From: Microbacterium sp. MM2322
Lineage (GTDB): Bacteria > Actinomycetota > Actinomycetes > Actinomycetales > Microbacteriaceae
Length of the DNA: 64,000 nt
Assembly: GCF_964186585.1 (NCBI RefSeq)
Contig: NZ_OZ075067.1
Coordinates: 992,001-1,056,000 of the forward strand
Direction: 5' to 3'
Of this stretch, positions 1 through 64,000 are shown piece by piece; position 1 is the first letter of the stretch, and each line of letters opens with the position of its first letter. Made by a program: the position numbers and the translations under genes. A model generated the notes under the pieces. It searched no databases and was not told the DNA's origin. It saw nothing but the letters and a program-made list of their open reading frames with translations.

Positions 1-211
1 GACGGCTCGGCGGATCGGATCGCGAGAAGTAGCCCGAGATCAGTGCGAACGCCGGCATATGGAACGCGTAGATCAGGTAGTAGAGGCTCTGCGCGATGTC
101 GGAGTCGTAGGTCAGGCGCTGGATCGCGTGGCCCAGAACGACCAGGAGGATGCATGCGGCCCGGGCGTTGTCCCAGATGGGCACGCGGCGGGTGTGGCCG
201 GTGGTGCTCAT
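1..211 (-). CDS. Acyltransferase family membrane protein (partial, C-terminus outside window)
   Basis: About 70 N-terminal residues are visible, starting at ATG 211-209 on the minus strand. They read like the beginning of an acyltransferase-3 or fucose 4-O-acetylase-like membrane protein: a short basic start, then WDNARA, a hydrophobic stretch ILLVVLGHAIQRL carrying the GH pair typical of the first helix, and YAFHMPAFALISGYF, the usual second-helix signature with HMP. Such proteins transfer acyl groups to extracytoplasmic glycans or lipids. The family call rests on these two motifs only; the substrate cannot be inferred. Confidence 0.7.
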   Translation of the reverse strand, partial: MSTTGHTRRVPIWDNARAACILLVVLGHAIQRLTYDSDIAQSLYYLIYAFHMPAFALISGYFSRSDPPSR

Positions 212-317
212 TCGGGCCAGCGTACCCGCGGGAATAACGTGGACTCTGAGGCGTTGACTCGGGTACATTCACTTGCATGGATCGGACGCAGACCGTCCGG
301 GAATCGAGAGGGACATC

Positions 318-1550
318 GTGAGCGACACCAACAGCACCACCAGCTGGCCCGGGGTGCAGTTCGGCATCTTCACCGTCACCGACATCACGCAGGACCCGAC
401 CACGGGTCGCACGCCTAGCGAGCGCGAGCGCATCTCGGCGACCGTCGAGATCGCGAAGCACGCGGAAGAGGTCGGTCTCGATGTCTTCGCGATCGGCGAG
501 CACCACAACCCGCCGTTCTGGTCGTCTTCGCCGACGACGACGCTGGCGTACATCGCCGCGCAGACCGAGCGCCTCATCCTCTCCACCTCGACGACCCTCA
601 TCACGACCAACGACCCGGTCAAGATCGCGGAAGACTACGCGATGCTGCAGCACCTGTCGGGTGGCCGCATGGACCTCATGCTCGGACGCGGCAACACCGG
701 TCCGGTCTACCCCTGGTTCGGCAAGGACATCCGTCAAGGAGTGCCGCTCGCCATCGAGAACTACGCGCTGCTGCACAAGCTGTGGCGGGAGGACGTCGTC
801 GACTGGGACGGCAAGTTCCGCACTCCGCTGCAGGGCTTCACGTCGACGCCGCGGCCCCTCGACGGCGTCGCGCCCTTCGTGTGGCACGGCTCGATCCGTA
901 CGCCCGAGATCGCCGAGCAGGCGGCCTACTACGGTGACGGGTTCTTCGCGAACAACATCTTCTGGCCCGCCGAGCACTACCAGCGCCTGATCGGTCTGTA
1001 CCGCCAGCGCTGGGAGCACTACGGGCACGGCACACCCGAGACGGCCATCGTCGGGATCGGCGGACAGACCTTCATGGCGAAGAACTCTCAGGATGCCGTG
1101 TCGCAGTTCCGTCCCTACTTCGACAACGCGCCGGTCTACGGCCACGGTCCGTCGATGGAGGACTTCGCCGAGATGACGCCGCTGACCGTCGGATCTCCCC
1201 AGCAGGTGATCGACCGTTACGCCGGCATGCGCGACCTGTTCGGCGACTTCCAGCGTCAGCTGTTCCTCGTCGATCATGCCGGCCTCCCGCTGAAGACCGT
1301 GCTCGAGCAGCTCGACTTCCTGGGTGGCGAGGTCGTCCCCGTGCTCCGCAGAGAGCTCGCGAAGGACCGTCCCGCGACCGTCCCCGACGCACCGACGCAC
1401 GCGGCGCGCGTCGCCGCCGTCTACGGCGACGGACCCGTGCGCGACGCACGTCCCCGCGCGAACCGCGGTGACAATCTCTCCGGCCCGAGCCCCTACCAGG
1501 ACGCGCCGGCTCCCGTGGGCGCCGCGTTCGGTCTGGGTGGTGCACGATGA
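318..1550 (+). CDS. LLM-class flavin-dependent oxidoreductase (CE1758-like)
   Basis: This 410-residue protein belongs to the bacterial luciferase-like (LLM) FMN-dependent monooxygenases. The family is a TIM barrel that uses reduced FMN and oxygen. Visible signatures are GVQFGIFTVTDI near residue 12, AIGEHHNPPF near residues 58-67 and LMLGRGNTGPVYPWFGKD near residue 130. I chose GTG 318 because GAGAGGGAC lies just upstream; an in-frame ATG at 273 has no ribosome-binding site. The stop overlaps the start of a flavin reductase by 4 bp (ATGA), so the two are translationally coupled and probably form a two-component monooxygenase. The substrate is unknown. Confidence 0.88.
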   Translation: MSDTNSTTSWPGVQFGIFTVTDITQDPTTGRTPSERERISATVEIAKHAEEVGLDVFAIGEHHNPPFWSSSPTTTLAYIAAQTERLILSTSTTLITTNDPVKIAEDYAMLQHLSGGRMDLMLGRGNTGPVYPWFGKDIRQGVPLAIENYALLHKLWREDVVDWDGKFRTPLQGFTSTPRPLDGVAPFVWHGSIRTPEIAEQAAYYGDGFFANNIFWPAEHYQRLIGLYRQRWEHYGHGTPETAIVGIGGQTFMAKNSQDAVSQFRPYFDNAPVYGHGPSMEDFAEMTPLTVGSPQQVIDRYAGMRDLFGDFQRQLFLVDHAGLPLKTVLEQLDFLGGEVVPVLRRELAKDRPATVPDAPTHAARVAAVYGDGPVRDARPRANRGDNLSGPSPYQDAPAPVGAAFGLGGAR

Positions 1551-2191
1551 CCGCCCGCCGCATCGCCGTCGTCTCGGCGGGACTGTCGAATCCCTCCTCG
1601 ACGCGGATGCTCGCCGACAAGCTCGCGGTCGCCGTCGTGGCGGATCTGCGGGAGAGGGGAGTGGAGGCATCCGTCGACACCTTCGAGCTGCGCGAGTACG
1701 CGCACGACATCACGAACAACCTGCTGACGGGGTTCGCCCCGCCCGCCCTTGAGACGATGATCAACACGGTCGTCTCGGCCGATGCGTTGATCGTTGCGAC
1801 GCCCATCTTCTCGACCAGCTACTCGGGACTGTTCAAGTCGTTCATCGACGTCCTGGACCCCGACGCCCTGCAGGGAAAGCCCGTTCTCATCGGAGCGAAC
1901 GCGGGAACGGCGCGCCACTCTCTCGCGATCGACTACGCCATCCGTCCGCTGTTCGCCTATCTGCACGCAGAAGCCGTGTCGACCGGCGTCTTCGCGGCGT
2001 CATCGGACTGGGGCGCTCGCGCCGACGACGTGACCCCGCTGTCGTCGCGCATCGAGCGCGGCGCGCGAGAACTGGCGGATGCTGTCACCCGGCGTCCCGC
2101 TGACGAGGCACTCGACCCGTTCGACCCCGAGTCCTATCTCGGCAAGGGCGGATCGTTCGGCCACCTTCTGGGCGGTGTGACCGGCGAGTGA
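1547..2191 (+). CDS. NADPH-dependent FMN reductase (CE1759-like)
   Basis: A 214-residue flavodoxin-fold reductase expected to supply reduced FMN to the monooxygenase encoded just upstream. The N-terminus RIAVVSAGLSNPSSTRMLAD has the phosphate-binding loop of NADPH-dependent FMN reductases, and TPIFSTSYSGLFKSFID near residues 86-102 is the flavin-contact segment of the family. The ATG overlaps the preceding stop by 4 bp. Pairing of an LLM enzyme with this reductase type is known in corynebacteria; the physiological substrate is not predictable from the sequence. Confidence 0.88.
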   Translation: MTARRIAVVSAGLSNPSSTRMLADKLAVAVVADLRERGVEASVDTFELREYAHDITNNLLTGFAPPALETMINTVVSADALIVATPIFSTSYSGLFKSFIDVLDPDALQGKPVLIGANAGTARHSLAIDYAIRPLFAYLHAEAVSTGVFAASSDWGARADDVTPLSSRIERGARELADAVTRRPADEALDPFDPESYLGKGGSFGHLLGGVTGE

Positions 2192-2196
2192 TCCGA

Positions 2197-2793
2197 TCAG
2201 CGCGCGCGGCGGCCCGACAATCGAGCCGCCGCGGCGTCGATCACCAGACCCAGCGCGACGGCGACGACGATCGAGATGATGACGGCGACGACGGGGCTGC
2301 CCGGGAGGAGCGACCCGATCGCCGCACCCACCACCGCCTGGTAGACGGCCCACACGCTCGCGGCCACCGCGACGGCGGTGAAGTACCGGCCGGCGGGGAC
2401 CAGGGTCGCCCCGGCGGTGAGGTTGACCGCGAGTCTGGCGAAGGGGATGAACCGTGCCGTGAAGACGACGGTCGCCGTGCCGCGCGTGAGGCGGCCGCCG
2501 GCCCACGTGAACGCCGCCTGTATGCGGGGATGCCGCATCCACCGCCATCTGTCCACGCCGGCGAACCGTCCCACGCCGTAGCAGAGCGCGTCGCCGCAGA
2601 ACGCTGCGAGAGCGGCGACGGCGATGACGGCGAGGAGGGGAGGAGTGCCCGTCGCCGCGGCGAGGGCGCCGGTCGCCGTGACGGCGACCTCCCCCGGGAT
2701 GACGACGAGGACAGCGTCGGCCAACACGAGCGCGAACAGGGCAGGCAGGGCCCACGGGCTCGTGGCCACGCTCGTGAGGAGATCGGTGGTCAC
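2197..2793 (-). CDS. DedA family membrane protein
   Basis: This is a 198-residue integral membrane protein of the DedA/VTT (SNARE-associated) family, which takes part in membrane homeostasis and probably flips lipid carriers. It begins with a hydrophobic segment (LPALFALVLADAVLVVIPGE). It contains the family signature FTARFIPFARLAVNLTAGA, with the arginine-rich F...RF.P..R motif, and ends with two further hydrophobic segments and a basic tail. I chose GTG 2793 because it gives the usual family length of about 200 residues. ATG 2817 is an in-frame alternative without a better ribosome-binding site. It converges with the FMN reductase gene 5 bp away and diverges from the glycosyltransferase fusion. 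Confidence 0.85.
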   Translation of the reverse strand: MTTDLLTSVATSPWALPALFALVLADAVLVVIPGEVAVTATGALAAATGTPPLLAVIAVAALAAFCGDALCYGVGRFAGVDRWRWMRHPRIQAAFTWAGGRLTRGTATVVFTARFIPFARLAVNLTAGATLVPAGRYFTAVAVAASVWAVYQAVVGAAIGSLLPGSPVVAVIISIVVAVALGLVIDAAAARLSGRRAR

Positions 2794-2944
2794 GCGCCCT
2801 GAGTACACCGCCCCCATGAACGCCGGGCGAACACGGGGCCGGATCGGAACACCCCGGTGACCGGGCGGGGAGGAGTGGATGAACACTCCGCGATCCCGGG
2901 GTCTTCGGCCGGTTTTCACGCCCGGGCGCGGGCACCCTGGTCCT

Positions 2945-4903
2945 GTGAGAGTCGCGGTCGTCACCGAGTCCTTCCTCCCGCACATGAACGGGGTCACCGG
3001 GTCTGTCCTGCAGATCCGGGAGCACCTCCAGCGTCGCGGGCACGACGTGTTCGTCGTCGCGCCGGGCGTCCGCCGTCACGAGCTCGGGATGCCGGGGCGC
3101 GCCGTCGCCTCCGTGCCGCTGCCGACGTACCCCGCCGTCCGTCTCGCGGTGCCGCCGGCTGCATCCATCTCCCGCGACCTCGCGCGCTTCGGCGCCGACG
3201 TGGTCCATCTCGCCTCGCCCTTCCTGCTCGGCTGGCAGGGGCTCCTCGCGGCGGAATCGAGCCGCGTGCCGAGCGTCGCGGTCTACCAGACCGACGTCGT
3301 CGCCTACACCGGCCGCTACGGGCTGCCGCAGGCGACGGCGCTCGCCGAAGCGCACGTGCGTCGCCTGCACCGACGCGCGACCCTCACCCTCGCTCCGTCG
3401 GTGGCGGCGCGCGCACAGCTCGAGGGCATGGGCGTCGATCGGATCGCGCTGTGGGGGCGCGGCGTCGACGGGCTCCGTTTCACCCCCGAACGCCGCGACG
3501 ACGCCTGGCGCGCACGCGTCGCCCCGGGCGAGGTCATCGTCGGCTACGTGGGTCGGCTCGCCCCCGAGAAGCAGGTCGAGGATCTCGTCGCCCTTCGGGG
3601 GGCACCCGGCATCCGCCTCGTCATCGTCGGCGACGGCCCGTCCCGGCCGCTTCTCGAACAGCTCCTCCCCGAAGCGGTGTTCCTCGGGCATCTCGACGGT
3701 GACGCGCTCGCGACGGCTCTCGCGTCCTTTGACGTCTTCGTCCACCCGGGCGAGAGCGAGACGTTCGGCCAGACGATCCAGGAGGCGCAGGCGAGCGGCG
3801 TGCCCGTCGTCGCCACCGGGACGGGCGGCCCCGTCGACCTCGTTCGCAGCAGCGTGGACGGTTGGCTCTACCGTCCCGGCGACGCCGCCGATCTCCGTGG
3901 CCGTGTGACCGACCTCGCCGGCGACGCCGCGAAACGCCGGGCGTTCGCGGAAGCCGCGCGCACCGCGGTGGCGGGACGCACATGGGAGGCCCTGGCCGAC
4001 CGTCTCGTCGAGCACTACGAGCGCGCCGCGACCCTCCACCGGATGGATGCCGGGCGCCGAGTGCTCGCCTGGCCGCGACCGGACGGGGCCGACCCGGCGG
4101 CGTCGGGCCCTCGGACGTGGTCGCGATACGTGGCGCTGGGGGATTCGATCACCGAAGGACTCTGCGACACCTCGCGGATGCCGGCGGGCGCGTTCCGCGG
4201 TTGGGCCGACCGACTGGCTCACCTTCTCGCCCTCAGCGGCGACCGGCGTCGGCCCTTCCGCTACGCGAACCTGGCCGTCCGGAGCCAGCGCGTGGCGCAC
4301 CTGATCGACCAGCAGGTGCCGCGATGCCTGGAGATGCGTCCCGACCTCGTCTCGGTCCTGATCGGTGCGAACGACCTCGTGCAGGTGCGGTGCGACCCCG
4401 TCGCGCTCGCCGCCCAGGTGGAGGATGCCGTTACCCGTCTCCGCGAGGCCGGGTGCGACGTTCTGCTGGGGACCGTCTTCCTTCCCGATCGCGCAGCCGC
4501 CGGTGTCCTTTCCCGGCGCTTCGCGATCTACAACGCCCGGCTCCGCCAGGTCGCGGCGCGGACGGGGGCGGTGCTCCTGGACCTCGGCGCCCACACGGAG
4601 CTCACGCGGGTCGAGCTGTGGTCCGACGACAGGGTGCACCTCCGGTCCCGGGGCCACCGCTTCGTCGCCTATCGCGCCGCAGAGGCGCTCGGGGTGCCCC
4701 ACGCCGACGTGCTCGCAGATCTCGACGAGGCGTTCCACGTCGACGAGGACCCGCCGTCGGCGGGGACGTGGCTGCGGCGCGACGCCCTCCCGTGGATGTG
4801 GCGGCGGCTCCGCGGTCGCACGGCGGGCGATGGGCGGACGGCGAAGATCCCCGACTACGTGGTCGTCGGCCGGCCGACCGGGCGCGCCGACATCCGGCGA
4901 TGA
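2945..4903 (+). CDS. Fusion of GT4 glycosyltransferase and SGNH/GDSL hydrolase
   Basis: One uninterrupted 652-codon frame holds two enzymes. Residues 1 to about 365 are a GT-B glycosyltransferase of family 4, like the MgtA/PimB mannosyltransferases: the start RVAVVTESFLPHMNGV, the nucleotide-binding segment GYVGRLAPEKQVEDLV, and the E-x7-E region GESETFGQTIQEA. After a linker of about 30 residues, residues 394 to about 590 are an SGNH hydrolase: GDSIT with nucleophile Ser401, GAND near residue 476, and DRVH with Asp562 and His565. The C-terminus is arginine-rich. GTG 2945 is chosen because family members begin at this point. In other genomes the two activities are usually separate, so this may be a fused glycan or glycolipid maker and trimmer. 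Substrates are unknown. Confidence 0.88.
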   Translation: MRVAVVTESFLPHMNGVTGSVLQIREHLQRRGHDVFVVAPGVRRHELGMPGRAVASVPLPTYPAVRLAVPPAASISRDLARFGADVVHLASPFLLGWQGLLAAESSRVPSVAVYQTDVVAYTGRYGLPQATALAEAHVRRLHRRATLTLAPSVAARAQLEGMGVDRIALWGRGVDGLRFTPERRDDAWRARVAPGEVIVGYVGRLAPEKQVEDLVALRGAPGIRLVIVGDGPSRPLLEQLLPEAVFLGHLDGDALATALASFDVFVHPGESETFGQTIQEAQASGVPVVATGTGGPVDLVRSSVDGWLYRPGDAADLRGRVTDLAGDAAKRRAFAEAARTAVAGRTWEALADRLVEHYERAATLHRMDAGRRVLAWPRPDGADPAASGPRTWSRYVALGDSITEGLCDTSRMPAGAFRGWADRLAHLLALSGDRRRPFRYANLAVRSQRVAHLIDQQVPRCLEMRPDLVSVLIGANDLVQVRCDPVALAAQVEDAVTRLREAGCDVLLGTVFLPDRAAAGVLSRRFAIYNARLRQVAARTGAVLLDLGAHTELTRVELWSDDRVHLRSRGHRFVAYRAAEALGVPHADVLADLDEAFHVDEDPPSAGTWLRRDALPWMWRRLRGRTAGDGRTAKIPDYVVVGRPTGRADIRR

Positions 4904-4910
4904 AGGCCTC

Positions 4911-5591
4911 TCACCGCGACCAGCGGTACTCCGTCTCGGGTCGCCCGGGCGTCCCGTAGCGCTGGGCGCGTGCCGCTCGACCGGCATCCGCCAGATGCTC
5001 GAGGTAGCGGCGCGCTGCCACCCGCGACATCCCGAGCCGGTCGGCCGCCTCCCGGGCTGACACCGCCTGCGAACGGAGGAGCGTGCTCACGCGGTCGAGG
5101 GTGTCGGCCGAAAGGCCCTTGGGGAGAGTGGGCGCGGGGGAGGTGCGGAGCGCCCCGAGCATCGCATCGATCTCGGCTTGTGTCGCGGAGCCGGCCGCCC
5201 GGGTGACCTGCTCGCGGAAGCGGAGGTACTGCCGCATCCGCTCCTGGAAATCGCCGAACGTGAACGGCTTCACAAGGTACTGCGCGGCGCCGAGAGCGAT
5301 GGCCTGACGAACGACCTCAGCGTCGCGGACGGAGGTGATCGCGATGACATCGACCGTGCCGGTGTGCGCCCGCAGGTGGCGGAGGACATCGAGCCCCGAG
5401 CCGTCGGGCATGGTCATGTCGAGCAGGACGAGGTCGATGTCGGCGGCTCGCGGACTGTCGAGGAGGGCGGCGATCGCGGCTCGCGCGCCGGTGGCTTCTG
5501 CGACGACGTCGAATCCGTCGAGCCGCTCCACGTAGTGCCGGTGAAGTTCGAGGGTGAGGGCGTCGTCGTCGACGACGAGCACCCCGATCAT
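4911..5591 (-). CDS. Response regulator of the CitB/DcuR family
   Basis: A 226-residue two-component regulator. The receiver domain occupies residues 1-120, with the acidic pocket DDD at residues 8-10, phosphoacceptor Asp58 in LLDMTMPDG, the conserved Thr near residue 86 and Lys108 in LVKPF. A CitB/DcuR-type helix-turn-helix lies near residues 170-195 (SAREAADRLGMSRVAARRYLEHL, split here only by description). Its ATG overlaps the stop of the sensor kinase by 4 bp, so both are made from one transcript. In this family the pair senses di- or tricarboxylates and activates the uptake gene beside it; here a DctA-type transporter is divergent from the kinase. Confidence 0.92.
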   Translation of the reverse strand: MIGVLVVDDDALTLELHRHYVERLDGFDVVAEATGARAAIAALLDSPRAADIDLVLLDMTMPDGSGLDVLRHLRAHTGTVDVIAITSVRDAEVVRQAIALGAAQYLVKPFTFGDFQERMRQYLRFREQVTRAAGSATQAEIDAMLGALRTSPAPTLPKGLSADTLDRVSTLLRSQAVSAREAADRLGMSRVAARRYLEHLADAGRAARAQRYGTPGRPETEYRWSR

Positions 5592-6853
5592 GCGTCCCGC
5601 CGAGGCAGGATGACCCGGAAGGTCGTGGGATCGGCGTGCAGCGAGAGCGTCCCCTCGGCCTCATCGACGATCGAGCGCACCAGGGCGAGTCCCACGCCGC
5701 GTCCGCCGCTGTCCGACGGCTTCGTCGAGAAGCCGTGCTCGAAGATCCGGTCGGCGATCTCCGGCGCCACACCCTCGCCGCTGTCGGCGACCTGGACGGC
5801 CAGTTCGTCCTCGTCGGTTCGGGTCATGCGTACGTCGACCCACCGCGGCGCAGGGCCGGCGGCCGCGGCATCCAGTGCGTTGTCGATCAGGTTCCCGACC
5901 ACGGAGACGGCGTCGACGGGGGAGAGGACCGAGCGCGGCGCGTCCGCGTCGATGCGCGCACGCCATTCGACGCCGCGCTCGCTCGCCTGCGACGCCTTGC
6001 CGAGCAGCAGTGCGCCCACCGTCGGATCGCCGTCGCGTCGCGCGGTCACCTGGTCGACGAGGATCTGGCTCTGCCGGGCGTCTTCGGAGAGCAGATCGAT
6101 CGCCTCGCCCGTGCGTCCGAGCTCGAGAAGCGCGATCGCGGTATGGAGGCGGTTCCCGTGCTCATGCGTCTGAGAGCGGAGCGCCTCGCCGAGGGTGCGC
6201 ATCGACTCGTAGGACGAGACCGCGTCCCGGACCGCGCCCGCGGGCAGGTCACCGGTGACCCGCCGCGTCGCGCGGCGGGCGAGGAGAGCGCCGGCGAGTC
6301 CGGCCGCGGCGAGGACGACGGCGATCGCGACCGCGACGATGATGCGCGGCCCCAGCGCGTCGCTGATCGATCCGATCGTGACGCCCACGGACACTCGGCC
6401 GACGACGACGCCGTCCGAGATGACCGGCACGATGGTGCGCACCGATCGGCCGAGGGTGCCGGTGAACTCCTCCGTGAGGGTGCCGGTGCCGGCGGGGATC
6501 GTCCCGATGTAGGGCTCGCCGATCCGTGCCGGGTCGGGGTGGGTGACGCGGATGCCGGCAGGGTCCATGATCGTGACGAAGTCGACGTCGGCATCGGCGA
6601 CGACCGCCTCGATCTCGGGCTGAAGCAGGCGGGTCGCGGTGGCGCGGTCCCCGTCGGCGAGGGCGTCGGCGACACCGGCGCTGTCGGCGATCGTCTCGGC
6701 CACGGCCCGGGTCACCCGCTCCGCCTCCGCGCGGGCAGCCCGCTGGCCCTCCCAGAGGAGAATGCCCGCGATCGCCAGGGCGAGCACGACGACGGCGACG
6801 GCGACGGCGACGAAGACGCGGGATGCCGCGCTCGCTGCGCGTGACTGTGCCAC
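5588..6853 (-). CDS. CitA/DcuS-type sensor histidine kinase lacking a cytoplasmic PAS domain
   Basis: A 421-residue membrane kinase. TM1 is at residues 13-34. An extracytoplasmic PASp domain (about 40-168) contains Arg102 and His105 in RVTHPDP and the segment RSVRTIVPV, the carboxylate-binding signature of CitA/DcuS. TM2 is at 170-192, and the phosphoacceptor His230 lies in SQTHEHGNRLH. The ATPase domain has NLIDNALDA, DSGEGV and GGRGVGLAL. Only about 35 residues separate TM2 from the phosphoacceptor region, so the second, cytoplasmic PAS domain normal for CitA/DcuS is missing. GTG 6853 has GAGAGGAG about 7 nt upstream. It probably detects external C4-dicarboxylates and drives the adjacent regulator and dctA. 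Confidence 0.88.
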   Translation of the reverse strand: MAQSRAASAASRVFVAVAVAVVVLALAIAGILLWEGQRAARAEAERVTRAVAETIADSAGVADALADGDRATATRLLQPEIEAVVADADVDFVTIMDPAGIRVTHPDPARIGEPYIGTIPAGTGTLTEEFTGTLGRSVRTIVPVISDGVVVGRVSVGVTIGSISDALGPRIIVAVAIAVVLAAAGLAGALLARRATRRVTGDLPAGAVRDAVSSYESMRTLGEALRSQTHEHGNRLHTAIALLELGRTGEAIDLLSEDARQSQILVDQVTARRDGDPTVGALLLGKASQASERGVEWRARIDADAPRSVLSPVDAVSVVGNLIDNALDAAAAGPAPRWVDVRMTRTDEDELAVQVADSGEGVAPEIADRIFEHGFSTKPSDSGGRGVGLALVRSIVDEAEGTLSLHADPTTFRVILPRRDA

Positions 6854-6907
6854 GATGCACTCCTCTCGAGGGTCTGCGACCAATACGACCACAACTGCCG
6901 TCCCGGC

Positions 6908-6949
6908 CGTGCCACGGGCACGCTGAGGCACGCCGACACTGCAGTCGGC
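6908..6949. promoter_or_regulatory. Divergent promoter region with two perfect inverted repeats
   Basis: The 126-bp gap between the sensor kinase and the DctA-like gene contains CGTGCC-N3-GGCACG (6908-6922) and GCCGAC-N6-GTCGGC (6932-6949). Both have perfect 6-bp arms and lie 30-70 bp before the transporter start. Their place between a two-component system and its likely target makes them candidate sites for the response regulator. No binding motif for this exact regulator is known to me, so the assignment is positional. Confidence 0.4.
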
Positions 6950-6979
6950 TCCGACAACGACTGTCACCCAGGAGAGATC

Positions 6980-8419
6980 ATGGCCCTCACATCCTCATTC
7001 CGGCTCCCCGGATACAACCCGCGCCGTGGCAAGCAAGCGTGGGACAAGCACACCTGGCTGTACGTCTCGGTGATCATCGCCGTCGTCCTCGGTTGCATCG
7101 TCGGGCTGGTCTGGCCGGCATTCGCCGTCGAGCTCGAGCCGATCGGCAAGGCGTTCGTCAACCTCATCAAGATGATGATCGCGCCGATCATCTTCTGCAC
7201 GATCGTCGTCGGCGTCGGTTCCATCGCCAAGGCGGCCACCGTGGGCCGCATCGGCGGTCTCGCCCTGCTCTACTTCATGGCGATGTCGACGTTCGCCCTG
7301 GCGATCGGCCTCGTGGTCGGCAACATCATCCACCCGGGTGAGGGCCTGAACATGCAGAACGCGCAGTACGACACCGGCTCGCTGCCCGAGGCCAAATCGA
7401 CCACCGAGTTCCTCCTCGGCATCATCCCCACGACGTTCTTCGGCGCGTTCACCGGGGAGAGCGTGCTCCAGGTCCTCTTCATCGCTCTGCTGGTCGGATT
7501 CGCCCTGCAGAAGATGGGCGCCACGGGCGAGCCCATCATGAACGCCGTCAAGAACCTGCAGGCTCTCGTCTTCCGCATCCTCGGCATGATCCTCTGGCTC
7601 GCGCCGGTCGGTGCCTTCGGAGCCATCGCCGCGGTCGTCGGCAAGACCGGCGTCGCCGCCATCCTGAGCCTCGGGCTACTGATGATCGCGTTCTACATCA
7701 CCTGCATCGTGTTCATCGTCGGCGTCCTCGGCACGCTCCTCTACGCCGTCGCCCGGATCAACATCTTCCTGGTGATGAAGTACCTCGCCCGCGAGTACCT
7801 GCTCATCGTCGGCACGTCCTCGAGCGAATCGGCCCTGCCCCGCCTCATCGCCAAGATGGAGCATCTCGGAGTCTCGAAGCCCGTCGTGGGCATCACGGTC
7901 CCCACCGGCTACTCCTTCAACCTCGACGGCACCGCGATCTACCTGACGATGGCGTCGCTGTTCATCGCCGCCGGCATGGGAGCGCCCATGTCGATCCCCG
8001 AGCAGATCGGTCTCCTCGTCTTCATGATCATCGCCTCGAAGGGTGCCGCCGGTGTCACCGGCGCCGGACTGGCGACCCTTGCGGGCGGTCTGCAGGCCTA
8101 CCGTCCCGACCTCGTCAACGGCGTCGGCGTCATCGTCGGCATCGACCGGTTCATGTCCGAGGGCCGCGCGCTCACCAACTTCACCGGCAACGCCGTGGCG
8201 ACCCTGCTGATCGGCACCTGGACGAAGCAGATCGACCGCGAGCAGGTCACGGCGGTCCTGACGGGACAGCGCCCCTTCGACGAGGCGACGCTCACCGGTC
8301 ACGGTGTCTCCGACGACACCGGCGCCGTCGACACGTCCGGGCTGCACGAGGCCGCCCTCACCGAGGCTGAGGCGAAGGAGGAGCGCGCCCGCGCTCGCCG
8401 CGCCGACCTGAACGGCTGA
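6980..8419 (+). CDS. dctA: DctA-like dicarboxylate:cation symporter
   Basis: A 479-residue transporter of the DAACS family (glutamate/C4-dicarboxylate:cation symporters). It is expected in the cytoplasmic membrane, importing succinate, fumarate or malate with H+ or Na+. The serine-rich hairpin motif GTSSSESALPRL lies near residue 278 and the TM7 cation-site motif SFNLDGTAIYLT near residue 312. The hydrophobic profile fits eight membrane segments plus two re-entrant loops. The cytoplasmic tail is about 50 residues longer than that of the E. coli protein and is charged. AGGAGAG precedes the ATG. Divergence from a CitA/CitB-type pair supports substrate-induced control. Confidence 0.9.
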   Translation: MALTSSFRLPGYNPRRGKQAWDKHTWLYVSVIIAVVLGCIVGLVWPAFAVELEPIGKAFVNLIKMMIAPIIFCTIVVGVGSIAKAATVGRIGGLALLYFMAMSTFALAIGLVVGNIIHPGEGLNMQNAQYDTGSLPEAKSTTEFLLGIIPTTFFGAFTGESVLQVLFIALLVGFALQKMGATGEPIMNAVKNLQALVFRILGMILWLAPVGAFGAIAAVVGKTGVAAILSLGLLMIAFYITCIVFIVGVLGTLLYAVARINIFLVMKYLAREYLLIVGTSSSESALPRLIAKMEHLGVSKPVVGITVPTGYSFNLDGTAIYLTMASLFIAAGMGAPMSIPEQIGLLVFMIIASKGAAGVTGAGLATLAGGLQAYRPDLVNGVGVIVGIDRFMSEGRALTNFTGNAVATLLIGTWTKQIDREQVTAVLTGQRPFDEATLTGHGVSDDTGAVDTSGLHEAALTEAEAKEERARARRADLNG

Positions 8420-8431
8420 GCGAGGCACGGA

Positions 8432-8477
8432 CACGACGAAGGCCCGGACGCCACTCGGCATCCGGGCCTTCCTCGTG
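8432..8477. terminator. Bidirectional hairpin terminator between dctA and DUF5302 gene
   Basis: Arms CACGACGAAGGCCCGGA (8432-8448) and its complement (8461-8477) pair over 17 bp with one mismatch around a 12-nt loop. The hairpin sits 12 bp after the transporter stop and 8 bp before the stop of the convergent small gene, as expected for a shared terminator. Confidence 0.8.
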
Positions 8478-8484
8478 TCGGGGG

Positions 8485-8667
8485 TCAGCCGCTCTTGCGT
8501 CGGAACTCGCGCTTGGTGACGGCACCGTGCGTGCCGTGCACGGACGAGTCGCCGTCCAAGTGCGCCTCACCCTGCCTGCTCCGCGAGTTCTTCTTCTCGA
8601 GCGCCTCGCGGAACTTCCGCTTCATGTCATCGGATGCCGCATCCGCGGTCTTCTCGTCGTCGCTCAT
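8485..8667 (-). CDS. DUF5302 family small protein
   Basis: A 60-residue hydrophilic protein of unknown function. The core MKRKFREALEKKN, the segment HLDGDSSVHGTHG and the C-terminus KREFRRKSG match the DUF5302 family, which is common in Actinobacteria. I recognise the family from these motifs but no function is known. A -10-like TATCGT lies 6 nt before the ATG, so the message is probably leaderless. It is a single-gene unit, convergent with the dicarboxylate transporter. Confidence 0.8.
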   Translation of the reverse strand: MSDDEKTADAASDDMKRKFREALEKKNSRSRQGEAHLDGDSSVHGTHGAVTKREFRRKSG

Positions 8668-8673
8668 CCCGCC

Positions 8674-8679
8674 ACGATA
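8674..8679 (-). promoter_or_regulatory. -10 box of leaderless DUF5302 gene
   Basis: TATCGT, read on the minus strand, ends 6 nt before ATG 8667. This is the same spacing as many other genes in the window, which places the transcription start at or next to the start codon. Confidence 0.45.
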
Positions 8680-8701
8680 CGCACTGAACGGGGTGCGCTG
8701 A

Positions 8702-8963
8702 TAGGCTGGGCCGGGTTGCCCGCGGTTCTCATCGCGGCATCCGCTCAACTTCACAGTGAGCTCATGGAGCAGGCCCGGCAGGAAGCTGGTCCCCTGTGGT
8801 GGATTCCCATCCCGATTCCGGTGGATGGTGGTCTTCGACTGGTGGCCAGCGCAGGCGGTCTTCGCGGACAGATCCGCGCGCCCATATCTGCCTGTTCCCG
8901 CTCCTTCGCATGATCTCGTGCGCGAAACGCGCGTGCGAGTTTAAACAAAGAAGGAGAGACCTC
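8702..8963 (+). promoter_or_regulatory. Probable pnp promoter and long 5' leader
   Basis: TAGGCT at 8702-8707 is the best -10 candidate upstream of pnp and would give a leader of about 250 nt that ends in AAGGAGAG, the pnp ribosome-binding site at 8950-8957. PNPase messages are commonly autoregulated through a structured leader. I see no open frame with a plausible start and no clear long hairpin here, so the -10 is tentative. Confidence 0.35.
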
Positions 8964-11228
8964 TTGGAAGGTCCAGAAATCACCGCCGCCGAAGCCGTTC
9001 TCGACAACGGCCGATTCGGCACCCGCACGATCCGGTTCGAGACCGGACGACTGGCACAGCAGGCGCAGGGCGCCGTTGCCGCTTATCTCGATGAAGAAAC
9101 CATGCTCCTGTCGGCCACCAGCGCCGGCAAGCACCCGCGTGAGGGCTTCGACTTCTTCCCGCTGACCGTCGACGTCGAAGAGCGTTCATACGCCGCGGGC
9201 AAGATCCCCGGCTCGTTCTTCCGCCGTGAGGGACGCCCCTCCACCGAGGCGATCCTCGTCTGCCGCCTCATCGACCGGCCGCTGCGCCCGTCGTTCGTCG
9301 ACGGCCTCCGCAACGAGGTCCAGATCGTCGTGACGGTGCTCTCCATCGCGCCCGGCGAGTACTACGACGCTCTGGCGATCAACGCGGCCTCCGCGTCGAC
9401 GCAGATCTCCGGTCTGCCGTTCTCCGGTCCGATCGCCGGTGTGCGCCTCGCGCTCATCCCCGGTCACGGCGAGCACGCCGACCAGTGGGTCGCGTTCCCG
9501 AACCAGGCTCAGGTCGACGAGGCCGTCTTCGACCTCATGGTCGCCGGTCGCGTTCTTCCCGATGGCGACGTCGCGATCATGATGGTCGAGGCCGAAGCCA
9601 CCGAGAACAGCTGGAACCTCATCAAGGGCGGCGCCGTCAAGCCGAGCGAAGAGATCGTCGCCGGTGGCCTCGAGGCCGCCAAGCCGTTCCTCAAGCAGCT
9701 CGTCGAGGCACAGGCCCAGATGGCTGCGTCGTCGTCGCGTGAGCCCGGCGTCTACCCGGTCTTCGCGCCGTACAGCTCCGAGGTCTACGACTTCGTCGCC
9801 GGCCGCGCGTACGACGACCTGGTGAACGTGTACCAGATCGCCGACAAGCAGGACCGTCAGGCCGCCGATGACAAGGTCAAGGACCGCGTCAAGGCCGAGC
9901 TCATCGCCGCCGTCGAGGCGGAGGAGCTGCCCGCCGGTGCGCCGATCGAGTTCTCCGCCGCCTACAAGTCGGTGACGAAGGTGGTCGTCCGCGGCCGTAT
10001 CCTCGCCGAGGGCGTCCGCATGGACGGTCGTGGCCTCGCCGACATCCGTCCGCTCGACGCCGAGGTGCAGGTCATCCCGCGCGTCCACGGCTCGGCGATC
10101 TTCCAGCGCGGCGAGACCCAGATCATGGGCGTCACCACGCTGAACATGCTCAAGATGGAGCAGCAGATCGACTCGCTGTCGCCCACGACGAGCAAGCGCT
10201 ACATGCACCACTACAACTTCCCGCCTTACTCGACCGGTGAGACCGGCCGTGTCGGCAGCCCGAAGCGTCGTGAGATCGGGCACGGCTTCCTCGCCGAGCG
10301 CGCCCTCATGCCGGTGTTGCCCAGCCGCGAGGAGTTCCCGTACGCGATCCGTCAGGTCTCCGAGGCGCTGAGCTCCAACGGCTCGACCTCGATGGGTTCC
10401 GTCTGCGCGTCGACCCTGTCGCTGCTGAACGCGGGTGTGCCGCTGCGCGCTCCCGTCGCCGGTATCGCCATGGGCCTCGTGTCCGACCAGGTCGACGGCC
10501 AGACGCGGTACGCCGCGCTGACCGACATCCTCGGCGCCGAAGACGCGCTCGGTGACATGGACTTCAAGGTCGCCGGCACGAGCGAGTTCATCACGGCGAT
10601 CCAGCTCGACACGAAGCTCGACGGCATCCCGTCGTCGGTGCTCGCCGCTGCGCTGACCCAGGCTAAGGATGCTCGTCTGACCATCCTCAACGTCCTGAAC
10701 TCCGCGATCGACGCCCCCGACGAGATGGCGCCCACCGCGCCCCGCGTCATCAGCGTGCAGATCCCGGTCGACAAGATCGGCGAGCTGATCGGCCCCAAGG
10801 GCAAGACGATCAACTCGATCCAGGACGAGACCGGCGCTCAGATCTCGATCGAGGACGACGGCACCGTGTACATCGGTGCTGTCGACGGTCCCTCTGCAGA
10901 GGCTGCGCGTGCGCAGGTCAACGCCATCGCCAACCCGACCAACCCCGAGGTCGGCGAGCAGTTCCTGGGCACGGTCGTCAAGATCGCGACCTTCGGTGCG
11001 TTCGTCTCGCTCCTCCCGGGTAAGGACGGCCTGCTGCACGTCAGCGAGGTCCGCAAGCTCGCGGGTGGCAAGCGTGTCGAGAACGTCGAAGACGTGCTCG
11101 GTGTCGGCCAGAAGATCCTCGTGCGCATCACGAAGATCGACGACCGCGGAAAGCTGTCGCTGGAGCCCGTCGTCGAGGAGTCGGCTGCGGCCGTCGACGC
11201 GCCGACTGAGGCATCCGCAGACGCCTGA
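8964..11228 (+). CDS. pnp: Polynucleotide phosphorylase / guanosine pentaphosphate synthase
   Basis: A 754-residue PNPase that degrades RNA 3' to 5' phosphorolytically; actinobacterial members also make (p)ppGpp-like nucleotides. Two RNase PH-like domains are followed by a KH domain from about residue 602 ([16 protein letters not shown]) and an S1 domain from about 663 ([20 protein letters not shown]). The start is TTG 8964, encoding [15 protein letters not shown], the normal family N-terminus, with AAGGAGAG 6-7 nt upstream. The longer frame to 8796 has no such support. rpsO, which usually precedes pnp, is not directly upstream here. A strong terminator follows. Confidence 0.97.
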
Positions 11229-11241
11229 CCCGCGCTCTGAA

Positions 11242-11275
11242 CGAACGCCCGTCCTCTTCGGAGGGCGGGCGTTCG
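11242..11275 (+). terminator. pnp terminator hairpin
   Basis: CGAACGCCCG (11242-11251) pairs perfectly with CGGGCGTTCG (11266-11275), and inner TCC/GGA pairs extend the stem around a short loop. It begins 14 bp after the pnp stop. There is no long U-tract, as is usual for high-GC actinobacteria. Confidence 0.75.
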
Positions 11276-11443
11276 TCGTTCGGCTGAGGGTGCCCCCGCC
11301 CGGCATGCTCCAACCGTTATGGAAACGTCATGCGCCAGCCGCCGGGCGTGCACGCGGCGTCCGAGGGCTGCCCTACCCTCGGAGTGAGCGCATCCGGGGT
11401 GCGTGGACACACGCCGCCTCGAGCGCTCCGCAAGGAGACGAGT

Positions 11444-12463
11444 ATGGCAGCGTTCGAGACGGCGAATCAGACGTCGCCGACCGTCACGCCTGTCACCCAC
11501 CCCTCCGGCCCGCTTCCGGTCCACACGGCCCCGCTCGGGCGTGCCGTGAGGGTTCCGCTGGGAGAGACCGGCGCCTCCGTCTTCCCTCTCATCCTCGGCG
11601 GGGCCGAGTTCGGCTGGCACGTCGACCTCGCCGCCGCGCACGCCATCCTCGACCGCTATGTGGAGCGCGGCGGTAACGCGATCCACACGTCCGACAGCTA
11701 TGCCGCCGGCCGGAGCGAACACGTCATCGGTCAGTGGATGGCCGCGCGACGCAACCGTGACGACGTCGTCGTCACGGTGCGCGTCGGTCGCGGGGCGGAG
11801 AACCCCGGACTCGGTTCCGTCAACCTCGTGCGCGCGGTCGAGGCATCCCTCACCCGTCTCGGGACGGACCGGATCGACGTCCTGTCGTTGGACGGCACCG
11901 CCGACCGGACCACGATCCTCGAGGACACCCTCGCCACCGCGGAGTGGCTGGTGGAGTCCGGCAAGGTGCGAGCGGTCGGTGCCGCGGGGTATCGGGCGGC
12001 GCAGCTCGTCGAAGCCCGGATCCTCTCCGCGGCCGGCTACCCGCGCTTCACGGTGCTCGACGTCCCCTACAACGTGCTCCGCCGCGACGAGTTCGACGGT
12101 GATCTCAAGCTGGTCGCCGGGGCTCAGGGCATCGCGGTGACGCCGTCGCAGGCCCTCGAGCACGGGTACCTCTCAGGGGTGCATCGGGATCGCGATCGTG
12201 TCGGTGGCTCGGTGCGGGGACGCCAGCTCGCGGCCAGCATGAACCGTCGCGGTGCGCGCACCCTCCGGGCCCTCGACCGCATCGCGGGGGAGCTGACCGT
12301 CCCCCCGGCAGCGATCGCGATCGCCTGGCTTCTCGCGCAGCGCATCGTCGTCGCGCCGATCGTCAACGCCTACGCCGTCGCGCACGTGGACGAGCTCGTC
12401 CAGGGTGTCGGCGTGCATCTCAGCCGTGCGCACCTGGCCGAGATCGCACGGGCCACCGACTGA
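11444..12463 (+). CDS. Aldo/keto reductase-like protein with altered catalytic tetrad
   Basis: A 339-residue TIM-barrel protein of the aldo/keto reductase superfamily with an N-terminal extension of about 35 residues. The motif HTSDSYAAGRSE at 81-92 aligns with the family signature DTADxYGxGxSE; Tyr86 is kept but the catalytic Asp is His81. The usual ATKVG is TVRVG, so the catalytic Lys is Arg113. The usual LHW segment reads SLDGT, so His is Asp150. NADPH-site residues near the C-terminus (AWLLAQRIVVAPIVNA) are recognisable. Three of four catalytic residues are changed, so it may not reduce carbonyls. ATG 11444 has AAGGAGACG upstream. It is monocistronic or leads the next three genes. Confidence 0.8.
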   Translation: MAAFETANQTSPTVTPVTHPSGPLPVHTAPLGRAVRVPLGETGASVFPLILGGAEFGWHVDLAAAHAILDRYVERGGNAIHTSDSYAAGRSEHVIGQWMAARRNRDDVVVTVRVGRGAENPGLGSVNLVRAVEASLTRLGTDRIDVLSLDGTADRTTILEDTLATAEWLVESGKVRAVGAAGYRAAQLVEARILSAAGYPRFTVLDVPYNVLRRDEFDGDLKLVAGAQGIAVTPSQALEHGYLSGVHRDRDRVGGSVRGRQLAASMNRRGARTLRALDRIAGELTVPPAAIAIAWLLAQRIVVAPIVNAYAVAHVDELVQGVGVHLSRAHLAEIARATD

Positions 12464-12530
12464 GGCTGGTTTAGGGTGTAAGTGGGCCGGGGGGACCCCT
12501 CCGGTGCATTTCGACGAAGCGAGCAACCAC

Positions 12531-13130
12531 GTGACGCACTATCTGTACCTGGTGCGGCACGGCGAACACCTCGACGCGGAACACGGCCTCGCCGACGGTC
12601 CGTTGTCGCCGCGAGGTCGTCGTCAGGCCGAACTCCTCGCCGACCGGCTATCGGGCGTTCCGCTCACCGCGGTCTGGCACTCTCCGCTGCTCCGCGCGAC
12701 CGAGACTGCGCGGGCCGTCGCCGAACGCCTGCCGGCGGTCGACCCCGAGCCGACTGCGCTGTTGTTCGACTGCGTCCCGAGCGGTATGACGCCCGGCACC
12801 CCGCACGTCTACGAACCGTTCTTCGGCGGCGTCACCGAGGCCGAGGCGGACGCAGGGGCGGCGCAGATGGCGGATGCCGGGGCGGAGTTCCTCGCGCACC
12901 GTCCGAACGCGCATGAGCTTCTCATCACGCACAACTTCGTCATCGCCTGGTTCGTGCGCGAGGTGCTGCAGGCACCGGAGTGGCGCTGGCTGACGATCAA
13001 TCAGGCGCACTGCGGTCTGACCGTGCTCGCGCAGCGTCCGGGACGGCCGTGGTCCCTCGTCTCCCACAACGACCTCGCTCACCTGCCGGTGGAGCTCCGG
13101 ACGGGTCTCCCCGACATCCTCTCGGTGTGA
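12531..13130 (+). CDS. Histidine phosphatase family protein
   Basis: A 199-residue protein of the phosphoglycerate mutase-like phosphatase branch. The N-terminal LVRHGEH holds the catalytic RHG triad with His10, and HNFVIAWF carries the second catalytic His near residue 134. The acidic and arginine residues expected of the fold are present (SPLLRATETARA). The substrate is not evident. I chose GTG 12531, which starts just before YLYLVRHGE; GTG 12513 is an in-frame alternative. Only 1 bp separates its stop from the TauE/SafE gene, so they are probably co-transcribed. Confidence 0.85.
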   Translation: MTHYLYLVRHGEHLDAEHGLADGPLSPRGRRQAELLADRLSGVPLTAVWHSPLLRATETARAVAERLPAVDPEPTALLFDCVPSGMTPGTPHVYEPFFGGVTEAEADAGAAQMADAGAEFLAHRPNAHELLITHNFVIAWFVREVLQAPEWRWLTINQAHCGLTVLAQRPGRPWSLVSHNDLAHLPVELRTGLPDILSV

Positions 13131-13131
13131 G

Positions 13132-13953
13132 GTGCTGACCGGCTCCCTCCTCGCCGACTGGCTTCCCGTTTCCGCGAGCGCGCTCCTGTTCCTCGTCGTC
13201 GCGGCCGGGGTCGCCGGGTGGGTGGATGCCGTCGTCGGCGGCGGCGGTCTCATCCAGCTTCCGGCGCTCGTCATCGGCGTCCCGAAGGATGTCGCGACCC
13301 CCTTCATCCTCGGCACGAACAAGCTCTCGTCGTTCTTCGGCACGCTCTCGGCCAGCTGGGTCTACCTGCGCCGCGTGAAAGTGCACCTCACTCTCCTGAT
13401 CCCGCTCGTGCTCGGCGCCTTCGCGGGGTCGGCGGTCGGCGCCGCGCTGTCGAGGTACGTGCCCCGAGAGGTGCTGACGCCGGTCGTCCTCGTCGCGGTC
13501 GTCGCCGTCGGCGTCTACACGCTCCTCCGACCCAAGATGGGCCTCCACCACGAACCGCGCCACACCGAACGCCGGGCGATCGTCTGGCGCTCGGGTGTCA
13601 TCGGCGCGGGCGTCGGCTTCTACGACGGCATCCTCGGACCGGGTACCGGGTCGTTCTTCGTCATCCTCCTCGTCGGGGTCCTCGGTTTCGGGTTCCTCCA
13701 GGCGAGCGTCAATGCGAAGATCGCCAACCTCACCACCAACCTCGCCGCCCTCATCGTCTACGGCGTCCACGGCGAGATCATCCTGATCCTCGGACTCCTG
13801 ATGGCCTGTGCGAACATCGCCGGCGGGTTCATCGGGGCACGGATGGCGACGCGCGGTGGCAACGGATTCGTCCGGGTCGTCTTCCTCGTCGTCCTCGGTC
13901 TGCTGGTCGTCAAGCTCGCGTGGGACACGATCGCGACCGTCCTGCCCGCCTAG
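13132..13953 (+). CDS. TauE/SafE family sulfite/anion exporter
   Basis: A 273-residue membrane protein of the TauE/SafE family, which moves sulfite, sulfonates or other small anions across the cytoplasmic membrane. Features include AGVAGWVDAVVGGGGLIQLPALV in the first helical hairpin (split across residues about 22-45), LGTNKLSSFFGT, and the repeat-related GFYDGILGPGTGSFF in the second half. These are the two conserved repeats of the family; about eight hydrophobic segments are seen. The start is GTG 13132, one base after the phosphatase stop. The substrate is not predictable. Confidence 0.88.
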   Translation: MLTGSLLADWLPVSASALLFLVVAAGVAGWVDAVVGGGGLIQLPALVIGVPKDVATPFILGTNKLSSFFGTLSASWVYLRRVKVHLTLLIPLVLGAFAGSAVGAALSRYVPREVLTPVVLVAVVAVGVYTLLRPKMGLHHEPRHTERRAIVWRSGVIGAGVGFYDGILGPGTGSFFVILLVGVLGFGFLQASVNAKIANLTTNLAALIVYGVHGEIILILGLLMACANIAGGFIGARMATRGGNGFVRVVFLVVLGLLVVKLAWDTIATVLPA

Positions 13954-13956
13954 GCT
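13951..13956 (+). promoter_or_regulatory. -10 box of leaderless dapB
   Basis: TAGGCT ends 6 nt before ATG 13963 and overlaps the TAG stop of the TauE/SafE gene. The spacing puts transcription start at the initiation codon. Confidence 0.55.
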
Positions 13957-13962
13957 GGGAGC

Positions 13963-14775
13963 ATGACGACGCGCGTGGCCCTGGTGGGCGGGACCGGCAA
14001 ACTCGGGAGCATCATCGCCGAGGTCATCGCGGCGACCGAGGGCTTCGAGACGGTTGCCGTCCTCGGCTCCTCGAGTGATCTCGCCGAGCTCGATGCCGCC
14101 GATCTCGTCGTCGACGCCTCGACGCCGGCCGTGTCGATCGACATCGTCCGCGCCGCGATCGAACGGGGCAAGAACGTCCTCGTGGGCACGTCCGGGTGGT
14201 CCGTGGAGCGCGTCGCTCTCGTGCGACCGCTGGTGGATGCCGCGGGCACCGGTGCCGTCTTCATCCCGAACTTCTCGCTGGGTTCCGTCATCGGATCCGC
14301 TCTGGCTGCGGCATCCGCACCGTTCTTCCCCTCGATCGAGATCGTCGAAACGCACCGGGAGACGAAGGTCGACTCGCCGAGCGGTACGGCGGTCCGAACC
14401 GCGGAGCTGATCGCGGCGACCCGCTCCGAGGCCGGCCCGGTCGAGGCTCCGTACGTCGACCAGCGTGCGCGCGGGCAGCAGATCGCGAGCATTCCGGTCC
14501 ATTCGCTCCGCCGTCCGGGCGTCGTGGCTAGGCAGGAGACGATCCTGTCGGGGCCGGGGGAGTCGCTGAGCATCGTCCACGACACGATCGACCCGGCTGC
14601 GGCCTATGCCCCCGGCATCCGTGTCGCCCTCGAGGCTGCGCGGGACGCGTCCGGCGTCATCGTGGGACTCGACTCGATGATCGACATCGGGATCCGGATG
14701 CCGAAGCCCGCCCCCGTGGCCCCGGTCGCCGATGGCGACGCGGCGGACCAGGCGGCTGCGGCGACCGCCCGATGA
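13963..14775 (+). CDS. dapB: 4-hydroxy-tetrahydrodipicolinate reductase
   Basis: A 270-residue NAD(P)H-dependent reductase of the diaminopimelate/lysine pathway, acting after DapA. The N-terminal Rossmann motif is ALVGGTGKLGS. The catalytic block reads ETHRETKVDSPSGTA, with catalytic His131 and Lys135 kept, although the second histidine of the usual HH pair is Arg. The tail after residue 245 is an alanine/proline-rich extension. It lies apart from dapA (20.4 kb) and dapF (36.1 kb) in this genome. The stop overlaps a small membrane-protein gene by 4 bp. Confidence 0.95.
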   Translation: MTTRVALVGGTGKLGSIIAEVIAATEGFETVAVLGSSSDLAELDAADLVVDASTPAVSIDIVRAAIERGKNVLVGTSGWSVERVALVRPLVDAAGTGAVFIPNFSLGSVIGSALAAASAPFFPSIEIVETHRETKVDSPSGTAVRTAELIAATRSEAGPVEAPYVDQRARGQQIASIPVHSLRRPGVVARQETILSGPGESLSIVHDTIDPAAAYAPGIRVALEAARDASGVIVGLDSMIDIGIRMPKPAPVAPVADGDAADQAAAATAR

Positions 14776-15221
14776 GGACTCGCATCGGGGTCGGCGTCGT
14801 CGCTCTCACCCTCGCGCTGTACATCTTCCTCGTCGGGCAGCGCGCGGTGCTGCTCGTCGCCAGCGGGGACCCCGTCGGCATCGCGATGGGCGTCGCCCTG
14901 GTCCTGCTTCCCGTCGTCGCGGTCTGGGCGCTGTGGCGCGAACTGAGTTTCGGACTGGGCGCCCAGCGCCTGGGCCGGCAGCTCGAGGCCGAAGGCGCCC
15001 TCCCGGCGGAGGAGCTCACGCTTCGCCCCAGCGGCCGCCCCGTGCAGGCAGAGGCGGACGCGCTCTTCCCCGTGTACCGCGACGCGGTGGAAGCCGATCC
15101 GACCGACTGGCGGGCGTGGTACCGCATGGGTCTGCTCTACGACGGCGCCGGCGATCGCAAACGCGCGCGCGGCGCCATCCGCACGGCGATCTCGCGCGAG
15201 CGCGCCCAGCGTCGAGGCTGA
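14772..15221 (+). CDS. Small membrane protein with TPR-like C-terminus
   Basis: A 149-residue protein translationally coupled to dapB by an ATGA overlap. Two hydrophobic segments (about residues 5-27 and 34-54) are followed by a soluble part. In it, AEADALFPVYRDAVEADPTDWRAWYRMG and GLLYDGAGDRKRARGAIRTAI (both cited in part) look like a tetratricopeptide repeat pair. It is probably anchored in the membrane with its C-terminus in the cytoplasm. The role is unknown; the coupling to dapB is conserved in related genomes as far as I recall, but I cannot confirm it here. Confidence 0.75.
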   Translation: MRTRIGVGVVALTLALYIFLVGQRAVLLVASGDPVGIAMGVALVLLPVVAVWALWRELSFGLGAQRLGRQLEAEGALPAEELTLRPSGRPVQAEADALFPVYRDAVEADPTDWRAWYRMGLLYDGAGDRKRARGAIRTAISRERAQRRG

Positions 15222-15236
15222 GCGCGCCCGGCAGGA

Positions 15237-16127
15237 TCAGACGGCTGCGGCGACGGCATCCTCGACAGTCGGATGCCGGAACGTGAACCCCGACTCCAGG
15301 AGCACTGCCGGCAGGACATGCGTGTCGTTGGCGAGGAGCGCGTCGACGGCATCCTTCCCGAGGACCAGCCGGATCGCCCACAGCGGAGCGCGCAGCAGGT
15401 ACGGGCGGTTCAGGCGCCGCGCGAGTGCGAAGCCCAGATCGTTCGCGGTGGCGCGCTCGGGTCCGGTGAGGTTGACCGGTCCCGTGATTCCGTGGTCGAT
15501 GACGTGGCGGATGGCGCGGATCTCGTCATCGAGGGAGATCCACGGCCACACCTGGGTACCGCGTCCGAGTGGCCCCGAGAGCCCGGCCTTCGTCAGGAGG
15601 AGGAGCGGCTTGAGGACGCCGTCGCGGTGCACGACGGGCGCTGTGCGAAGGAGTGCGGTGGGCGCACCGGACGCCACGGCCGACGCCTCCCATTCGCCGC
15701 ACAGGTCGGAGAGGAACGCGTCACCCTGCGGGCCGGATTCATCGAAGGTGCGACCGCGAGCATCGGGTGGGTAGTACCCCGTCGCCGACGAACTGACGAA
15801 GAGCGGAGCGTTGTCGCCGAGCTCCCGGAGCGCGCGCGCGAGGGTGCGGGTCGGGTGGAGACGCGACCACACGAGCTGCTTCTTGTATCCGGCGGTCCAC
15901 GGAAAGCGACCGATGGTGGCGCCGTTGAAGTTGACCACGGCTTCGGCGCCGGCGAGGACCCCGGGGTCGAGCGGCTCCTCACCCGGTGCCCAGGTGACCT
16001 CTTCCGGACCGTGGGCCGGGTGACGGACGAGCCGCGTCACGGTGTAGCCGTCCGCGGTGAGCGAGTCGATGAGGGCGCGGCCGATGAGACCCGACGCGCC
16101 GGAGACGACGACGCGCCTGTCAGGCAA
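15237..16127 (-). CDS. TIGR01777 family NAD(P)-binding epimerase-like protein (YfcH)
   Basis: A 296-residue extended SDR protein of the YfcH/TIGR01777 group. The start RRVVVSGASGLIGRALIDSL is the nucleotide-binding glycine-rich loop; SSSATGYY near residue 112 is the family's active-site segment. The C-terminal DUF1731-like helix ends HPTVEDAVAAAV with the typical FRHPT signature. The physiological reaction of this family is not established. The start overlaps the 3' end of the upstream OsmC gene by 8 bp, so the two form one minus-strand operon. It converges with the dapB unit. Confidence 0.88.
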   Translation of the reverse strand: MPDRRVVVSGASGLIGRALIDSLTADGYTVTRLVRHPAHGPEEVTWAPGEEPLDPGVLAGAEAVVNFNGATIGRFPWTAGYKKQLVWSRLHPTRTLARALRELGDNAPLFVSSSATGYYPPDARGRTFDESGPQGDAFLSDLCGEWEASAVASGAPTALLRTAPVVHRDGVLKPLLLLTKAGLSGPLGRGTQVWPWISLDDEIRAIRHVIDHGITGPVNLTGPERATANDLGFALARRLNRPYLLRAPLWAIRLVLGKDAVDALLANDTHVLPAVLLESGFTFRHPTVEDAVAAAV

Positions 16128-16545
16128 GTGTCGCCTCGAGCGTGATCTCGATGCCGGAGAGGGCTGCCGAGACGGGGCATCCCGCTTTGGCTTCGTTCGC
16201 GATGCGGTCGAAGTCCTCCGCCGACAGGCCGGGCACGGACGCGCTCACGTTCAGGTGCGAGCCGGTGATGCCGGTGCCGGGGATGAAGGTGACGGATGCC
16301 GTCGTCTCGACGCTCTCGGGAGGGGTACCGTTCTCGGCCAGCGCGTTCGAAAGCGCCATGCTGAAGCACGAGGAGTGTGCGGCGGCGATGAGCTCCTCGG
16401 GGGTCGTCACCGAGGTGGAGCCCTCGCTGCGCGCCTTCCAGTTCACCGCGAACGGTCCCTGGTTCGAGCTCTCGAGGGCGACGGATCCGGACCCTTCGAA
16501 CAGGGTTCCGTTCCAGCTGGTGGTGGCTTCGCTCGTGACGCTCAT
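16120..16545 (-). CDS. OsmC family peroxiredoxin
   Basis: A 141-residue OsmC-type thiol peroxidase that detoxifies organic hydroperoxides in the cytoplasm. Both redox cysteines are present: Cys in AAHSSCFSMAL (mid-protein) and Cys in AGCPVSAAL near the C-terminus. The N-terminus has the typical SWNGTLFEGSG followed by TTPEELIAAAH. The start is ATG 16545, with GGAGACACC upstream on the minus strand. It precedes the YfcH-like gene and overlaps it by 8 bp. Confidence 0.92.
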   Translation of the reverse strand: MSVTSEATTSWNGTLFEGSGSVALESSNQGPFAVNWKARSEGSTSVTTPEELIAAAHSSCFSMALSNALAENGTPPESVETTASVTFIPGTGITGSHLNVSASVPGLSAEDFDRIANEAKAGCPVSAALSGIEITLEATLA

Positions 16546-16639
16546 GGTGTCTCCTCGGTCGGGGTCGTGACGGATCGCTGCCGAGCCTAAACCTCGTGGA
16601 TATGCACGCGATATGACTTGACGCGGGCTCGCGGAAGGC

Positions 16640-17206
16640 TCAGGCGGTGCGTCCAACGAGCCCGACGCGCTGCAGGAGCAGCCACAACTGGCATCCGAGG
16701 CACAGTCCGAACACGGCGTTGAGGAAGGCCGCCATGAACGCGAGGGCGGCGGCGACCGGGAGAGCGAGAGGCACGCCGACGACGTGCAAGATGAGGCCGA
16801 TCGAGGTCACGACGAGCCCGACGCCCTGCGCGAACCGCGGCGGGCGGGGGTCTTCGAGGTCCGTCGGGGGAGCGAGCCGTGGCTGGATCGCCCGACGGTA
16901 GAGGACACCCCACGGCGCGGTGCGGGGTGAGAGGACGCTCCAGAGGAAGAGAAGCGCGATGACCAGGACGGTGAGGAAGCCGAGGTCGAGGACGCGCATC
17001 GAGATTGGGGTGAACGGAAGCACCCATCCCTGAACCGGAACAATGAACATCCCGCCACCCAGCGGACTCAGCCAACCGAACCCTGCATCGGTACGAGCGG
17101 TCGAACTCCCCAGCAGAGCCAGCAACGTGGCGACCAGCAGCAGCACCGACGTGATGGATGCCGCGAACCGCGGTCCGCGCGGATCGATTCCCCGCGCCTC
17201 AGCCAC
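16640..17206 (-). CDS. DUF4395 family membrane protein
   Basis: A 188-residue protein with about four hydrophobic segments, matching DUF4395. The block RAIQPRLAPPTDLEDPRPPRFAQ (cited in part) and the C-terminal helix FLNAVFGLCLGCQLWLL, with a CLGC pair, are the family signature. The CxxC at the membrane face suggests a redox role. It is the second gene of an operon with a membrane-anchored thioredoxin-like protein, overlapping it by 8 bp. The pair may pass electrons across the membrane or handle sulfur compounds; this is inference, as no function is established. Confidence 0.85.
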   Translation of the reverse strand: MAEARGIDPRGPRFAASITSVLLLVATLLALLGSSTARTDAGFGWLSPLGGGMFIVPVQGWVLPFTPISMRVLDLGFLTVLVIALLFLWSVLSPRTAPWGVLYRRAIQPRLAPPTDLEDPRPPRFAQGVGLVVTSIGLILHVVGVPLALPVAAALAFMAAFLNAVFGLCLGCQLWLLLQRVGLVGRTA

Positions 17207-17636
17207 GGCCGGCCCCTGCGGTGACGCGGTCGAGTTCCATCTCGACGACCTGGCGGCCCGGGGTACCGCCGAAGCGCGAGCGCACGACGCCGTGCTGGTC
17301 GATGATGAGGGTCGTCGGAGTCTGCAGCACGCGGAAGTGCTGCGCGATGTCGACGCGGTGGGTGAGGTCGACGTTCAGGTGGAGAACACCCTCGCGGTCG
17401 TCGGCGATCTCGCGGAGCGTTCGGTGGACGCCCGGGCACCTGCTGCACATCTCCGTGCTGAACTGCAGGAGGGTGGCGGTCTCGCCCAGGCGCTCGGCGC
17501 CCAAACGCGTCGGTTCGATGACTTCGCGGGGGTCGACGGCGCGTGGACGGTTCTGCCGCCAGCCCAGCGCGAGGCCGACGCCGACGGTCAGCGCGAGAAG
17601 CGCGCTGAGCACGACGATGGCGGGGAGGAGTTCCAT
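17199..17636 (-). CDS. Membrane-anchored thioredoxin-like protein
   Basis: A 145-residue protein with one N-terminal hydrophobic segment (about residues 4-25) followed by a thioredoxin fold. The redox motif is CSRCPG rather than CGPC, and the cis-proline segment reads LQTPTTLIID. The N-terminal segment may be an uncleaved anchor, placing the fold outside the cytoplasm. It is co-transcribed with the DUF4395 protein, which has its own CxxC. An oxidoreductase acting on that partner is the simplest reading. Confidence 0.85.
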   Translation of the reverse strand: MELLPAIVVLSALLALTVGVGLALGWRQNRPRAVDPREVIEPTRLGAERLGETATLLQFSTEMCSRCPGVHRTLREIADDREGVLHLNVDLTHRVDIAQHFRVLQTPTTLIIDQHGVVRSRFGGTPGRQVVEMELDRVTAGAGRG

Positions 17637-17705
17637 GACCGCTCCACAGTAGTCCTGCCCGCTATGGTGCGGATCGCGCAGCGTCGTTCCGCGTCATGCG
17701 CCGGG

Positions 17706-17711
17706 TAGGGT
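17706..17711 (+). promoter_or_regulatory. -10 box of leaderless thyX
   Basis: TAGGGT ends 7 nt before GTG 17719. The spacing supports that GTG, rather than the in-frame GTG 17710, as the true start. Confidence 0.5.
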
Positions 17712-17718
17712 GAGAGCC

Positions 17719-18462
17719 GTGAGTGAGCGCCCCGAAGCACCCGAGATCGAGTTCCGCAGCGATGTCACGGTCGAGCTGGTCCGCTCGTCCGCCGCCGACA
17801 GCGATGTCCTCTTCGCCGCACGCGTGTCGACGCAGGGAGAGCAGACGCTCGAATCGGCCGCCGACGGCTCCGAAGCGACGGGTCGCGACCGCGGCCTCAT
17901 CAACTACCTCATGCGCGACCGTCATGGTTCGCCCTTCGAGCACAACTCGATGACGTTCTACGTGCAGGCGCCGATCTTCGTCTTCCGCGAGTTCATGCGG
18001 CACCGGATGGCGTCGTACAACGAGGAGTCGGGCCGTTACCGCGAGCTCCGTCCCGTCTTCTACGTGCCGTCCCCCGAGCGCAACCTCGTGCAGGTCGGAA
18101 AGCCCGGCGCCTACCAGTTCCTTCCCGGCTCCGCCGAGCAGGTCGAGCTCGTGGCCCGCGAGACGCGCGAGGCATCCGTGGCCGCCTTCGAGAGCTACCA
18201 GCGGATGCTGGACGCCGGAGTCGCTCGCGAGGTCGCCCGCATCGTCCTGCCGCTGAACATCATGTCGTCGATGTACGTCACCGTGAACGCGCGCTCGCTC
18301 ATGAACTTCCTGTCGCTGCGCACGATGCGCGAGGGCACGCACTTCCCCTCTTTCCCGCAGCGCGAGATCGAGATGTGCGCCGAGAAGATGGAGAACGTGT
18401 GGCGTGAGCTCATGCCGCTCACGTACGCCGCCTTCAACGCGAACGGTCGCGTCGCTCCCTGA
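17719..18462 (+). CDS. thyX: FAD-dependent thymidylate synthase
   Basis: A 247-residue flavin-dependent thymidylate synthase that methylates dUMP using methylene-tetrahydrofolate and NADPH. The ThyX signature RHRMASYNEESGR, fitting RHRxxSxxxxSxR, is near residues 94-106. NARSLMNFLSLR near the C-terminus is the second conserved block. GTG 17719 is favoured over GTG 17710 by the promoter spacing. Downstream in many actinobacteria lies dapA; here an SDR and a nuclease-like gene with hairpin repeats separate thyX from dapA. Confidence 0.95.
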   Translation: MSERPEAPEIEFRSDVTVELVRSSAADSDVLFAARVSTQGEQTLESAADGSEATGRDRGLINYLMRDRHGSPFEHNSMTFYVQAPIFVFREFMRHRMASYNEESGRYRELRPVFYVPSPERNLVQVGKPGAYQFLPGSAEQVELVARETREASVAAFESYQRMLDAGVAREVARIVLPLNIMSSMYVTVNARSLMNFLSLRTMREGTHFPSFPQREIEMCAEKMENVWRELMPLTYAAFNANGRVAP

Positions 18463-18476
18463 TCGCCCGCGCGTCT

Positions 18477-18482
18477 TAGGCT
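18477..18482 (+). promoter_or_regulatory. -10 box of leaderless SDR gene
   Basis: TAGGCT ends 7 nt before ATG 18490, consistent with transcription starting at the initiation codon. Confidence 0.5.
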
Positions 18483-18489
18483 GACGCGC

Positions 18490-19242
18490 ATGAACCGCAC
18501 CGCACTCATCACGGGCGCGAGCTCCGGCATCGGGGCCGAATACGCCCGGCAGCTGTCCGCGAAGGGTGCGGACGTCGTTCTCGTCGCCCGCGACGAGAAG
18601 GCACTCCGTGCGCTGGCCGACGAGATCGGGGGTCGCGGCGGCCGCGCCGAGATCCTCGTCGCGGATCTGCTCGACGACGGCCAGCGTCGTCGGGTCGAGG
18701 AACGCCTGGAGCAGGGCATCGACCTCCTGGTGAACAGCGCCGGGTACGGGCTCCCACTCGGGTTCGAGGCCAACGACATCGAGGTCGAGGCCCGTCACCT
18801 CGAGCTGCACGTCGAGGTGACCATGCGGCTGACGCGTGCGGCGCTTCCCGCGATGCTCGCGCGCGGCAGCGGCCGCATCCTCAACATCGCTTCCGTCGCC
18901 GGGCTCATCCCACGGGGGACGTACGGCGCGGCCAAGGCGTGGGTCGTGAGTTTCAGCCGCTGGGCGAACGCGGTCTACAGCCCGAAGGGTGTGACGGTCA
19001 CGGCGGTCTGCCCCGGCTACGTCCATACGAACTTCCACGAGCGCCTCGGCCTCCCGCCGGGGGAGGAGGGCGTGCCCGGCGGGATGTGGTTGAACGCCGC
19101 GCAAGTGGTGCGCGGATCGCTCCGGGATGCCGCACGCGGCCGGGCCGTCAGCATCCCGTCGCTCCGCTACAAGGCGCTGACGTCGCTCGCCCGCATCCTG
19201 CCCGATCGCGTCGTCGTCGCCGTCGCCTCGCGCGGCCGCTGA
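18490..19242 (+). CDS. SDR family NAD(P)-dependent oxidoreductase
   Basis: A 250-residue classical short-chain dehydrogenase. The cofactor loop TGASSGIGAEYA is at residues 8-19, the NSAGYG segment follows, and the catalytic set is NIASVAG with Ser and TYGAAKAW with Tyr and Lys. CPGYVHTNFHE is the substrate-side PG motif. The basic residue pattern after the glycine loop suggests NADP preference. The substrate is unknown. It is a single-gene unit with its own -10 box. Confidence 0.9.
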   Translation: MNRTALITGASSGIGAEYARQLSAKGADVVLVARDEKALRALADEIGGRGGRAEILVADLLDDGQRRRVEERLEQGIDLLVNSAGYGLPLGFEANDIEVEARHLELHVEVTMRLTRAALPAMLARGSGRILNIASVAGLIPRGTYGAAKAWVVSFSRWANAVYSPKGVTVTAVCPGYVHTNFHERLGLPPGEEGVPGGMWLNAAQVVRGSLRDAARGRAVSIPSLRYKALTSLARILPDRVVVAVASRGR

Positions 19243-19290
19243 CGGAGACGCACGTCGGACGCGTGCGGCCCGATGCTCTTCGGGTGCGCG

Positions 19291-19360
19291 TTGCACGATC
19301 GCCGGTGCGGGAGTGGCGATCAGACGTGCGGGAGCCACCGTCCGCACCGCCGATCGTGCA
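19291..19360. repeat. 70-nt hairpin repeat, left copy
   Basis: The element begins TTGCACGATCGCCGGTGCGG and ends with CCGATCGTGCA. Its arms, 19292-19317 and 19334-19360, pair over about 26 bp with few mismatches around a loop of about 16 nt. A second copy of exactly the same length and orientation lies at 20301-20370; the outer 10-nt ends are identical and the loops have diverged. The two copies bracket the Vsr-like gene. It could be a REP-like element, a remnant of a small mobile unit, or a pair of terminators. Confidence 0.75.
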
Positions 19361-19463
19361 TTCGTCACATGACGCTCTCTCCTCAGGGCGCCTCGGCGGC
19401 CGCGTCGCTCACAGAGCCCGCCACACCGACGCCCGCCGACGCGGTGTGGGGCACGCTCGAGCA

Positions 19464-20297
19464 ATGGATTCCGCCACAGTCGTGCAGCACATCCGTGTCC
19501 TCGGGGGGATCGCGAGGTCCTCGCAACTCCGTCGGCGAGGAGCGACGCGGGCCCAGCTCGCTCGGGCTGTCGACCGCGGCACGATCGCCCGCCTACGTAA
19601 CGGCGTTTACTCCGTCCCCGGGGTGAGTCCCCATGTTCGGGATGCCGCGGCGCACGGCGGCGAGCTCTGTTGCGCTTCTGCACTCCGTCACCACGGCGTG
19701 TGGGTCCTCGAGCACCGGGAACGCGTTCACGTGTGGCTCGGTCCTGATGCCCGGGCTCACGCGCATGAGGGATGTCGCTGCGTGGCACATCGGGACGACG
19801 GAGTCGCGGCCTTCGGCGTCGTCCCGGTCGTGCACGCGCTCATCCAGTCGGCTCGATGCCTCGGGCCGGAGGGATTCTTCGCCGCATTCGAGTCGGCGTG
19901 GAACCTGGGGTTGCTCTCGCGTTCGGATCGCGCGCTCATCCGCCAAGGGCTCCCCGCGCGCTTCCGTTGGCTCGTGGACATCGCTCGCCCCGATGCGGAG
20001 AGCGGGATCGAGTCGCTCCTGCGCCTCCGTCTGCTGCGACTCGGCATCGCGCTGGACTGCCAGGTCCTCATCTCGGGCGTCGGCCGCGTGGACTTCCTCT
20101 TGGCCGACCGGATCATCCTCGAAGTCGACGGCCGCCTCAACCACGACGGACCCTCACGTCGTCATCACGACCTGGTCCGGGATGCCGAGGCCGCCGCAGC
20201 CGGATACGAGGCGCTCCGCTTCGATTACGCGCTCGTCGTGCACGACTGGCCGCGCGTGCAGCGCGCAATTCTGGCTGTTCTCGGTCGCACCCGGTGA
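19464..20297 (+). CDS. AbiEi-like winged helix plus DUF559 (Vsr-fold) endonuclease-domain protein
   Basis: A 277-residue protein. The N-terminal 55 residues (GGIARSSQLRRRGATRAQLA, then RLRNGVYSVP) resemble the winged-helix domain of AbiEi-type antitoxins. The C-terminal 95 residues resemble DUF559, a Vsr-like PD-(D/E)xK nuclease fold: ESLLR supplies Glu, VDFLL Asp, LEVDG Glu and Asp, and FDYALVVHDW the last strand. Function is unknown; a DNA-acting role is likely. ATG 19464 is the first start that preserves the domain, with no clear ribosome-binding site. No cognate AbiEii toxin gene is adjacent. Hairpin repeats lie 104 bp upstream and 4 bp downstream. Confidence 0.75.
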   Translation: MDSATVVQHIRVLGGIARSSQLRRRGATRAQLARAVDRGTIARLRNGVYSVPGVSPHVRDAAAHGGELCCASALRHHGVWVLEHRERVHVWLGPDARAHAHEGCRCVAHRDDGVAAFGVVPVVHALIQSARCLGPEGFFAAFESAWNLGLLSRSDRALIRQGLPARFRWLVDIARPDAESGIESLLRLRLLRLGIALDCQVLISGVGRVDFLLADRIILEVDGRLNHDGPSRRHHDLVRDAEAAAAGYEALRFDYALVVHDWPRVQRAILAVLGRTR

Positions 20298-20300
20298 CGA

Positions 20301-20370
20301 TTGCACGATCGCTGGCGCGGGAGTCGTGTTTCTGGCCGTAGGACGCAACCTGCGCCCCACCGATCGTGCA
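20301..20370. repeat. 70-nt hairpin repeat, right copy
   Basis: The element begins TTGCACGATCGCTGGCGCGG and ends ACCGATCGTGCA, four bases after the stop of the DUF559 gene. It is the same length and orientation as the left copy at 19291-19360. By eye 49 of 70 positions agree, including all of the outer 10 nt on each side, with the central loop unrelated. Its stem is less perfect than that of the left copy. Confidence 0.75.
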
Positions 20371-20419
20371 TCCGTCGCGCCATCGACGACCCCGCACACG
20401 GGCGAGGGACCCTGACCGG

Positions 20420-20425
20420 TACCCT
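20420..20425 (+). promoter_or_regulatory. -10 box of leaderless dapA
   Basis: TACCCT ends 7 nt before ATG 20433, the same arrangement as at dapB. Confidence 0.5.
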
Positions 20426-20432
20426 GGGAACC

Positions 20433-21410
20433 ATGACGCACTCCGCCAATCCGTTCGGTCAGGTGCTCGTCGCGCTCGTCACTCCGATGACAGCCGACGG
20501 CGAGGTCGATTGGCCGGCCGTCGAGAAGCACATCGACGACGTCATCACGGGCGGTGCCGACGGCATCGTCGTGACCGGGACCACCGGTGAGACGAGCACG
20601 CTCACGGATGCCGAGAAGCTGAAGCTCGTTGAGGTCGGCAAGTCCGTCTCCTCCGGCCGCGCGAAGATCATCACGGGAGGCGGCTCGAACGAGACCGCCC
20701 ACGCGATCGAGCTCTACCGTGCCAGCGAGAAGGCCGGTGCGGACGGCATCATGATCGTCACGCCGTACTACAACAAGCCGACACAGGCCGGCATCCTGAC
20801 GCATTTCCGCCTCGTCGCGGACGCGACCGACCTCCCGGTGATCCTCTACGACATCCCCGGTCGCACCGGCGTGCCCATCAAGTACGAGACGATCCTCCGC
20901 CTCGCCAAGCACCCGAACATCCTCGCGGTGAAGGACGCCAAGGGCGACTTCAGCGAGGTCAGTCGGGTCCTCAACCAGACGGACCTGCTCTACTTCTCGG
21001 GCGACGACGCCAACGTCCTCCCGCACCTGTCGATCGGCGCAGCCGGTCTCATCGGCGTGACGGCGAACATCACGTCGGCCCCGTACCGAGTGATCGTGGA
21101 TGCCGTCAACCGCGGTGACCTGCAGACCGCGACCGCCGCTCACAAGAAGCTCGAACCGCTCGTCCGTGCCGTCATGACGCACGTCCCGGGGACGGTCAGC
21201 GCGAAGTACATCCTGCACGGCCTGGGTCGCATCTCGAGCCCCCGCGTGCGTCTGCCGCTCGTCGGCCCCGAGGAATGGGAGGCCGCCCTCATCGAGGACG
21301 AACTCGACCTCGTGCGGGATGTCGACGGTGCTGACTTCTCCAACTTCCGACCAGACCGCAATGCCGCCGCGGGCGGCGCTCTTCCGAAGGTGCATGGAAC
21401 AACTCGATGA
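20433..21410 (+). CDS. dapA: 4-hydroxy-tetrahydrodipicolinate synthase
   Basis: A 325-residue class I aldolase that condenses pyruvate with aspartate semialdehyde, the first committed step of lysine and diaminopimelate synthesis. Visible residues are GTTGETSTL in the pyruvate site, TPYYNKP at 110-116, the catalytic-triad Tyr in LYDIPGRTG, and Schiff-base Lys168 in AVKDAKGD. ATG 20433 has a TACCCT box 7 nt upstream. The C-terminal 30 residues are an extension beyond the usual family end. It overlaps rnj by 4 bp (ATGA), a pairing common in Actinobacteria. Confidence 0.96.
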   Translation: MTHSANPFGQVLVALVTPMTADGEVDWPAVEKHIDDVITGGADGIVVTGTTGETSTLTDAEKLKLVEVGKSVSSGRAKIITGGGSNETAHAIELYRASEKAGADGIMIVTPYYNKPTQAGILTHFRLVADATDLPVILYDIPGRTGVPIKYETILRLAKHPNILAVKDAKGDFSEVSRVLNQTDLLYFSGDDANVLPHLSIGAAGLIGVTANITSAPYRVIVDAVNRGDLQTATAAHKKLEPLVRAVMTHVPGTVSAKYILHGLGRISSPRVRLPLVGPEEWEAALIEDELDLVRDVDGADFSNFRPDRNAAAGGALPKVHGTTR

Positions 21411-23083
21411 CCAATACCGTCTCCGCCCCTGAAAAACTCGCTCCCGGCACGCTCCGGGTGACGCCCGTGGGCGGACTCGGCGAGATCGGCCGGAACATGA
21501 CCGTCTTCGAGTACGACGGCAAGCTGCTGATCGTCGACTGCGGTGTTCTCTTCCCCGAAGAGCACCAGCCCGGCGTCGACCTGATCCTCCCGGACTTCGA
21601 GGCCATCCGCGGGCGACTCGACGACATCGTCGGCGTCGTCCTCACCCACGGCCACGAGGACCACATCGGCGCGGTGCCGTACCTCCTCAAGCGCAAGGGC
21701 GACATCCCCCTCATCGGCTCGCAGCTGACGCTCGCTCTCGTCGAGGCGAAGCTCAAGGAGCACCGGATCAAGCCGTACACGCTGACGGTCAAGGAGGACC
21801 AGCGCGAGCAGGTCGGCCCCTTCGACCTCGAGTTCGTCGCGGTCAACCACTCCATCCCCGATGCGCTGGCCGTCGGCATCCGCACCCCCGCGGGTCTCGT
21901 CCTCGCCACCGGCGACTTCAAGATGGACCAGCTCCCGCTCGACGGTCGCCTGACCGACCTCCGCGCCTTCGCTCGCCTCGGCGAAGAGGGCGTCGACATG
22001 TTCCTGGTCGACTCCACGAATGCCGACGTCCCCGGGTTCACGCCGCTCGAGCGGGCGATCGGGCCCGTCCTCGATCAGATCATCGGCAAGGCTCCGCGCC
22101 GCGTCATCGTCGCCAGCTTCTCGAGCCACATCCACCGCGTGCAGCAGGTCATCGACGCCGCAGCCGCGCATGGCCGACGTGTGGCATTCCTCGGTCGCTC
22201 GATGGTCCGCAACATGACGATCGCCGAACAGCTCGGCTACCTGAAGGTGCCCGACGGCGTCCTCATCGACTACAAGAAGGCCAAGGACCTCCCCGACGAC
22301 CGCATCGTCTACATGTCCACGGGATCCCAGGGCGAGCCGATGGCCGTGCTCTCTCGCATGGCGAACCTCGACCATGCGATCGAGCCGGGGGAGGGGGACA
22401 CCGTCATCCTCGCCTCGAGCCTCATCCCGGGCAACGAGAACGCCGTCTACCGCGTGATCGACGGCCTCACCAAGCTCGGCGCCAACGTCGTCCACAAGGC
22501 GAATGCGAAGGTCCACGTCTCGGGCCACGCCGCCGCCGGCGAGCTGCTCTACTGCTACAACATCCTGAAGCCGAAGAACGTCCTGCCCGTCCACGGCGAG
22601 TACCGCCACCTGATGGCGAACGCGAAGCTGGCGCAGGACAGCGGCGTCCCGGCGGCGAACACGATCATCGCCGAGAACGGCACCGTCATCGACCTCAAGG
22701 ACGGCGTCGCGAAGGTCGTCGGACAGCTCGACCTCGGGTTCGTCTACGTCGACGGCTCCTCGGTGGGCGAGATCACGGATGCCGACCTCAAGGACCGTCG
22801 GATCCTCGGTGAGGAGGGCTTCATCTCCGTCATCGTGGTGGTGGATGCCGCGACCGGCCGCATCATCACGGGCCCGGAGATCCATGCCCGCGGGTTCGCG
22901 GAGGACGACGCCGTGTTCGACTCGGTCAAGCCGAAGATCGCGCAGGCGCTCACGGAAGCCGCGAAGTCGGGCGTCCGCGACCCGCACGCCCTGCAGCAGG
23001 TGGTGCGACGGACCATCGGCCGCTGGGTCAACCAGTCGCTGCGTCGTCGACCGATGATCGTCCCGATGGTGATCGAGGCCTGA
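21407..23083 (+). CDS. rnj: Ribonuclease J
   Basis: A 558-residue metallo-beta-lactamase/beta-CASP ribonuclease with 5'-3' exo- and endonuclease activity in mRNA decay and rRNA maturation. The N-terminus gives TPVGGLGEIGRNM, and the metal motif HGHEDHIGAVPY lies near residue 77. The beta-CASP part includes ASFSSHIHRVQQV and STGSQGEPMA, and HVSGHAAAGE and PVHGEYRHL are the family's C-terminal motifs. Its ATG overlaps the dapA stop by 4 bp. Confidence 0.96.
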   Translation: MTNTVSAPEKLAPGTLRVTPVGGLGEIGRNMTVFEYDGKLLIVDCGVLFPEEHQPGVDLILPDFEAIRGRLDDIVGVVLTHGHEDHIGAVPYLLKRKGDIPLIGSQLTLALVEAKLKEHRIKPYTLTVKEDQREQVGPFDLEFVAVNHSIPDALAVGIRTPAGLVLATGDFKMDQLPLDGRLTDLRAFARLGEEGVDMFLVDSTNADVPGFTPLERAIGPVLDQIIGKAPRRVIVASFSSHIHRVQQVIDAAAAHGRRVAFLGRSMVRNMTIAEQLGYLKVPDGVLIDYKKAKDLPDDRIVYMSTGSQGEPMAVLSRMANLDHAIEPGEGDTVILASSLIPGNENAVYRVIDGLTKLGANVVHKANAKVHVSGHAAAGELLYCYNILKPKNVLPVHGEYRHLMANAKLAQDSGVPAANTIIAENGTVIDLKDGVAKVVGQLDLGFVYVDGSSVGEITDADLKDRRILGEEGFISVIVVVDAATGRIITGPEIHARGFAEDDAVFDSVKPKIAQALTEAAKSGVRDPHALQQVVRRTIGRWVNQSLRRRPMIVPMVIEA

Positions 23084-23092
23084 GCGGACCGC

Positions 23093-23098
23093 TACCAT
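23093..23098 (+). promoter_or_regulatory. -10 box of leaderless GNAT gene
   Basis: TACCAT ends 6 nt before ATG 23105. Confidence 0.5.
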
Positions 23099-23104
23099 TC
23101 GGGC

Positions 23105-23596
23105 ATGCCCGAGTCGTGGTCGCTGCGTCCCGCCGCCCAGGCGGACGGGGTGTTCCTCGGCGACATGGTCGTCGAGGCCGCCAATTGGCGTCCTGGCGCG
23201 CCGCGTCCTCGGCATGAGGTCCTCTCCGACCCGGACCACAGCCGATATCTCTCCGGGTGGGTGCGTCCCGGTGACGTCGGCTTCGTCGCCCTCGCCGGCG
23301 CGGAGCTCATCGGCGCTGCCTGGTACCGCACGTTGCCGCGCAGCGAGCCCGGGTTCGGGTACGTCGGAACCGGCGTGCCGGAGCTCATCATCGGCGTGAA
23401 GCCGATGTGGCGCTCGCACGGCGTCGGGCGTGGCCTGCTCCGTCAGCTGTGCGATGCGGCACGCACCGACGGGCGCGCGCGGATCTGCCTCTCCGTCGAG
23501 CGCGGAAACTTCGCGCAGGTCTTGTACCGCAGCGAGGGGTTCGCGGTCACCCGCAGCGGGATCGGTCGGGACACCATGGTGAAGGTCCTCGGCTGA
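23105..23596 (+). CDS. GNAT family N-acetyltransferase
   Basis: A 163-residue GNAT protein that should transfer an acetyl group from acetyl-CoA to an amine. The core is [18 protein letters not shown] near residues 96-113, containing the R/Q-x-x-G-x-G/A acetyl-CoA loop (RSHGVGRG), followed by [18 protein letters not shown], the usual C-terminal strand-helix. The substrate is unknown. It stands alone between rnj and ftsK. Confidence 0.85.
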
Positions 23597-23653
23597 GCAG
23601 CGGAATACCGCCGACGGGTCGCGTCAATCCGGGCACATGTCGGTGAGGCGGCT

Positions 23654-23659
23654 TACCGT
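23654..23659 (+). promoter_or_regulatory. -10 box of ftsK
   Basis: TACCGT ends 7 nt before ATG 23667. This argues for that start over ATG 23637, which would lie upstream of the promoter. Confidence 0.5.
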
Positions 23660-23666
23660 GGAAGGT

Positions 23667-26387
23667 ATGCCCAGGAGCAGCAGTCCGACCAGCAAACCCC
23701 GCGCGTCAGCGTCGGGCTCCTCGGCGCGTGCGAAGAAGGCCGAGCCGGCCCCGCGGCGCAAGGCCGAGCCAGCTCCGCGCCGCTACGTCGACGACGTCGA
23801 GCGTCCTCCGGTCGTCGTCCGCGCGTGGCTGGGGCTGGCACACATCGCCGGTGGAATGTTCCGCGCCTTCGGGTCTGAGGCGTTGGAGAAGGAGCAGCGA
23901 CGCGACGGGTTCCCGTTCCTCCTGGTCCTCATGGCGATCGCCGGTGCCGTCGTGGAGTGGTTCCTCATCGGGACCGAGGTCGGCACGAACATCAGCGCCT
24001 ACACCGTAGGCGCTCTGATCGGTCGCGAGGCATTCGTCTTCCCCGTCATCCTGTTGCTGCTGGCGGGGTGGCTGTTCCGGCATCCGCCGTCCGTGAACGA
24101 CAACGGACGCATCGGCATCGGCGCGGGACTGTTCGTCCTCGCTGTGGCCGGGTTCTGCCACATCGTGGCGGACCGCCCGAAGCCCAGCGAAGGCCTGGCC
24201 GCGCTCAGCGCCTCCGGCGGACTCTTCGGGTGGGCCATCGGGGAACCCCTGACGGTTCTCACCGAGATCGGCGCCGGGATCGTCCTGGGTCTCCTGGCGT
24301 TCCTGAGCGTCCTCATCCTCACCAAGACGCCACCGAACCGCATCGGTCGCCGCCTCGGCGACCTCTACGCCTGGCTGTTCGGCGCGGAGCGCCCCGACCC
24401 CGACGTTGCGCCCGCGAAGGGTCAGACCGGACCGACGGTCGCCTTCGACGGCCCCGCGGAGGAGGGCGATTCGCTGCCCTGGTGGCGGCGCAACAAGTCC
24501 GGCCGTGAGGAGGACACCGACGGTGGCCTCGGTGCCGACGACCTCACCGCGCTCCTCGAGGCGAGCGGCGACGGCAGTTTCGACAACCCGGTCACGACTC
24601 CCGAGACGGCGCCTGACGTCATGCCCGACGCGGTCACCGAGATCATCGTGCCCGCGACCCCGCGGACCCCCGGACGCAAGCGCGATGCGGCGCCCGAGGC
24701 GCCCCCCGTTCCGCCGCTGCCGGATTTCGTCGCCGCGAATCTCGATTCCGTCGATCCCGATGCGCCCGACTACGACCTCCCGTCCACCGATGCCCTCGCC
24801 GCGGGTACGCCGCACAAGGCACGATCCGAGGCCAACGACGCCATGGTCCGCGCGATCATGGGCGTCTTCGAGCAGTTCTCGATCGATGCGAAGGTCACCG
24901 GATTCTCGCGCGGCCCGACTGTGACCCAGTACGAGATCGCCCTCGGCCACGGAGTCAAGGTCGAGCGGATCACCGCCCTCACCAACAACATCGCCTATGC
25001 GGTCGCCTCGAACGAGGTGCGCATCCTCGCGCCCATTCCCGGCAAGAGCGCGATCGGCGTCGAGATCCCGAACACGGATCGCGAGATCGTCACGCTCGGC
25101 GACGTCCTGCGCTCACCCAATGCGCAGCAGGCCACCCACCCCATGACGATCGGCATCGGCAAGGACGTCGGCGGCGGGTACGTCGTCGCGAACCTCGCGA
25201 AGATGCCCCACCTCCTCGTGGCCGGGTCGACGGGCTCGGGTAAGTCCAGCTTCGTGAACTCGATGATCACGAGCCTCCTGATGCGGGCGAAGCCCTCGGA
25301 CGTCCGCATGGTCCTCATCGACCCGAAGCGCGTGGAGCTCACCTCCTACGCCGGTGTGCCGCACCTCATCACGCCCATCATCACGAACCCCAAGAAGGCG
25401 GCGGAAGCGCTGCAGTGGGTCGTGAAGGAGATGGACATGCGGTACGACGATCTCGCGTCGTTCGGCTTCCGCCACATCGACGACTTCAACCGGGCCGTCG
25501 TCGCCGGCGAGATCCAGTTGCCCGTCGGCAGCGAACGCGTGCTCAAGCCCTATCCGTACCTCCTGGTCGTGGTCGACGAGCTCGCGGACCTCATGATGGT
25601 CGCGCCCCGCGACGTCGAGGACTCGATCGTCCGCATCACCCAGCTGGCGCGTGCCTCCGGCATCCACCTTGTCCTGGCCACCCAGCGCCCGTCTGTCGAC
25701 GTCGTGACCGGTCTGATCAAGGCGAACGTCCCGTCCCGACTGGCCTTCGCCGTGACGAGCGTGACCGATTCGCGCGTCATCCTCGACCAGCCCGGCGCCG
25801 ATCGCCTCATCGGCCAGGGTGACGGACTGTTCCTGCCGATGGGCGCCTCCAAGGCGGTCCGCGTGCAGGGCGCGTGGGTCGCCGAGAAGGAGATCGAGAA
25901 GGTCGTCAATCACGTCAAGAACCAGGCGCGACCCGAGTACCGCAAGGACGTCGAGGCCGTCATCGAGAAGAAAGAGATCGACGCCGACATCGGTGACGAC
26001 CTCGAGCTGCTCCTCGCGGCCGCCGAGCAGATCATCACGACCCAGTTCGGTTCGACCTCGATGCTGCAGCGCAAGCTCCGCGTCGGCTTCGCGAAGGCCG
26101 GCCGCCTCATGGATCTCCTCGAGGCCCGCGAGATCGTCGGCCCCTCCGAGGGTTCCAAGGCGCGTGACGTCCTCGTGACTCCCGATGAGCTCCCTGCCGT
26201 TCTTGCGCGTCTCCGCGGCGAGGAGCCGCCCGAGGATGCCGCACCCGCAGCCGCCGTACCTCCCGCGGCTCCCGCGCCCGTGGCGGATCCGTACGGTCCC
26301 GACGCGGTCACGGAGCAGTTCGAGGGCTACGAGGTCGTCGAGTCCGAGGGCGACGAGGATGCCTGGGGCCTCACCGGCCGCGACTGA
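23667..26387 (+). CDS. ftsK: DNA translocase FtsK
   Basis: A 906-residue FtsK/SpoIIIE translocase that pumps chromosomal DNA through the division septum. A basic serine/alanine-rich N-terminus is followed by about four membrane segments (residues about 60-210) and a low-complexity acidic linker. The motor follows, with Walker [10 protein letters not shown] near residue 520 and Walker [11 protein letters not shown] near 631, and then a C-terminal winged-helix gamma domain that reads polar DNA motifs ([20 protein letters not shown] near 795). ATG 23667 is preferred because its -10 box lies downstream of ATG 23637. Confidence 0.96.
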
Positions 26388-26409
26388 GGCCGTCGGCGTC
26401 TCGGGTCTA

Positions 26410-26415
26410 TAGGCT
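26410..26415 (+). promoter_or_regulatory. -10 box of leaderless pgsA
   Basis: TAGGCT, within TATAGGCT, ends 6 nt before GTG 26422. Confidence 0.55.
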
Positions 26416-26421
26416 CGAGAC

Positions 26422-26988
26422 GTGACGATTCCGCGGCAGCTGCCCAACGCCATCACGATCGTGCGCATCCTGTGCGCACCGGTGTTCGTCTGGCTCCTTC
26501 TCGCTGACGGCGGCTCGGACGGCGCGCTTCGTTGGTGGGCGGCCGTGCTGTTCATCGTGGCGATCGCGACCGATGGCATCGACGGCTACCTGGCGCGGCG
26601 GTACGAGATCGTCACGGACCTGGGCAAGCTGCTCGATCCGATCGCCGACAAGGTGTTGACGGGGTGCGCTTTCGTCGCGCTGTCCATCCTCGGCGAGCTC
26701 CCCGTGTGGGTGGTCGTCCTCGTGCTGGTCCGGGAGCTCGGGATCACCGTGCACCGACTCCTGGTGGCGACCGACCACGTCGTCGCGGCAGCCTGGATGG
26801 GCAAGCTGAAGACCGTGGCGCAGGCGGTCGCTCTCTCCCTCGCACTGCTGCCGCTCTGGACGCTGGTGGGGGAGTGGATCCACGTCGTCAACGGGATCGC
26901 GATGACGATCGCCGTCGTGCTGACGGTCGCGAGCGGCGTCGACTACGTCGTGACCGCCGTCCGCGCTCGCACACCCCGGCGGGCCTGA
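26422..26988 (+). CDS. pgsA: CDP-diacylglycerol-glycerol-3-phosphate 3-phosphatidyltransferase
   Basis: A 188-residue membrane enzyme of the CDP-alcohol phosphatidyltransferase family, making phosphatidylglycerophosphate. The catalytic signature DGx2ARx8GxxxDxxxD is present as DGIDGYLARR followed by DLGKLLDPIADK (residues about 53-78). Hydrophobic segments surround it. The start is GTG 26422 with a -10 box 6 nt upstream. Its stop overlaps the cinA start by one base (TGATG), indicating coupled translation. Confidence 0.95.
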   Translation: MTIPRQLPNAITIVRILCAPVFVWLLLADGGSDGALRWWAAVLFIVAIATDGIDGYLARRYEIVTDLGKLLDPIADKVLTGCAFVALSILGELPVWVVVLVLVRELGITVHRLLVATDHVVAAAWMGKLKTVAQAVALSLALLPLWTLVGEWIHVVNGIAMTIAVVLTVASGVDYVVTAVRARTPRRA

Positions 26989-27524
26989 TGCGTCGAACGC
27001 CCAGCGAACTACCCGAAGAGCTCGAGCAGACAGCTGCAGCGAGCGGGCCGCGCTCCGATGCCGAGCGCTTGGTGGAGCGGTTGAAGGAACTGGGCTGGAC
27101 GCTGGGGATCGCTGAGTCCCTGACCGGCGGACTCGTCGCGGCATCCGTGGTCGCGGTGCCGGGAGCATCCGCCGTGTTCCGCGGCGGCATCGTCGCGTAC
27201 GCCACGGAGCTGAAGGCCCGACTGCTCGGGGTCGACGCGACCCTTCTGGAGGCTCATGGCCCCGTGCATCCGCGGGTGGCCCGACAGATGGCGGACGGTA
27301 TCCGAAGGGTCGTCGGCGAGGAGGAGCCCGCCGACGTGGGGATCGCGACCACGGGTATCGCCGGCCCCGTGTCCTCCGACGGGCAGCCGGTCGGGACCGT
27401 TCACATCGCCGTCTCCACGCCGCTCGGGTCCAGGGTCGAATCCCTCCATCTGGAGGGCGATCGGGACGACATCCGCACCGCTGCCGCGGCCCACGCGATC
27501 CTGCTCGCCGTCGAGGCTCTGTGA
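26988..27524 (+). CDS. cinA: CinA family protein (nicotinamide-nucleotide amidohydrolase)
   Basis: A 178-residue protein corresponding to the C-terminal PncC-like domain of CinA, which deamidates nicotinamide mononucleotide. Conserved blocks are LGIAESLTGGLVAASVVAVPGAS, cited in part near residues 41-62, GGIVAYATELKARLLGV, and GIATTGIAGPV. The N-terminal molybdopterin-binding domain found in long CinA proteins is absent, as is usual in Actinobacteria. The position between pgsA and clgR/recA is the standard order in this phylum. Confidence 0.92.
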   Translation: MRRTPSELPEELEQTAAASGPRSDAERLVERLKELGWTLGIAESLTGGLVAASVVAVPGASAVFRGGIVAYATELKARLLGVDATLLEAHGPVHPRVARQMADGIRRVVGEEEPADVGIATTGIAGPVSSDGQPVGTVHIAVSTPLGSRVESLHLEGDRDDIRTAAAAHAILLAVEAL

Positions 27525-27596
27525 CCCGGGGAATAGCCCTCGTTCCAGGCATGTTACGTCTCGGTGATTCCCATTCATTCCCCAGCGCTCGGGGTC

Positions 27597-27602
27597 TAGG
27601 GT
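27597..27602 (+). promoter_or_regulatory. Candidate clgR -10 box
   Basis: TAGGGT lies about 70 bp before the clgR start. No convincing -35 is seen. The ATG itself follows GGGAGGG, so this gene has a normal leader, unlike many neighbours. Confidence 0.35.
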
Positions 27603-27674
27603 GACAGCGAACGTGTTGTACCGTGGTTCTCCCATCAGGGACTCGGTGGATCGAAGCAGAGGGAGGGCCCACGC

Positions 27675-27995
27675 ATGATCCTGGTTCGTCAAGAGATCGG
27701 CGACGTCCTCCGCGACTTCCGTCTGCAGAAGGGTCACACTCTCCGGCAGGTGTCCGGCAAGGCGAGTGTCGCCCTCGGCTACCTCAGCGAAGTGGAGCGC
27801 GGTCAGAAGGAAGCGTCGAGCGAGATCCTCGCTGCCGTCGCCGAAGCGCTCGATGTGCCGATCTCGGCGATCATGCGCGAGGTGGGTGAGCGGATCTCGG
27901 TCCTCGAGGGGCTGCACCCCATCACCGACGTCGTCCCCGACGACCTCGCGTCGCTGAGCGACGGCGTTTCCGCGCCGGAGCTCTCGCTGCGCTGA
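27675..27995 (+). CDS. clgR: Helix-turn-helix regulator, ClgR-like
   Basis: A 106-residue XRE-family regulator. The N-terminal start ILVRQEIGDVLRDFRLQKG leads into the helix-turn-helix TLRQVSGKASVALGYLSEVE (about residues 22-41), the ClgR signature, and PISAIMREVGERI follows. ClgR activates clp protease and stress genes in Actinobacteria and is often autoregulated. Its place between cinA and recA agrees with orthologues. GGGAGGGCCCACGC precedes the ATG. The protein is slightly shorter at the C-terminus than streptomycete homologues. Confidence 0.9.
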   Translation: MILVRQEIGDVLRDFRLQKGHTLRQVSGKASVALGYLSEVERGQKEASSEILAAVAEALDVPISAIMREVGERISVLEGLHPITDVVPDDLASLSDGVSAPELSLR

Positions 27996-28004
27996 CCTTC
28001 CCCG

Positions 28005-28226
28005 ATGCGTCACAGCGAGTTCGATCGCGCCGTCGCCGATGAGTTCGGAGATGGTGGAGCCGCGCTGGTGGCCGATCTGGCGTTGACTGCTGTGGGAAAC
28101 CGCACGGCCCGCGAGGCTCTCGCGGACGGCGTGGCCCCGCGAGAGGTCTGGTACGCGCTGTGCACCGAGACCGACGTCCCGGAACCGCGACGTCACGGCG
28201 CGGGACGGCTCGAACCGCGACGCTGA
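28005..28226 (+). CDS. DUF3046 family protein
   Basis: A 73-residue protein of DUF3046, a family found almost only next to recA in Actinobacteria. The start MRHSEFDRAVADEFGD and the middle REALADGVAPREVWYALC are the family blocks; the C-terminus is arginine-rich. Function is unknown. It follows clgR by 9 bp and is probably in the same transcript. Confidence 0.88.
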   Translation: MRHSEFDRAVADEFGDGGAALVADLALTAVGNRTAREALADGVAPREVWYALCTETDVPEPRRHGAGRLEPRR

Positions 28227-28240
28227 GCGGCGTGTCTTAT

Positions 28241-28254
28241 CGAATATGCGTTCG
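28241..28254. promoter_or_regulatory. LexA (SOS) box upstream of recA
   Basis: CGAATATGCGTTCG fits the Gram-positive LexA operator (CGAACRNRYGTTYG) except for T in place of C at the fifth position. It lies about 200 bp before recA, with TAGTCT at 28264-28269 as the likely -10. LexA encoded at 44.7-45.4 kb should repress recA from here. Confidence 0.85.
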
Positions 28255-28452
28255 ATGCGGGCGTAGTCTCCTTCACAACGGGTGTCGTAGAGACGTCGTC
28301 CACGAAGGAGCTCGTTCCGGCATCGATGTCGGAGCCCCCTCCTAACGTGAATGTCGTCAGATGACACCCACGCCCTGTCGCAGCATCCGATCCGTCGGTG
28401 ACGAGCGCGACAGCCTACGGGCGACGGAACCGCGAGCATCAAGGAGCACGAC

Positions 28453-29511
28453 ATGCCATCACCTGCCGACCGCGAAAAGGCCCTCGAATCGGCCCTCGCC
28501 CAGATCGACCGCCAGTTCGGCAAGGGATCGATCATGCGACTCGGGAGCGACGAGCGCGCACCGGTCGAGGTCATCCCGACCGGATCGATCGCCCTCGATG
28601 TCGCCCTGGGGATCGGCGGTCTCCCGCGCGGCCGTGTCGTCGAGATCTACGGCCCGGAGTCGTCGGGAAAGACGACCTTGACGCTCCATGCCATCGCCAA
28701 CGCGCAGCGCAACGGCGGGATCGCGGCCTTCATCGATGCAGAGCACGCGCTCGACCCCAACTATGCCGAGAAGCTCGGTGTCGACATCGACGCGCTTCTC
28801 GTCTCGCAGCCCGACACCGGAGAGCAGGCCCTCGAGATCGCTGACATGCTGATCCGTTCCGGTGCCATCGACCTGGTCGTCATCGACTCCGTCGCCGCAT
28901 TGGTGCCCGAGGCCGAGATCAAGGGCGAGATGGGCGACTCCCACGTCGGTCTGCAGGCTCGACTCATGTCGCAGGCTCTCCGAAAGATCACGGGTGGCTT
29001 GAGCCAGACGAAGACCACGGCGATCTTCATCAACCAGCTCCGCGAGAAGATCGGTGTCTTCTTCGGCTCGCCCGAGACGACCGCCGGCGGTAAGGCTCTC
29101 AAGTTCTACGCGTCCGTGCGACTGGACATCCGCCGTATCGAGACGCTCAAGGACGGCTCCGACGCTGTCGGCAACCGGACGCGTGTCAAGGTCGTCAAGA
29201 ACAAGATGGCTCCGCCGTTCAAGCAGGCGGAGTTCGACATCCTCTACGGGGTCGGGATCTCCCGCGAGGGCAGCCTCATCGACTTCGGCGTCGAGCACGG
29301 GATCGTCAAGAAGTCCGGTGCCTGGTACACGTACGAGGGCGAGCAGCTCGGCCAGGGCAAGGAGAACTCGCGCAACTTCCTGCTCAAGAACACCGACGTC
29401 GCTGCCGATATCGAGAACAAGATCAAGCAGAAGCTCGGGATCGGTCAGCCGAAGGTCGAGATCGAGGATGTCGCGGCGCCTGACGAGCTGACGGCTCGGC
29501 GCCCGGCCTGA
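28453..29511 (+). CDS. recA: Recombinase RecA
   Basis: A 352-residue RecA, the DNA strand-exchange ATPase and SOS co-protease. The N-terminus has [15 protein letters not shown]; Walker [10 protein letters not shown] is near residues 67-75, Walker [11 protein letters not shown] near 137-146, and the C-terminal [14 protein letters not shown] is invariant. AAGGAGCACGAC precedes ATG 28453. A LexA box lies in the leader, about 200 nt upstream. recX follows after 2 bp. Confidence 0.98.
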
Positions 29512-29513
29512 TC

Positions 29514-30236
29514 ATGACGGAATCGAACGGGGGCGAGCGGGATTCGCTCGCCCCCGTCATCCCGCTTTTCGGGAGTCGCTCCGATCGGGCGCCCGCTGTC
29601 GAGCCCGCGCCCGACGACCCCGACGAAGCCGCGACCTGGCACGCTACGTGGATCGCGGATCGGGCTGCGGCGGATCGTTCGGCCGCCCGCGCGGCGCATC
29701 CTGCAACGGGAACTCTGCCCGTGGTGGCCCCCGCGGGCGAGGACGAGGCCGCTGCCGTGGCTGAGCGTGTGCTGCTGCGCAAACTTCGGACGCGTTCCCT
29801 CTCCCTCCGAGAGGCCCGTTCCGTCCTCCGAGAGCACGAACTCGACGAGATCGAGCTGGAGGGGATCGTCGACCGGTTCGTGTCGCTCGGGTACCTCGAC
29901 GATGCTGCCCTCGCGGAGCAGCTCATCGACAAGGCGACCTCGCGCAAGGCGCAGGGTCGCATGGCGATCGCGCAGGCGCTGTCGCAACGCGGCATCCCGC
30001 GAGAGGTCGTCGACGAGGCGCTCGATCGGCTTCCCGATGATGAGGCTGAGCGAGCGCTCGAGTTCGCGCGGTCCAAGGCGCGCGGTTTCGAAGGGCTCGA
30101 CAGGGACACGGCGCTCCGGCGGCTGGCGGGCCAGCTCGCCCGGCGCGGATACGGATCGGTTGCTCTCTCGGTGGCGCGTCAGGCGCTCGACGAGTCCTCA
30201 GCGCCGCCACGACGGGGAGTTCGCTTCGAATCCTGA
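29514..30236 (+). CDS. recX: Regulatory protein RecX
   Basis: A 240-residue RecX, which inhibits RecA filaments. The first 75 residues are an alanine/acidic variable extension. The helical RecX repeats follow: LRKLRTRSLSLREARSVL, FVSLGYLDDAALAEQLID, and ALSQRGIPREVVDEALD, each cited in part. The final repeat ends QLARRGYGSVALSVARQAL. The 2-bp gap after recA means coexpression and probably shared SOS induction. Confidence 0.95.
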   Translation: MTESNGGERDSLAPVIPLFGSRSDRAPAVEPAPDDPDEAATWHATWIADRAAADRSAARAAHPATGTLPVVAPAGEDEAAAVAERVLLRKLRTRSLSLREARSVLREHELDEIELEGIVDRFVSLGYLDDAALAEQLIDKATSRKAQGRMAIAQALSQRGIPREVVDEALDRLPDDEAERALEFARSKARGFEGLDRDTALRRLAGQLARRGYGSVALSVARQALDESSAPPRRGVRFES

Positions 30237-30303
30237 CCGCCGTGCACCCGGTCTGACACACTCGGGCTAACGCGCGTCCGGCGCGATCGGTGAGAGGGCG
30301 CAC

Positions 30304-31224
30304 GTGGCGATCGAGGTAGAGGGACTCGTCAAGTCGTACAAGACGGTGACGGCTGTGGACGGCATTACGTTCTCTGTTCCCGACGGTCAGCTGTTCGCCT
30401 TCCTGGGAGCCAATGGGGCAGGAAAGTCGACGACGATCGGATGCCTCACGACTCTGCTCCGGGCTGACAGTGGCGTCGTGCGCGTCGCGGGCCACGACCT
30501 CCGCACCGACAGCGAGAACGTGCGATCGAAAATCGGTGTTGTCTTCCAGCGGTCTCTGCTCGATGACGGCCTGACTGTTCGAGAGAACCTGGCGCTTCGG
30601 GCGACGCTCTCGCGGATCGAGAGTCGGCGATTCGCCACTCGGCTCGCCGAGCTGTCGGAGCTCATCGAGCTGGAGGATGTCATCGACCGTGTGTACGGAC
30701 GACTGTCAGGCGGACAGCGCCGACGTGCAGACATCGCCCGTGCACTCATGCACGAGCCGTCGATCCTCTTCCTCGACGAACCGACCGCGGGGCTCGATCC
30801 TGGCAGTCGCGTCGCCGTGTGGGCGGCGATCGACCGGCTGCGGTCTGAACGCGGCCTCACGGTCTTCCTCACGACCCACTACATGGCGGAGACGGAGGAG
30901 GCCGACCAGGTCACCATCATCGACTCCGGGCGGGTTGTCGCGAGCGGCACTCCGACGGAGCTCCGCGCGAGACACAGCCGCAGCATCCTCACCGTGACCA
31001 CGCGCGATCCCGAGGCGCTCGAGGCGCTCGCACGTCGTGAGGGACTCCCCGTCCGACGCGAGGGCGACATCCTCACCGTCGAAGTGCCCGATGCGCTCCC
31101 CGCGCGTCGTCTCCTCGCCGCTCACGGCGACGACGTCGCCGACTTCGAGTTCCGACACGGCCGCATGGACGACGTCTTCCTCGCTCTCACGGGCCGCAGC
31201 GACCTCGTGGAGGACGCCGCGTGA
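30304..31224 (+). CDS. ABC transporter ATP-binding protein (DrrA-like)
   Basis: A 306-residue ATPase of the daunorubicin/multidrug-export ABC group. Walker A is GANGAGKST near residue 38, the signature LSGGQRRRADIA, Walker B FLDEPTAGLDP, and the H-loop TTHYM. The C-terminal 80 residues form the extra domain usual for DrrA-type subunits. It overlaps the permease gene by 4 bp, giving an exporter of ABC-2 type. The substrate is unknown. The pair sits between recX and miaB, where most relatives have nothing or other genes. Confidence 0.92.
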   Translation: MAIEVEGLVKSYKTVTAVDGITFSVPDGQLFAFLGANGAGKSTTIGCLTTLLRADSGVVRVAGHDLRTDSENVRSKIGVVFQRSLLDDGLTVRENLALRATLSRIESRRFATRLAELSELIELEDVIDRVYGRLSGGQRRRADIARALMHEPSILFLDEPTAGLDPGSRVAVWAAIDRLRSERGLTVFLTTHYMAETEEADQVTIIDSGRVVASGTPTELRARHSRSILTVTTRDPEALEALARREGLPVRREGDILTVEVPDALPARRLLAAHGDDVADFEFRHGRMDDVFLALTGRSDLVEDAA

Positions 31225-32099
31225 GGGTCGTCGCGGCCATCGTCCGCCGCAACCTCACGCTCTTCTTCCGCGACCGGATGAACGTCTTCTTCTCCCTGCT
31301 GAGCGGACTCATCCTCTTCATCCTCTACACGCTCTTCCTGTCCCGACTGCAGGTCGACGGGCTCGGACGGACCTTCCCGCAGGCGTCGCGCGGCGACGTC
31401 GAGGCGTTCGTGGACAGTTGGATGCTGTCGGGCATCGTCCTCCTCACGACCGTGACCTCGGGGATGGGGGCGGTGTCCGTGTTCGTCGACGACCGCGCCA
31501 CCGGCCGGTTCGCCGACTTCCTCGTCGCCCCAATTCGGCGATCGCAGCTGGTGCTCGGATACCTGCTGTCGTCGGTGGCGGTCGCGATCATCATGTCAGG
31601 CATCATCTTCGCCCTGACGGTGCTCCAGCTCGGCCTCGCCCGCGACACGTGGCTCAGCCCTCTCCAGATCCTCACGGCGATCGGCGCGACCGTCCTCTGC
31701 TGCGTCGCGTTCACGGCCCTCGGGGCCTTCGGCGCGTCGTTCCTGAAGACGACGGGCGCCTACTCCGCGTTCTCCACCGTCGTCGGAACCGTCCTCGGGT
31801 TCATCGCGGGCTCCTACATCCCCGTGGGGTCGCTTCCCGAGGGCGTCGCCTCCACGATCAACGCCTTCCCCTTCGCGCAGGGCGCCATGCTCCTGCGTCT
31901 GCCGTTCACGGACGACACGCTCGCGGCCCTCGCGGGCGGAGACAGCGCGGCGATCAGCGACCTCAGGGAGTTCTACGGGGTGGATCTGTTCGTCGGGTCC
32001 ACCGTCGTGCCGGTGTGGCTGGCCGTCACCGTCCTGGTGAGCGTGGCGGTCGTCTTCAGTGCGATCTCGGCCGCCCGCATCCGCTCGCTCCTGCGCTGA
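31221..32099 (+). CDS. ABC-2 type transporter permease
   Basis: A 292-residue membrane protein with about six hydrophobic segments, forming the channel for the ATPase encoded just upstream. The start VRVVAAIVRRNLTLFFRDR and the mid-part SFLKTTGAYSAFSTVVGTVLG (cited in part), followed by GSYIPVGSLPEGV, are typical of DrrB-like ABC-2 permeases. The GTG start is embedded in the 3' end of the ATPase gene. The exported compound is unknown. Confidence 0.9.
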   Translation: MRVVAAIVRRNLTLFFRDRMNVFFSLLSGLILFILYTLFLSRLQVDGLGRTFPQASRGDVEAFVDSWMLSGIVLLTTVTSGMGAVSVFVDDRATGRFADFLVAPIRRSQLVLGYLLSSVAVAIIMSGIIFALTVLQLGLARDTWLSPLQILTAIGATVLCCVAFTALGAFGASFLKTTGAYSAFSTVVGTVLGFIAGSYIPVGSLPEGVASTINAFPFAQGAMLLRLPFTDDTLAALAGGDSAAISDLREFYGVDLFVGSTVVPVWLAVTVLVSVAVVFSAISAARIRSLLR

Positions 32100-32132
32100 A
32101 CGGGTGCGGGGCTTCCGGCGCAACGCTGCTCG

Positions 32133-32138
32133 TAGAAT
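32133..32138 (+). promoter_or_regulatory. -10 box of miaB
   Basis: TAGAAT lies 9 nt before ATG 32148, implying a leader of only a few bases or none. Confidence 0.5.
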
Positions 32139-32147
32139 GGCCTGATC

Positions 32148-33704
32148 ATGACCAGCCCTTCCGCTGCCCCCACTCTCATCGCACCGTCCACTGCTGCCGT
32201 CGCTGCTGACGGTCACTCTCGCACGTACGAGGTGCGGACGTTCGGGTGCCAGATGAACGTCCACGACTCCGAGCGCCTCTCCGGATCGCTCGAATCGGCC
32301 GGCTACGTCCGCGCCGACGCGGGGGCCGATGCCGACGTCGTGGTCATCAACACCTGTGCCGTGCGCGACAACGCCGCCGGCAAGCTGTACGGCACGCTCG
32401 GGCACTTGAAGAGCCGCAAGGACAAGCACGACGGCATGCAGATCGCCGTCGGCGGATGCCTCGCGCAGATGGACAAGGACGCCGTCCAGCAGAAGGCACC
32501 CTGGGTCGACGTCGTCTTCGGCACCCACAACATGGGCTCGCTCCCGAGCCTCCTCGAGCGCGCTCGTCACAACGGTGAGGCGGAGCTCGAGATCCTCGAG
32601 TCGCTCGAGGTCTTCCCCTCGACGCTGCCCACCAAGCGCGACTCGGCCCACAGCGGCTGGGTGTCGATCTCGGTCGGCTGCAACAACACCTGCACCTTCT
32701 GCATCGTCCCGAGCCTCCGCGGCAAGGAGAAGGACCGCCGCCCCGGCGACATCCTGAACGAGATCCGTCTTCTCGTCGAGGACGGCGCCATCGAGGTCAC
32801 TCTCCTCGGCCAGAATGTGAACAGCTATGGGGTGGAGTTCGGCGACCGTCAGGCGTTCAGCAAGCTGCTGCGCGCGGCGGGGGAGATCCCCGGTCTCGAG
32901 CGCGTGCGCTTCACGAGCCCGCATCCCGCTGCGTTCACCGACGACGTCATCGACGCCATGGCCGAGACGCCCGCCGTCATGCCGCAGCTTCACATGCCGC
33001 TGCAGTCCGGATCTGACCGCATCCTCAAGGCGATGCGTCGGTCCTACCGGAGCGAGAGGTTCCTCGGCATCCTCGACCGCGTCCGCGAGAAGATGCCGCA
33101 CGCGGCGATCTCGACCGACATCATCGTGGGCTTCCCCGGCGAAACCGACGAGGACTTCGACGACACGATGCGCGTCGTCGAGCAGGCGCGCTTCGCCAGT
33201 GCGTTCACCTTCCAGTACTCCATCCGCGAGGGGACGCCAGCGGCCACCATGCCCGACCAGGTCTCCAAAGAGGTCGTGCAGGAACGCTACAACCGGCTCA
33301 TCGCGCTGCAGGAGCGCATCTCGCTCGAAGAGAACCAGGCTCAGCTGGGCCGCACCGTAGAGGTGCTCGTCTCCACGGGCGAGGGCAAGAAGGATGCCGC
33401 GACTCACCGTCTGACCGGGCGGGCCGAGGACAACCGCCTCGTCCACTTCGAGGTGCCCGACGGATCGCCCACGCCGCGCCCGGGCGACGTCGTGACCACT
33501 GTCGTGACGCACGCCGCTCCGTTCCACCTGCTCGCCGACAGCCCGGACGGCGCCCCGCTGCGCATCCGCCGCACCCGTGCGGGCGACGCGTGGGATCGCG
33601 CGCAGGCAGACTCCTGCGGCGTCCCCGCACCGGTCGGGGACGCCGGTCCGCGGGCTGTCTCACTCGGTCTTCCCGCGATCCGCACTGCGACGCCCGGACT
33701 CTGA
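32148..33704 (+). CDS. miaB: tRNA-2-methylthio-N6-dimethylallyladenosine synthase
   Basis: A 518-residue radical-SAM methylthiotransferase that adds the methylthio group to i6A37 in tRNAs reading UNN codons. The N-terminal [4Fe-4S] domain has cysteines in [18 protein letters not shown] and [10 protein letters not shown]. The radical-SAM motif is [10 protein letters not shown]-terminal TRAM domain follows, then an arginine-rich tail of about 60 residues beyond the usual end. miaA, which makes its substrate, begins 4 bp after the stop. Confidence 0.96.
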
Positions 33705-33708
33705 CCCG

Positions 33709-34638
33709 GTGGGCGCGCAGCGCCTGTGGGCGATCGTCGGTGCCACGGGCACGGGGAAGACGGCGCTGTCACTGGACCTCGCCGACGGCCTGATCCGCTG
33801 CGGCCGCGATGCCGAGATCGTCAACGCCGACGCCATGCAGCTGTATCGCGGTATGGACATCGGAACCGCGAAGCTCCCGGTAGCCGAGCGACGCGGCATC
33901 CCGCATCATCTGTTCGACGAGTTCGACGTGACGGAGGACGTCGCCGTCGCGGTGTACCAGGAGCGGGCGCGCGCCGCGATCCAGGACATCTTCGACCGAG
34001 GGGCTGAGGCGATCCTCGTCGGCGGGTCGGGACTGTACGTGTCGAGCGTCGTCTTCGACTTCCGTTTTCCGCCCCGCGATCCGGCTCTGCGGGCGCGTCT
34101 CGAGGCCGATCTGGAGGGGCACGGCGCGGCAGCCCTCATCGAGAGGATCCGCGAGCTCGACCCTGCGGCGGCCGACCGGCTCGATCCGCGAAACGGCCGT
34201 CGCGTGGTCCGCGCCTTGGAGGTCGTCCTCCAGGGCGCCGAGACGCACGGCGCCGCCCTTCCGGACGCTCCGGTGCTGTGGCATCCCGACACCGTCCTGG
34301 TGGGCGTCCAGTCGGACCGCGCGGCGCTCGTCGAGCGGCTCGACGAGCGGGTACGCGGGATGTGGCGCGACGGCATCGTGGCGGAGGTGGAGGCGCTCCG
34401 GATCCTCGGGCTCGAGTCGGGGCCGACTGCCCCGCGCGCCATCGGATACGCGCAGGCACTCGCGCAACTCGCGGGCCGGATGACCGAGGACGAGGCCATC
34501 GCCGAGACCCAGGCGCTCACGCGGCGCTACGCGCGACGCCAGGTGTCGTGGTTCCGTCGGTATCCCGGCATCCGCTGGGTGGATGCCGGGACCCCCGGCG
34601 CGCGACTCATCGAGGACTTCTCCGCCCCGAGCGCTTGA
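33709..34638 (+). CDS. miaA: tRNA dimethylallyltransferase
   Basis: A 309-residue enzyme that transfers dimethylallyl to A37 of tRNA, the step before MiaB. The P-loop [15 protein letters not shown] starts near residue 10; [15 protein letters not shown] and [11 protein letters not shown] are family blocks, and the C-terminus has [14 protein letters not shown] chose GTG 33709, which starts shortly before the P-loop. Its TGA stop is inside the -35 of the following promoter. Confidence 0.96.
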
Positions 34639-34664
34639 CAAGTTAAAGCTAATAGCCGTAGCCT
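34635..34664 (+). promoter_or_regulatory. Strong promoter of the hydrolase-TetR pair, with AT-rich putative operator
   Basis: TTGACA (34635-34640) and TAGCCT (34659-34664) are spaced 18 bp. The -35 contains the miaA stop codon. The spacer GTTAAAGCTAATAG is the most AT-rich stretch nearby and holds TTA-N4-TAA, a plausible operator half for the TetR regulator encoded downstream. This consensus-like promoter contrasts with the simple -10-only promoters of most genes here. Confidence 0.65.
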
Positions 34665-34697
34665 TCCGGTATCGAACACGATGCTGGGGAGACGGCG

Positions 34698-35552
34698 ATG
34701 AGCGAGAAGTTGAGCGTGGCGGGCGGCGAGATCGCCTTCGATGTGGCGGGTGAAGGGCAGTTGGTGGTCCTGGCGCACGGGATGGGCGACTCGCGTCGCT
34801 CGTACCGGTTCGTGATGCCGGCGTTGCTGGCGGCGGGATACCGCGTGGCGAACGTCGACATTCGCGGTTGCGGCGAGTCGAGCCCGACGTGGGCGGGCTA
34901 CGGGCGTGGCGACATCGCCGGCGACCTCCTCGCCGTCATCCGTCATCTGGGCGGACCTGCCGTCATCATCGGCCAGTCGATCAGCGGCGGCGCCGCGACG
35001 GTCGCGGCCGCAACCGCACCGCAGGATGTCGCGGGAGTCATCGAACTCGCCCCGTTCACCCGGGTCCAGCGCTTCGACGCGAGGGGCCTGCTGCGAAACT
35101 CCCACCACCGGAAGGGGATGACCCGCCTCGCCGGAATGCTCCTGCGGGGCAGCGTCTCCGCGTGGCTGAGCTACCTCGATCTCGCCATTGCCCGAAAGCC
35201 CGCCGATTGGGAAGAGGAGCGGGCGAACATCTCCCGCGACCTCAGCGATCCTGCCCGGATGGCGGCCCTTCGAGCCATGGGGCGGACGACTCCCGCGGAC
35301 GCGGGTGCGCAGCTGCCTCACGTCTCCGTGCCGGTGCTCATCGTCATGGGGAGCGCCGACCCCGACTGGGCCGACCCACGCGCCGAGGGTGAAGGGGTGC
35401 TGGCGGAGCTGCCGACGGGCATCGGCGAGCTCGCGGTCATCGACGGCGCTGGGCACTACCCTCACGTCGAACGACCCGACGAGGTCGTCGACCTCGCCCT
35501 TCCGTTCCTCCGCACCGTGTTCGCAGCGCACGCGGGGTCGACGGATGCCTAG
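34698..35552 (+). CDS. Alpha/beta fold hydrolase
   Basis: A 284-residue alpha/beta hydrolase. LAHGMGDSRRSYR provides the oxyanion region, GQSISGGAA the nucleophile elbow (Ser near residue 94), GSADPDWADP the acidic residue and GAGHYPHVE the catalytic His. No signal peptide is visible, so it is probably cytoplasmic. It overlaps the TetR gene by 8 bp. A self-regulated detoxification or ester-cleavage pair is likely, with unknown substrate. It interrupts the usual miaA-dapF neighbourhood. Confidence 0.9.
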   Translation: MSEKLSVAGGEIAFDVAGEGQLVVLAHGMGDSRRSYRFVMPALLAAGYRVANVDIRGCGESSPTWAGYGRGDIAGDLLAVIRHLGGPAVIIGQSISGGAATVAAATAPQDVAGVIELAPFTRVQRFDARGLLRNSHHRKGMTRLAGMLLRGSVSAWLSYLDLAIARKPADWEEERANISRDLSDPARMAALRAMGRTTPADAGAQLPHVSVPVLIVMGSADPDWADPRAEGEGVLAELPTGIGELAVIDGAGHYPHVERPDEVVDLALPFLRTVFAAHAGSTDA

Positions 35553-36120
35553 GGTCGGTCTCGATACCGCGGCCGTCACCCGTGCCGCGGCGGATCTGGT
35601 CGACGAGCAGGGGCTCGCTGCCCTGACGATGACGACCCTGGCGGAGCGGGTCGGGGTTCGACCCCCGTCTTTGTACAAGCACGTCCCGGGAGGGCTGGCC
35701 GAGCTCGTGCACCGGGTGGCCACGCTCGCGGCGGAGGAGCTCGCCGACGTGTTCCGGACGACCGTGTCGGGGCAGAGGGGAGAAGCCGCCCTCACGGATG
35801 TGGCGGACGCTTTTCGGCACTACGTCCGTGCGCACCCAGGGCGCTACGCGGCGACGGCGGCAGCGGATCCGGTGGACGATGAGGACCCGCTGGACATCGC
35901 GCTCCGCGACAGCCTGGACGCGCTGGGCGGCGTGCTGGAGGGATATGGGTTGCCGCAGGAAGACCACGTGCATGCGCTCCGGATGCTGCGGAGCCTGCTC
36001 CACGGCTTCGCCGTCCTCGAGGCGTCGGGCGGTTTCCGCATAGGGGTCGACGTCGAGGAGAGCGTCACGTGGTCGCTCCGCCTCATGGACGCGGGGCTCC
36101 GCACGGGAGGCCGCGCCTAG
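35545..36120 (+). CDS. TetR family transcriptional regulator (WHG domain type)
   Basis: A 191-residue repressor-like protein. The helix-turn-helix lies at residues about 22-48 (ALTMTTLAERVGVRPPSLYKH, cited in part). The C-terminal ligand domain has the TetR_C_33/WHG pattern with HALRMLRSLLHGFAVLEASG. ATG 35545 overlaps the hydrolase stop by 8 bp. It most likely controls its own operon at the promoter near 34650. The dapF -10 box overlaps its stop codon. Confidence 0.88.
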   Translation: MPRVGLDTAAVTRAAADLVDEQGLAALTMTTLAERVGVRPPSLYKHVPGGLAELVHRVATLAAEELADVFRTTVSGQRGEAALTDVADAFRHYVRAHPGRYAATAAADPVDDEDPLDIALRDSLDALGGVLEGYGLPQEDHVHALRMLRSLLHGFAVLEASGGFRIGVDVEESVTWSLRLMDAGLRTGGRA

Positions 36121-36123
36121 ACT
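36118..36123 (+). promoter_or_regulatory. -10 box of leaderless dapF
   Basis: TAGACT, whose first three bases are the TetR stop codon, ends 6 nt before GTG 36130. Confidence 0.55.
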
Positions 36124-36129
36124 GGGCGG

Positions 36130-36996
36130 GTGTCGACGATCGCATTCACGAAGGGCCACGGAACCGGCAACGATTTCGTCGTCGTCGCCGACCCGGACGG
36201 TTCGCTCCACCTCACCGGTGAGCAGATCGCTGCGGTGACCGACCGTCGATTCGGGATCGGTGCCGACGGTCTCCTGCGCGTCGTCCGCTCGTCCGCGATC
36301 GATGCCGGCGCGGCGACTCCGGATGCCGAGTGGTTCATGGACTATCGCAACGCCGACGGCTCGATCGCCGAGATGTGCGGCAATGGCGTGCGCGTCTTCG
36401 TGAAGTACCTCCTCAGCGCGGGGTACGCGACCCTCGACGTCGGCGAGACGCTTCGGATCGGGACCCGCGCCGGAACGAAGACGGTGACGCTCTCCGACAA
36501 CGGCTTCGAGGTCGACCTCGGCGTCTGGCGGCCGACGGTCGACGAGGTGCTGGTTCGGGCCCACGGTCTGAAGGTCGCCCGCCCTGGCCTCGGCATCGAC
36601 GTGGGAAACCCGCACGTCGTCGTCGCACTGTCGAGTGAGGCCGAACTCGAGAGTCTCGATCTGACGCTTCAGCCGATCCTCGACCCCCACCTTGCAGCCG
36701 GCGCCAACGTCGAGTTCGTCGTCCCGGCCGACCCGCTGATCACCGACGGCGTCGGTGCGATCCGGATGCGGGTGTTCGAGCGCGGCGTGGGTGAGACCCT
36801 CTCGTGCGGCACCGGGGTCGCGGCATCCGCTCTCGCCGTCCGGCACTGGGCGGGCGCCGGCGCTCCGGACCGATGGACGGTCGACGTCCCCGGCGGCCGC
36901 CTCGGCGTTCGCGTCGTCCGGACCGACGCGGGGGAGCGGGTCCTGTTGTCGGGGCCTGCGTCGCTCGTCTTCTCGGGCGAGATCGCCCTCGCCTGA
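36130..36996 (+). CDS. dapF: Diaminopimelate epimerase
   Basis: A 288-residue cofactor-independent racemase that converts LL- to meso-diaminopimelate for lysine and peptidoglycan. The two catalytic cysteines are present in [11 protein letters not shown] (about residue 83) and [11 protein letters not shown] (about 226). The N-terminus [12 protein letters not shown] is typical. The GTG start follows a TAGACT box by 6 nt. Proximity to miaAB and hflX is common in Actinobacteria. Confidence 0.96.
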
Positions 36997-37012
36997 CGCG
37001 CGGCCGGGACCG

Positions 37013-37654
37013 TCAGGGAAGCGTGATCGTCCCCGTCTCGGGTGAGCCGTGACGGCGTACCTTGAGGACGCGGAAGCCACGTCCGGTCGCCGCGCGGGTG
37101 ACCGAGTACCCGCGATCCAGAGATGCCGCGAGCCAGCGCTGCAGCGAGTCCGAGCCGAGGTTCCGCTGCACGACGAGCCACGCATCGCTGCGTTCGGCCA
37201 GCCGCGGGATCCACGACTCCAGCATCCCGTGCAGCACGTCCTTGCCCACGCGGATCGGGGGATTGGACCGGATCGTCCGGAAGGTCACGTCGCCCGGAAC
37301 ATCCTCGGGCTGGACGGCGTTGACGTTATCGAGGCCGAGTTCCCGAGCGTTCCGACGCACGAGGTCCAGAGCCCGCTCATTCACGTCCACGGCCCAGACC
37401 GTGGCGTGGGGGGCGTCGAAGGCGAGCGAGAGCGCGATGGGGCCCCAGCCGCATCCGAGATCCAGCAGATGACCGCCGGCAGGCGGGGGCGGCGTGTTCG
37501 CCAGCAGAACGGCTGTCCCGCCGTCCACGTGCTCGGGACTGAAGACCCCGCCCGCCGTCGTCACCTCGACATCGCGACCGGCGAGGGACACACGGATGCG
37601 GCGGAGATTCTCGGAGCTGGACGGGGACGCGCTGAAGTAATGGTCGCTCCCCAT
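37013..37654 (-). CDS. Class I SAM-dependent methyltransferase, RsmC-like
   Basis: A 213-residue methyltransferase. MGSDHYFSASPSS opens the protein, LLDLGCGWGPIALSLA is the SAM-binding motif I, and RSNPPIRVGKD is the NPP[IFY] catalytic motif of N-methyltransferases acting on exocyclic amines of guanine or similar. It resembles the C-terminal half of RsmC, which methylates 16S rRNA. The target is inferred from family only. It is convergent with dapF and divergent from hflX. Confidence 0.85.
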   Translation of the reverse strand: MGSDHYFSASPSSSENLRRIRVSLAGRDVEVTTAGGVFSPEHVDGGTAVLLANTPPPPAGGHLLDLGCGWGPIALSLAFDAPHATVWAVDVNERALDLVRRNARELGLDNVNAVQPEDVPGDVTFRTIRSNPPIRVGKDVLHGMLESWIPRLAERSDAWLVVQRNLGSDSLQRWLAASLDRGYSVTRAATGRGFRVLKVRRHGSPETGTITLP

Positions 37655-37693
37655 GCGACGAGCGTAGCGGAGGCGGTGGAAGCCGCGGGAAGC

Positions 37694-37699
37694 TAGAGT
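37694..37699 (+). promoter_or_regulatory. -10 box of hflX
   Basis: TAGAGT lies 6 nt before an in-frame ATG at 37706 and 33 nt before ATG 37733, which has its own Shine-Dalgarno sequence. Either a leaderless start or a 27-nt leader is possible. Confidence 0.45.
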
Positions 37700-37732
37700 G
37701 CACGGATGGCCGAGAGGCCGCGAAAGGAACAC

Positions 37733-39247
37733 ATGACAGACACCACCACCCCTGCCACGACGGACGAACCGGTGGACCCGGTCGACCGCGTGCTCGCGCA
37801 CGCTGAAGCGCGTTCGGGGGTGCGCGTGTTCGGCGCCGCACAGGCGTTGCAGGACCAGAGCACCGTCGCCTACGGCGACACGGACGGCGAGCAGTGGGAC
37901 CGTGAGGAGCGCGCCGCGCTTCGCCGCGTCCCCGGGCTGTCCACCGAACTCGAAGACGTCACCGAGGTCGAGTACCGCCAGCTGCGGCTGGAGAACGTCG
38001 TCCTCATCGGGGTCTACCCGCAGGGATCGACGGAGGATGCCGAGAACTCGCTCCGCGAGCTCGCGGCGCTCGCCGAGACTGCCGGCGCCGTCGTCCTCGA
38101 CGGCGTGCTCCAGCGGCGACCGACGCCTGACCCTGCGACGTACATCGGGCGCGGCAAGGCCGCTGAGCTCCGCGACCTCGTGGTCGCCGTGGGCGCCGAT
38201 ACCGTCATCGCCGACACCGAGCTCGCGCCGAGCCAGCGGCGTGCGCTCGAGGACGTCGTGAAGGTCAAGGTCATCGACCGGACCACCGTCATCCTCGACA
38301 TCTTCAGCCAGCACGCCAAGAGCCGCGAGGGCAAGGCGCAGGTCGAACTCGCGCAGCTCGAGTACCTCCTTCCGCGCCTGCGCGGGTGGGGCGACTCGAT
38401 GAGCCGTCAGGCCGGTGGCCAGGTCGGTGCCGGGGGTGCCGGTATGGGCTCGCGTGGTCCCGGTGAGACGAAGATCGAGCTCGACCGTCGCCGCATCCGC
38501 ACGCGCATGGCGATGCTTCGCCGCCAGATCCGTGACTACAAGCCGGCCCGTGAAGCCAAGCGCGCAGAGCGCAAGCGCAACACGATCCCCTCCGTCGCGA
38601 TCGCCGGCTACACGAACGCCGGCAAGTCGAGCCTCCTGAACCGGCTCACGAGCGCGGGCGTCCTCGTCGAGAACGCGCTGTTCGCGACCCTGGATGCCAC
38701 GGTCCGCCGCGCGCAGGCCGCCGACGGACGCGTGTACACGCTGACCGACACGGTCGGGTTCGTGCGGAATCTCCCGCACCAACTGGTCGAGGCGTTCCGC
38801 TCCACCCTCGAGGAGGTCGGCGACGCCGACGTCATCGTCCACGTCGTCGACGGTTCGCACCCCGACCCGGCGGCGCAGCTGGCGACCGTCCGAGACGTCA
38901 TGGGCGACGTGGGTGCCCGGTCGACGAACGAGATCGTCGTGTTCAACAAGGCCGATCTCATCGACCCGGACACACGGCTGGTCCTCCGGGGCCTCGAGCC
39001 GAAGGCGCACTTCGTGTCGTCGCGGACGGGCGAAGGTGTCGCGGAGTTGCGGGCGACCATCGAGGAGGCGCTGCCGCTGCCCGCGGTCGAGGTCCACGCG
39101 CTCGTCCCGTACGACCGCGGCGACCTCGTCAACGCGGTCCACGAGTCCGGTCACATCCTTTCGACCCGTCACGAGGAGGGCGGCACAGCCGTCCACGCCC
39201 ACGTGTCGGAACGTCTCGCGGCTGAGCTCGCGCCCTACTCGCGCTGA
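37733..39247 (+). CDS. hflX: GTPase HflX
   Basis: A 504-residue ribosome-associated GTPase that splits stalled 70S or 100S ribosomes. The N-terminal domain carries [15 protein letters not shown] glycine-rich linker ([20 protein letters not shown], with the invariant GPGETK) precedes the G domain, which shows G1 [13 protein letters not shown]3 DTVGFV and G4 NKADL. ATG 37733 has GAAAGGA upstream, the Shine-Dalgarno form also used by lexA and the glutamate permease. ATG 37706, adding nine residues, matches the leaderless spacing and cannot be excluded. Confidence 0.95.
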
Positions 39248-39259
39248 TCGGCGCGTCGC

Positions 39260-41155
39260 TCAGTCGAGCGTGATCGCCGTGACGCCGGGAGTCTCGAACC
39301 CGAAGACCTGACCGAGGAACGCGAGCTCGGACTCCAGCGCGTGGACGACGGTGGTCGCGCTCCGGAATCCGTGACCTTCGCCCTCGTACAGCACGTAGGC
39401 ATGGGGCACGCCCTTCGCGGCGAGGGCATCGCGGATCGCCTCGGCCTGGGTCGGCGGCACCACCGCATCCTCAGCGCCCTGCAGGAGGAGGACGGGAACC
39501 CGGAACCCTTCGGTGCGCCCCAGCGGTGAGCGCTCGACGTACAGTGCCTCGGCTTCGGGGAGCGGCCCGATGAGCCCGTCGAGGTACCGCGCCTCGAAGT
39601 CGTGCGTGTCGGTGGCGAGCAGGCGCGCGTCTCCCACTCCGTAGCGCGAGATACCGGCGCCGAACACGTCCGTCCCAACGAGGGCGGCCAGCACCGTCCA
39701 GCCGCCGGCGGAACCGCCTGCGATCGCGATGCGCCCGGCATCCGCTCGTCCGTCGGCAGCGAGTCCGGATGCCGCGGCCGCGACATCGTCGCGATCGACG
39801 ATGCCCCACTGGCCGAGGAGGCGCCGCCGGTAGTCCCGGCCGTAGCCGGTGGAGCCGCCGTAGTTGACCTCTAGGATCCCGATGCCGCGACTCGTGAAGT
39901 AGGTGATCCGGCTGTCCGCGACGCCGCCGACGTGGGCGGTCGGACCGCCGTGCACGAAGACGACGTAGGGCGGGAGCTCCCCATCGGGGGCGGAGAAGTC
40001 CGGGTTCGTCGGCGGGTGGTCGAACGCATGGACCTCCCCATGCTCGCCGGGGACTGTGAGCGGCCGAACCGCAGGGATCCACTCGTCGCCGAGCTCGGAG
40101 CGGGTTCCGACGACCATCGTCACCTCTCCGTCGGCGGCGATCTCCCAGATTCCCGTCACCCCCGGTGCGGCGCCGGACACCAGGACGCGCGACCCGCTGA
40201 CGTCCTCCACGATGGCGCGAGAGCGAGCGGGGACGTCCGTCGTGGAGACGACTCCGGCCGCGTCGATCCGCATGACCTCGTCGGCGCCGTTCGTCCGGAT
40301 CGCCACGAATCCGCCGTCGTCGAGGGGCACGTACCAGCGCGCTCCGAGCACCCAGAGCCCGCCGCCGGTGTCGGCGTCGGCGGGAGCGACCGCCTCGGCG
40401 GGACGATCGGATGCCGCCTCCCGCCGCCAGAGGTTCCATCGCCCGGTCGGCTCGTCGACGAACGTGAGGCGGCCCGCGGCATCCCATTCGGGCTGCAGGG
40501 CGGCCGTCCCGCCGGACGTCACCGCTCGCCACGTCGTGATCACACCGTCTTCGAGCTCGCCCACCCGGATCTGCGTACGGTCCCACGGCATGTCGGGGTG
40601 GTCCCACGCGACCCAGGCGAGCCGGCGCCCGTCGGGCGACAGCGCAGGGTGGGCGAGGAAGTCGCTGCCCGCGACGACCTCGCGGACATCCCCTCCCGCG
40701 AGCGGGATCGACACGATCGAGCGGCGGGGAACGGGGCCGCCGTCGTGCACTTCGCGGACGGCGAGCAGGACGCCGTTCTGCCAGCGGAGGCCGCCGTGAC
40801 GCGCGCTCGGGTCCTCGGGGGTGAGCGCTGTCGGTTCCTCGCCCGGGCGGAGCGTCCAGACGCGCTGGTCCGACTTCTCGACGAAGAACAGGCGCCCGAC
40901 GGGGTCCGTCGTCCAGGAACCCCCGCCGTACTCGTGCACGCGCGACCGTGCGCTCCACGGTGCGGGGAGAACGTCCTCGACCTCACCGTCGACGGCGCGA
41001 CGTACCGATGAGCGGCCCGCTTCCTCGGCGAGCGTCTCACCCCACCAGATCTCGTCGGCCACGAACCGTGCGCCGTCGTAGCGGGCGGCCGCAGCAGAGG
41101 CATCCGCCGCGGACAGCGGTGAGATCCAGGAACCGTACGGGGCGATCGTCGTCAT
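39260..41155 (-). CDS. Prolyl oligopeptidase family (S9) serine peptidase
   Basis: A 631-residue peptidase. The N-terminal two-thirds form a WD40-like beta-propeller with ALSPDGRRLAWVAWD-type blades. The C-terminal alpha/beta hydrolase domain has VVFVHGGPTAHV, the nucleophile in GGSAGGW, Asp in GAEDAVVPP and His in GEGHGF, as in acylaminoacyl and dipeptidyl peptidases. No signal peptide is seen, so it is probably cytoplasmic. It is convergent with hflX and divergent from metF. Confidence 0.9.
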   Translation of the reverse strand: MTTIAPYGSWISPLSAADASAAAARYDGARFVADEIWWGETLAEEAGRSSVRRAVDGEVEDVLPAPWSARSRVHEYGGGSWTTDPVGRLFFVEKSDQRVWTLRPGEEPTALTPEDPSARHGGLRWQNGVLLAVREVHDGGPVPRRSIVSIPLAGGDVREVVAGSDFLAHPALSPDGRRLAWVAWDHPDMPWDRTQIRVGELEDGVITTWRAVTSGGTAALQPEWDAAGRLTFVDEPTGRWNLWRREAASDRPAEAVAPADADTGGGLWVLGARWYVPLDDGGFVAIRTNGADEVMRIDAAGVVSTTDVPARSRAIVEDVSGSRVLVSGAAPGVTGIWEIAADGEVTMVVGTRSELGDEWIPAVRPLTVPGEHGEVHAFDHPPTNPDFSAPDGELPPYVVFVHGGPTAHVGGVADSRITYFTSRGIGILEVNYGGSTGYGRDYRRRLLGQWGIVDRDDVAAAASGLAADGRADAGRIAIAGGSAGGWTVLAALVGTDVFGAGISRYGVGDARLLATDTHDFEARYLDGLIGPLPEAEALYVERSPLGRTEGFRVPVLLLQGAEDAVVPPTQAEAIRDALAAKGVPHAYVLYEGEGHGFRSATTVVHALESELAFLGQVFGFETPGVTAITLD

Positions 41156-41170
41156 GCGACCACGCTACGC

Positions 41171-41233
41171 GGCGTCACACAGCGCAATGGGGCGTCACAC
41201 ACCTGTCGGAGGTGTGAGAAGCGTGGCTAGCAT
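41171..41233 (+). promoter_or_regulatory. metF-metE promoter region with repeats and inverted repeat
   Basis: GGCGTCACACA occurs twice (41171 and 41191). An inverted repeat with 8-bp arms, TCACAC(AC)CT-N5-AGGTGTGA, spans 41195-41217. TAGCAT at 41228-41233 is the likely -10, so the inverted repeat covers the -35 position, as a repressor operator would. The resulting leader is about 125 nt and GC-rich, with a small CCCGG/CCGGG hairpin; it does not match a SAM or SAH riboswitch that I know. Confidence 0.5.
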
Positions 41234-41361
41234 GACCGCATCAGTGGCCCGGAGACCCCGGGTCCGGAGCGACAGCCGAGCCCGGCACCCGCCCGCGATG
41301 TCCCCGCACCCTGCGTGCGGTCCGCGGCCGCCAGGCCTTCCGATCCGTCTCCGGAGCTCCC

Positions 41362-42312
41362 ATGTCGATCATCCAGACCCCGTCCGCCACTTCGGTGCCG
41401 GTCTCGTTCGAGGTCTACCCGCCGCGCGATGACGCGGCCGATGCGGCGCTGCACGAGACGATCGCGAAGCTCGCCGCCGTCGATCCGTCGTTCATCTCGG
41501 TCACCTACGGTGCGGGCGGGTCCACCGCAGGCCGATCGCTCGAGGTCTTGAGGCACATCCTGCGGGAGACCCGCGTCGAACCGCTGGCTCACCTCACGTG
41601 CGTCGGCAACTCCTACCGTCAGGCGACCGCGCTCATCCGTGAGTTCCTCGACGCGGGCGTCCGGTCATTCCTCGCGCTCCGGGGCGATCCGCCGGACGGC
41701 GGGGGGAGCGGCGCCGTGGGAGACCTGGAAAGCGCCGCTCAGCTCGTCCAGCTCATCGATCGGGTGCAGGCCGAATGTTCGCCCTACACCGAGGCGCCCA
41801 TCCCCGGTGTCCCCGGTGCCGCGCGCGTCGAGCGGCGCCGTCACGTCGACATCGCCGTGGCCGCGTTCCCCAATGGGCACCCGCGTTCGCGCTACCCCGC
41901 GGAGCACATCGACGCCCTCCTCGCGAAACAGGCCGCGGGGGCGACCCTCGCGATCACGCAGCTGTTCTTCCATGCCGACGACTACCTCTCCTTCGTCGCC
42001 CGCGCCCGCTCGGCCGGCGTCGAGATCCCGATCCTCCCCGGCATCATGCCGATCACGTCGCCCTCACGCCTGCGTCGCATCGTCGAGCTCACGGGAGAAC
42101 CCGTCCCCGGCACGCTGGCGGTCGACCTCGATGTGGAGCCCACGGTCGAGGGACGGCGCGACGTCGGTGTGCGCTACGCGGCGCGCCTGTGCCGTGCCGT
42201 TCTCGACGGCGGGGCCCCCGGCATCCATCTGTACGCCTTCAACCATCACCGCACCGTTCTCGCCACCCTCGCAGAGGCGGGCGTCATCACCCCGATCGAG
42301 GAGACCTCATGA
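41362..42312 (+). CDS. metF: Methylenetetrahydrofolate reductase
   Basis: A 316-residue FAD-dependent reductase that makes 5-methyltetrahydrofolate for methionine synthesis. SFEVYPPRDD is the conserved start, FISVTYGAGGSTAGRS the flavin/folate region, ALRGDPPDGG the family motif, and FFHADDYLSF and PGIMPITSPSRLRR lie in the second half. ATG 41362 is followed in frame by metE with a 4-bp overlap, so the methyl donor and the methyltransferase are co-translated. Confidence 0.95.
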   Translation: MSIIQTPSATSVPVSFEVYPPRDDAADAALHETIAKLAAVDPSFISVTYGAGGSTAGRSLEVLRHILRETRVEPLAHLTCVGNSYRQATALIREFLDAGVRSFLALRGDPPDGGGSGAVGDLESAAQLVQLIDRVQAECSPYTEAPIPGVPGAARVERRRHVDIAVAAFPNGHPRSRYPAEHIDALLAKQAAGATLAITQLFFHADDYLSFVARARSAGVEIPILPGIMPITSPSRLRRIVELTGEPVPGTLAVDLDVEPTVEGRRDVGVRYAARLCRAVLDGGAPGIHLYAFNHHRTVLATLAEAGVITPIEETS

Positions 42313-44627
42313 CCCAGTTCCCTGCCGGCACCATCCTCGGCTACCCCCGCATCGGGCGCCGCCGAGAGCTGAAGCGAGCCGTGGAAGCCCACTGGCGCGG
42401 CGAGATCGATGAGGAGGCGCTCGAAGCCGTCGCCGCGGACCTCCGTCGTGTCACGCGCGAGCGACTCGCCGAACTCGGTCTCGGTCGCACCGATTCCGCG
42501 ATCCCGGAGTCGTTCTCCTTCTACGACCAGGTGCTCGACGTCGCGGCATCCGTCGGCGCGGTGCCCGAGCGCTTCGCGCATCTTCGCGACGACGACGGCT
42601 CGGTCCCGCTCGCCGCCTCGTTCACGGCAGCGCGAGGCGAAGGCGACGCCGCGCCCCTGGAGATGACGAAGTGGTTCGACACGAACTACCACTACCTCGT
42701 TCCCGAGATCGGTCCCGAGACGCGCTTCGCGCTCTCGAGCGACCGCTTCGCCCGTCAGATCGCCGAGGCCGTCGCGGACGGCTACGTGACGCGCCCCGTC
42801 CTCGTCGGCCCGGTGACGTTCCTCGCCCTGTCGAAGCCGACGGATGCCGCTCCCGACACTCGTCCGCTGGACCGACTCGATGACGTGCTCCCCGTCTACG
42901 TCGAACTCCTGGCCGCCCTCCGCGACGCGGGAGCCGAGTGGGTGCAGATCGACGAGCCCGCTCTCGTCAGCCAATCGCTCGGGTACACAGATGCCGAGCT
43001 CGCCGCGGCCATCACACGGGCTGCGGAGGTGCTCACGGCATCCGCTGACCGTCCGTCGATCCTCGTGGCGGCGGGGTACGGAGCACTTTCGGATGCGGCG
43101 TGGCAGGCGCTCGCGGAGTCCGAGGTCGAGGGCATCGCCATCGACCTCACCCGCGGGAGCGTGCCCGCCGCAGCTCCGGGGCTCCGCTCGAAGGTCCTCG
43201 TCGGGGGAGTGATCGACGGTCGGAACATCTGGCGCGGCGACCTGGCCGCAGCCGCCGAGACCCTCGCCGCGGCGGCCGAGCTCGGTGCCGCCACGACGGT
43301 CGCCGGCACGTCGACGTCGCTTCAGCACGTTCCCCATGACCTCGCTGACGAGCCAGATCTCGATTCGCGGCTGGTGTCGTGGCTCGCGTTCGCCGACCAG
43401 AAGGTCGCGCAGGTAGCGACGCTCGCTCGCGGACTCCGAGACGGGCGGGAGTCGATCTCGGCTGAGGTGGATGCCGCGAGCGCCGCGCTCGCCGACCGGA
43501 GCGAAGCCGATGGCGTGCGCGATCACACGGTCCGCACCCGGGTGGCGGCCCTCACCGCTGCCGACCGGACGAGGACCGCCTTCGAGGTGCGCTCGGCAGT
43601 GCAGGATGCCGCGCTCGGGCTGCCCATCCTGCCGACCACCACGATCGGTTCGTTCCCGCAGACCGGCGAGATCCGTCGTGCTCGTGCGCGTTTCGGACGC
43701 GGGGAACTCGACGCGGACGCGTACGAGGGTTTCCTTCGCGACGAGATCGGTCGGGTGATCGAGCTGCAGCGCGACATCGGACTGGACGTCCTCGTGCACG
43801 GCGAGGCCGAGCGCAACGACATGGTGCAGTACTTCGCCGAGAACCTCGACGGCTTCGCCGTCACCCGGAACGGCTGGGTGCAGTCCTACGGGTCACGGGC
43901 GACGCGCCCATCGATTCTGTGGGGCGACGTCTCGCGACCTGCGCCCATCACCGTGCCCTGGGCGGCGTACGCGCAGTCGCTGTCGTCCGCTCCCGTGAAG
44001 GGGATGCTGACCGGGCCCGTGACGATCCTCGCGTGGTCGTTCGTGCGGGACGACCAGCCGCTGAGCGACACCGCCGATCAGGTGGCGCTGGCCCTCCGCG
44101 ACGAGATCGCCGACCTCGAGCGCGCGGGCATCGCGATCGTGCAGGTCGATGAGCCGGCGCTCCGCGAGCTCCTGCCGCTCAAGGCTGCGGACCAGGCGGC
44201 CTACCTCGAGTGGTCGGTGGGTGCGTTCCGCCTTGCGACGGCGGGTGCCGGCGATGCGACGCAGATCCACACGCATCTCTGTTACTCCGAGTTCGGTGTC
44301 GTGATCGATGCGATCGCTGCGCTCGACGCCGACGTCACGTCGATCGAGGCGGCCCGGAGCCGGGGCGAAGTGATCTCGGATGTCGCGGCCTCCGGCTTCG
44401 ACCACGGGATCGGCCCCGGTGTCTATGACATCCACTCGCCGCGCGTCCCGTCCGAAGCCGAGGTGACGGACCTGCTCGAGCGGGCGGTCGTCGAACTCGA
44501 CGTCCGGCGCCTCTGGGTCAACCCCGACTGCGGTCTCAAGACCAGGGGCTACGACGAGACCGTGGCGTCGCTCCGGAACATCGTCGCCGCGACACGTGCC
44601 GTGCGCGCGCGGGTCGCAGGCCGCTGA
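42309..44627 (+). CDS. metE: Cobalamin-independent methionine synthase
   Basis: A 772-residue enzyme that moves a methyl group from methyl-tetrahydrofolate polyglutamate to homocysteine. Two TIM-barrel domains are present: GYPRIGRRRELKRAVE at the start and TTTIGSFPQTGEIRRAR opening the second barrel. Zinc ligands are His and Cys in THLCYSEF and Cys in NPDCGLKTR. The start ATGA overlaps the metF stop. A 15-bp perfect hairpin follows 13 bp after the stop. Confidence 0.97.
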   Translation: MTQFPAGTILGYPRIGRRRELKRAVEAHWRGEIDEEALEAVAADLRRVTRERLAELGLGRTDSAIPESFSFYDQVLDVAASVGAVPERFAHLRDDDGSVPLAASFTAARGEGDAAPLEMTKWFDTNYHYLVPEIGPETRFALSSDRFARQIAEAVADGYVTRPVLVGPVTFLALSKPTDAAPDTRPLDRLDDVLPVYVELLAALRDAGAEWVQIDEPALVSQSLGYTDAELAAAITRAAEVLTASADRPSILVAAGYGALSDAAWQALAESEVEGIAIDLTRGSVPAAAPGLRSKVLVGGVIDGRNIWRGDLAAAAETLAAAAELGAATTVAGTSTSLQHVPHDLADEPDLDSRLVSWLAFADQKVAQVATLARGLRDGRESISAEVDAASAALADRSEADGVRDHTVRTRVAALTAADRTRTAFEVRSAVQDAALGLPILPTTTIGSFPQTGEIRRARARFGRGELDADAYEGFLRDEIGRVIELQRDIGLDVLVHGEAERNDMVQYFAENLDGFAVTRNGWVQSYGSRATRPSILWGDVSRPAPITVPWAAYAQSLSSAPVKGMLTGPVTILAWSFVRDDQPLSDTADQVALALRDEIADLERAGIAIVQVDEPALRELLPLKAADQAAYLEWSVGAFRLATAGAGDATQIHTHLCYSEFGVVIDAIAALDADVTSIEAARSRGEVISDVAASGFDHGIGPGVYDIHSPRVPSEAEVTDLLERAVVELDVRRLWVNPDCGLKTRGYDETVASLRNIVAATRAVRARVAGR

Positions 44628-44640
44628 GGTCCCGGATATG

Positions 44641-44675
44641 AAGAAGGGGGATGCCGCGGCGGCATCCCCCTTCTT
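44641..44675. terminator. Bidirectional terminator between metE and lexA
   Basis: AAGAAGGGGGATGCC (44641-44655) pairs perfectly over 15 bp with its complement at 44661-44675 around the loop GCGGC. It lies between convergent metE and lexA. On both strands the stem ends in a short pyrimidine-rich run (TTCTT). Confidence 0.9.
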
Positions 44676-44692
44676 CGCGTTGCCCCGGAGGG

Positions 44693-45358
44693 TCAGACGG
44701 CGCGCAGCACCGCGACCACCTTGCCGAGCACGACGGCATCGTCGCCGAGGATGGGCTCGAAGGCGGAGTTGCGGGGGAGGAGCCACGTGTGGCCGTCCCG
44801 CTGACGGAAGGTCTTCACGGTCGCCTCGCCATCGAGCATCGCCGCGACGATCTCACCGTTCGACGCGTCAGCCTGCGAACGGATGACGACCCAGTCCCCA
44901 TCGCAGATGGCGGCGTCGATCATGGAATCGCCCGACACCTTCAGCATGAAGAGCTCGCCCTTGCCGACGAGCTGGCGAGGAAGGGGGAAGACCTCCTCCA
45001 CCTGCTGGTCGGCGGTGATCGGAACGCCCGCTGCGATCCGCCCCACGAGCGGGACCATAGCCGCGTCGCCCACGGCGGGGGCGGTGTCGGCGGGGTTCTC
45101 TCCCGCGGCGCCGGGAAGGTCGATGAGCACCTCCATGGCGCGGGTCTTGCCGGGGTCGCGTCGGAGGTACCCGCTGAGCTCGAGCTGGTTCAGCTGATGG
45201 GTCACGCTCGACAGCGACTTCAGGCCGACGGCGTCACCGATCTCGCGCATGCTCGGCGGATATCCGTGCCGCGCGATGGATCGCTGGATCACCTCGAGGA
45301 TCGCGAGCTGCTTGTCGCTCAGGCTCTTGCGCCGTCGCGTCTGCGGCTTGTCGCTCAT
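44693..45358 (-). CDS. lexA: SOS repressor LexA
   Basis: A 221-residue LexA. The N-terminal winged helix-turn-helix has [12 protein letters not shown] and [19 protein letters not shown]. Self-cleavage occurs at Ala110-Gly111 in RIAAGVP, with catalytic Ser145 (SGDSMI) and Lys182 (ATVKTF). ATG 45358 has GAAAGGAACGAC upstream. It is divergent from a LysM gene, an arrangement known for SOS-induced division inhibitors. I did not find a clean LexA palindrome in its own upstream region, which is unexpected since LexA is normally autoregulated. Confidence 0.97.
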
Positions 45359-45466
45359 GTCGTTCCTTTCGCGGCCTGGGTGATTCAGGGCCGACTTCTC
45401 GGGCCCTGAGCGTCCCGCCGGGGGCACTCGCCTTCGAATGTCGGAGGTTGGTGATGGGCTCTGGTT

Positions 45467-45490
45467 ATCGAAACCGTATCCGGTGTCGAT
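45467..45490. promoter_or_regulatory. 24-bp imperfect palindrome upstream of lexA
   Basis: ATCGAAACCG-N4-CGGTGTCGAT has 10-bp arms with one mismatch, in the 306-bp lexA/LysM intergenic region about 110 bp before the lexA start. The spacing does not fit a LexA box, so another regulator is more likely. The remainder of this gap holds the LysM promoter and the two ribosome-binding sites, and no gene. Confidence 0.4.
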
Positions 45491-45549
45491 GAGATCGTCC
45501 CGCAGCCGACCGCGTGTCGTCTTCGATCGATCTGCGGACAACCGCTCCC

Positions 45550-45579
45550 TTGACAGTGTACGAATATCGAAGATAGATT
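45550..45579 (+). promoter_or_regulatory. Strong promoter of the LysM gene
   Basis: TTGACA (45550-45555) is followed after 18 bp by TAGATT (45574-45579). The spacer contains CGAATAT, the left half of the recA LexA box, but no matching right half. CGAAT and ATTCG also form a wider inverted pair (45561-45581). The leader is about 80 nt and ends in GAGGAGGACACC. Confidence 0.7.
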
Positions 45580-45664
45580 CGGAAGAGAACTTCGCACCCG
45601 CCCGTCCCGGCCGATGGGCGGGGGCGAAGATCTCATCTGACCGGGGTCACCCGAGGAGGACACC

Positions 45665-46030
45665 ATGAACTCGATCACCACAACCACCAGTCCCGCTACG
45701 CACACCCGTCTGCGCCTGACGACCCGGGGCCGCCGCGTGCTCGCGACGCTCGCTGCTCTGCCGGCGGTGGCTGCTCTCGGTGTGGCCATCGTCTCGAGCG
45801 GCGGGGCGCTCGCGAGCGGTGACGCGGGCGCCCCGTCCGGGTCGTTCGATACGGTGACCGTGCTCCCCGGTGATTCCCTGTGGACCATCGCGAAGGACGT
45901 CGCCCCCGACAGTGACCCGCGAGACGTGATCGATGAGATCGTCCGCTTGAACGCGCTCCCGTCGTCTGTCCTCGACGCGGGTCAGTCGCTCGCCATCCCC
46001 GCCGCCTACAGTGCTCAGGCGGCCGAGTAA
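45665..46030 (+). CDS. LysM-domain cell-envelope protein next to lexA
   Basis: A 121-residue protein with a basic N-terminus (about 25 residues), a hydrophobic anchor or signal segment at about 25-50 (VLATLAALPAVAALGVAIV) and one LysM domain at about 62-112 (VTVLPGDSLWTIAKDVAP, then LNALPSSVLDAGQSLAIP). It should bind peptidoglycan outside the membrane. Proteins of this build encoded beside lexA, such as YneA of Bacillus and Rv2719c/ChiZ of mycobacteria, delay division during the SOS response; the same role is inferred here from position. It has its own consensus promoter. Confidence 0.85.
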   Translation: MNSITTTTSPATHTRLRLTTRGRRVLATLAALPAVAALGVAIVSSGGALASGDAGAPSGSFDTVTVLPGDSLWTIAKDVAPDSDPRDVIDEIVRLNALPSSVLDAGQSLAIPAAYSAQAAE

Positions 46031-46045
46031 GCCGTCGAGACGCCC

Positions 46046-46051
46046 TACGAT
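46046..46051 (+). promoter_or_regulatory. -10 box of leaderless hisC
   Basis: TACGAT ends 6 nt before GTG 46058. Confidence 0.5.
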
Positions 46052-46057
46052 GGCGGG

Positions 46058-47131
46058 GTGAGTGCGAGTCTCGACGACCTACCCCTCCGCGACGACCTGC
46101 GCGGGCAGATCCCTTACGGAGCTCCGCAAGCAGCGCTTCCGGTGACACTCAACGTCAACGAGAACACCCACCCGGTTCCCGAAGAGGTTGCGGACGACAT
46201 CCTCGACGCGATCGCGCAGGCGCTTCGCGATATCAACCGGTATCCCGACCGCGAATTCACCGTTCTTCGAGAGGGTTTCGCCGACTATCTGGGGCACGGT
46301 CTCGAGCCCGAGCAGATCTGGGCGGCGAACGGTTCCAACGAGGTCCTTCACCACCTGCTTCAGGCCTTCGCAGGCCCCGGACGCACGGCTTTCGGGTTCT
46401 CACCGACCTATTCGATGTATCCGTTGCTCACCGGTGCGACCGGTGCCACTTATGTCAGCGGCACGAGGGGCGAGGACTTCACGATCAGCGCGGCTGACGC
46501 GGCCGAGCAGGTCGATCGTGCGCAGCCCGACGTCGTCTTCCTGTGCTCGCCGAACAATCCCACCGGAACGCCGCTGGCGCTCGATGTGGTCGAGGCGGTG
46601 TACGAAGCGTCGCAGGGGCTCGTGATCGTCGATGAGGCGTACCAGGAATTCGCACCGCACGACGAGCCCTCCGCTCTCACGCTCCTGCACGGTCGCGAAC
46701 GGCTCGTCGTCTCGCGCACGATGAGCAAAGCCTTCGCCTTCGCCGGAGCTCGTGTGGGCTACCTGGCCGCCGATCCTGCGGTCATCGATGCCCTACGGCT
46801 CGTCCGGCTGCCGTACCACCTGAGCGCGCTCACGCAGGCCGCAGCGACGGCCGCACTCCGGCACGCCCCCACCATGCTCGGCATGGTCGACGACATCGTC
46901 GCTCAGCGCGACCGGATCTCCGCGACGCTCTCCGCACTCGGCTACTCCCCGTACGAGAGCTGGTCCAACTTCGTCCTCTTCGGCGGCGTCGACGACCCCG
47001 CCGCCACCTGGCAGGGCTTGTACGACCGCGGCATCCTCGTCCGTGACGTCGGTCTTCCCCACACGCTCCGTGTCTCCGCGGGCAGCGAAGAGGAGTCGAC
47101 CGCGTTCCTCGAGGCCCTCGCGTCCCTCTGA
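46058..47131 (+). CDS. hisC: Histidinol-phosphate aminotransferase
   Basis: A 357-residue PLP-dependent class I/II aminotransferase of histidine synthesis. LNVNENTHPVP is the HisC N-terminal block, NGSNEVLHHLLQAF and CSPNNPTGTPL lie in the cofactor domain, and SRTMSKAFAFAGARVGY contains Schiff-base Lys224. The GTG start carries its own -10 box. hisD, which normally precedes hisC, is not in this window; lexA and the LysM gene stand there instead. Confidence 0.95.
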   Translation: MSASLDDLPLRDDLRGQIPYGAPQAALPVTLNVNENTHPVPEEVADDILDAIAQALRDINRYPDREFTVLREGFADYLGHGLEPEQIWAANGSNEVLHHLLQAFAGPGRTAFGFSPTYSMYPLLTGATGATYVSGTRGEDFTISAADAAEQVDRAQPDVVFLCSPNNPTGTPLALDVVEAVYEASQGLVIVDEAYQEFAPHDEPSALTLLHGRERLVVSRTMSKAFAFAGARVGYLAADPAVIDALRLVRLPYHLSALTQAAATAALRHAPTMLGMVDDIVAQRDRISATLSALGYSPYESWSNFVLFGGVDDPAATWQGLYDRGILVRDVGLPHTLRVSAGSEEESTAFLEALASL

Positions 47132-47174
47132 GTCAGGGCGTCGTCACGAGGGCGGGACGGATGCCGCGCGTCGA

Positions 47175-47180
47175 TAGACT
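47175..47180 (+). promoter_or_regulatory. -10 box of leaderless hisB
   Basis: TAGACT ends 6 nt before ATG 47187, so hisB may be transcribed separately from hisC, 55 bp upstream. Confidence 0.5.
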
Positions 47181-47186
47181 CGACGC

Positions 47187-47798
47187 ATGAGCACCCCCGC
47201 GCCCCGCACCGCCTCTGTCCGGCGTGCGACCAGCGAGTCGACCATCGAACTCGATCTGGATCTCGACGGCACCGGTCAGAGCACGATCGAGACGACCGTA
47301 CCGTTCTTCGACCACCTGCTCACGGCCTTCGCGAAGCACTCCCTCATCGACCTGACGGTTCGTGCCACGGGCGACACCCACATCGACGCGCACCACACGG
47401 TCGAGGACACCGCCATCGTGCTGGGCCAGGCGATCCGTCAGGCCCTCGGCGACAAGGCCGGCATCTCGCGCTACGGCGATGCCCTCGTTCCCCTCGACGA
47501 GGCGCTGGCCCAGGCCGTCGTCGACATCAGCGGTCGCCCCTACCTCGTCCACTCCGGTGAGCCGGAGGGGTACGAGTTCCACCTCATCGGCGGCCACTTC
47601 ACCGGTTCGCTCGTGCGTCACACGTTCGAGGCGATCGCGTTCCACGCCGGTCTCACGGTGCACGTCACGCTCGTCGCCGGGCGTGACCCGCACCACATCG
47701 CCGAAGCCGAGTACAAGGCTTTCGCGCGCGCGTTCCGTCAGGCGAAGTCCCTCGACCCGCTCGTGCAGGGAATCCCCAGCACGAAGGGCGCGCTGTGA
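47187..47798 (+). CDS. hisB: Imidazoleglycerol-phosphate dehydratase
   Basis: A 203-residue monofunctional HisB that dehydrates imidazoleglycerol phosphate. The manganese-binding histidine motifs are [13 protein letters not shown] and [27 protein letters not shown] and [13 protein letters not shown] are further conserved blocks. Length is normal and there is no phosphatase domain. Its stop overlaps the hisH start by 4 bp. Confidence 0.96.
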
Positions 47799-48439
47799 CC
47801 GCAGCGCCGCTCGTCGCGGTCCTCGATTACGGTTCGGGCAACGTCCACTCGGCAGTCAAAGCGCTGAACGAGGCCGGCGCCGATGCGCGCCTGACGCGTG
47901 ACCGCGGCCTGATCGCCGATGCCGCAGGGCTGCTCGTCCCGGGCGTGGGGGCGTTCTCCGCCGTCATGTCGGCGCTCACAGCCAGCCGCGGCGACGAGCT
48001 GATCGGTCGTCGGCTCGCCGGGGGGATGCCGGTACTCGGTATCTGCGTCGGAATGCAGGTCATGTTCGAGCTCGGCGTCGAGCGGGGCGTGAACACCGAA
48101 GGGCTGGGGGAGTGGCCCGGGTCGGTCACCGAACTCCACGCGCCCGTTCTCCCGCACATGGGATGGAACACCGTCCGTGCCGGAGAGGGCTCCACGTTGT
48201 TCGCCGGTCTCGAAGAAGAGCGGTTCTACTTCGTGCACTCCTACGGAGCGCAGGACTGGACCCTCGACGTGATCAAACCCTTCCGCGAGCCGGTTCTCAC
48301 CTGGTGCGACTACGGCACGCCGTTCCTCGCCGCTGTCGAGAACGGCCCGCTGTCGGCGACGCAGTTCCACCCGGAGAAGTCGGGGGCCGCCGGCATCCGG
48401 CTGCTTTCCAACTGGATCACCTCGCTCCCCGGCGCCTAG
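47795..48439 (+). CDS. hisH: Imidazole glycerol phosphate synthase glutaminase subunit
   Basis: A 214-residue class I glutamine amidotransferase. It supplies ammonia to HisF, whose gene is not in the window. The nucleophile Cys is in [13 protein letters not shown], the N-terminal block is [15 protein letters not shown], and the catalytic His and Glu are in FHPEKSG. The GTG start overlaps the hisB stop (GTGA). The TACTCT box of hisA overlaps the end of the gene. Confidence 0.95.
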
Positions 48440-48445
48440 TACTCT
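48440..48445 (+). promoter_or_regulatory. -10 box before hisA
   Basis: TACTCT ends 8 nt before an in-frame GTG at 48454 and 47 nt before the conserved ATG 48493. A leaderless start at the GTG would add 13 residues to HisA. Confidence 0.4.
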
Positions 48446-48492
48446 GTCCCCTTGTGCGCGCGCCCGGCGTGCACACCGTCCCACCCGGAGCC

Positions 48493-49239
48493 ATGAACGA
48501 TTTCGCATCTACGCCCGAATTGATCCTGCTGCCCGCTGTCGACGTCGCCGCGGGGAAGGCCGTCCGCCTGACGCAGGGCGAGGCCGGTACCGAGACCAGC
48601 TACGGCGACCCGGTCGACGCCGCACAGGAGTGGGCTCGACAGGGCGCCGACTGGATCCACCTCGTCGACCTCGACGCCGCCTTCGGTCGGGGTTCGAACG
48701 CTTCGCTCATGCGCAAGGTCATCAAGTCGCTCCGCGGCGTGCAGATCGAACTGTCGGGCGGTATCCGCGACGACGAGTCGCTCGACGCCGCACTCGACTC
48801 GGGCGCGACCCGCATCAACCTCGGCACCGCAGCGCTCGAGAACCCCGAGTGGGCGGCCGACGTCATCCTGCGCTACGGCGAGGCGATCGCCGTCGGTCTC
48901 GACGTCCGCGGTACGACGCTCGCGGCGCGCGGATGGACCCGTGACGGCGGGGACCTCTGGCAGGTGCTCGACCGTCTCGAGGATGCCGGCTGCAGCCGTT
49001 ACGTCCTCACCGATGTGACGAAGGACGGCACCCTGCAGGGGCCGAACATCGAACTGCTCCGCGAGGTCGCCATCCGCACCGACAAGCCGGTCGTCGCGTC
49101 CGGCGGTATCTCGAGCCTCGACGACATCGCGGCGCTCCGCGAACTCGTCCCGCTCGGTGTCGAGGGTGCGATCGTCGGCAAGGCTCTCTACGCCGGTGCG
49201 TTCACGCTGGCCGAGGCACTGGATGTCGCCGGACACTGA
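48493..49239 (+). CDS. hisA: Phosphoribosyl isomerase A (HisA/PriA)
   Basis: A 248-residue TIM-barrel isomerase. [19 protein letters not shown] carries the general acid/base Asp in strand 1, [15 protein letters not shown] and [18 protein letters not shown] are the phosphate-binding loops, and the second Asp is in [16 protein letters not shown]. In Actinobacteria this protein (PriA) often also serves tryptophan synthesis in place of Trp[12 protein letters not shown], with Arg and Trp in loop 5, fits that but does not prove it. ATG 48493 or GTG 48454 may be the start. It overlaps sseB by 17 bp. Confidence 0.94.
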
Positions 49240-50002
49240 CCCGCACTCCGGCCACCCGGCGGACTCCGCCGGCGTGCCCTGGGAGGGACGCAGCTTCCAG
49301 CCGAATCCGCACAGCGGCGACGACGGGAGTGCGGACCCGGCCCTGCTGGCAGCGCTGATCGCGTTCCACGCGGGCGAGGGCCCGGCGACCGACGTCGTCG
49401 ATGCCTACCGCAACGCGCGCCTCCTCATCCCTCTCGTCGCCCAGAAGGGGGAGGAGGGCGTCGGCCCCACCGGCCTCACGGTCGACAAGACGCAGGAGCT
49501 CTCGATCGTCACGGTCGCGGCCCCCGACGGCCGCAAGGTCCTGCCGGTGTTCTCGTCGGTTGCGACGATGTCGCGCTGGGATGCCGCGGCTCGCCCGGTC
49601 CCCGCCGACGGCATCCGTACGGCCCTGTCGGCGGCGGCGGATGACACGGAACTCATCGTCATCGACCCCGGCAGTGACACCGAGTTCGTGCTCCGGCGTC
49701 CCGCGGTCTGGGCCATCGGGCAGGGCCACGCGTGGGAACCGCCGCACGTCTCACCGGAGGTCTTCGCCGGGCTGCAGGAGTCGATCGGCACCGAGCTCGG
49801 CGTCCTCGACCTCTCCGTCGCCGCGGGGGATCCGCACTCGCGGCTGCGTGGGCCGGAGCTCGTGGTGAGCCTGCACCTCGTCGACGGTCTCGATCAGGCG
49901 GCGCTCGACGCCATCCTGCAGCGGCTCGCGTCGCGCTGGGCGTCCGATGACCGCGTCGCGGTCCTCGTGGACTCCCTGACCGTCAAGCTCGTTCGCGCGT
50001 GA
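49223..50002 (+). CDS. SseB family protein
   Basis: A 259-residue protein of the SseB family. The SseB N-terminal domain covers residues about 45-150 with [13 protein letters not shown] and [17 protein letters not shown]; a C-terminal region follows with [15 protein letters not shown]. The role in Actinobacteria is unknown. The ATG lies inside the hisA 3' end (17-bp overlap), so it is translated with hisA. Its stop is in the first bases of a perfect palindromic terminator. Confidence 0.85.
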
Positions 50003-50032
50003 GGGGGTGGATGCCGCGGCATCCACCCCCTC
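50001..50032. terminator. Perfect 32-bp palindromic terminator between sseB and DUF1844 gene
   Basis: GAGGGGGTGGATGCCG (50001-50016) and its exact complement (50017-50032) make a palindrome with no loop bases, so the tip must open as GCCGCGGC. It serves convergent genes and begins at the sseB stop codon. Confidence 0.85.
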
Positions 50033-50044
50033 AGCGCTGCGACG

Positions 50045-50443
50045 TCAGTTGACGGGTCCGGTCCACTTCTCGCCGGGCCCCTTGCCGATCGGGTCGGGGA
50101 TCGAGGAGGCCTCGCGGAACGCGAGCTGGAGCGTCCGGAGCCCGTCCCGGAGCGAACGTGCGTGCATGTCGCTGACCTCGGGGGCTGCCGCCGTGATGAG
50201 GCCGGCGAGTGCGTTGATGAGCTTCCGTGCCTCGTCGAGGTCCTTCTGCTGGTCGGGGGCGTCGGCGAGGCCGAGTTTCACGGCCGCGGCGCTCATCAGA
50301 TGGACCGACGTGGTGGTGATCACCTCGACGGCCGGGACGTCCGCGATGTCGCGCGTGGCCGACTGAGCGACCCGTTCCTGTTCGTCCCAGCGCGAGAGGC
50401 GCTCGGGGTCGTGATCACTGTGGTCGGCCGGAATAGTACTCAC
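50045..50443 (-). CDS. DUF1844 domain-containing protein
   Basis: A 132-residue protein. [19 protein letters not shown] and [17 protein letters not shown] are the DUF1844 blocks, and the first 40 residues are charged. Function is unknown, but the gene regularly lies divergent from infC in Actinobacteria, as here. GTG 50443 has GAGAGCAG upstream on the minus strand. Confidence 0.88.
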
Positions 50444-50457
50444 GTGCTGCTCTCTGC

Positions 50458-50695
50458 TAGACTTCTGCGGGCACCGGAGTGTTCTGCTCCGTGTCGAAAG
50501 AGGATCACATCCCACCCGCGCTTGCCGCTCCAGGCTACCGGGTCTCGCACTCCGCCTCGCTCGTCGAGGTTGTCCAGGGTGCAGAACACAGAACGCCGAT
50601 GCATGCATCGTGCGGGGTGGACGTGACGATCTTCCGCCCGGCGACACATTTCTCGTGTCACCGGAGGCCGTCCACCGCACGAAGAGGAGTTCCGC
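50458..50695 (+). promoter_or_regulatory. infC promoter and structured 5' leader
   Basis: TAGACT at 50458-50463 is the likely -10, giving a leader of about 225 nt. In it, TGCGG..TGGACG near 50611 can pair with CGTCCACCGCA ending at 50679, enclosing a GACAC/GTGTC hairpin, just before the ribosome-binding site AGGAG at 50685-50689. A 14-bp palindrome CGATGCATGCATCG lies at 50597-50610. Leaders of infC-rpmI-rplT operons are commonly used for L20- or IF3-dependent control; which applies here is unknown. Confidence 0.5.
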
Positions 50696-51322
50696 ATCAG
50701 CGATCCCCGCACCAATGACCGCATCCGCGTTCCCGAGGTCCGCCTCGTGGGCCCCGCGGGTGAACAGGTCGGCGTCGTCCGCATCGAGGTGGCCATGCGC
50801 CTGGCCCAGGAGGCCGACCTCGATCTCGTCGAGGTAGCCCCGAACTCGAAGCCCCCCGTGGTCAAGATCATGGATTACGGCAAGTTCAAGTACGAGGCTG
50901 CGCAGAAGGCAAAGGAAGCGCGGCGCAATCAGGCGAACACCGTCCTCAAAGAGGTTCGGTTCCGTCTGAAGATCGAGGCGCACGACTACATAACCAAGCT
51001 CAAGCGCGCCGAGGGCTTCCTCCAGGCGGGCGACAAGGTGAAGGCGATGATCCTCTTCCGTGGCCGCGAGCAGTCGCGTCCCGAACAGGGTGTGCGTCTC
51101 CTCCGCAAGTTCGCCGAGGATGTCGCCGAGTTCGGCACCGTGGAGTCGAACCCCACGATCGATGGCCGCAACATGGTCATGGTCGTCGCGCCCCACAAGA
51201 ACAAGTCCGAGGTCAAGACCGAGCAGAACGCCGTTCGCGCGGCGTCGAAGCAGGCAGCGCGCGATGCGCGCGGCGGTCAGGCCGACGACGAAGAGACCAC
51301 CGCTTCCGCTCCGGCGGAGTAA
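50696..51322 (+). CDS. infC: Translation initiation factor IF-3 (ATC start codon)
   Basis: A 208-residue IF-3 that binds the 30S subunit and checks the start codon. I place the start at ATC 50696, giving [18 protein letters not shown], the family's normal N-terminus, 6 nt after AGGAG. No ATG, GTG or TTG fits: the first ATG-type alternative (GTG 50747) would remove 17 conserved residues. IF-3 genes are known to begin with rare codons for autoregulation, since IF-3 discriminates against them. The body has [33 protein letters not shown] and [10 protein letters not shown]. It heads an operon with rpmI and rplT. Confidence 0.95.
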
Positions 51323-51369
51323 GCGCACCACAGACTCCCGTCCGCGGGATCCCCAACGAAGGAAGAGAT

Positions 51370-51564
51370 ATGCCGAAGCAGAAGACCCACTCGGGTGCCA
51401 AGAAGCGTTTCAAGGTCACCGGCAGCGGCAAGCTGATGAAGCAGCAGGCCAACCTGCGCCACAACCTTGAGGGCAAGTCGACCCGTCGCACCCGTCGCCT
51501 CGACCAGGAGCAGGTCCTGGCCAAGGGTGACGCCAAGGTCGCCAAGAAGCTCCTCGGCATCTGA
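51370..51564 (+). CDS. rpmI: 50S ribosomal protein L35
   Basis: A 64-residue, very basic ribosomal protein. [20 protein letters not shown] is the family start, and the C-terminus [13 protein letters not shown] is also typical. GAAGGAAGAGAT precedes the ATG. It is the second gene of the infC-rpmI-rplT operon, 47 bp after infC. Confidence 0.97.
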
Positions 51565-51593
51565 TCGCCGACGCAGATTAGGAAGTAGAAGAA

Positions 51594-51974
51594 ATGGCTA
51601 GAGTCAAGCGGGCTGTCAACGCCCACAAGAAGCGTCGCGTCATCCTCGAGCGCGCCTCCGGTTACCGCGGACAGCGTTCGCGTCTGTACCGCAAGGCGAA
51701 GGAGCAGGTCACCCACTCGCTCGTCTACGCGTACCGCGACCGTCGTAAGCGCAAGGGCGACTTCCGTCGCCTCTGGATCCAGCGCATCAACGCCGCTGCC
51801 CGCCAGAACGGCATCACGTACAACCGCTTCATCCAGGGCCTCGGCCTCGCGGGTGTCCAGGTCGACCGTCGTATGCTCGCTGAGCTCGCGGTCAACGAGC
51901 CGGCCGTCTTCGCGTCGCTCGTCGCAACGGCGAAGGCTGCGCTGCCCGCCGATGTGAACGCCCCCAAGGCCTGA
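51594..51974 (+). CDS. rplT: 50S ribosomal protein L20
   Basis: A 126-residue ribosomal protein that also acts early in 50S assembly. [20 protein letters not shown] and [19 protein letters not shown] are conserved blocks. TTAGGAAGTAGAAG precedes the ATG. In many bacteria L20 represses its own operon by binding the mRNA leader. A strong hairpin follows 16 bp after the stop. Confidence 0.97.
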
Positions 51975-51990
51975 TCGCGTCACCGTCTGT

Positions 51991-52022
51991 GAAAGGGCGT
52001 CCTCTTCGGAGGGCGCCCTTTC
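51991..52022 (+). terminator. Terminator of the infC operon
   Basis: GAAAGGGCG (51991-51999) pairs with CGCCCTTTC (52014-52022); TCC and GGA extend the inner stem around TCTTC. The inner TCCTCTTCGGA is shared with the pnp terminator, suggesting a preferred stable loop. Confidence 0.8.
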
Positions 52023-52046
52023 GCGTGTGCGGGGGATGCGCGCCCC

Positions 52047-52052
52047 TACACT
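52047..52052 (+). promoter_or_regulatory. -10 box of leaderless TrmH gene
   Basis: TACACT ends 6 nt before GTG 52059. Confidence 0.5.
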
Positions 52053-52058
52053 GAGAAC

Positions 52059-52859
52059 GTGCTCGAGAACCCCCGGTCGCCGCGCGTCCGCGCCGTGGCG
52101 AAGCTGACCAAGCGTGCCGCCCGTCAGGAGACGGGGCTCTACCTCCTCGAAGGCCCGCAAGCCGCCCGCGAAGCGCTCACGTGGCGGCCCGACACGCTGA
52201 TCGAGCTGTTCACGACGCCGTCGGCGTGGGAGAAGCACGACGACATCCGAGACGCGGCATCCGATGCGGGTATCGAGGCGGAGTTCGCGAGCGAAGCCGT
52301 CATCGAGGCCATGGCAGACACGGTCACGCCGCAGGGAATCATCGCCGTGGCCCGTCAGGTCCCCACGTCCGTGCGCGACATCTTCGCCGATGACCCGAAG
52401 CTCATCGTGATCTGCGAGGAAGTGCGCGACCCGGGAAACCTCGGCACGATCATCCGTGCCGCGGATGCCGTCGGTGCAGACGCAGTCATCCTCACCGGCC
52501 GGACGGTCGACCCCTTCAACCCCAAGGTCGTCCGTGCGACGACCGGTTCGCTGTTCCACCTGCCCGTCGCGGTCGGTATCGAATTGGCGGATGCCACGGG
52601 TCGGGCCCGCTCGGCGGGGCTGCGGATCGTCGCGGCCGACGTCGGGGGAGAGGACTTCGTCGATCACCGCGGCACACTCGCCGAGCCGACCGCCTGGGTG
52701 TTCGGAAATGAGGCTCGCGGGCTGGACGATGACGCTCTCGCACTGGTCGATCTCTCGCTCCGTCTGCCGATCTACGGGAAGGCGGAATCGCTGAATCTCG
52801 CGACGGCCGCGAGCGTCTGTCTGTACGAGTCGGCGTTCGCGCAGCGCGCGAGCCGCTGA
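52059..52859 (+). CDS. TrmH/SpoU family RNA 2'-O-methyltransferase
   Basis: A 266-residue SPOUT methyltransferase. The N-terminal substrate-binding part has [20 protein letters not shown] (cited in part). The knot domain shows motif 1 [20 protein letters not shown] (cited in part, with Asn and Arg), motif 2 [12 protein letters not shown], and motif 3 [20 protein letters not shown]. It methylates a 23S rRNA or tRNA ribose; the exact site is unknown. It follows rplT, as in relatives, but has its own promoter. Confidence 0.92.
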
Positions 52860-52923
52860 CTCCGGATCATTACGGAACTGTAAACCCCTGGCAACCAGGC
52901 GGGTCTCCGGACGTCATGCCCCA

Positions 52924-52929
52924 TAAGGT
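52924..52929 (+). promoter_or_regulatory. -10 box of the glutamate-type ABC operon
   Basis: TAAGGT ends 6 nt before ATG 52936. The intervening CGGAGG also resembles a ribosome-binding site but is too close to the start to act as one. Confidence 0.45.
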
Positions 52930-52935
52930 CGGAGG

Positions 52936-53730
52936 ATGACCACTCCTGCTGCCGATCCTGCGCCGCGCACGTCGAACATCGATGTCCGCCGTGGCCAGCC
53001 GCTCGTCGTCATGACGAACGTGCAGAAGCACTACGGCGATTTCCAGGCCCTCACCGACATCGACCTGTCGGTCAACCGTGGCGAGGTCGTCGTCGTCGTC
53101 GGCCCGTCCGGGTCGGGTAAGTCGACGCTCTGCCGCACCATCAACCGCCTCGAGACGATCACGAGCGGGTCGATCACGATCGACGGCGCGGATCTCCCGG
53201 CCGAGGGCAAGGCACTCGCAGCCCTCCGCGCCGACGTGGGCATGGTCTTCCAGTCCTTCAACCTCTTCTCGCACCTGACGATCCTCGAGAACGTGACCCT
53301 CGGGCCCATCAAGGTCAAGGGCATGAAGAAGGCGGATGCCGACAAGCTCGCCCGCGAACTGCTCGACCGTGTGGGCGTCGGCCACCAGGCCGACAAGTTG
53401 CCGGCTCAGCTCTCCGGAGGCCAGCAGCAGCGTGTCGCGATCGCGCGGGCCCTGGCGATGAAGCCCAAGGTGATGCTTTTCGACGAGCCGACCTCGGCTC
53501 TCGACCCCGAGATGATCAACGAGGTCCTCGACGTCATGGTCGGCCTCGCGCAGGACGGGATGACGATGATCGTCGTCACGCACGAGATGGGCTTCGCCCG
53601 TAAGGCCGCTGACCGCGTGGTCTTCATGGCCGACGGGCTGATCGTCGAGGAAGCGACGCCGCAGGAGTTCTTCACCAACCCGAAGAGCGACCGCGCGAAG
53701 GACTTCCTCTCCAAACTCATCACCCACTGA
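52936..53730 (+). CDS. gluA: Amino acid ABC transporter ATP-binding protein (GluA-like)
   Basis: A 264-residue ATPase of the polar amino acid importers. Walker [10 protein letters not shown] is near residue 56, the signature [15 protein letters not shown], Walker [14 protein letters not shown] and H-loop VVTHEM. The N-terminal 30 residues are an extension. It energises the GluC-GluD channel encoded downstream. Gene order and similarity to corynebacterial GluABCD suggest glutamate uptake; glutamine or aspartate is possible. Confidence 0.92.
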
Positions 53731-53790
53731 GACGTCCGCGCCCTGCACCGGCGCGACGAATGACGAACGACACGAAACCAGGAGGATCAC

Positions 53791-54684
53791 ATGCGTAAGA
53801 CTCGACTCGCCGGCGCCTTCGCCGGCATCGCGATCGCGGCACTCGCTCTCGCCGGCTGCAACAGCGGCAGCCCCACCACCCCCGGCGGCGCTGCCGGCGG
53901 TGACGACGACAAGGCCCTCTGGGAGGTCGCGAGCGACGTGAAGCTCGACGGCAGCCCGACGTTCGACCGCGCCTCGAAGGCCGACAAGATCGTCGTCGGT
54001 GTCAAGAGCGACCAGCCCGGCCTCGGCTACGAGGACGCCGTCTCCGGTGAGCGTTCCGGCTTCGATGTCGAGATCGCGCGGTGGATCGCGGCATCCCTCG
54101 GTTTCGACGAGGATCAGATCGATTTCCAGACGATCCCGTCGGCCAACCGCGAGCAGGAGATCGTCAACGGCAACATCGACTACTACGTCGGCACCTACTC
54201 GATGACCCCCGCTCGCGACGAGGTCATCGACTTCGCCGGACCGTACTTCATCACCGGCCAGGGCCTTCTGGTCGCCGCTGACGACGACTCCATCAACGGC
54301 CCGGACGACCTCAAGGACAAGGTCACCTGCTCGGTCACGGGGTCCACGCCGCTGCAGCGCATCCGCGATGAGTACAACGGCGAGGTCACTGAACGTCAGA
54401 CCTACTCCGAGTGTGTCGAGCAGCTCCTGAACGGCCAGGTCGACGCCATCACGACGGATGAGGCGATCCTCGCCGGCTATGTCGCGGAGGACAAGGACAA
54501 GCTCAAGCTCGCCGGTAAGCCGTTCAGCGAGGAGCGCTACGGCGTCGGCCTTGCGGACGGTGACACCGTCCTGAAGGACCACATCAACAAGCTGTTCACC
54601 GACGGCGGCGATGTGTGGACTGCGCTGTACGACGAGTACCTCAAGCCGTCTGGCGTCGAGGCTGAACAGCCCGCGGTCGACTGA
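53791..54684 (+). CDS. gluB: Glutamate ABC transporter substrate-binding lipoprotein (GluB-like)
   Basis: A 297-residue lipoprotein. The lipobox LALAGC with Cys24 ends the signal peptide, followed by a glycine/serine linker. The family 3 solute-binding fold shows KIVVGVKSDQPGLGYED, SGFDVEIARWIAASLGF and YYVGTYSMTPARDEVIDFAG (20 residues or fewer each). It is anchored on the outer face of the membrane and delivers the amino acid to GluC-GluD. AGGAGGATCAC precedes the ATG. Confidence 0.94.
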   Translation: MRKTRLAGAFAGIAIAALALAGCNSGSPTTPGGAAGGDDDKALWEVASDVKLDGSPTFDRASKADKIVVGVKSDQPGLGYEDAVSGERSGFDVEIARWIAASLGFDEDQIDFQTIPSANREQEIVNGNIDYYVGTYSMTPARDEVIDFAGPYFITGQGLLVAADDDSINGPDDLKDKVTCSVTGSTPLQRIRDEYNGEVTERQTYSECVEQLLNGQVDAITTDEAILAGYVAEDKDKLKLAGKPFSEERYGVGLADGDTVLKDHINKLFTDGGDVWTALYDEYLKPSGVEAEQPAVD

Positions 54685-54756
54685 CCTTCTCCCCTGGGGG
54701 CGCGGCATCACGCGCCCCCAGGGTCTCTGATCCTCTGAGACCTTCGAAAGGACCGC

Positions 54757-55413
54757 ATGGGCGTCATCACCGACAACCTCGACTTCTGGGGCGAGGCGCT
54801 TCGTGGCACCCTCGTGCTGTTCTTCGGCGGTGGACTGCTCGCTCTCATCCTCGGCGTCATCGTCGGAGCGATGCGCGTCTCGCCGATCCCGATCGCACGC
54901 GCGGTCGGCACGGTCTACGTCAACACGATTCGCAACACGCCTCTGACGCTCGTCTTCTTCGGTTTCGCCTACACGCTCCCGCCCCTTCTCGACATCAGGT
55001 CGAGCGGAGTCGTGCAGGTGGTGTTCGCCGTTGCCGCCCTCGGGATCTACACGGCGACCTACGTCGCCGAGACGGTCCGTTCCGGGATCAACACCGTTCC
55101 CGTGGGTCAGGCAGAGGCGGCCCGCGCGCTCGGGATGACGTTCGGGCAGGTCATGTCGCTCGTTGTCCTCCCGCAGGCGTTCCGGTCGGTCATCCCGCCC
55201 ATGATGAGCGTCTTCATTGCCCTCCTCAAGAACACGACGGTCGCTGCCGGGTTCTCCGTCATGAACCTCGGCTCCGCCCGTGACTGGTTGAGTGAGCGTG
55301 GCGAGAATCAGCTCGTCGTCATCATCTGCGTGATGGTCATCTTCGTCGCCCTGGTCCTCCTCCTCTCGTGGGGCCAGCGATCACTCGAGAACCGCTGGAG
55401 GGTGGCGCGATGA
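54757..55413 (+). CDS. gluC: Amino acid ABC transporter permease (GluC-like)
   Basis: A 218-residue permease of the His/Glu/Gln/Arg/opine family with about five membrane helices. The EAA loop is AEAARALGMTFGQVMSLVVL followed by PQAFRSVIPP. GAAAGGACCGC is the ribosome-binding site. Its stop overlaps the gluD start by 4 bp. Confidence 0.93.
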   Translation: MGVITDNLDFWGEALRGTLVLFFGGGLLALILGVIVGAMRVSPIPIARAVGTVYVNTIRNTPLTLVFFGFAYTLPPLLDIRSSGVVQVVFAVAALGIYTATYVAETVRSGINTVPVGQAEAARALGMTFGQVMSLVVLPQAFRSVIPPMMSVFIALLKNTTVAAGFSVMNLGSARDWLSERGENQLVVIICVMVIFVALVLLLSWGQRSLENRWRVAR

Positions 55414-56330
55414 GCAGCAGCGTCCTGTATGACGTACCCGGCCCTCGGGCGATCGCCCGCAACCGGATCATCGGTGCGATCGTCATCCTGGTGGTCGCGG
55501 CGATCGTCGCCTTCCTCGTGTGGCGCCTCGCAGTGACCGGCCAGTTCGCCGCCGAGAAGTGGAACGCGTTCACCTACACCCGAATCTGGGAGCAGTTCCT
55601 CCTGGCCGCGGGCCGGACGCTGGCAGCGTTCGCCCTGGCCGCTGTCGGCGCGCTCGCCCTCGGGTTCCTTCTCGCGATCGGCCGTCTGTCGGCTCACGCC
55701 TGGGTGCGCGTCCCGGTCGCGGCGGCGGTCGAGTTCCTCCGGGCGGTACCTGTGCTCGTGACGATGTTCCTGCTGTACTACGGCATGCCGGTGATCGGCG
55801 TCCGTATGGAGGGGTATTGGGTCGTCGTCATCGCTCTCGTCGTCTACAACGGCTCGGTGCTCGCGGAGGTGATCCGCGCCGGTGTGGAGTCGCTACCGCG
55901 AGGTCAGTCCGAAGCGGGCTACGCGCTGGGACTTCGGAAGTCCGGCGTCATGCGTCTCGTGCTCCTGCCGCAGGCGATCCGAGCCATGATGCCCGTGATC
56001 ATCGCTCAGCTCGTGGTGACGTTGAAAGACACCGCGTTGGGCTTCATCATCACCTACGAGGAACTCCTGTTCTACGCGAAGTACCTCGGGTCGCAGAACT
56101 CGCTCGAGCGCCCCATCGTCCAGGCGACGATCGTCGCGGGTGCCATTTACATCGGTCTGTGTCTCGCGCTGTCCGGTGTGGCGAAGCTGGTGGAGAAACG
56201 CCTCAACAGTTCTGGTCGCGGGCCCGGTGCCGGCCCTGCCCGGCCCCTGCACAACACGACCGACACCGAACTCATCGCCGTGCAGCTGAAGGCGAGTTCG
56301 AAGGATGCCGGCACAGGCCGAGCTGTCTGA
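55410..56330 (+). CDS. gluD: Amino acid ABC transporter permease (GluD-like)
   Basis: A 306-residue permease, the second channel subunit. The EAA loop reads SEAGYALGLRKSGVMRLVLL followed by PQAIRAMMP. A cytoplasmic tail of about 40 residues after the last helix is rich in glycine and proline. ATG 55410 lies in the gluC stop (ATGA). A 12-bp perfect hairpin follows 6 bp after the stop. Confidence 0.93.
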   Translation: MSSSVLYDVPGPRAIARNRIIGAIVILVVAAIVAFLVWRLAVTGQFAAEKWNAFTYTRIWEQFLLAAGRTLAAFALAAVGALALGFLLAIGRLSAHAWVRVPVAAAVEFLRAVPVLVTMFLLYYGMPVIGVRMEGYWVVVIALVVYNGSVLAEVIRAGVESLPRGQSEAGYALGLRKSGVMRLVLLPQAIRAMMPVIIAQLVVTLKDTALGFIITYEELLFYAKYLGSQNSLERPIVQATIVAGAIYIGLCLALSGVAKLVEKRLNSSGRGPGAGPARPLHNTTDTELIAVQLKASSKDAGTGRAV

Positions 56331-56336
56331 CGACTC

Positions 56337-56365
56337 ACCGGCGGGCCGCACTCCGGCCCGCCGGT
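56337..56365 (+). terminator. Terminator of the gluABCD operon
   Basis: ACCGGCGGGCCG (56337-56348) pairs perfectly with CGGCCCGCCGGT (56354-56365) around CACTC. The last base of the stem is the first base of the pheS -10 box, so termination and initiation elements abut. Confidence 0.85.
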
Positions 56366-56370
56366 AGACT
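56365..56370 (+). promoter_or_regulatory. -10 box of pheS-pheT
   Basis: TAGACT ends 8 nt before GTG 56379 and overlaps the end of the preceding terminator stem by one base. Confidence 0.5.
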
Positions 56371-56378
56371 CGTCTCTC

Positions 56379-57419
56379 GTGTCCGACGCACCCGAGATCA
56401 CCCCCGAGGCGGTGGATGCCGCCGTCTCAGACGCGCTGGCAGCCTTCGCCGCCGCACCCGACACCGCCGCGCTCAAAGCAGCACGATCGGCTCACACCGC
56501 GGAGGGGTCGCCCCTCGCCGGGCTGAACGCGCAGCTGCGGAACGTCCCGAACGACCAGAAGGCCGCCCTCGGCAAGCTCGTCGGCCAGGCCCGCGGGCGC
56601 GTCAACCAGGCGCTTGCCACCCGCGAAGCCGAGCTCGCCGCCGCCGAGACGGCCGCGAAGCTCGAAGCCGAACGCGTCGACATCACGTCGATCGCCCCGC
56701 GCGGACGCGTGGGGGCGCGGCATCCGATCTCGCTTCTGCAGGAGGAGATCGCCGATCTCTTCGTCGGCATGGGGTGGGAGATCGCCGAAGGTCCCGAGCT
56801 CGAGCACGAGTGGTTCAACTTCGACGCGCTCAACTTCGCGCCCGACCACCCTGCGCGACAGATGCAGGACACCTTCTTCGTCGACCCGGTCGCCCGCCAC
56901 CTCGTCATGCGCACGCACACGAGCCCCGTCCAGGTGCGTTCGATGCTCGAGCGCGACGTCCCGATCTATATCCTCTGCCCGGGTCGGGTGTACCGCACCG
57001 ACGAGTTCGACGCGACGCACCTGCCCGCCTTCACGCAGTTCGAAGGCCTCGTCATCGACAAGGGCATCACGATGGCGCACCTCAAGGGCACGCTCGATCA
57101 CGCCGCGAAGGTCCTCTTCGGCGCCGAGGCGAAGACCCGGTTCCGCACCAACTACTTCCCCTTCACCGAGCCGTCCGCCGAGCTCGACCTGTGGCACCCC
57201 ACCTTCCCGGGCGGCGCGCGCTGGATCGAGTGGGGCGGATGCGGGATGGTGAACCCCAACGTCCTCCGTGCCGCGGGCATCGACCCCGAGGAGTACTCGG
57301 GCTTCGCCTTCGGGATGGGCATCGAGCGGACCCTGATGTTCCGCAGCGATGTGCAAGACATGCGTGACATGGCCGAGGGCGATGTCCGCTTCAGCGAGCA
57401 GTTCGGAATGGTGGTCTGA
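56379..57419 (+). CDS. pheS: Phenylalanine-tRNA ligase alpha subunit
   Basis: A 346-residue class II aminoacyl-tRNA synthetase subunit. An N-terminal coiled-coil (about residues 1-90) binds tRNA. RGRVGARHPISLLQEEIADL (motif 1 side), the motif 2 region RTHTSPVQVRSML with VYRTDEFDATHLPAF, and motif 3 GFAFGMGIERTLMFR are present. The start GTG has a -10 box 8 nt upstream. Its stop overlaps the pheT start by one base (TGATG). Confidence 0.97.
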   Translation: MSDAPEITPEAVDAAVSDALAAFAAAPDTAALKAARSAHTAEGSPLAGLNAQLRNVPNDQKAALGKLVGQARGRVNQALATREAELAAAETAAKLEAERVDITSIAPRGRVGARHPISLLQEEIADLFVGMGWEIAEGPELEHEWFNFDALNFAPDHPARQMQDTFFVDPVARHLVMRTHTSPVQVRSMLERDVPIYILCPGRVYRTDEFDATHLPAFTQFEGLVIDKGITMAHLKGTLDHAAKVLFGAEAKTRFRTNYFPFTEPSAELDLWHPTFPGGARWIEWGGCGMVNPNVLRAAGIDPEEYSGFAFGMGIERTLMFRSDVQDMRDMAEGDVRFSEQFGMVV

Positions 57420-59929
57420 TGCGCGTCCCGCTCTCTTGGCTCGGCGAGTACGTCGATGTCGCACCCGGCACGACCCCCGAGGACGTCCTCGCCTCCTTCG
57501 TGTCGGTCGGCTTCGAGGAGGAGGACGTCCACGCGTTCGATCTCACCGGCCCGATCGTCGTCGGCCGCGTCGTCTCGTTCGACGCCGAGCCGCAGTCCAA
57601 CGGCAAGACCATCCGCTGGTGCCAGGTCGATGTGGGCGAGGCGCACGGCGGCATCCGCGGAATCGTCTGCGGCGCGGGCAATTTCTTCGAAGGCGACAAG
57701 GTCGTCGTGACGCTCCCGGGTGCGGTCCTTCCCGGTCCGTTCCCGATCGCCGCCCGCAAGACCTACGGCCATGTCTCCGACGGCATGATCGCGTCCGCGA
57801 AGGAGCTCGGGCTCGGTGACGAGCACTCCGGCATCCTCCGTCTCACTGAACTCGGTCTCGACCCCGAGGTCGGCACCGACGCGATCGCGCTGCTCGGACT
57901 CGACGACGTCGCGGTCGACATCAACGTCACTCCCGACCGGGGCTATGCGCTCTCGATCCGTGGCGCCGCCCGCGAGTACGCCCACGCGACCCGTGCCACG
58001 TTCACCGACCCCGGGCTCCGTCCGTTCGAGGAGCTCGAGCAGCCGACCGGCGGCTTCGATGTCACCATCGACGACGCGGCCCCCATCCACGGCAACTCGG
58101 GCGCGAGCGAGTTCGTCGTCCGCATCGTCCGCGACGTCGACCCCTCCCGATCCACTCCGCCCTGGATGACGGCACGACTGTCGCTCGCCGGCATCCGTTC
58201 CCTCGGCATCCTGATCGACATCACCAACTACGTGATGCTCGAACTCGGCAATCCCATCCACGGCTACGACCTCGACACGCTCACCGGTGGCATTACCGTG
58301 CGACGTGCGGCGGCGGGGGAGAAGCTCACGACCCTCGACGGCAAGGAGCGCACGCTCGACGCCGAAGATCTCCTCATCACCGACGACTCCGGTCCCATCG
58401 GCCTCGCCGGCGTCATGGGTGGCGGAAAGACCGAGATGGGGGATGCCACGCGCAACGTCCTCATCGAAGCGGCCATCTTCGACCCGGTGTCGATCGCCCG
58501 CACGGCCCGTCGGCACAAGCTCCCCAGCGAAGCCTCGCGCCGTTTCGAACGCGGCGTCGACCCGCTCATCCCGTTCGTCGCGGCGCGCCGGGTCGCCGAC
58601 CTCATGGTCGAACTCGCCGGCGGCACGCTCGACACGACCACGGGCGGCGCTCTCTTCGCCGAGGTGTTCGTCCCGTCGGTCGAGCTCCCGACCGCGTTCA
58701 TCCCCGGCCTCATCGGCGTCGACTACACGTCCGACGAGATCGTCGGTGCCCTCGAGACGATCGGGTGCGAGGTCATCGAGGCCGACGGTGGCTGGGAGGT
58801 CATCCCGCCGTCCTGGCGTCCCGACCTGACCGATCGCTGGACCCTCGCCGAAGAGGTCGCGCGCCTTCATGGGCTCGACCGCATCCCTTCGATCCTTCCG
58901 ACGCCGCCCTCGGGCCGTGGCCTCACCGCCCTCCAGCGCGGGCGTCGTCGGGTCGTGAATGCGCTGGCCGCTGCCGGTCACGTCGAGGTCGTCGCGTTCC
59001 CGTTCACGACCGAAGAGCAGAACGCCCTGCACGGCTCGCCGTCAGGGCAGCACCTTCCGTCGATTCGCCTGGCGAACCCGCTCGACGGCCAGGCGCCGTT
59101 CTTGCGTCGTTCCCTTCTGCCGGGTCTCCTGCAGATCGCACACCGCAACGTGTCGCGTGGCTTCACCGACCTGGCGCTGTTCGAAACCGGCACCGTGTTC
59201 ACGCCGGCACCGGGGGCCGAGTACGGCACGACGACCGTTCCGCCGCTCGCCCAGCTGCCCGACGAAGCGACCCTCGCCGCGCTGCACGCGTCGATCCCGC
59301 CCCAGCCGCGCCATGTCGCCGTCCTTCTCCACGGCCACGCCGTGTCGAAGGCCCCGGGCCAGCAGGCGATCTCGTTCGATCTCGCCGACGCGCTCGGCGC
59401 CGTCCAGACGGTCGCGACCGCTGCGGGCGTGACGATCGACGTCCGTCAAGCGCAGCGCGCTGCCCTCCACCCGGGCCGCGCGGGTTCCCTCTTCGTGGGC
59501 GATGCCGAGGTGGGCTACGTGGGCGAGCTCCTGCCGACAGTCGCGGAGGCGGCCGACCTGCACGGGCGCGTCTTCGTCGCCGAGATCGATCTCGACTCGG
59601 TGCTGGCACTGACCCCCGCCCCGGATGCGGCGCCGTCGCTCGCGACCTACCCCGCCGCGACTCAGGACGTGTCGCTCGTCGTCCCCGCTGACCTCGCCGC
59701 CAGCGAGGTGAGCGGCGCGCTCGCTCACGGCGCAGGCGCGTTGCTGGAGGACCTCCGCCTCGTGGACGACTACCGCGGCGCGGGCGTCCCGGACGGGTCG
59801 AAGAGCCTGACGTTCGCACTGCGCTTCCGCGCCGACGATCGCACGCTGACGGCGGCGGAGGCCACGGAGGCCAAGCTCGCGGGTGTGGCTGTCGCGGCGG
59901 AGCGGTACGGGGCCTCGATCCGGGACTGA
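57419..59929 (+). CDS. pheT: Phenylalanine-tRNA ligase beta subunit
   Basis: An 836-residue beta subunit that completes the heterotetramer. Domains in order: N-terminal MRVPLSWLGEYVDV, an EMAP-like tRNA-binding domain (VRVVSF..CQVDVG..IVCGAGNF), the B3/B4 editing domain (VMLELGNPIHGYDLDTL), B5 (near FIPGLIGVDYTSDEIV), a core domain that resembles the alpha subunit, and the C-terminal FDX-ACB anticodon-binding domain (SLATYPAATQDVSLVV). Length is normal for the family. Confidence 0.97.
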   Translation: MRVPLSWLGEYVDVAPGTTPEDVLASFVSVGFEEEDVHAFDLTGPIVVGRVVSFDAEPQSNGKTIRWCQVDVGEAHGGIRGIVCGAGNFFEGDKVVVTLPGAVLPGPFPIAARKTYGHVSDGMIASAKELGLGDEHSGILRLTELGLDPEVGTDAIALLGLDDVAVDINVTPDRGYALSIRGAAREYAHATRATFTDPGLRPFEELEQPTGGFDVTIDDAAPIHGNSGASEFVVRIVRDVDPSRSTPPWMTARLSLAGIRSLGILIDITNYVMLELGNPIHGYDLDTLTGGITVRRAAAGEKLTTLDGKERTLDAEDLLITDDSGPIGLAGVMGGGKTEMGDATRNVLIEAAIFDPVSIARTARRHKLPSEASRRFERGVDPLIPFVAARRVADLMVELAGGTLDTTTGGALFAEVFVPSVELPTAFIPGLIGVDYTSDEIVGALETIGCEVIEADGGWEVIPPSWRPDLTDRWTLAEEVARLHGLDRIPSILPTPPSGRGLTALQRGRRRVVNALAAAGHVEVVAFPFTTEEQNALHGSPSGQHLPSIRLANPLDGQAPFLRRSLLPGLLQIAHRNVSRGFTDLALFETGTVFTPAPGAEYGTTTVPPLAQLPDEATLAALHASIPPQPRHVAVLLHGHAVSKAPGQQAISFDLADALGAVQTVATAAGVTIDVRQAQRAALHPGRAGSLFVGDAEVGYVGELLPTVAEAADLHGRVFVAEIDLDSVLALTPAPDAAPSLATYPAATQDVSLVVPADLAASEVSGALAHGAGALLEDLRLVDDYRGAGVPDGSKSLTFALRFRADDRTLTAAEATEAKLAGVAVAAERYGASIRD

Positions 59930-59998
59930 CGCACCCCGCGGTCCGCTCAGCCGCTCGCGGTGTCGGTTCGGCGCCGTCCTCAGGCGGCGGCGCCCGGA

Positions 59999-61387
59999 TC
60001 AGCCGCGATCGAAGCGCATGCCGCAGGCGTCGGCATCCACCTCGGTGGAAACCGTTCCCGTGCGCGCGAAGTCCGCCCAGACGCGGCGCACGGCGCGTCC
60101 GCGTGCGGCGACCTCCGGCCACGACTCCGGCGGCACGAGGCTCGTGCGCGTCCACGCCTCTCGCGTGCCGAGGATGAGCGGGACGTCGACCGTGTGCCCC
60201 ACGCCGATGGGGCTGGATGTCGGAGCGGCCTCCAACACGTATCGCACCGCACGACCGCCCGCTGCGCGGTGGCGCTCGGCGAACGCCTGGACAGGCCGGG
60301 TGTAGACGAACCGCGTCATCGGGCGGACCATCGCCCCCATGAGGATCGCCCGGAGCGCTCGACCGAGCACCGGCACACGCAGGAGCGGCGCGATCACGGG
60401 CAGGGCCGGCAGGTACATCGCGATCTCGTCCCTGGTGGTCCCGATGAGGAGGTCGACCTCCGGCGCGACCGCGCGCCACGCGGCATCCCGGTCCTCCTCT
60501 CGGGGAAGCGGTGCGTGACCGTAGCGCGGACCCCACGGCAATCCCGAACGGATGCCGGAGGCCCACGACGCGCGCTCTGCCCGTGCCTGACGCCGCAGCA
60601 CGGCATCCACCGGCGCGTTCGCAGGAAGCGCCCGCGTGATTCGCGCCATCGCGCGGAACATCCGCTCGCGCCCGGTCGTGATCCCGAGCGGCGGGCTCTG
60701 CACGATCGCCCTTCGGATGAGGCCGCGCGCACCGTCGCTGATCAGGAGGTGCAGGATCGCATCGGCACCTGCGGACTGCCCCATCGCGGTGATCGTCTCG
60801 GGGTCGCCGCCGAACGCGGCGATCGAGCCGCGGATCCAGCGCAGCGCCTCGATCTGATCGAGCAGGCCGAGGTTGGCGGGTGCACCGTCGTGGGGACGCC
60901 TCGGACCAGATCCGCCCCCGCCGAAGCCCAGCATCCCCAGCCGTGAGGTCACGGCGACGACGAGCACGCGCTGTTCGACGACGAGCGCGTGGGGATCGTA
61001 GATCGCCAGGTCGCCCGCTCCCGTCGTATATCCGCCGCCGTGGAACCAGACGATGACAGGCACGACCTCGCCGGAGCGAAGGTCGGCGGGCAGCGTGATG
61101 GAGAGGCGCTGGCAGTCCTCCGACTGCGGGACGCCGTCGAGGGCGCCCTGCATCAGGGTCTCGAGAATCCGTGACGACGGTTGCGGGCACGCCGGTGCGG
61201 TATCCGTCGCTCGCAGCACGAGAGGTTCACCGTCGAGTCCCGTCTGCGGTGCAGCCGGCATGGGCGGCGCGCCGCGGTCGGCGTTCGCGTAGGGGATCCC
61301 GGAATAACGGATCACGTCCCCGTCGCGGCGGCCGGTGACGGGGCCGGAACGCGTCGGGATCGGACCGGGAACAGCGAGCGGCGGCAT
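59999..61387 (-). CDS. Type B carboxylesterase/lipase family protein
   Basis: A 462-residue alpha/beta hydrolase of the carboxylesterase family. The start SGPVTGRRDGDVIRYSGIPYA (cited in part) is the family N-terminus; WFHGGGYTTG forms the oxyanion hole, GQSAGADA carries the nucleophile, and GHTVDVPLILGT the catalytic His. SEDCQRLSI is the SEDCL-type motif. No signal peptide is seen. It is convergent with pheT and 41 bp downstream of the AAA ATPase on the same strand. The substrate is unknown. Confidence 0.9.
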   Translation of the reverse strand: MPPLAVPGPIPTRSGPVTGRRDGDVIRYSGIPYANADRGAPPMPAAPQTGLDGEPLVLRATDTAPACPQPSSRILETLMQGALDGVPQSEDCQRLSITLPADLRSGEVVPVIVWFHGGGYTTGAGDLAIYDPHALVVEQRVLVVAVTSRLGMLGFGGGGSGPRRPHDGAPANLGLLDQIEALRWIRGSIAAFGGDPETITAMGQSAGADAILHLLISDGARGLIRRAIVQSPPLGITTGRERMFRAMARITRALPANAPVDAVLRRQARAERASWASGIRSGLPWGPRYGHAPLPREEDRDAAWRAVAPEVDLLIGTTRDEIAMYLPALPVIAPLLRVPVLGRALRAILMGAMVRPMTRFVYTRPVQAFAERHRAAGGRAVRYVLEAAPTSSPIGVGHTVDVPLILGTREAWTRTSLVPPESWPEVAARGRAVRRVWADFARTGTVSTEVDADACGMRFDRG

Positions 61388-61428
61388 CCGGCAACGCTAC
61401 CCGTCGGTCCGCGAATCGCCGGCGATCC

Positions 61429-62553
61429 TCAGCGCTTGCCCCAGTTCCACGGCGGACCCTCCAAGCGTCCCTGGCCCGCCACCGCCGTCCCGTCGAGGCG
61501 GCGCTCGAGGGAGACCCGGTTGGCCTCGGGAATCGCGTCGACGAGGCCCGCCGCGTGCGATACCAGGATCACCTGCGTCTGCTCGGATGCCGCACGGACC
61601 AGGTTCGCCAGAGGTCCGAGCAGACTCGTGTGAAGGCTCGACTCGGGCTCGTTGAGGACCGTCAGTGGCGCCGGCCGCGCAGGCAGCAGCGCCGCGCACA
61701 GGAGCAGGTAGCGGAGCGTCCCGTCGGAGAGCTCTGCGGCATCCAGAGGTCTGAGGAGCCCCGGCTGCCGCACCGTCAGCCGGAGGACGCCGTCGGATGC
61801 CTCGACGGTCACCCGGCTGCCGGGGAACGCCTCGTCGACCGCGCGGTCGAGTTGGCGCCCAAAACCCGCGTCGACGACAGTTGCCCACACCGCCGCGAGG
61901 TTCGATCCGTCGTGGGCGAGCAGCGGCGACCGCGTGCCGACCTGCGGACGCCGGGCGGGCGCGTCGGCATCCACTCGGAAGTGGTCGTAGAATCGCCAGC
62001 CGTTCATGATGCGGCGGAGCCCCAGCAGCTCGGGTGCCGTGTCTCCCTCGGCGAGGTCGGTGATGATGCTCTCGAACGGCGCGAGCTTCTGATCGAGGGA
62101 CACCCAGGCGCCGTCGCGGATGCGGGTCTGGGAGCGGAGGCGGTCGATGAGCAGGGTGGCGGGTTTGGCGAAGGGACCGGCGAACACCTGCTCGCGCTTG
62201 ATCTCGGGATCGCGGGCGAACACGCTGTCCTGAGCGATCTGCGGGATGCCGAGATCGACGAGGTACCCCAGCTCATCCGATGAGAACCCCAGCTGCACGG
62301 CGATCGGGTTGCGGCGGACCGTGCCCTGATCGCCGCCCTCTTCCGGTCCCGCCCACAACAGTGACGGAAGACCGCCTTCACGGGCCACCGCGCCGACGAG
62401 GTCGCCCGTCGCCGCCGACGCGAGCAGGCGAAGCGCCCGGTAGAGGTTCGACTTGCCCGAGCCGTTCGGTCCTGTGACGACGGTGAGTTCGCCGAGCGGA
62501 AGCACGACATCGCGGAGGGACCGGTAGCCGGAGACGGCGAGCGTTCGGAGCAT
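61429..62553 (-). CDS. AAA family ATPase (RecF/SMC-like, AAA_21 type)
   Basis: A 374-residue ABC-type ATPase head without a coiled coil. Walker A GPNGSGKSNLYRAL lies near residues 29-42, the signature region is ELSDGTLRYLLLCAAL, Walker B LTVLNEPESSLH, and LVSHAAGLVDAI the H-loop. N-terminal LAVSGYRSLRDVVLPLG is typical of AAA_21/COG4637 proteins. Relatives are found both alone and in defence loci, but no nuclease or TOPRIM partner is adjacent here, so a function cannot be assigned. It is divergent from the ABC exporter genes. Confidence 0.85.
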   Translation of the reverse strand: MLRTLAVSGYRSLRDVVLPLGELTVVTGPNGSGKSNLYRALRLLASAATGDLVGAVAREGGLPSLLWAGPEEGGDQGTVRRNPIAVQLGFSSDELGYLVDLGIPQIAQDSVFARDPEIKREQVFAGPFAKPATLLIDRLRSQTRIRDGAWVSLDQKLAPFESIITDLAEGDTAPELLGLRRIMNGWRFYDHFRVDADAPARRPQVGTRSPLLAHDGSNLAAVWATVVDAGFGRQLDRAVDEAFPGSRVTVEASDGVLRLTVRQPGLLRPLDAAELSDGTLRYLLLCAALLPARPAPLTVLNEPESSLHTSLLGPLANLVRAASEQTQVILVSHAAGLVDAIPEANRVSLERRLDGTAVAGQGRLEGPPWNWGKR

Positions 62554-62600
62554 ACGGACACTGTGTCAGGTGGGGCTGACATCGGAGCGAGGGCGTTCGC

Positions 62601-62606
62601 TAGGCT
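62601..62606 (+). promoter_or_regulatory. -10 box of leaderless ABC ATPase gene
   Basis: TAGGCT ends 6 nt before GTG 62613. Confidence 0.5.
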
Positions 62607-62612
62607 CGCCGG

Positions 62613-63383
62613 GTGAGTGAGCCACGAACCGTCCCCGCCCTCCAGCTCTCCGGTCTCTTCAAGCAGTTCGGATCGACTCCCGCCGTCGCCGGGATCGACC
62701 TCGTCGTCCCCGCCGGCTCGTTCTATGGGCTCGTCGGGCCGAACGGCGCGGGAAAGACCACGACTCTCTCGATGGCGACCGGCCTCCTCCGCCCCGACGC
62801 CGGTGGCGCCTGGGTGCACGGCATCGACGTGTGGCGCGACCCCGTTGCGGCGAAGCGCATCATCGGCAACCTGTCCGACGGCATCCGGCTGTTCGACCGC
62901 CTCACGGGCGAGCAGCTCATCACCTACACCGCGATGATGTTCGGCCTACCGCGCACGGAGATCGCGCCGCGCGTATCCGACCTCCTCGACTTGATGGACC
63001 TGCGACCGGCGGCCGGGACGATCGTCGCCGACTATTCCGCCGGCATGACCAAGAAGATCGCGCTCGCGTGCGCGCTCGTCCACGCTCCGCGTCTCCTCGT
63101 CCTCGACGAGCCGTTCGAATCCGTCGATCCCGTCTCGGCGGCGAACATCGAGGACGTCCTCCGGAGCTACACGGCCTCGGGCGGATCGGTCATCGTGTCG
63201 AGCCACTCGATGGACCTCGTGCAGCGCATGTGCGACCACGTCGCGGTCATCGCGGCGGGTCGAGTGCTCGCGGCCGGCACGATCGACGAGGTCCGCGGCG
63301 GGCAGAGCCTGCAGGACCGCTTCGTCGATCTCGTCGGCGGTCGTCACCAGAGCGAGGGGCCGCAGTGGTTGCGACAGTCCTGA
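62613..63383 (+). CDS. ABC transporter ATP-binding protein
   Basis: A 256-residue ABC ATPase of the exporter type. Walker A GPNGAGKTT lies near residue 45, the signature region is ADYSAGMTKKIALACAL (a DYSAGM variant of LSGGQ), Walker B LLVLDEPFESVDP, and the H-loop SSHSM. The variant signature is usual in this ABC-2 subgroup. It overlaps the membrane-protein gene that follows by 19 bp, so they form one transporter. The substrate is unknown. Confidence 0.9.
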   Translation: MSEPRTVPALQLSGLFKQFGSTPAVAGIDLVVPAGSFYGLVGPNGAGKTTTLSMATGLLRPDAGGAWVHGIDVWRDPVAAKRIIGNLSDGIRLFDRLTGEQLITYTAMMFGLPRTEIAPRVSDLLDLMDLRPAAGTIVADYSAGMTKKIALACALVHAPRLLVLDEPFESVDPVSAANIEDVLRSYTASGGSVIVSSHSMDLVQRMCDHVAVIAAGRVLAAGTIDEVRGGQSLQDRFVDLVGGRHQSEGPQWLRQS

Positions 63384-64000
63384 AGCTCCGGTACCGCGCC
63401 CTCTTCAACACCCTCGCCCGGCGGCCCTGGCAACTCGTCGGGTTCATCTTCGGGGTGCTGTGGGGGCTCGGCATCCTGACCTCTCTCACCGCGGGCATCG
63501 TGTCGCTCAGCCTCTTCGGGTCGCTCGAGGCCGCGGCCGAAGTCAGCATCATCGCCGGGAGCGCGCTCATCCTCGGGTGGGTTCTCGGTCCCATCATCGT
63601 CGCAGGGATGGATACGTCGATCGATGCGCGGCGCCTCGCGCCTTTCCCGTTCACTCGCCGTCAGACGATGCTCGCGCTCGTCGGTACCGCGGTGACCGGC
63701 ATCCCCGGGGTCGTCACGACCCTCCTCGCCCTGATCTCTCTCGTCCTCTGGCTCCGCTGGCCGCTGGCTGCCCTCGCCGGCATCCCCGCCGCCATCGTCG
63801 GGGTGGCGATCTGCGTCGTCGCCTCCCGCCTCGTCGCGGAGCTGTCCGGCGGGTTCGGAGGCAACCGGCGCGGGCGCGAGTTCATCGGCACGCTCGTCCT
63901 CGTCGTCGCGATGCTCTCGGGGCCTCTCCTCACGGGGATACTCGCTCTGCTCGACGGCGGAGGCGGCTCGTTGGGCGATCGGCTCGCCGCCGCGGCCGAC
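63365..64000 (+). CDS. ABC transporter permease (partial, C-terminus outside window)
   Basis: The first 212 codons of a membrane protein start at GTG 63365 inside the ATPase gene, with GAGGGG just upstream. The frame reads VATVLKLRYRALFNTLARR, then several hydrophobic segments (GFIFGVLWGLGILTSLTAG, LILGWVLGPIIVAG, GVVTTLLALISLVLWL). SIDARRLAPFPFTRRQ lies between helices, as in a group of actinobacterial exporter permeases. It is presumably the channel partner of the ATPase. The frame is open to the end of the window. Confidence 0.82.
   Translation, partial: MVATVLKLRYRALFNTLARRPWQLVGFIFGVLWGLGILTSLTAGIVSLSLFGSLEAAAEVSIIAGSALILGWVLGPIIVAGMDTSIDARRLAPFPFTRRQTMLALVGTAVTGIPGVVTTLLALISLVLWLRWPLAALAGIPAAIVGVAICVVASRLVAELSGGFGGNRRGREFIGTLVLVVAMLSGPLLTGILALLDGGGGSLGDRLAAAAD

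Follow-up and report, generated by a model that had tools for sequence, protein, structure and literature searches.

Can a gene for a predicted nuclease and the palindromes on either side of it be partners, and what would the protein then do with them? The question is raised by a locus of Microbacterium sp. MM2322 within the 64,000-nt stretch of DNA analyzed here (the window; C1:992001-1056000), where two hairpin-forming repeats enclose a single gene with a DUF559 domain. Our data suggest that many DUF559 genes of Microbacterium and their private palindromes constitute an undescribed enzyme-repeat partnership.

The window locus and its protein

Reading of the letters, comparison of the arms, and a model of the palindrome family (F8) placed an upstream palindrome with a 69-nt core at 19292..19360 (extended match, 19279-19373) and a downstream palindrome with its core at 20302..20370 (extended match, 20289-20383), both on the forward strand. 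An earlier note on this DNA had described two hairpins here in the same orientation, and the sequence bears this out. The note gave each a length of 70 nt; the element is real, but its conserved core is 69 nt and the leading T falls outside it. The arms are complementary, as claimed, at 95% in the upstream copy and 83% in the downstream copy, and the two copies are 92% identical over their first 24 nt and 78% identical over their last 36 nt. The loops had been called unrelated. Free segments do exist, but the loops are not wholly unrelated: the outer arms have a conserved sequence, and so does an inner arm in some families. Partly paired GTGACG / CGTCAC flanks lengthen the F8 element to about 95 nt in a gap-free alignment of 11 copies. 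Two-sided change occurred in 1 of 16 pairs of F8, so covariation does not discriminate between a folded hairpin and a dyad in duplex form.

The gene between the palindromes encodes 277 aa and runs from ATG to TGA at 19464..20297 on the forward strand, as read off the sequence; the downstream palindrome starts 5 nt past its stop codon. Pfam matches confirmed both parts of the protein that the earlier note had recognized: an AbiEi_4-like winged-helix region at 19503..19619 (forward strand; residues 13 to 51 counted from 19467; E 3e-08; 34.1 bits against a cut-off of 25), which the PADLOC AbiEi models also match, and a DUF559 (Vsr-like nuclease) domain at 20019..20282 (forward strand; residues 185 to 272 counted from 19467; E 3.4e-06) with conserved acidic residues. 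NCBIfam gave no match. The AlphaFold2 model of the window protein is confident, with a mean pLDDT of 92.2 and a pTM of 0.87, and the nearest solved chain by sequence profile was 3hrl (E 0.0056, single match).

Scoring of 8000 candidates yielded 850 homologues. Of 113 aligned proteins, 112 carry E182, D209, and D235, and the odd one out is gapped; these 112 have E or Q at position 219, and D221 is likewise conserved or nearly so. Protein alignment A2 omits L037, L052, L059, L061, and L063. This pattern of residues fits a PD-(D/E)xK nuclease, in which these acidic residues would have the catalytic role. The other seven DUF559 proteins of this genome all exceed the DUF559 cut-off (7/7). An AbiEi match at E <= 0.01 was found in three of these seven, one of them over the cut-off, which we count against the explanation preferred below.

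The gene adjoins ThyX, SDR, and dapA, and neither a toxin (AbiEii) gene nor a cytosine methylase lies beside it, in agreement with the claim that it has no such partner. A gene 84% identical to it is flanked by the same neighbors in Microbacterium sp. EYE_78. Rfam returned six weak matches, not one of them close to the gathering score. A phage collection gave matches only to thyX-, SDR-, and dapA-like stretches. In two unannotated "Bacteriophage sp." records (MT835623.1 and MT835656.1), sequences resembling SDR and dapA (window 18721-19171 and 20681-21046) occur at about 71% identity, perhaps through bacterial contamination.

Palindrome pairs at DUF559 genes

The 3.09-Mb genome holds 12 F8 palindromes, 11 of which are the source copies of the model and match it by construction; the new one is at 585283-585377. 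The genome has nine PF04480 hits, and the window pair is the only one next to any of them; another F8 pair surrounds an unrelated 504-aa open reading frame (ORF). With 10 of 12 copies away from DUF559 genes, F8 initially had the look of an ordinary scattered repeat. In the genus, the exact pattern TGCACGA-N55-TCGTGCA was found in 41 of 295 genomes; the reversed control matched 6 of 295, each a single time. The association with DUF559 genes was at first judged absent, as a tblastn search that used 31 DUF559 proteins detected none of their relatives at 21 element loci of other genomes (L122-L142, the range covered out of L122-L151). However, the same test missed five of nine DUF559 loci of our own genome, and a Pfam-based comparison reversed the outcome. 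Among the matches listed, 23 of the 41 pattern-bearing genomes supplied 80 DUF559 loci; at 12 of these, 69-nt elements (up to 2 mismatches) lie on both sides of the gene, 1020 to 1083 nt apart from start to start. Twelve of the 23 genomes, again among the matches listed, have one bracketed DUF559 gene each, and in a thirteenth (G089) the contig end cuts the DUF559 gene, which has an element after it. The genome-wide search proposed in the earlier note thus had a divided outcome: in our own genome the window gene is the only DUF559 gene with F8 copies beside it, and 69-nt elements bracket DUF559 genes in other genomes. The note had also held scattering without a DUF559 link against its own idea; 10 of the 12 copies are indeed away from such genes, in the manner of REP elements, but the gene association is far above control. 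At L122, L124, L127, and L142, which belong to other genomes, the 69-nt element has a nested build, in which a 19-nt TGCACGA unit and its mirror image enclose a 31-nt inner palindrome; some elements of this group have extra 19-nt units.

Is bracketing by palindromes a property of DUF559 genes at large? As a statistic, we took the best local alignment between the upstream and the downstream flank of a gene, with a threshold of 44, the highest score that any of 480 same-locus control pairs reached. Many of 31 homologue loci found by protein similarity alone have palindromes of other sequence on both sides by eye, and 21 of 32 loci (these 31 and the window) scored above 44. When a single procedure was applied to 118 DUF559 genes of Microbacterium and Agromyces (the frameshifted L063 omitted), 83 exceeded the threshold: 20/30 homologues, 8/8 genes of our own genome, and 55/80 genus loci (79 usable). 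The genus loci were drawn from genomes selected for 69-nt elements, and among those without 69-nt bracketing 46 of 68 were still above 44. Among ordinary ORFs of this genome, the figure was 3 of 267; two of the three lie between copies of DUF559-family palindromes, and one resembles a neighboring gene duplicate. The Fisher P value for DUF559 genes versus ordinary ORFs is 1e-51, which overstates independence because the 118 genes are mutually related. A second null, pairing the upstream flank of one homologue with the downstream flank of another (256 pairs), reached 93 because related loci share palindromes, and it was not used as a threshold. Counted against the preferred explanation are the 35 of 118 genes without a flank pair above 44. 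One close relative (L033) is below the threshold, and its two copies were found by the F8 model only. In a tree that took in 113 of the 118 proteins, close neighbors frequently have palindrome ends in common and distant genes do not, as judged by eye.

Within MM2322, every one of the eight DUF559 genes over the Pfam cut-off has a private palindrome on both sides (L032, which is below the cut-off and has no flank pair, is excluded). The eight families differ from one another in sequence, and each has a single length, between 49 and 78 nt, and scattered copies: F1 has 18 copies of 76 nt, F2 17 of 63 nt, F3 4 of 78 nt, F4 10 of 75 nt, F5 8 of 51 nt, F6 6 of 55 nt, F7 13 of 49 nt, and F8 12 of 69 nt. 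These 88 copies were counted in about 0.87 Mb of the genome plus the fetched gene loci, and genome-wide for F8. A search of every family against every gene gave a diagonal table, the sole exception being a weak stray match that lies within an F2 copy. In all eight genes, the nearest copy on the downstream side starts 2 to 35 nt past the stop codon. Each palindrome consists of an outer arm, a free spacer, an inner arm in some families, and a free center, followed by the mirror image. A few copies, such as some next to the F3 and F4 genes, are a single base off the family length. In a control with seven shifted lengths per family, which covered F1 to F4 and F6 to F8, there were no hits for F3, F4, F6, F7, and F8, four for F1, and three for F2. 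The association of gene and hairpins put forward from the window holds for 8/8 genes of this genome, for 83 of the 118 tested, and for one actinobacterium of another class (see below), and we regard gene and palindrome as almost certainly specific partners.

Three of the eight F5 copies derive from a segmental duplication of 19.2 kb at 97.7% identity (326.7-345.7 kb and 350.9 to at least 370 kb; L248-L250). Near 316-319 kb, F1 and F8 copies alternate in the order F1-F8-F1 at two sites. At L017:4424-7010, our genome reads F1-F8-F1, the 504-aa ORF, and F1-F8-F1, and G067 (L306, L302) has a single F1 palindrome there, which looks like a deletion via recombination between direct F1 copies; the 504-aa ORF region is present in G015 and G131.

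Gene sites and scattered copies in relatives

The earlier note had proposed that the gene and its hairpins may be a small mobile or domesticated unit. Comparison with relatives does not support movement of the two as one. The place before dapA is kept in 5 of the 31 homologue loci, of which two are from Agromyces and a third, in M. oleivorans P10, holds a decayed remnant; the 14 compared loci of the window hairpin type fall into two syntenic groups; and solo palindromes are scattered. Several DUF559 genes of the family occupy separate conserved loci, and F1 palindromes flank a DUF559 gene on both sides in G015, G067, and G131 too. The genes studied hold conserved sites, and solo palindromes differ between species. 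In M. oleivorans P10, the DUF559 gene before dapA is truncated (L061:6001-6307), the upstream palindrome is absent, and an apparent remnant of the downstream one is left. A record titled Planococcus sp. APC 4015 (L035) has a Microbacterium-like order of SDR, DUF559, and dapA, with dapA 90% identical, and is probably mislabelled.

The comparison of insertion points covered 0.8 Mb of G015, where many copies were unplaceable. Four of our copies have orthologous empty sites there (F1 at 3071885, F3 at 2942658 and 386617, and F7 at 3014624), and others are common to both genomes (e.g., F8 at 2981974 and F1 at 284557). No target duplication was evident at the empty sites in this comparison, which counts against the preferred explanation. 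Copy numbers in our genome and G015 (0.85 and 0.80 Mb scanned) were 15 and 9 for F1, 15 and 8 for F2, 2 and 0 for F3, 8 and 0 for F4, 9 and 5 for F5, 4 and 2 for F6, 9 and 0 for F7, and 9 and 1 for F8. G015 has an F1-type gene (83%), only a partial match to the F2-type gene, and no F8-type gene before dapA; the DUF559 genes of G015 were read in part, and we claim no correlation between gene and copy number.

The F4 locus of G015 has flanks 85 to 90% identical to ours and a protein 55% identical. Protein and palindrome are both unlike ours at this one syntenic locus, which we count for the preferred explanation; the different palindrome was seen by eye only, with a flank score of 35, below 44, which counts against it. 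The longer arm of this palindrome forms two pairs in each genome, and our F4 arm forms six here and none in G015. Pairs of the G015 type are therefore present here without a known gene of that type, again a point against. Next to the gene at the G015 F5 locus (protein, 66%), no palindrome was seen by eye, and the score was 28, which also counts against. A further DUF559 gene of G015 (L377, G015:C1:232000-237500) has another palindrome (CGGCGGAGATC) on both sides by eye only, with a flank score of 29, which likewise counts against.

Readings of the partnership and its breadth

How could an enzyme and a palindrome come to be paired in this way? From the sequences, we consider it likely that the protein acts on its palindrome and somewhat less so, though still favored, that it spreads it. 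Each DUF559 protein would be the dedicated enzyme of one fixed-length, two-armed palindrome family, and the resident gene would hold a stable chromosomal site between at least two copies of its own palindrome, kept there by some benefit. The N-terminal part (in the window protein, the AbiEi-like winged helix) would probably bind two half-sites, as a duplex dyad or an extruded hairpin, and the Vsr-like domain would nick or cut at the bound palindrome. Repair or rejoining of the cut product could then leave solo copies elsewhere, chiefly in convergent or tandem gene gaps. Protein and palindrome would change together, and several specificities could therefore coexist in one genome. We give moderate credence to this account as a whole, that is, to a system that resembles a REPtron, with a Vsr-like PD-(D/E)xK nuclease recognizing and spreading its own palindrome.

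A REPtron is described as a tnpA-REP (RAYT) gene together with its REP/REPIN family (PMC6006769, PMC8266576, and PMC3733652). On those descriptions, the likeness lies in a lone gene that has copies of a private palindrome family on its flanks, with one family per gene, and in a stable gene with extragenic scattered copies, mostly in convergent or tandem gaps, which known REPs are reported to favor (PMC3733652). In contrast, the REPtron enzyme is a Y1 HUH transposase and the one here is DUF559/Vsr-like; the palindromes here are two-armed, 49 to 78 nt long, and of a single length per family. The unpaired GTAG foot tag of REPtrons is absent from the F8 consensus, and the other families were looked at by eye, unsystematically. 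By analogy, the DUF559 system would work like a REPtron yet is not one, because a search for Y1_Tnp (PF01797) at E <= 0.01 gave 0/48 genomes, half of them (24) carrying the 69-nt pattern and the other 24 lacking it. CGTC-tagged REPs, reported mostly from alphaproteobacteria and as lacking a dedicated transposase (PMC3733652), are scattered as here, but according to that source they are 20 to 40 nt long with an unpaired CGTC tag. The window protein shares an AbiEi_4-like N-terminal region with AbiE toxin-antitoxin systems, but has a C-terminal nuclease domain in place of a toxin partner. It shares the C-terminal domain and its acidic residues with Vsr / DUF559 endonucleases, but differs in its extra N-terminal part, its private flanking palindromes, and the lack of a methylase neighbor. 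Full-text searches of open-access papers, a body that excludes preprints and most subscription papers, returned none that ties DUF559 to such palindromes.

Could the palindromes instead serve defense? The nuclease would then attack foreign or damaged DNA, with the palindromes as self marks, decoys, or activity controls and their fast change as an arms race. The nuclease domain, the PADLOC matches, and an F4-type protein 55% identical between two relatives, within flanking DNA of 85 to 90% identity, are in its favor. However, no defense genes adjoin the window gene, several such genes occupy separate conserved loci, and nothing in this analysis points to a phage effect; we consider this reading unlikely.

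Regulation, with the AbiEi-like protein repressing its own gene via the palindromes and the scattered copies as operators of a regulon, is less probable still. Pfam names AbiEi a transcriptional regulator/antitoxin, and AbiEi autoregulates through inverted repeats. The palindrome, however, lies directly 3' of the stop codon in all eight genes, and a sigma-70 consensus scan found no promoter-like site in the locus. Scattered copies are also scarce in divergent gaps: on a crude gene prediction, 70 classed copies divide into 29 in convergent, 29 in tandem, and 4 in divergent gaps and 8 inside predicted ORFs, and all gaps of 30 nt or more into 78, 203, and 108, respectively (divergent, 4/62 versus 108/389).

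Insertion sequences of the IS200/IS605 type have hairpin ends on both sides. An insertion sequence whose gene and terminal palindromes transpose together, leaving solo palindromes as remnants, would account for the unit of about 1 kb with hairpins at both ends (for the comparison, see PMC8266576), but the two syntenic groups, the place kept before dapA, and the great excess of solo copies over genes make it improbable. Finally, that DUF559 genes are mere bystanders among structural or RNA hairpins (terminators or mRNA ends) spread otherwise would agree with the folding of the copies, which falls below that of shuffled sequences (z < -2) for 74 of the 88, and with the preference for convergent gaps (29/62 versus 78/389), but is very improbable given one family per gene in 8/8 genes (one weak stray match), compared to flank pairs at 3/267 ordinary ORFs, and given that a terminator scan found no terminator-like site in the locus.

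The only known partnership of this layout, the REPtron, uses HUH transposases; here the layout recurs with an unrelated nuclease domain, many times and with gene and palindrome matched one-to-one. If the preferred account, a nuclease that spreads its own palindrome, is correct, these genes would make up a naturally occurring collection of orthogonal nuclease-site pairs, would suggest what a domain of unknown function nowadays often labelled antitoxin may do, and would provide a testable way for REP-like repeats to spread without a transposase. Whether DUF559-type proteins are a second, independent class of palindrome-spreading enzymes, of the PD-(D/E)xK type with their own site specificities, eight of them in one actinobacterial genome, and possibly serving REP families without a known enzyme, is for us evenly balanced.

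How far does the arrangement extend? A DUF559 match, at the cut-off used, was present in 26 of 80 genomes drawn from the phylum, which provided 29 loci beyond our own genome (28 usable). Long proteins had a flank pair above 44 at 5 of 19 loci and short ones at 0 of 9; the 14 long proteins without a pair count against the preferred explanation. Palindromes stand on both sides at two of the five loci, clearly at L285 and weakly at L278, and the other three have another kind of repeat. In G320, from another class of the phylum, a search for the L285 arm that allowed up to 3 mismatches gave 19 hits, against 0 for the reversed control, and an arm pair lies on each side of the DUF559 gene in the same layout.
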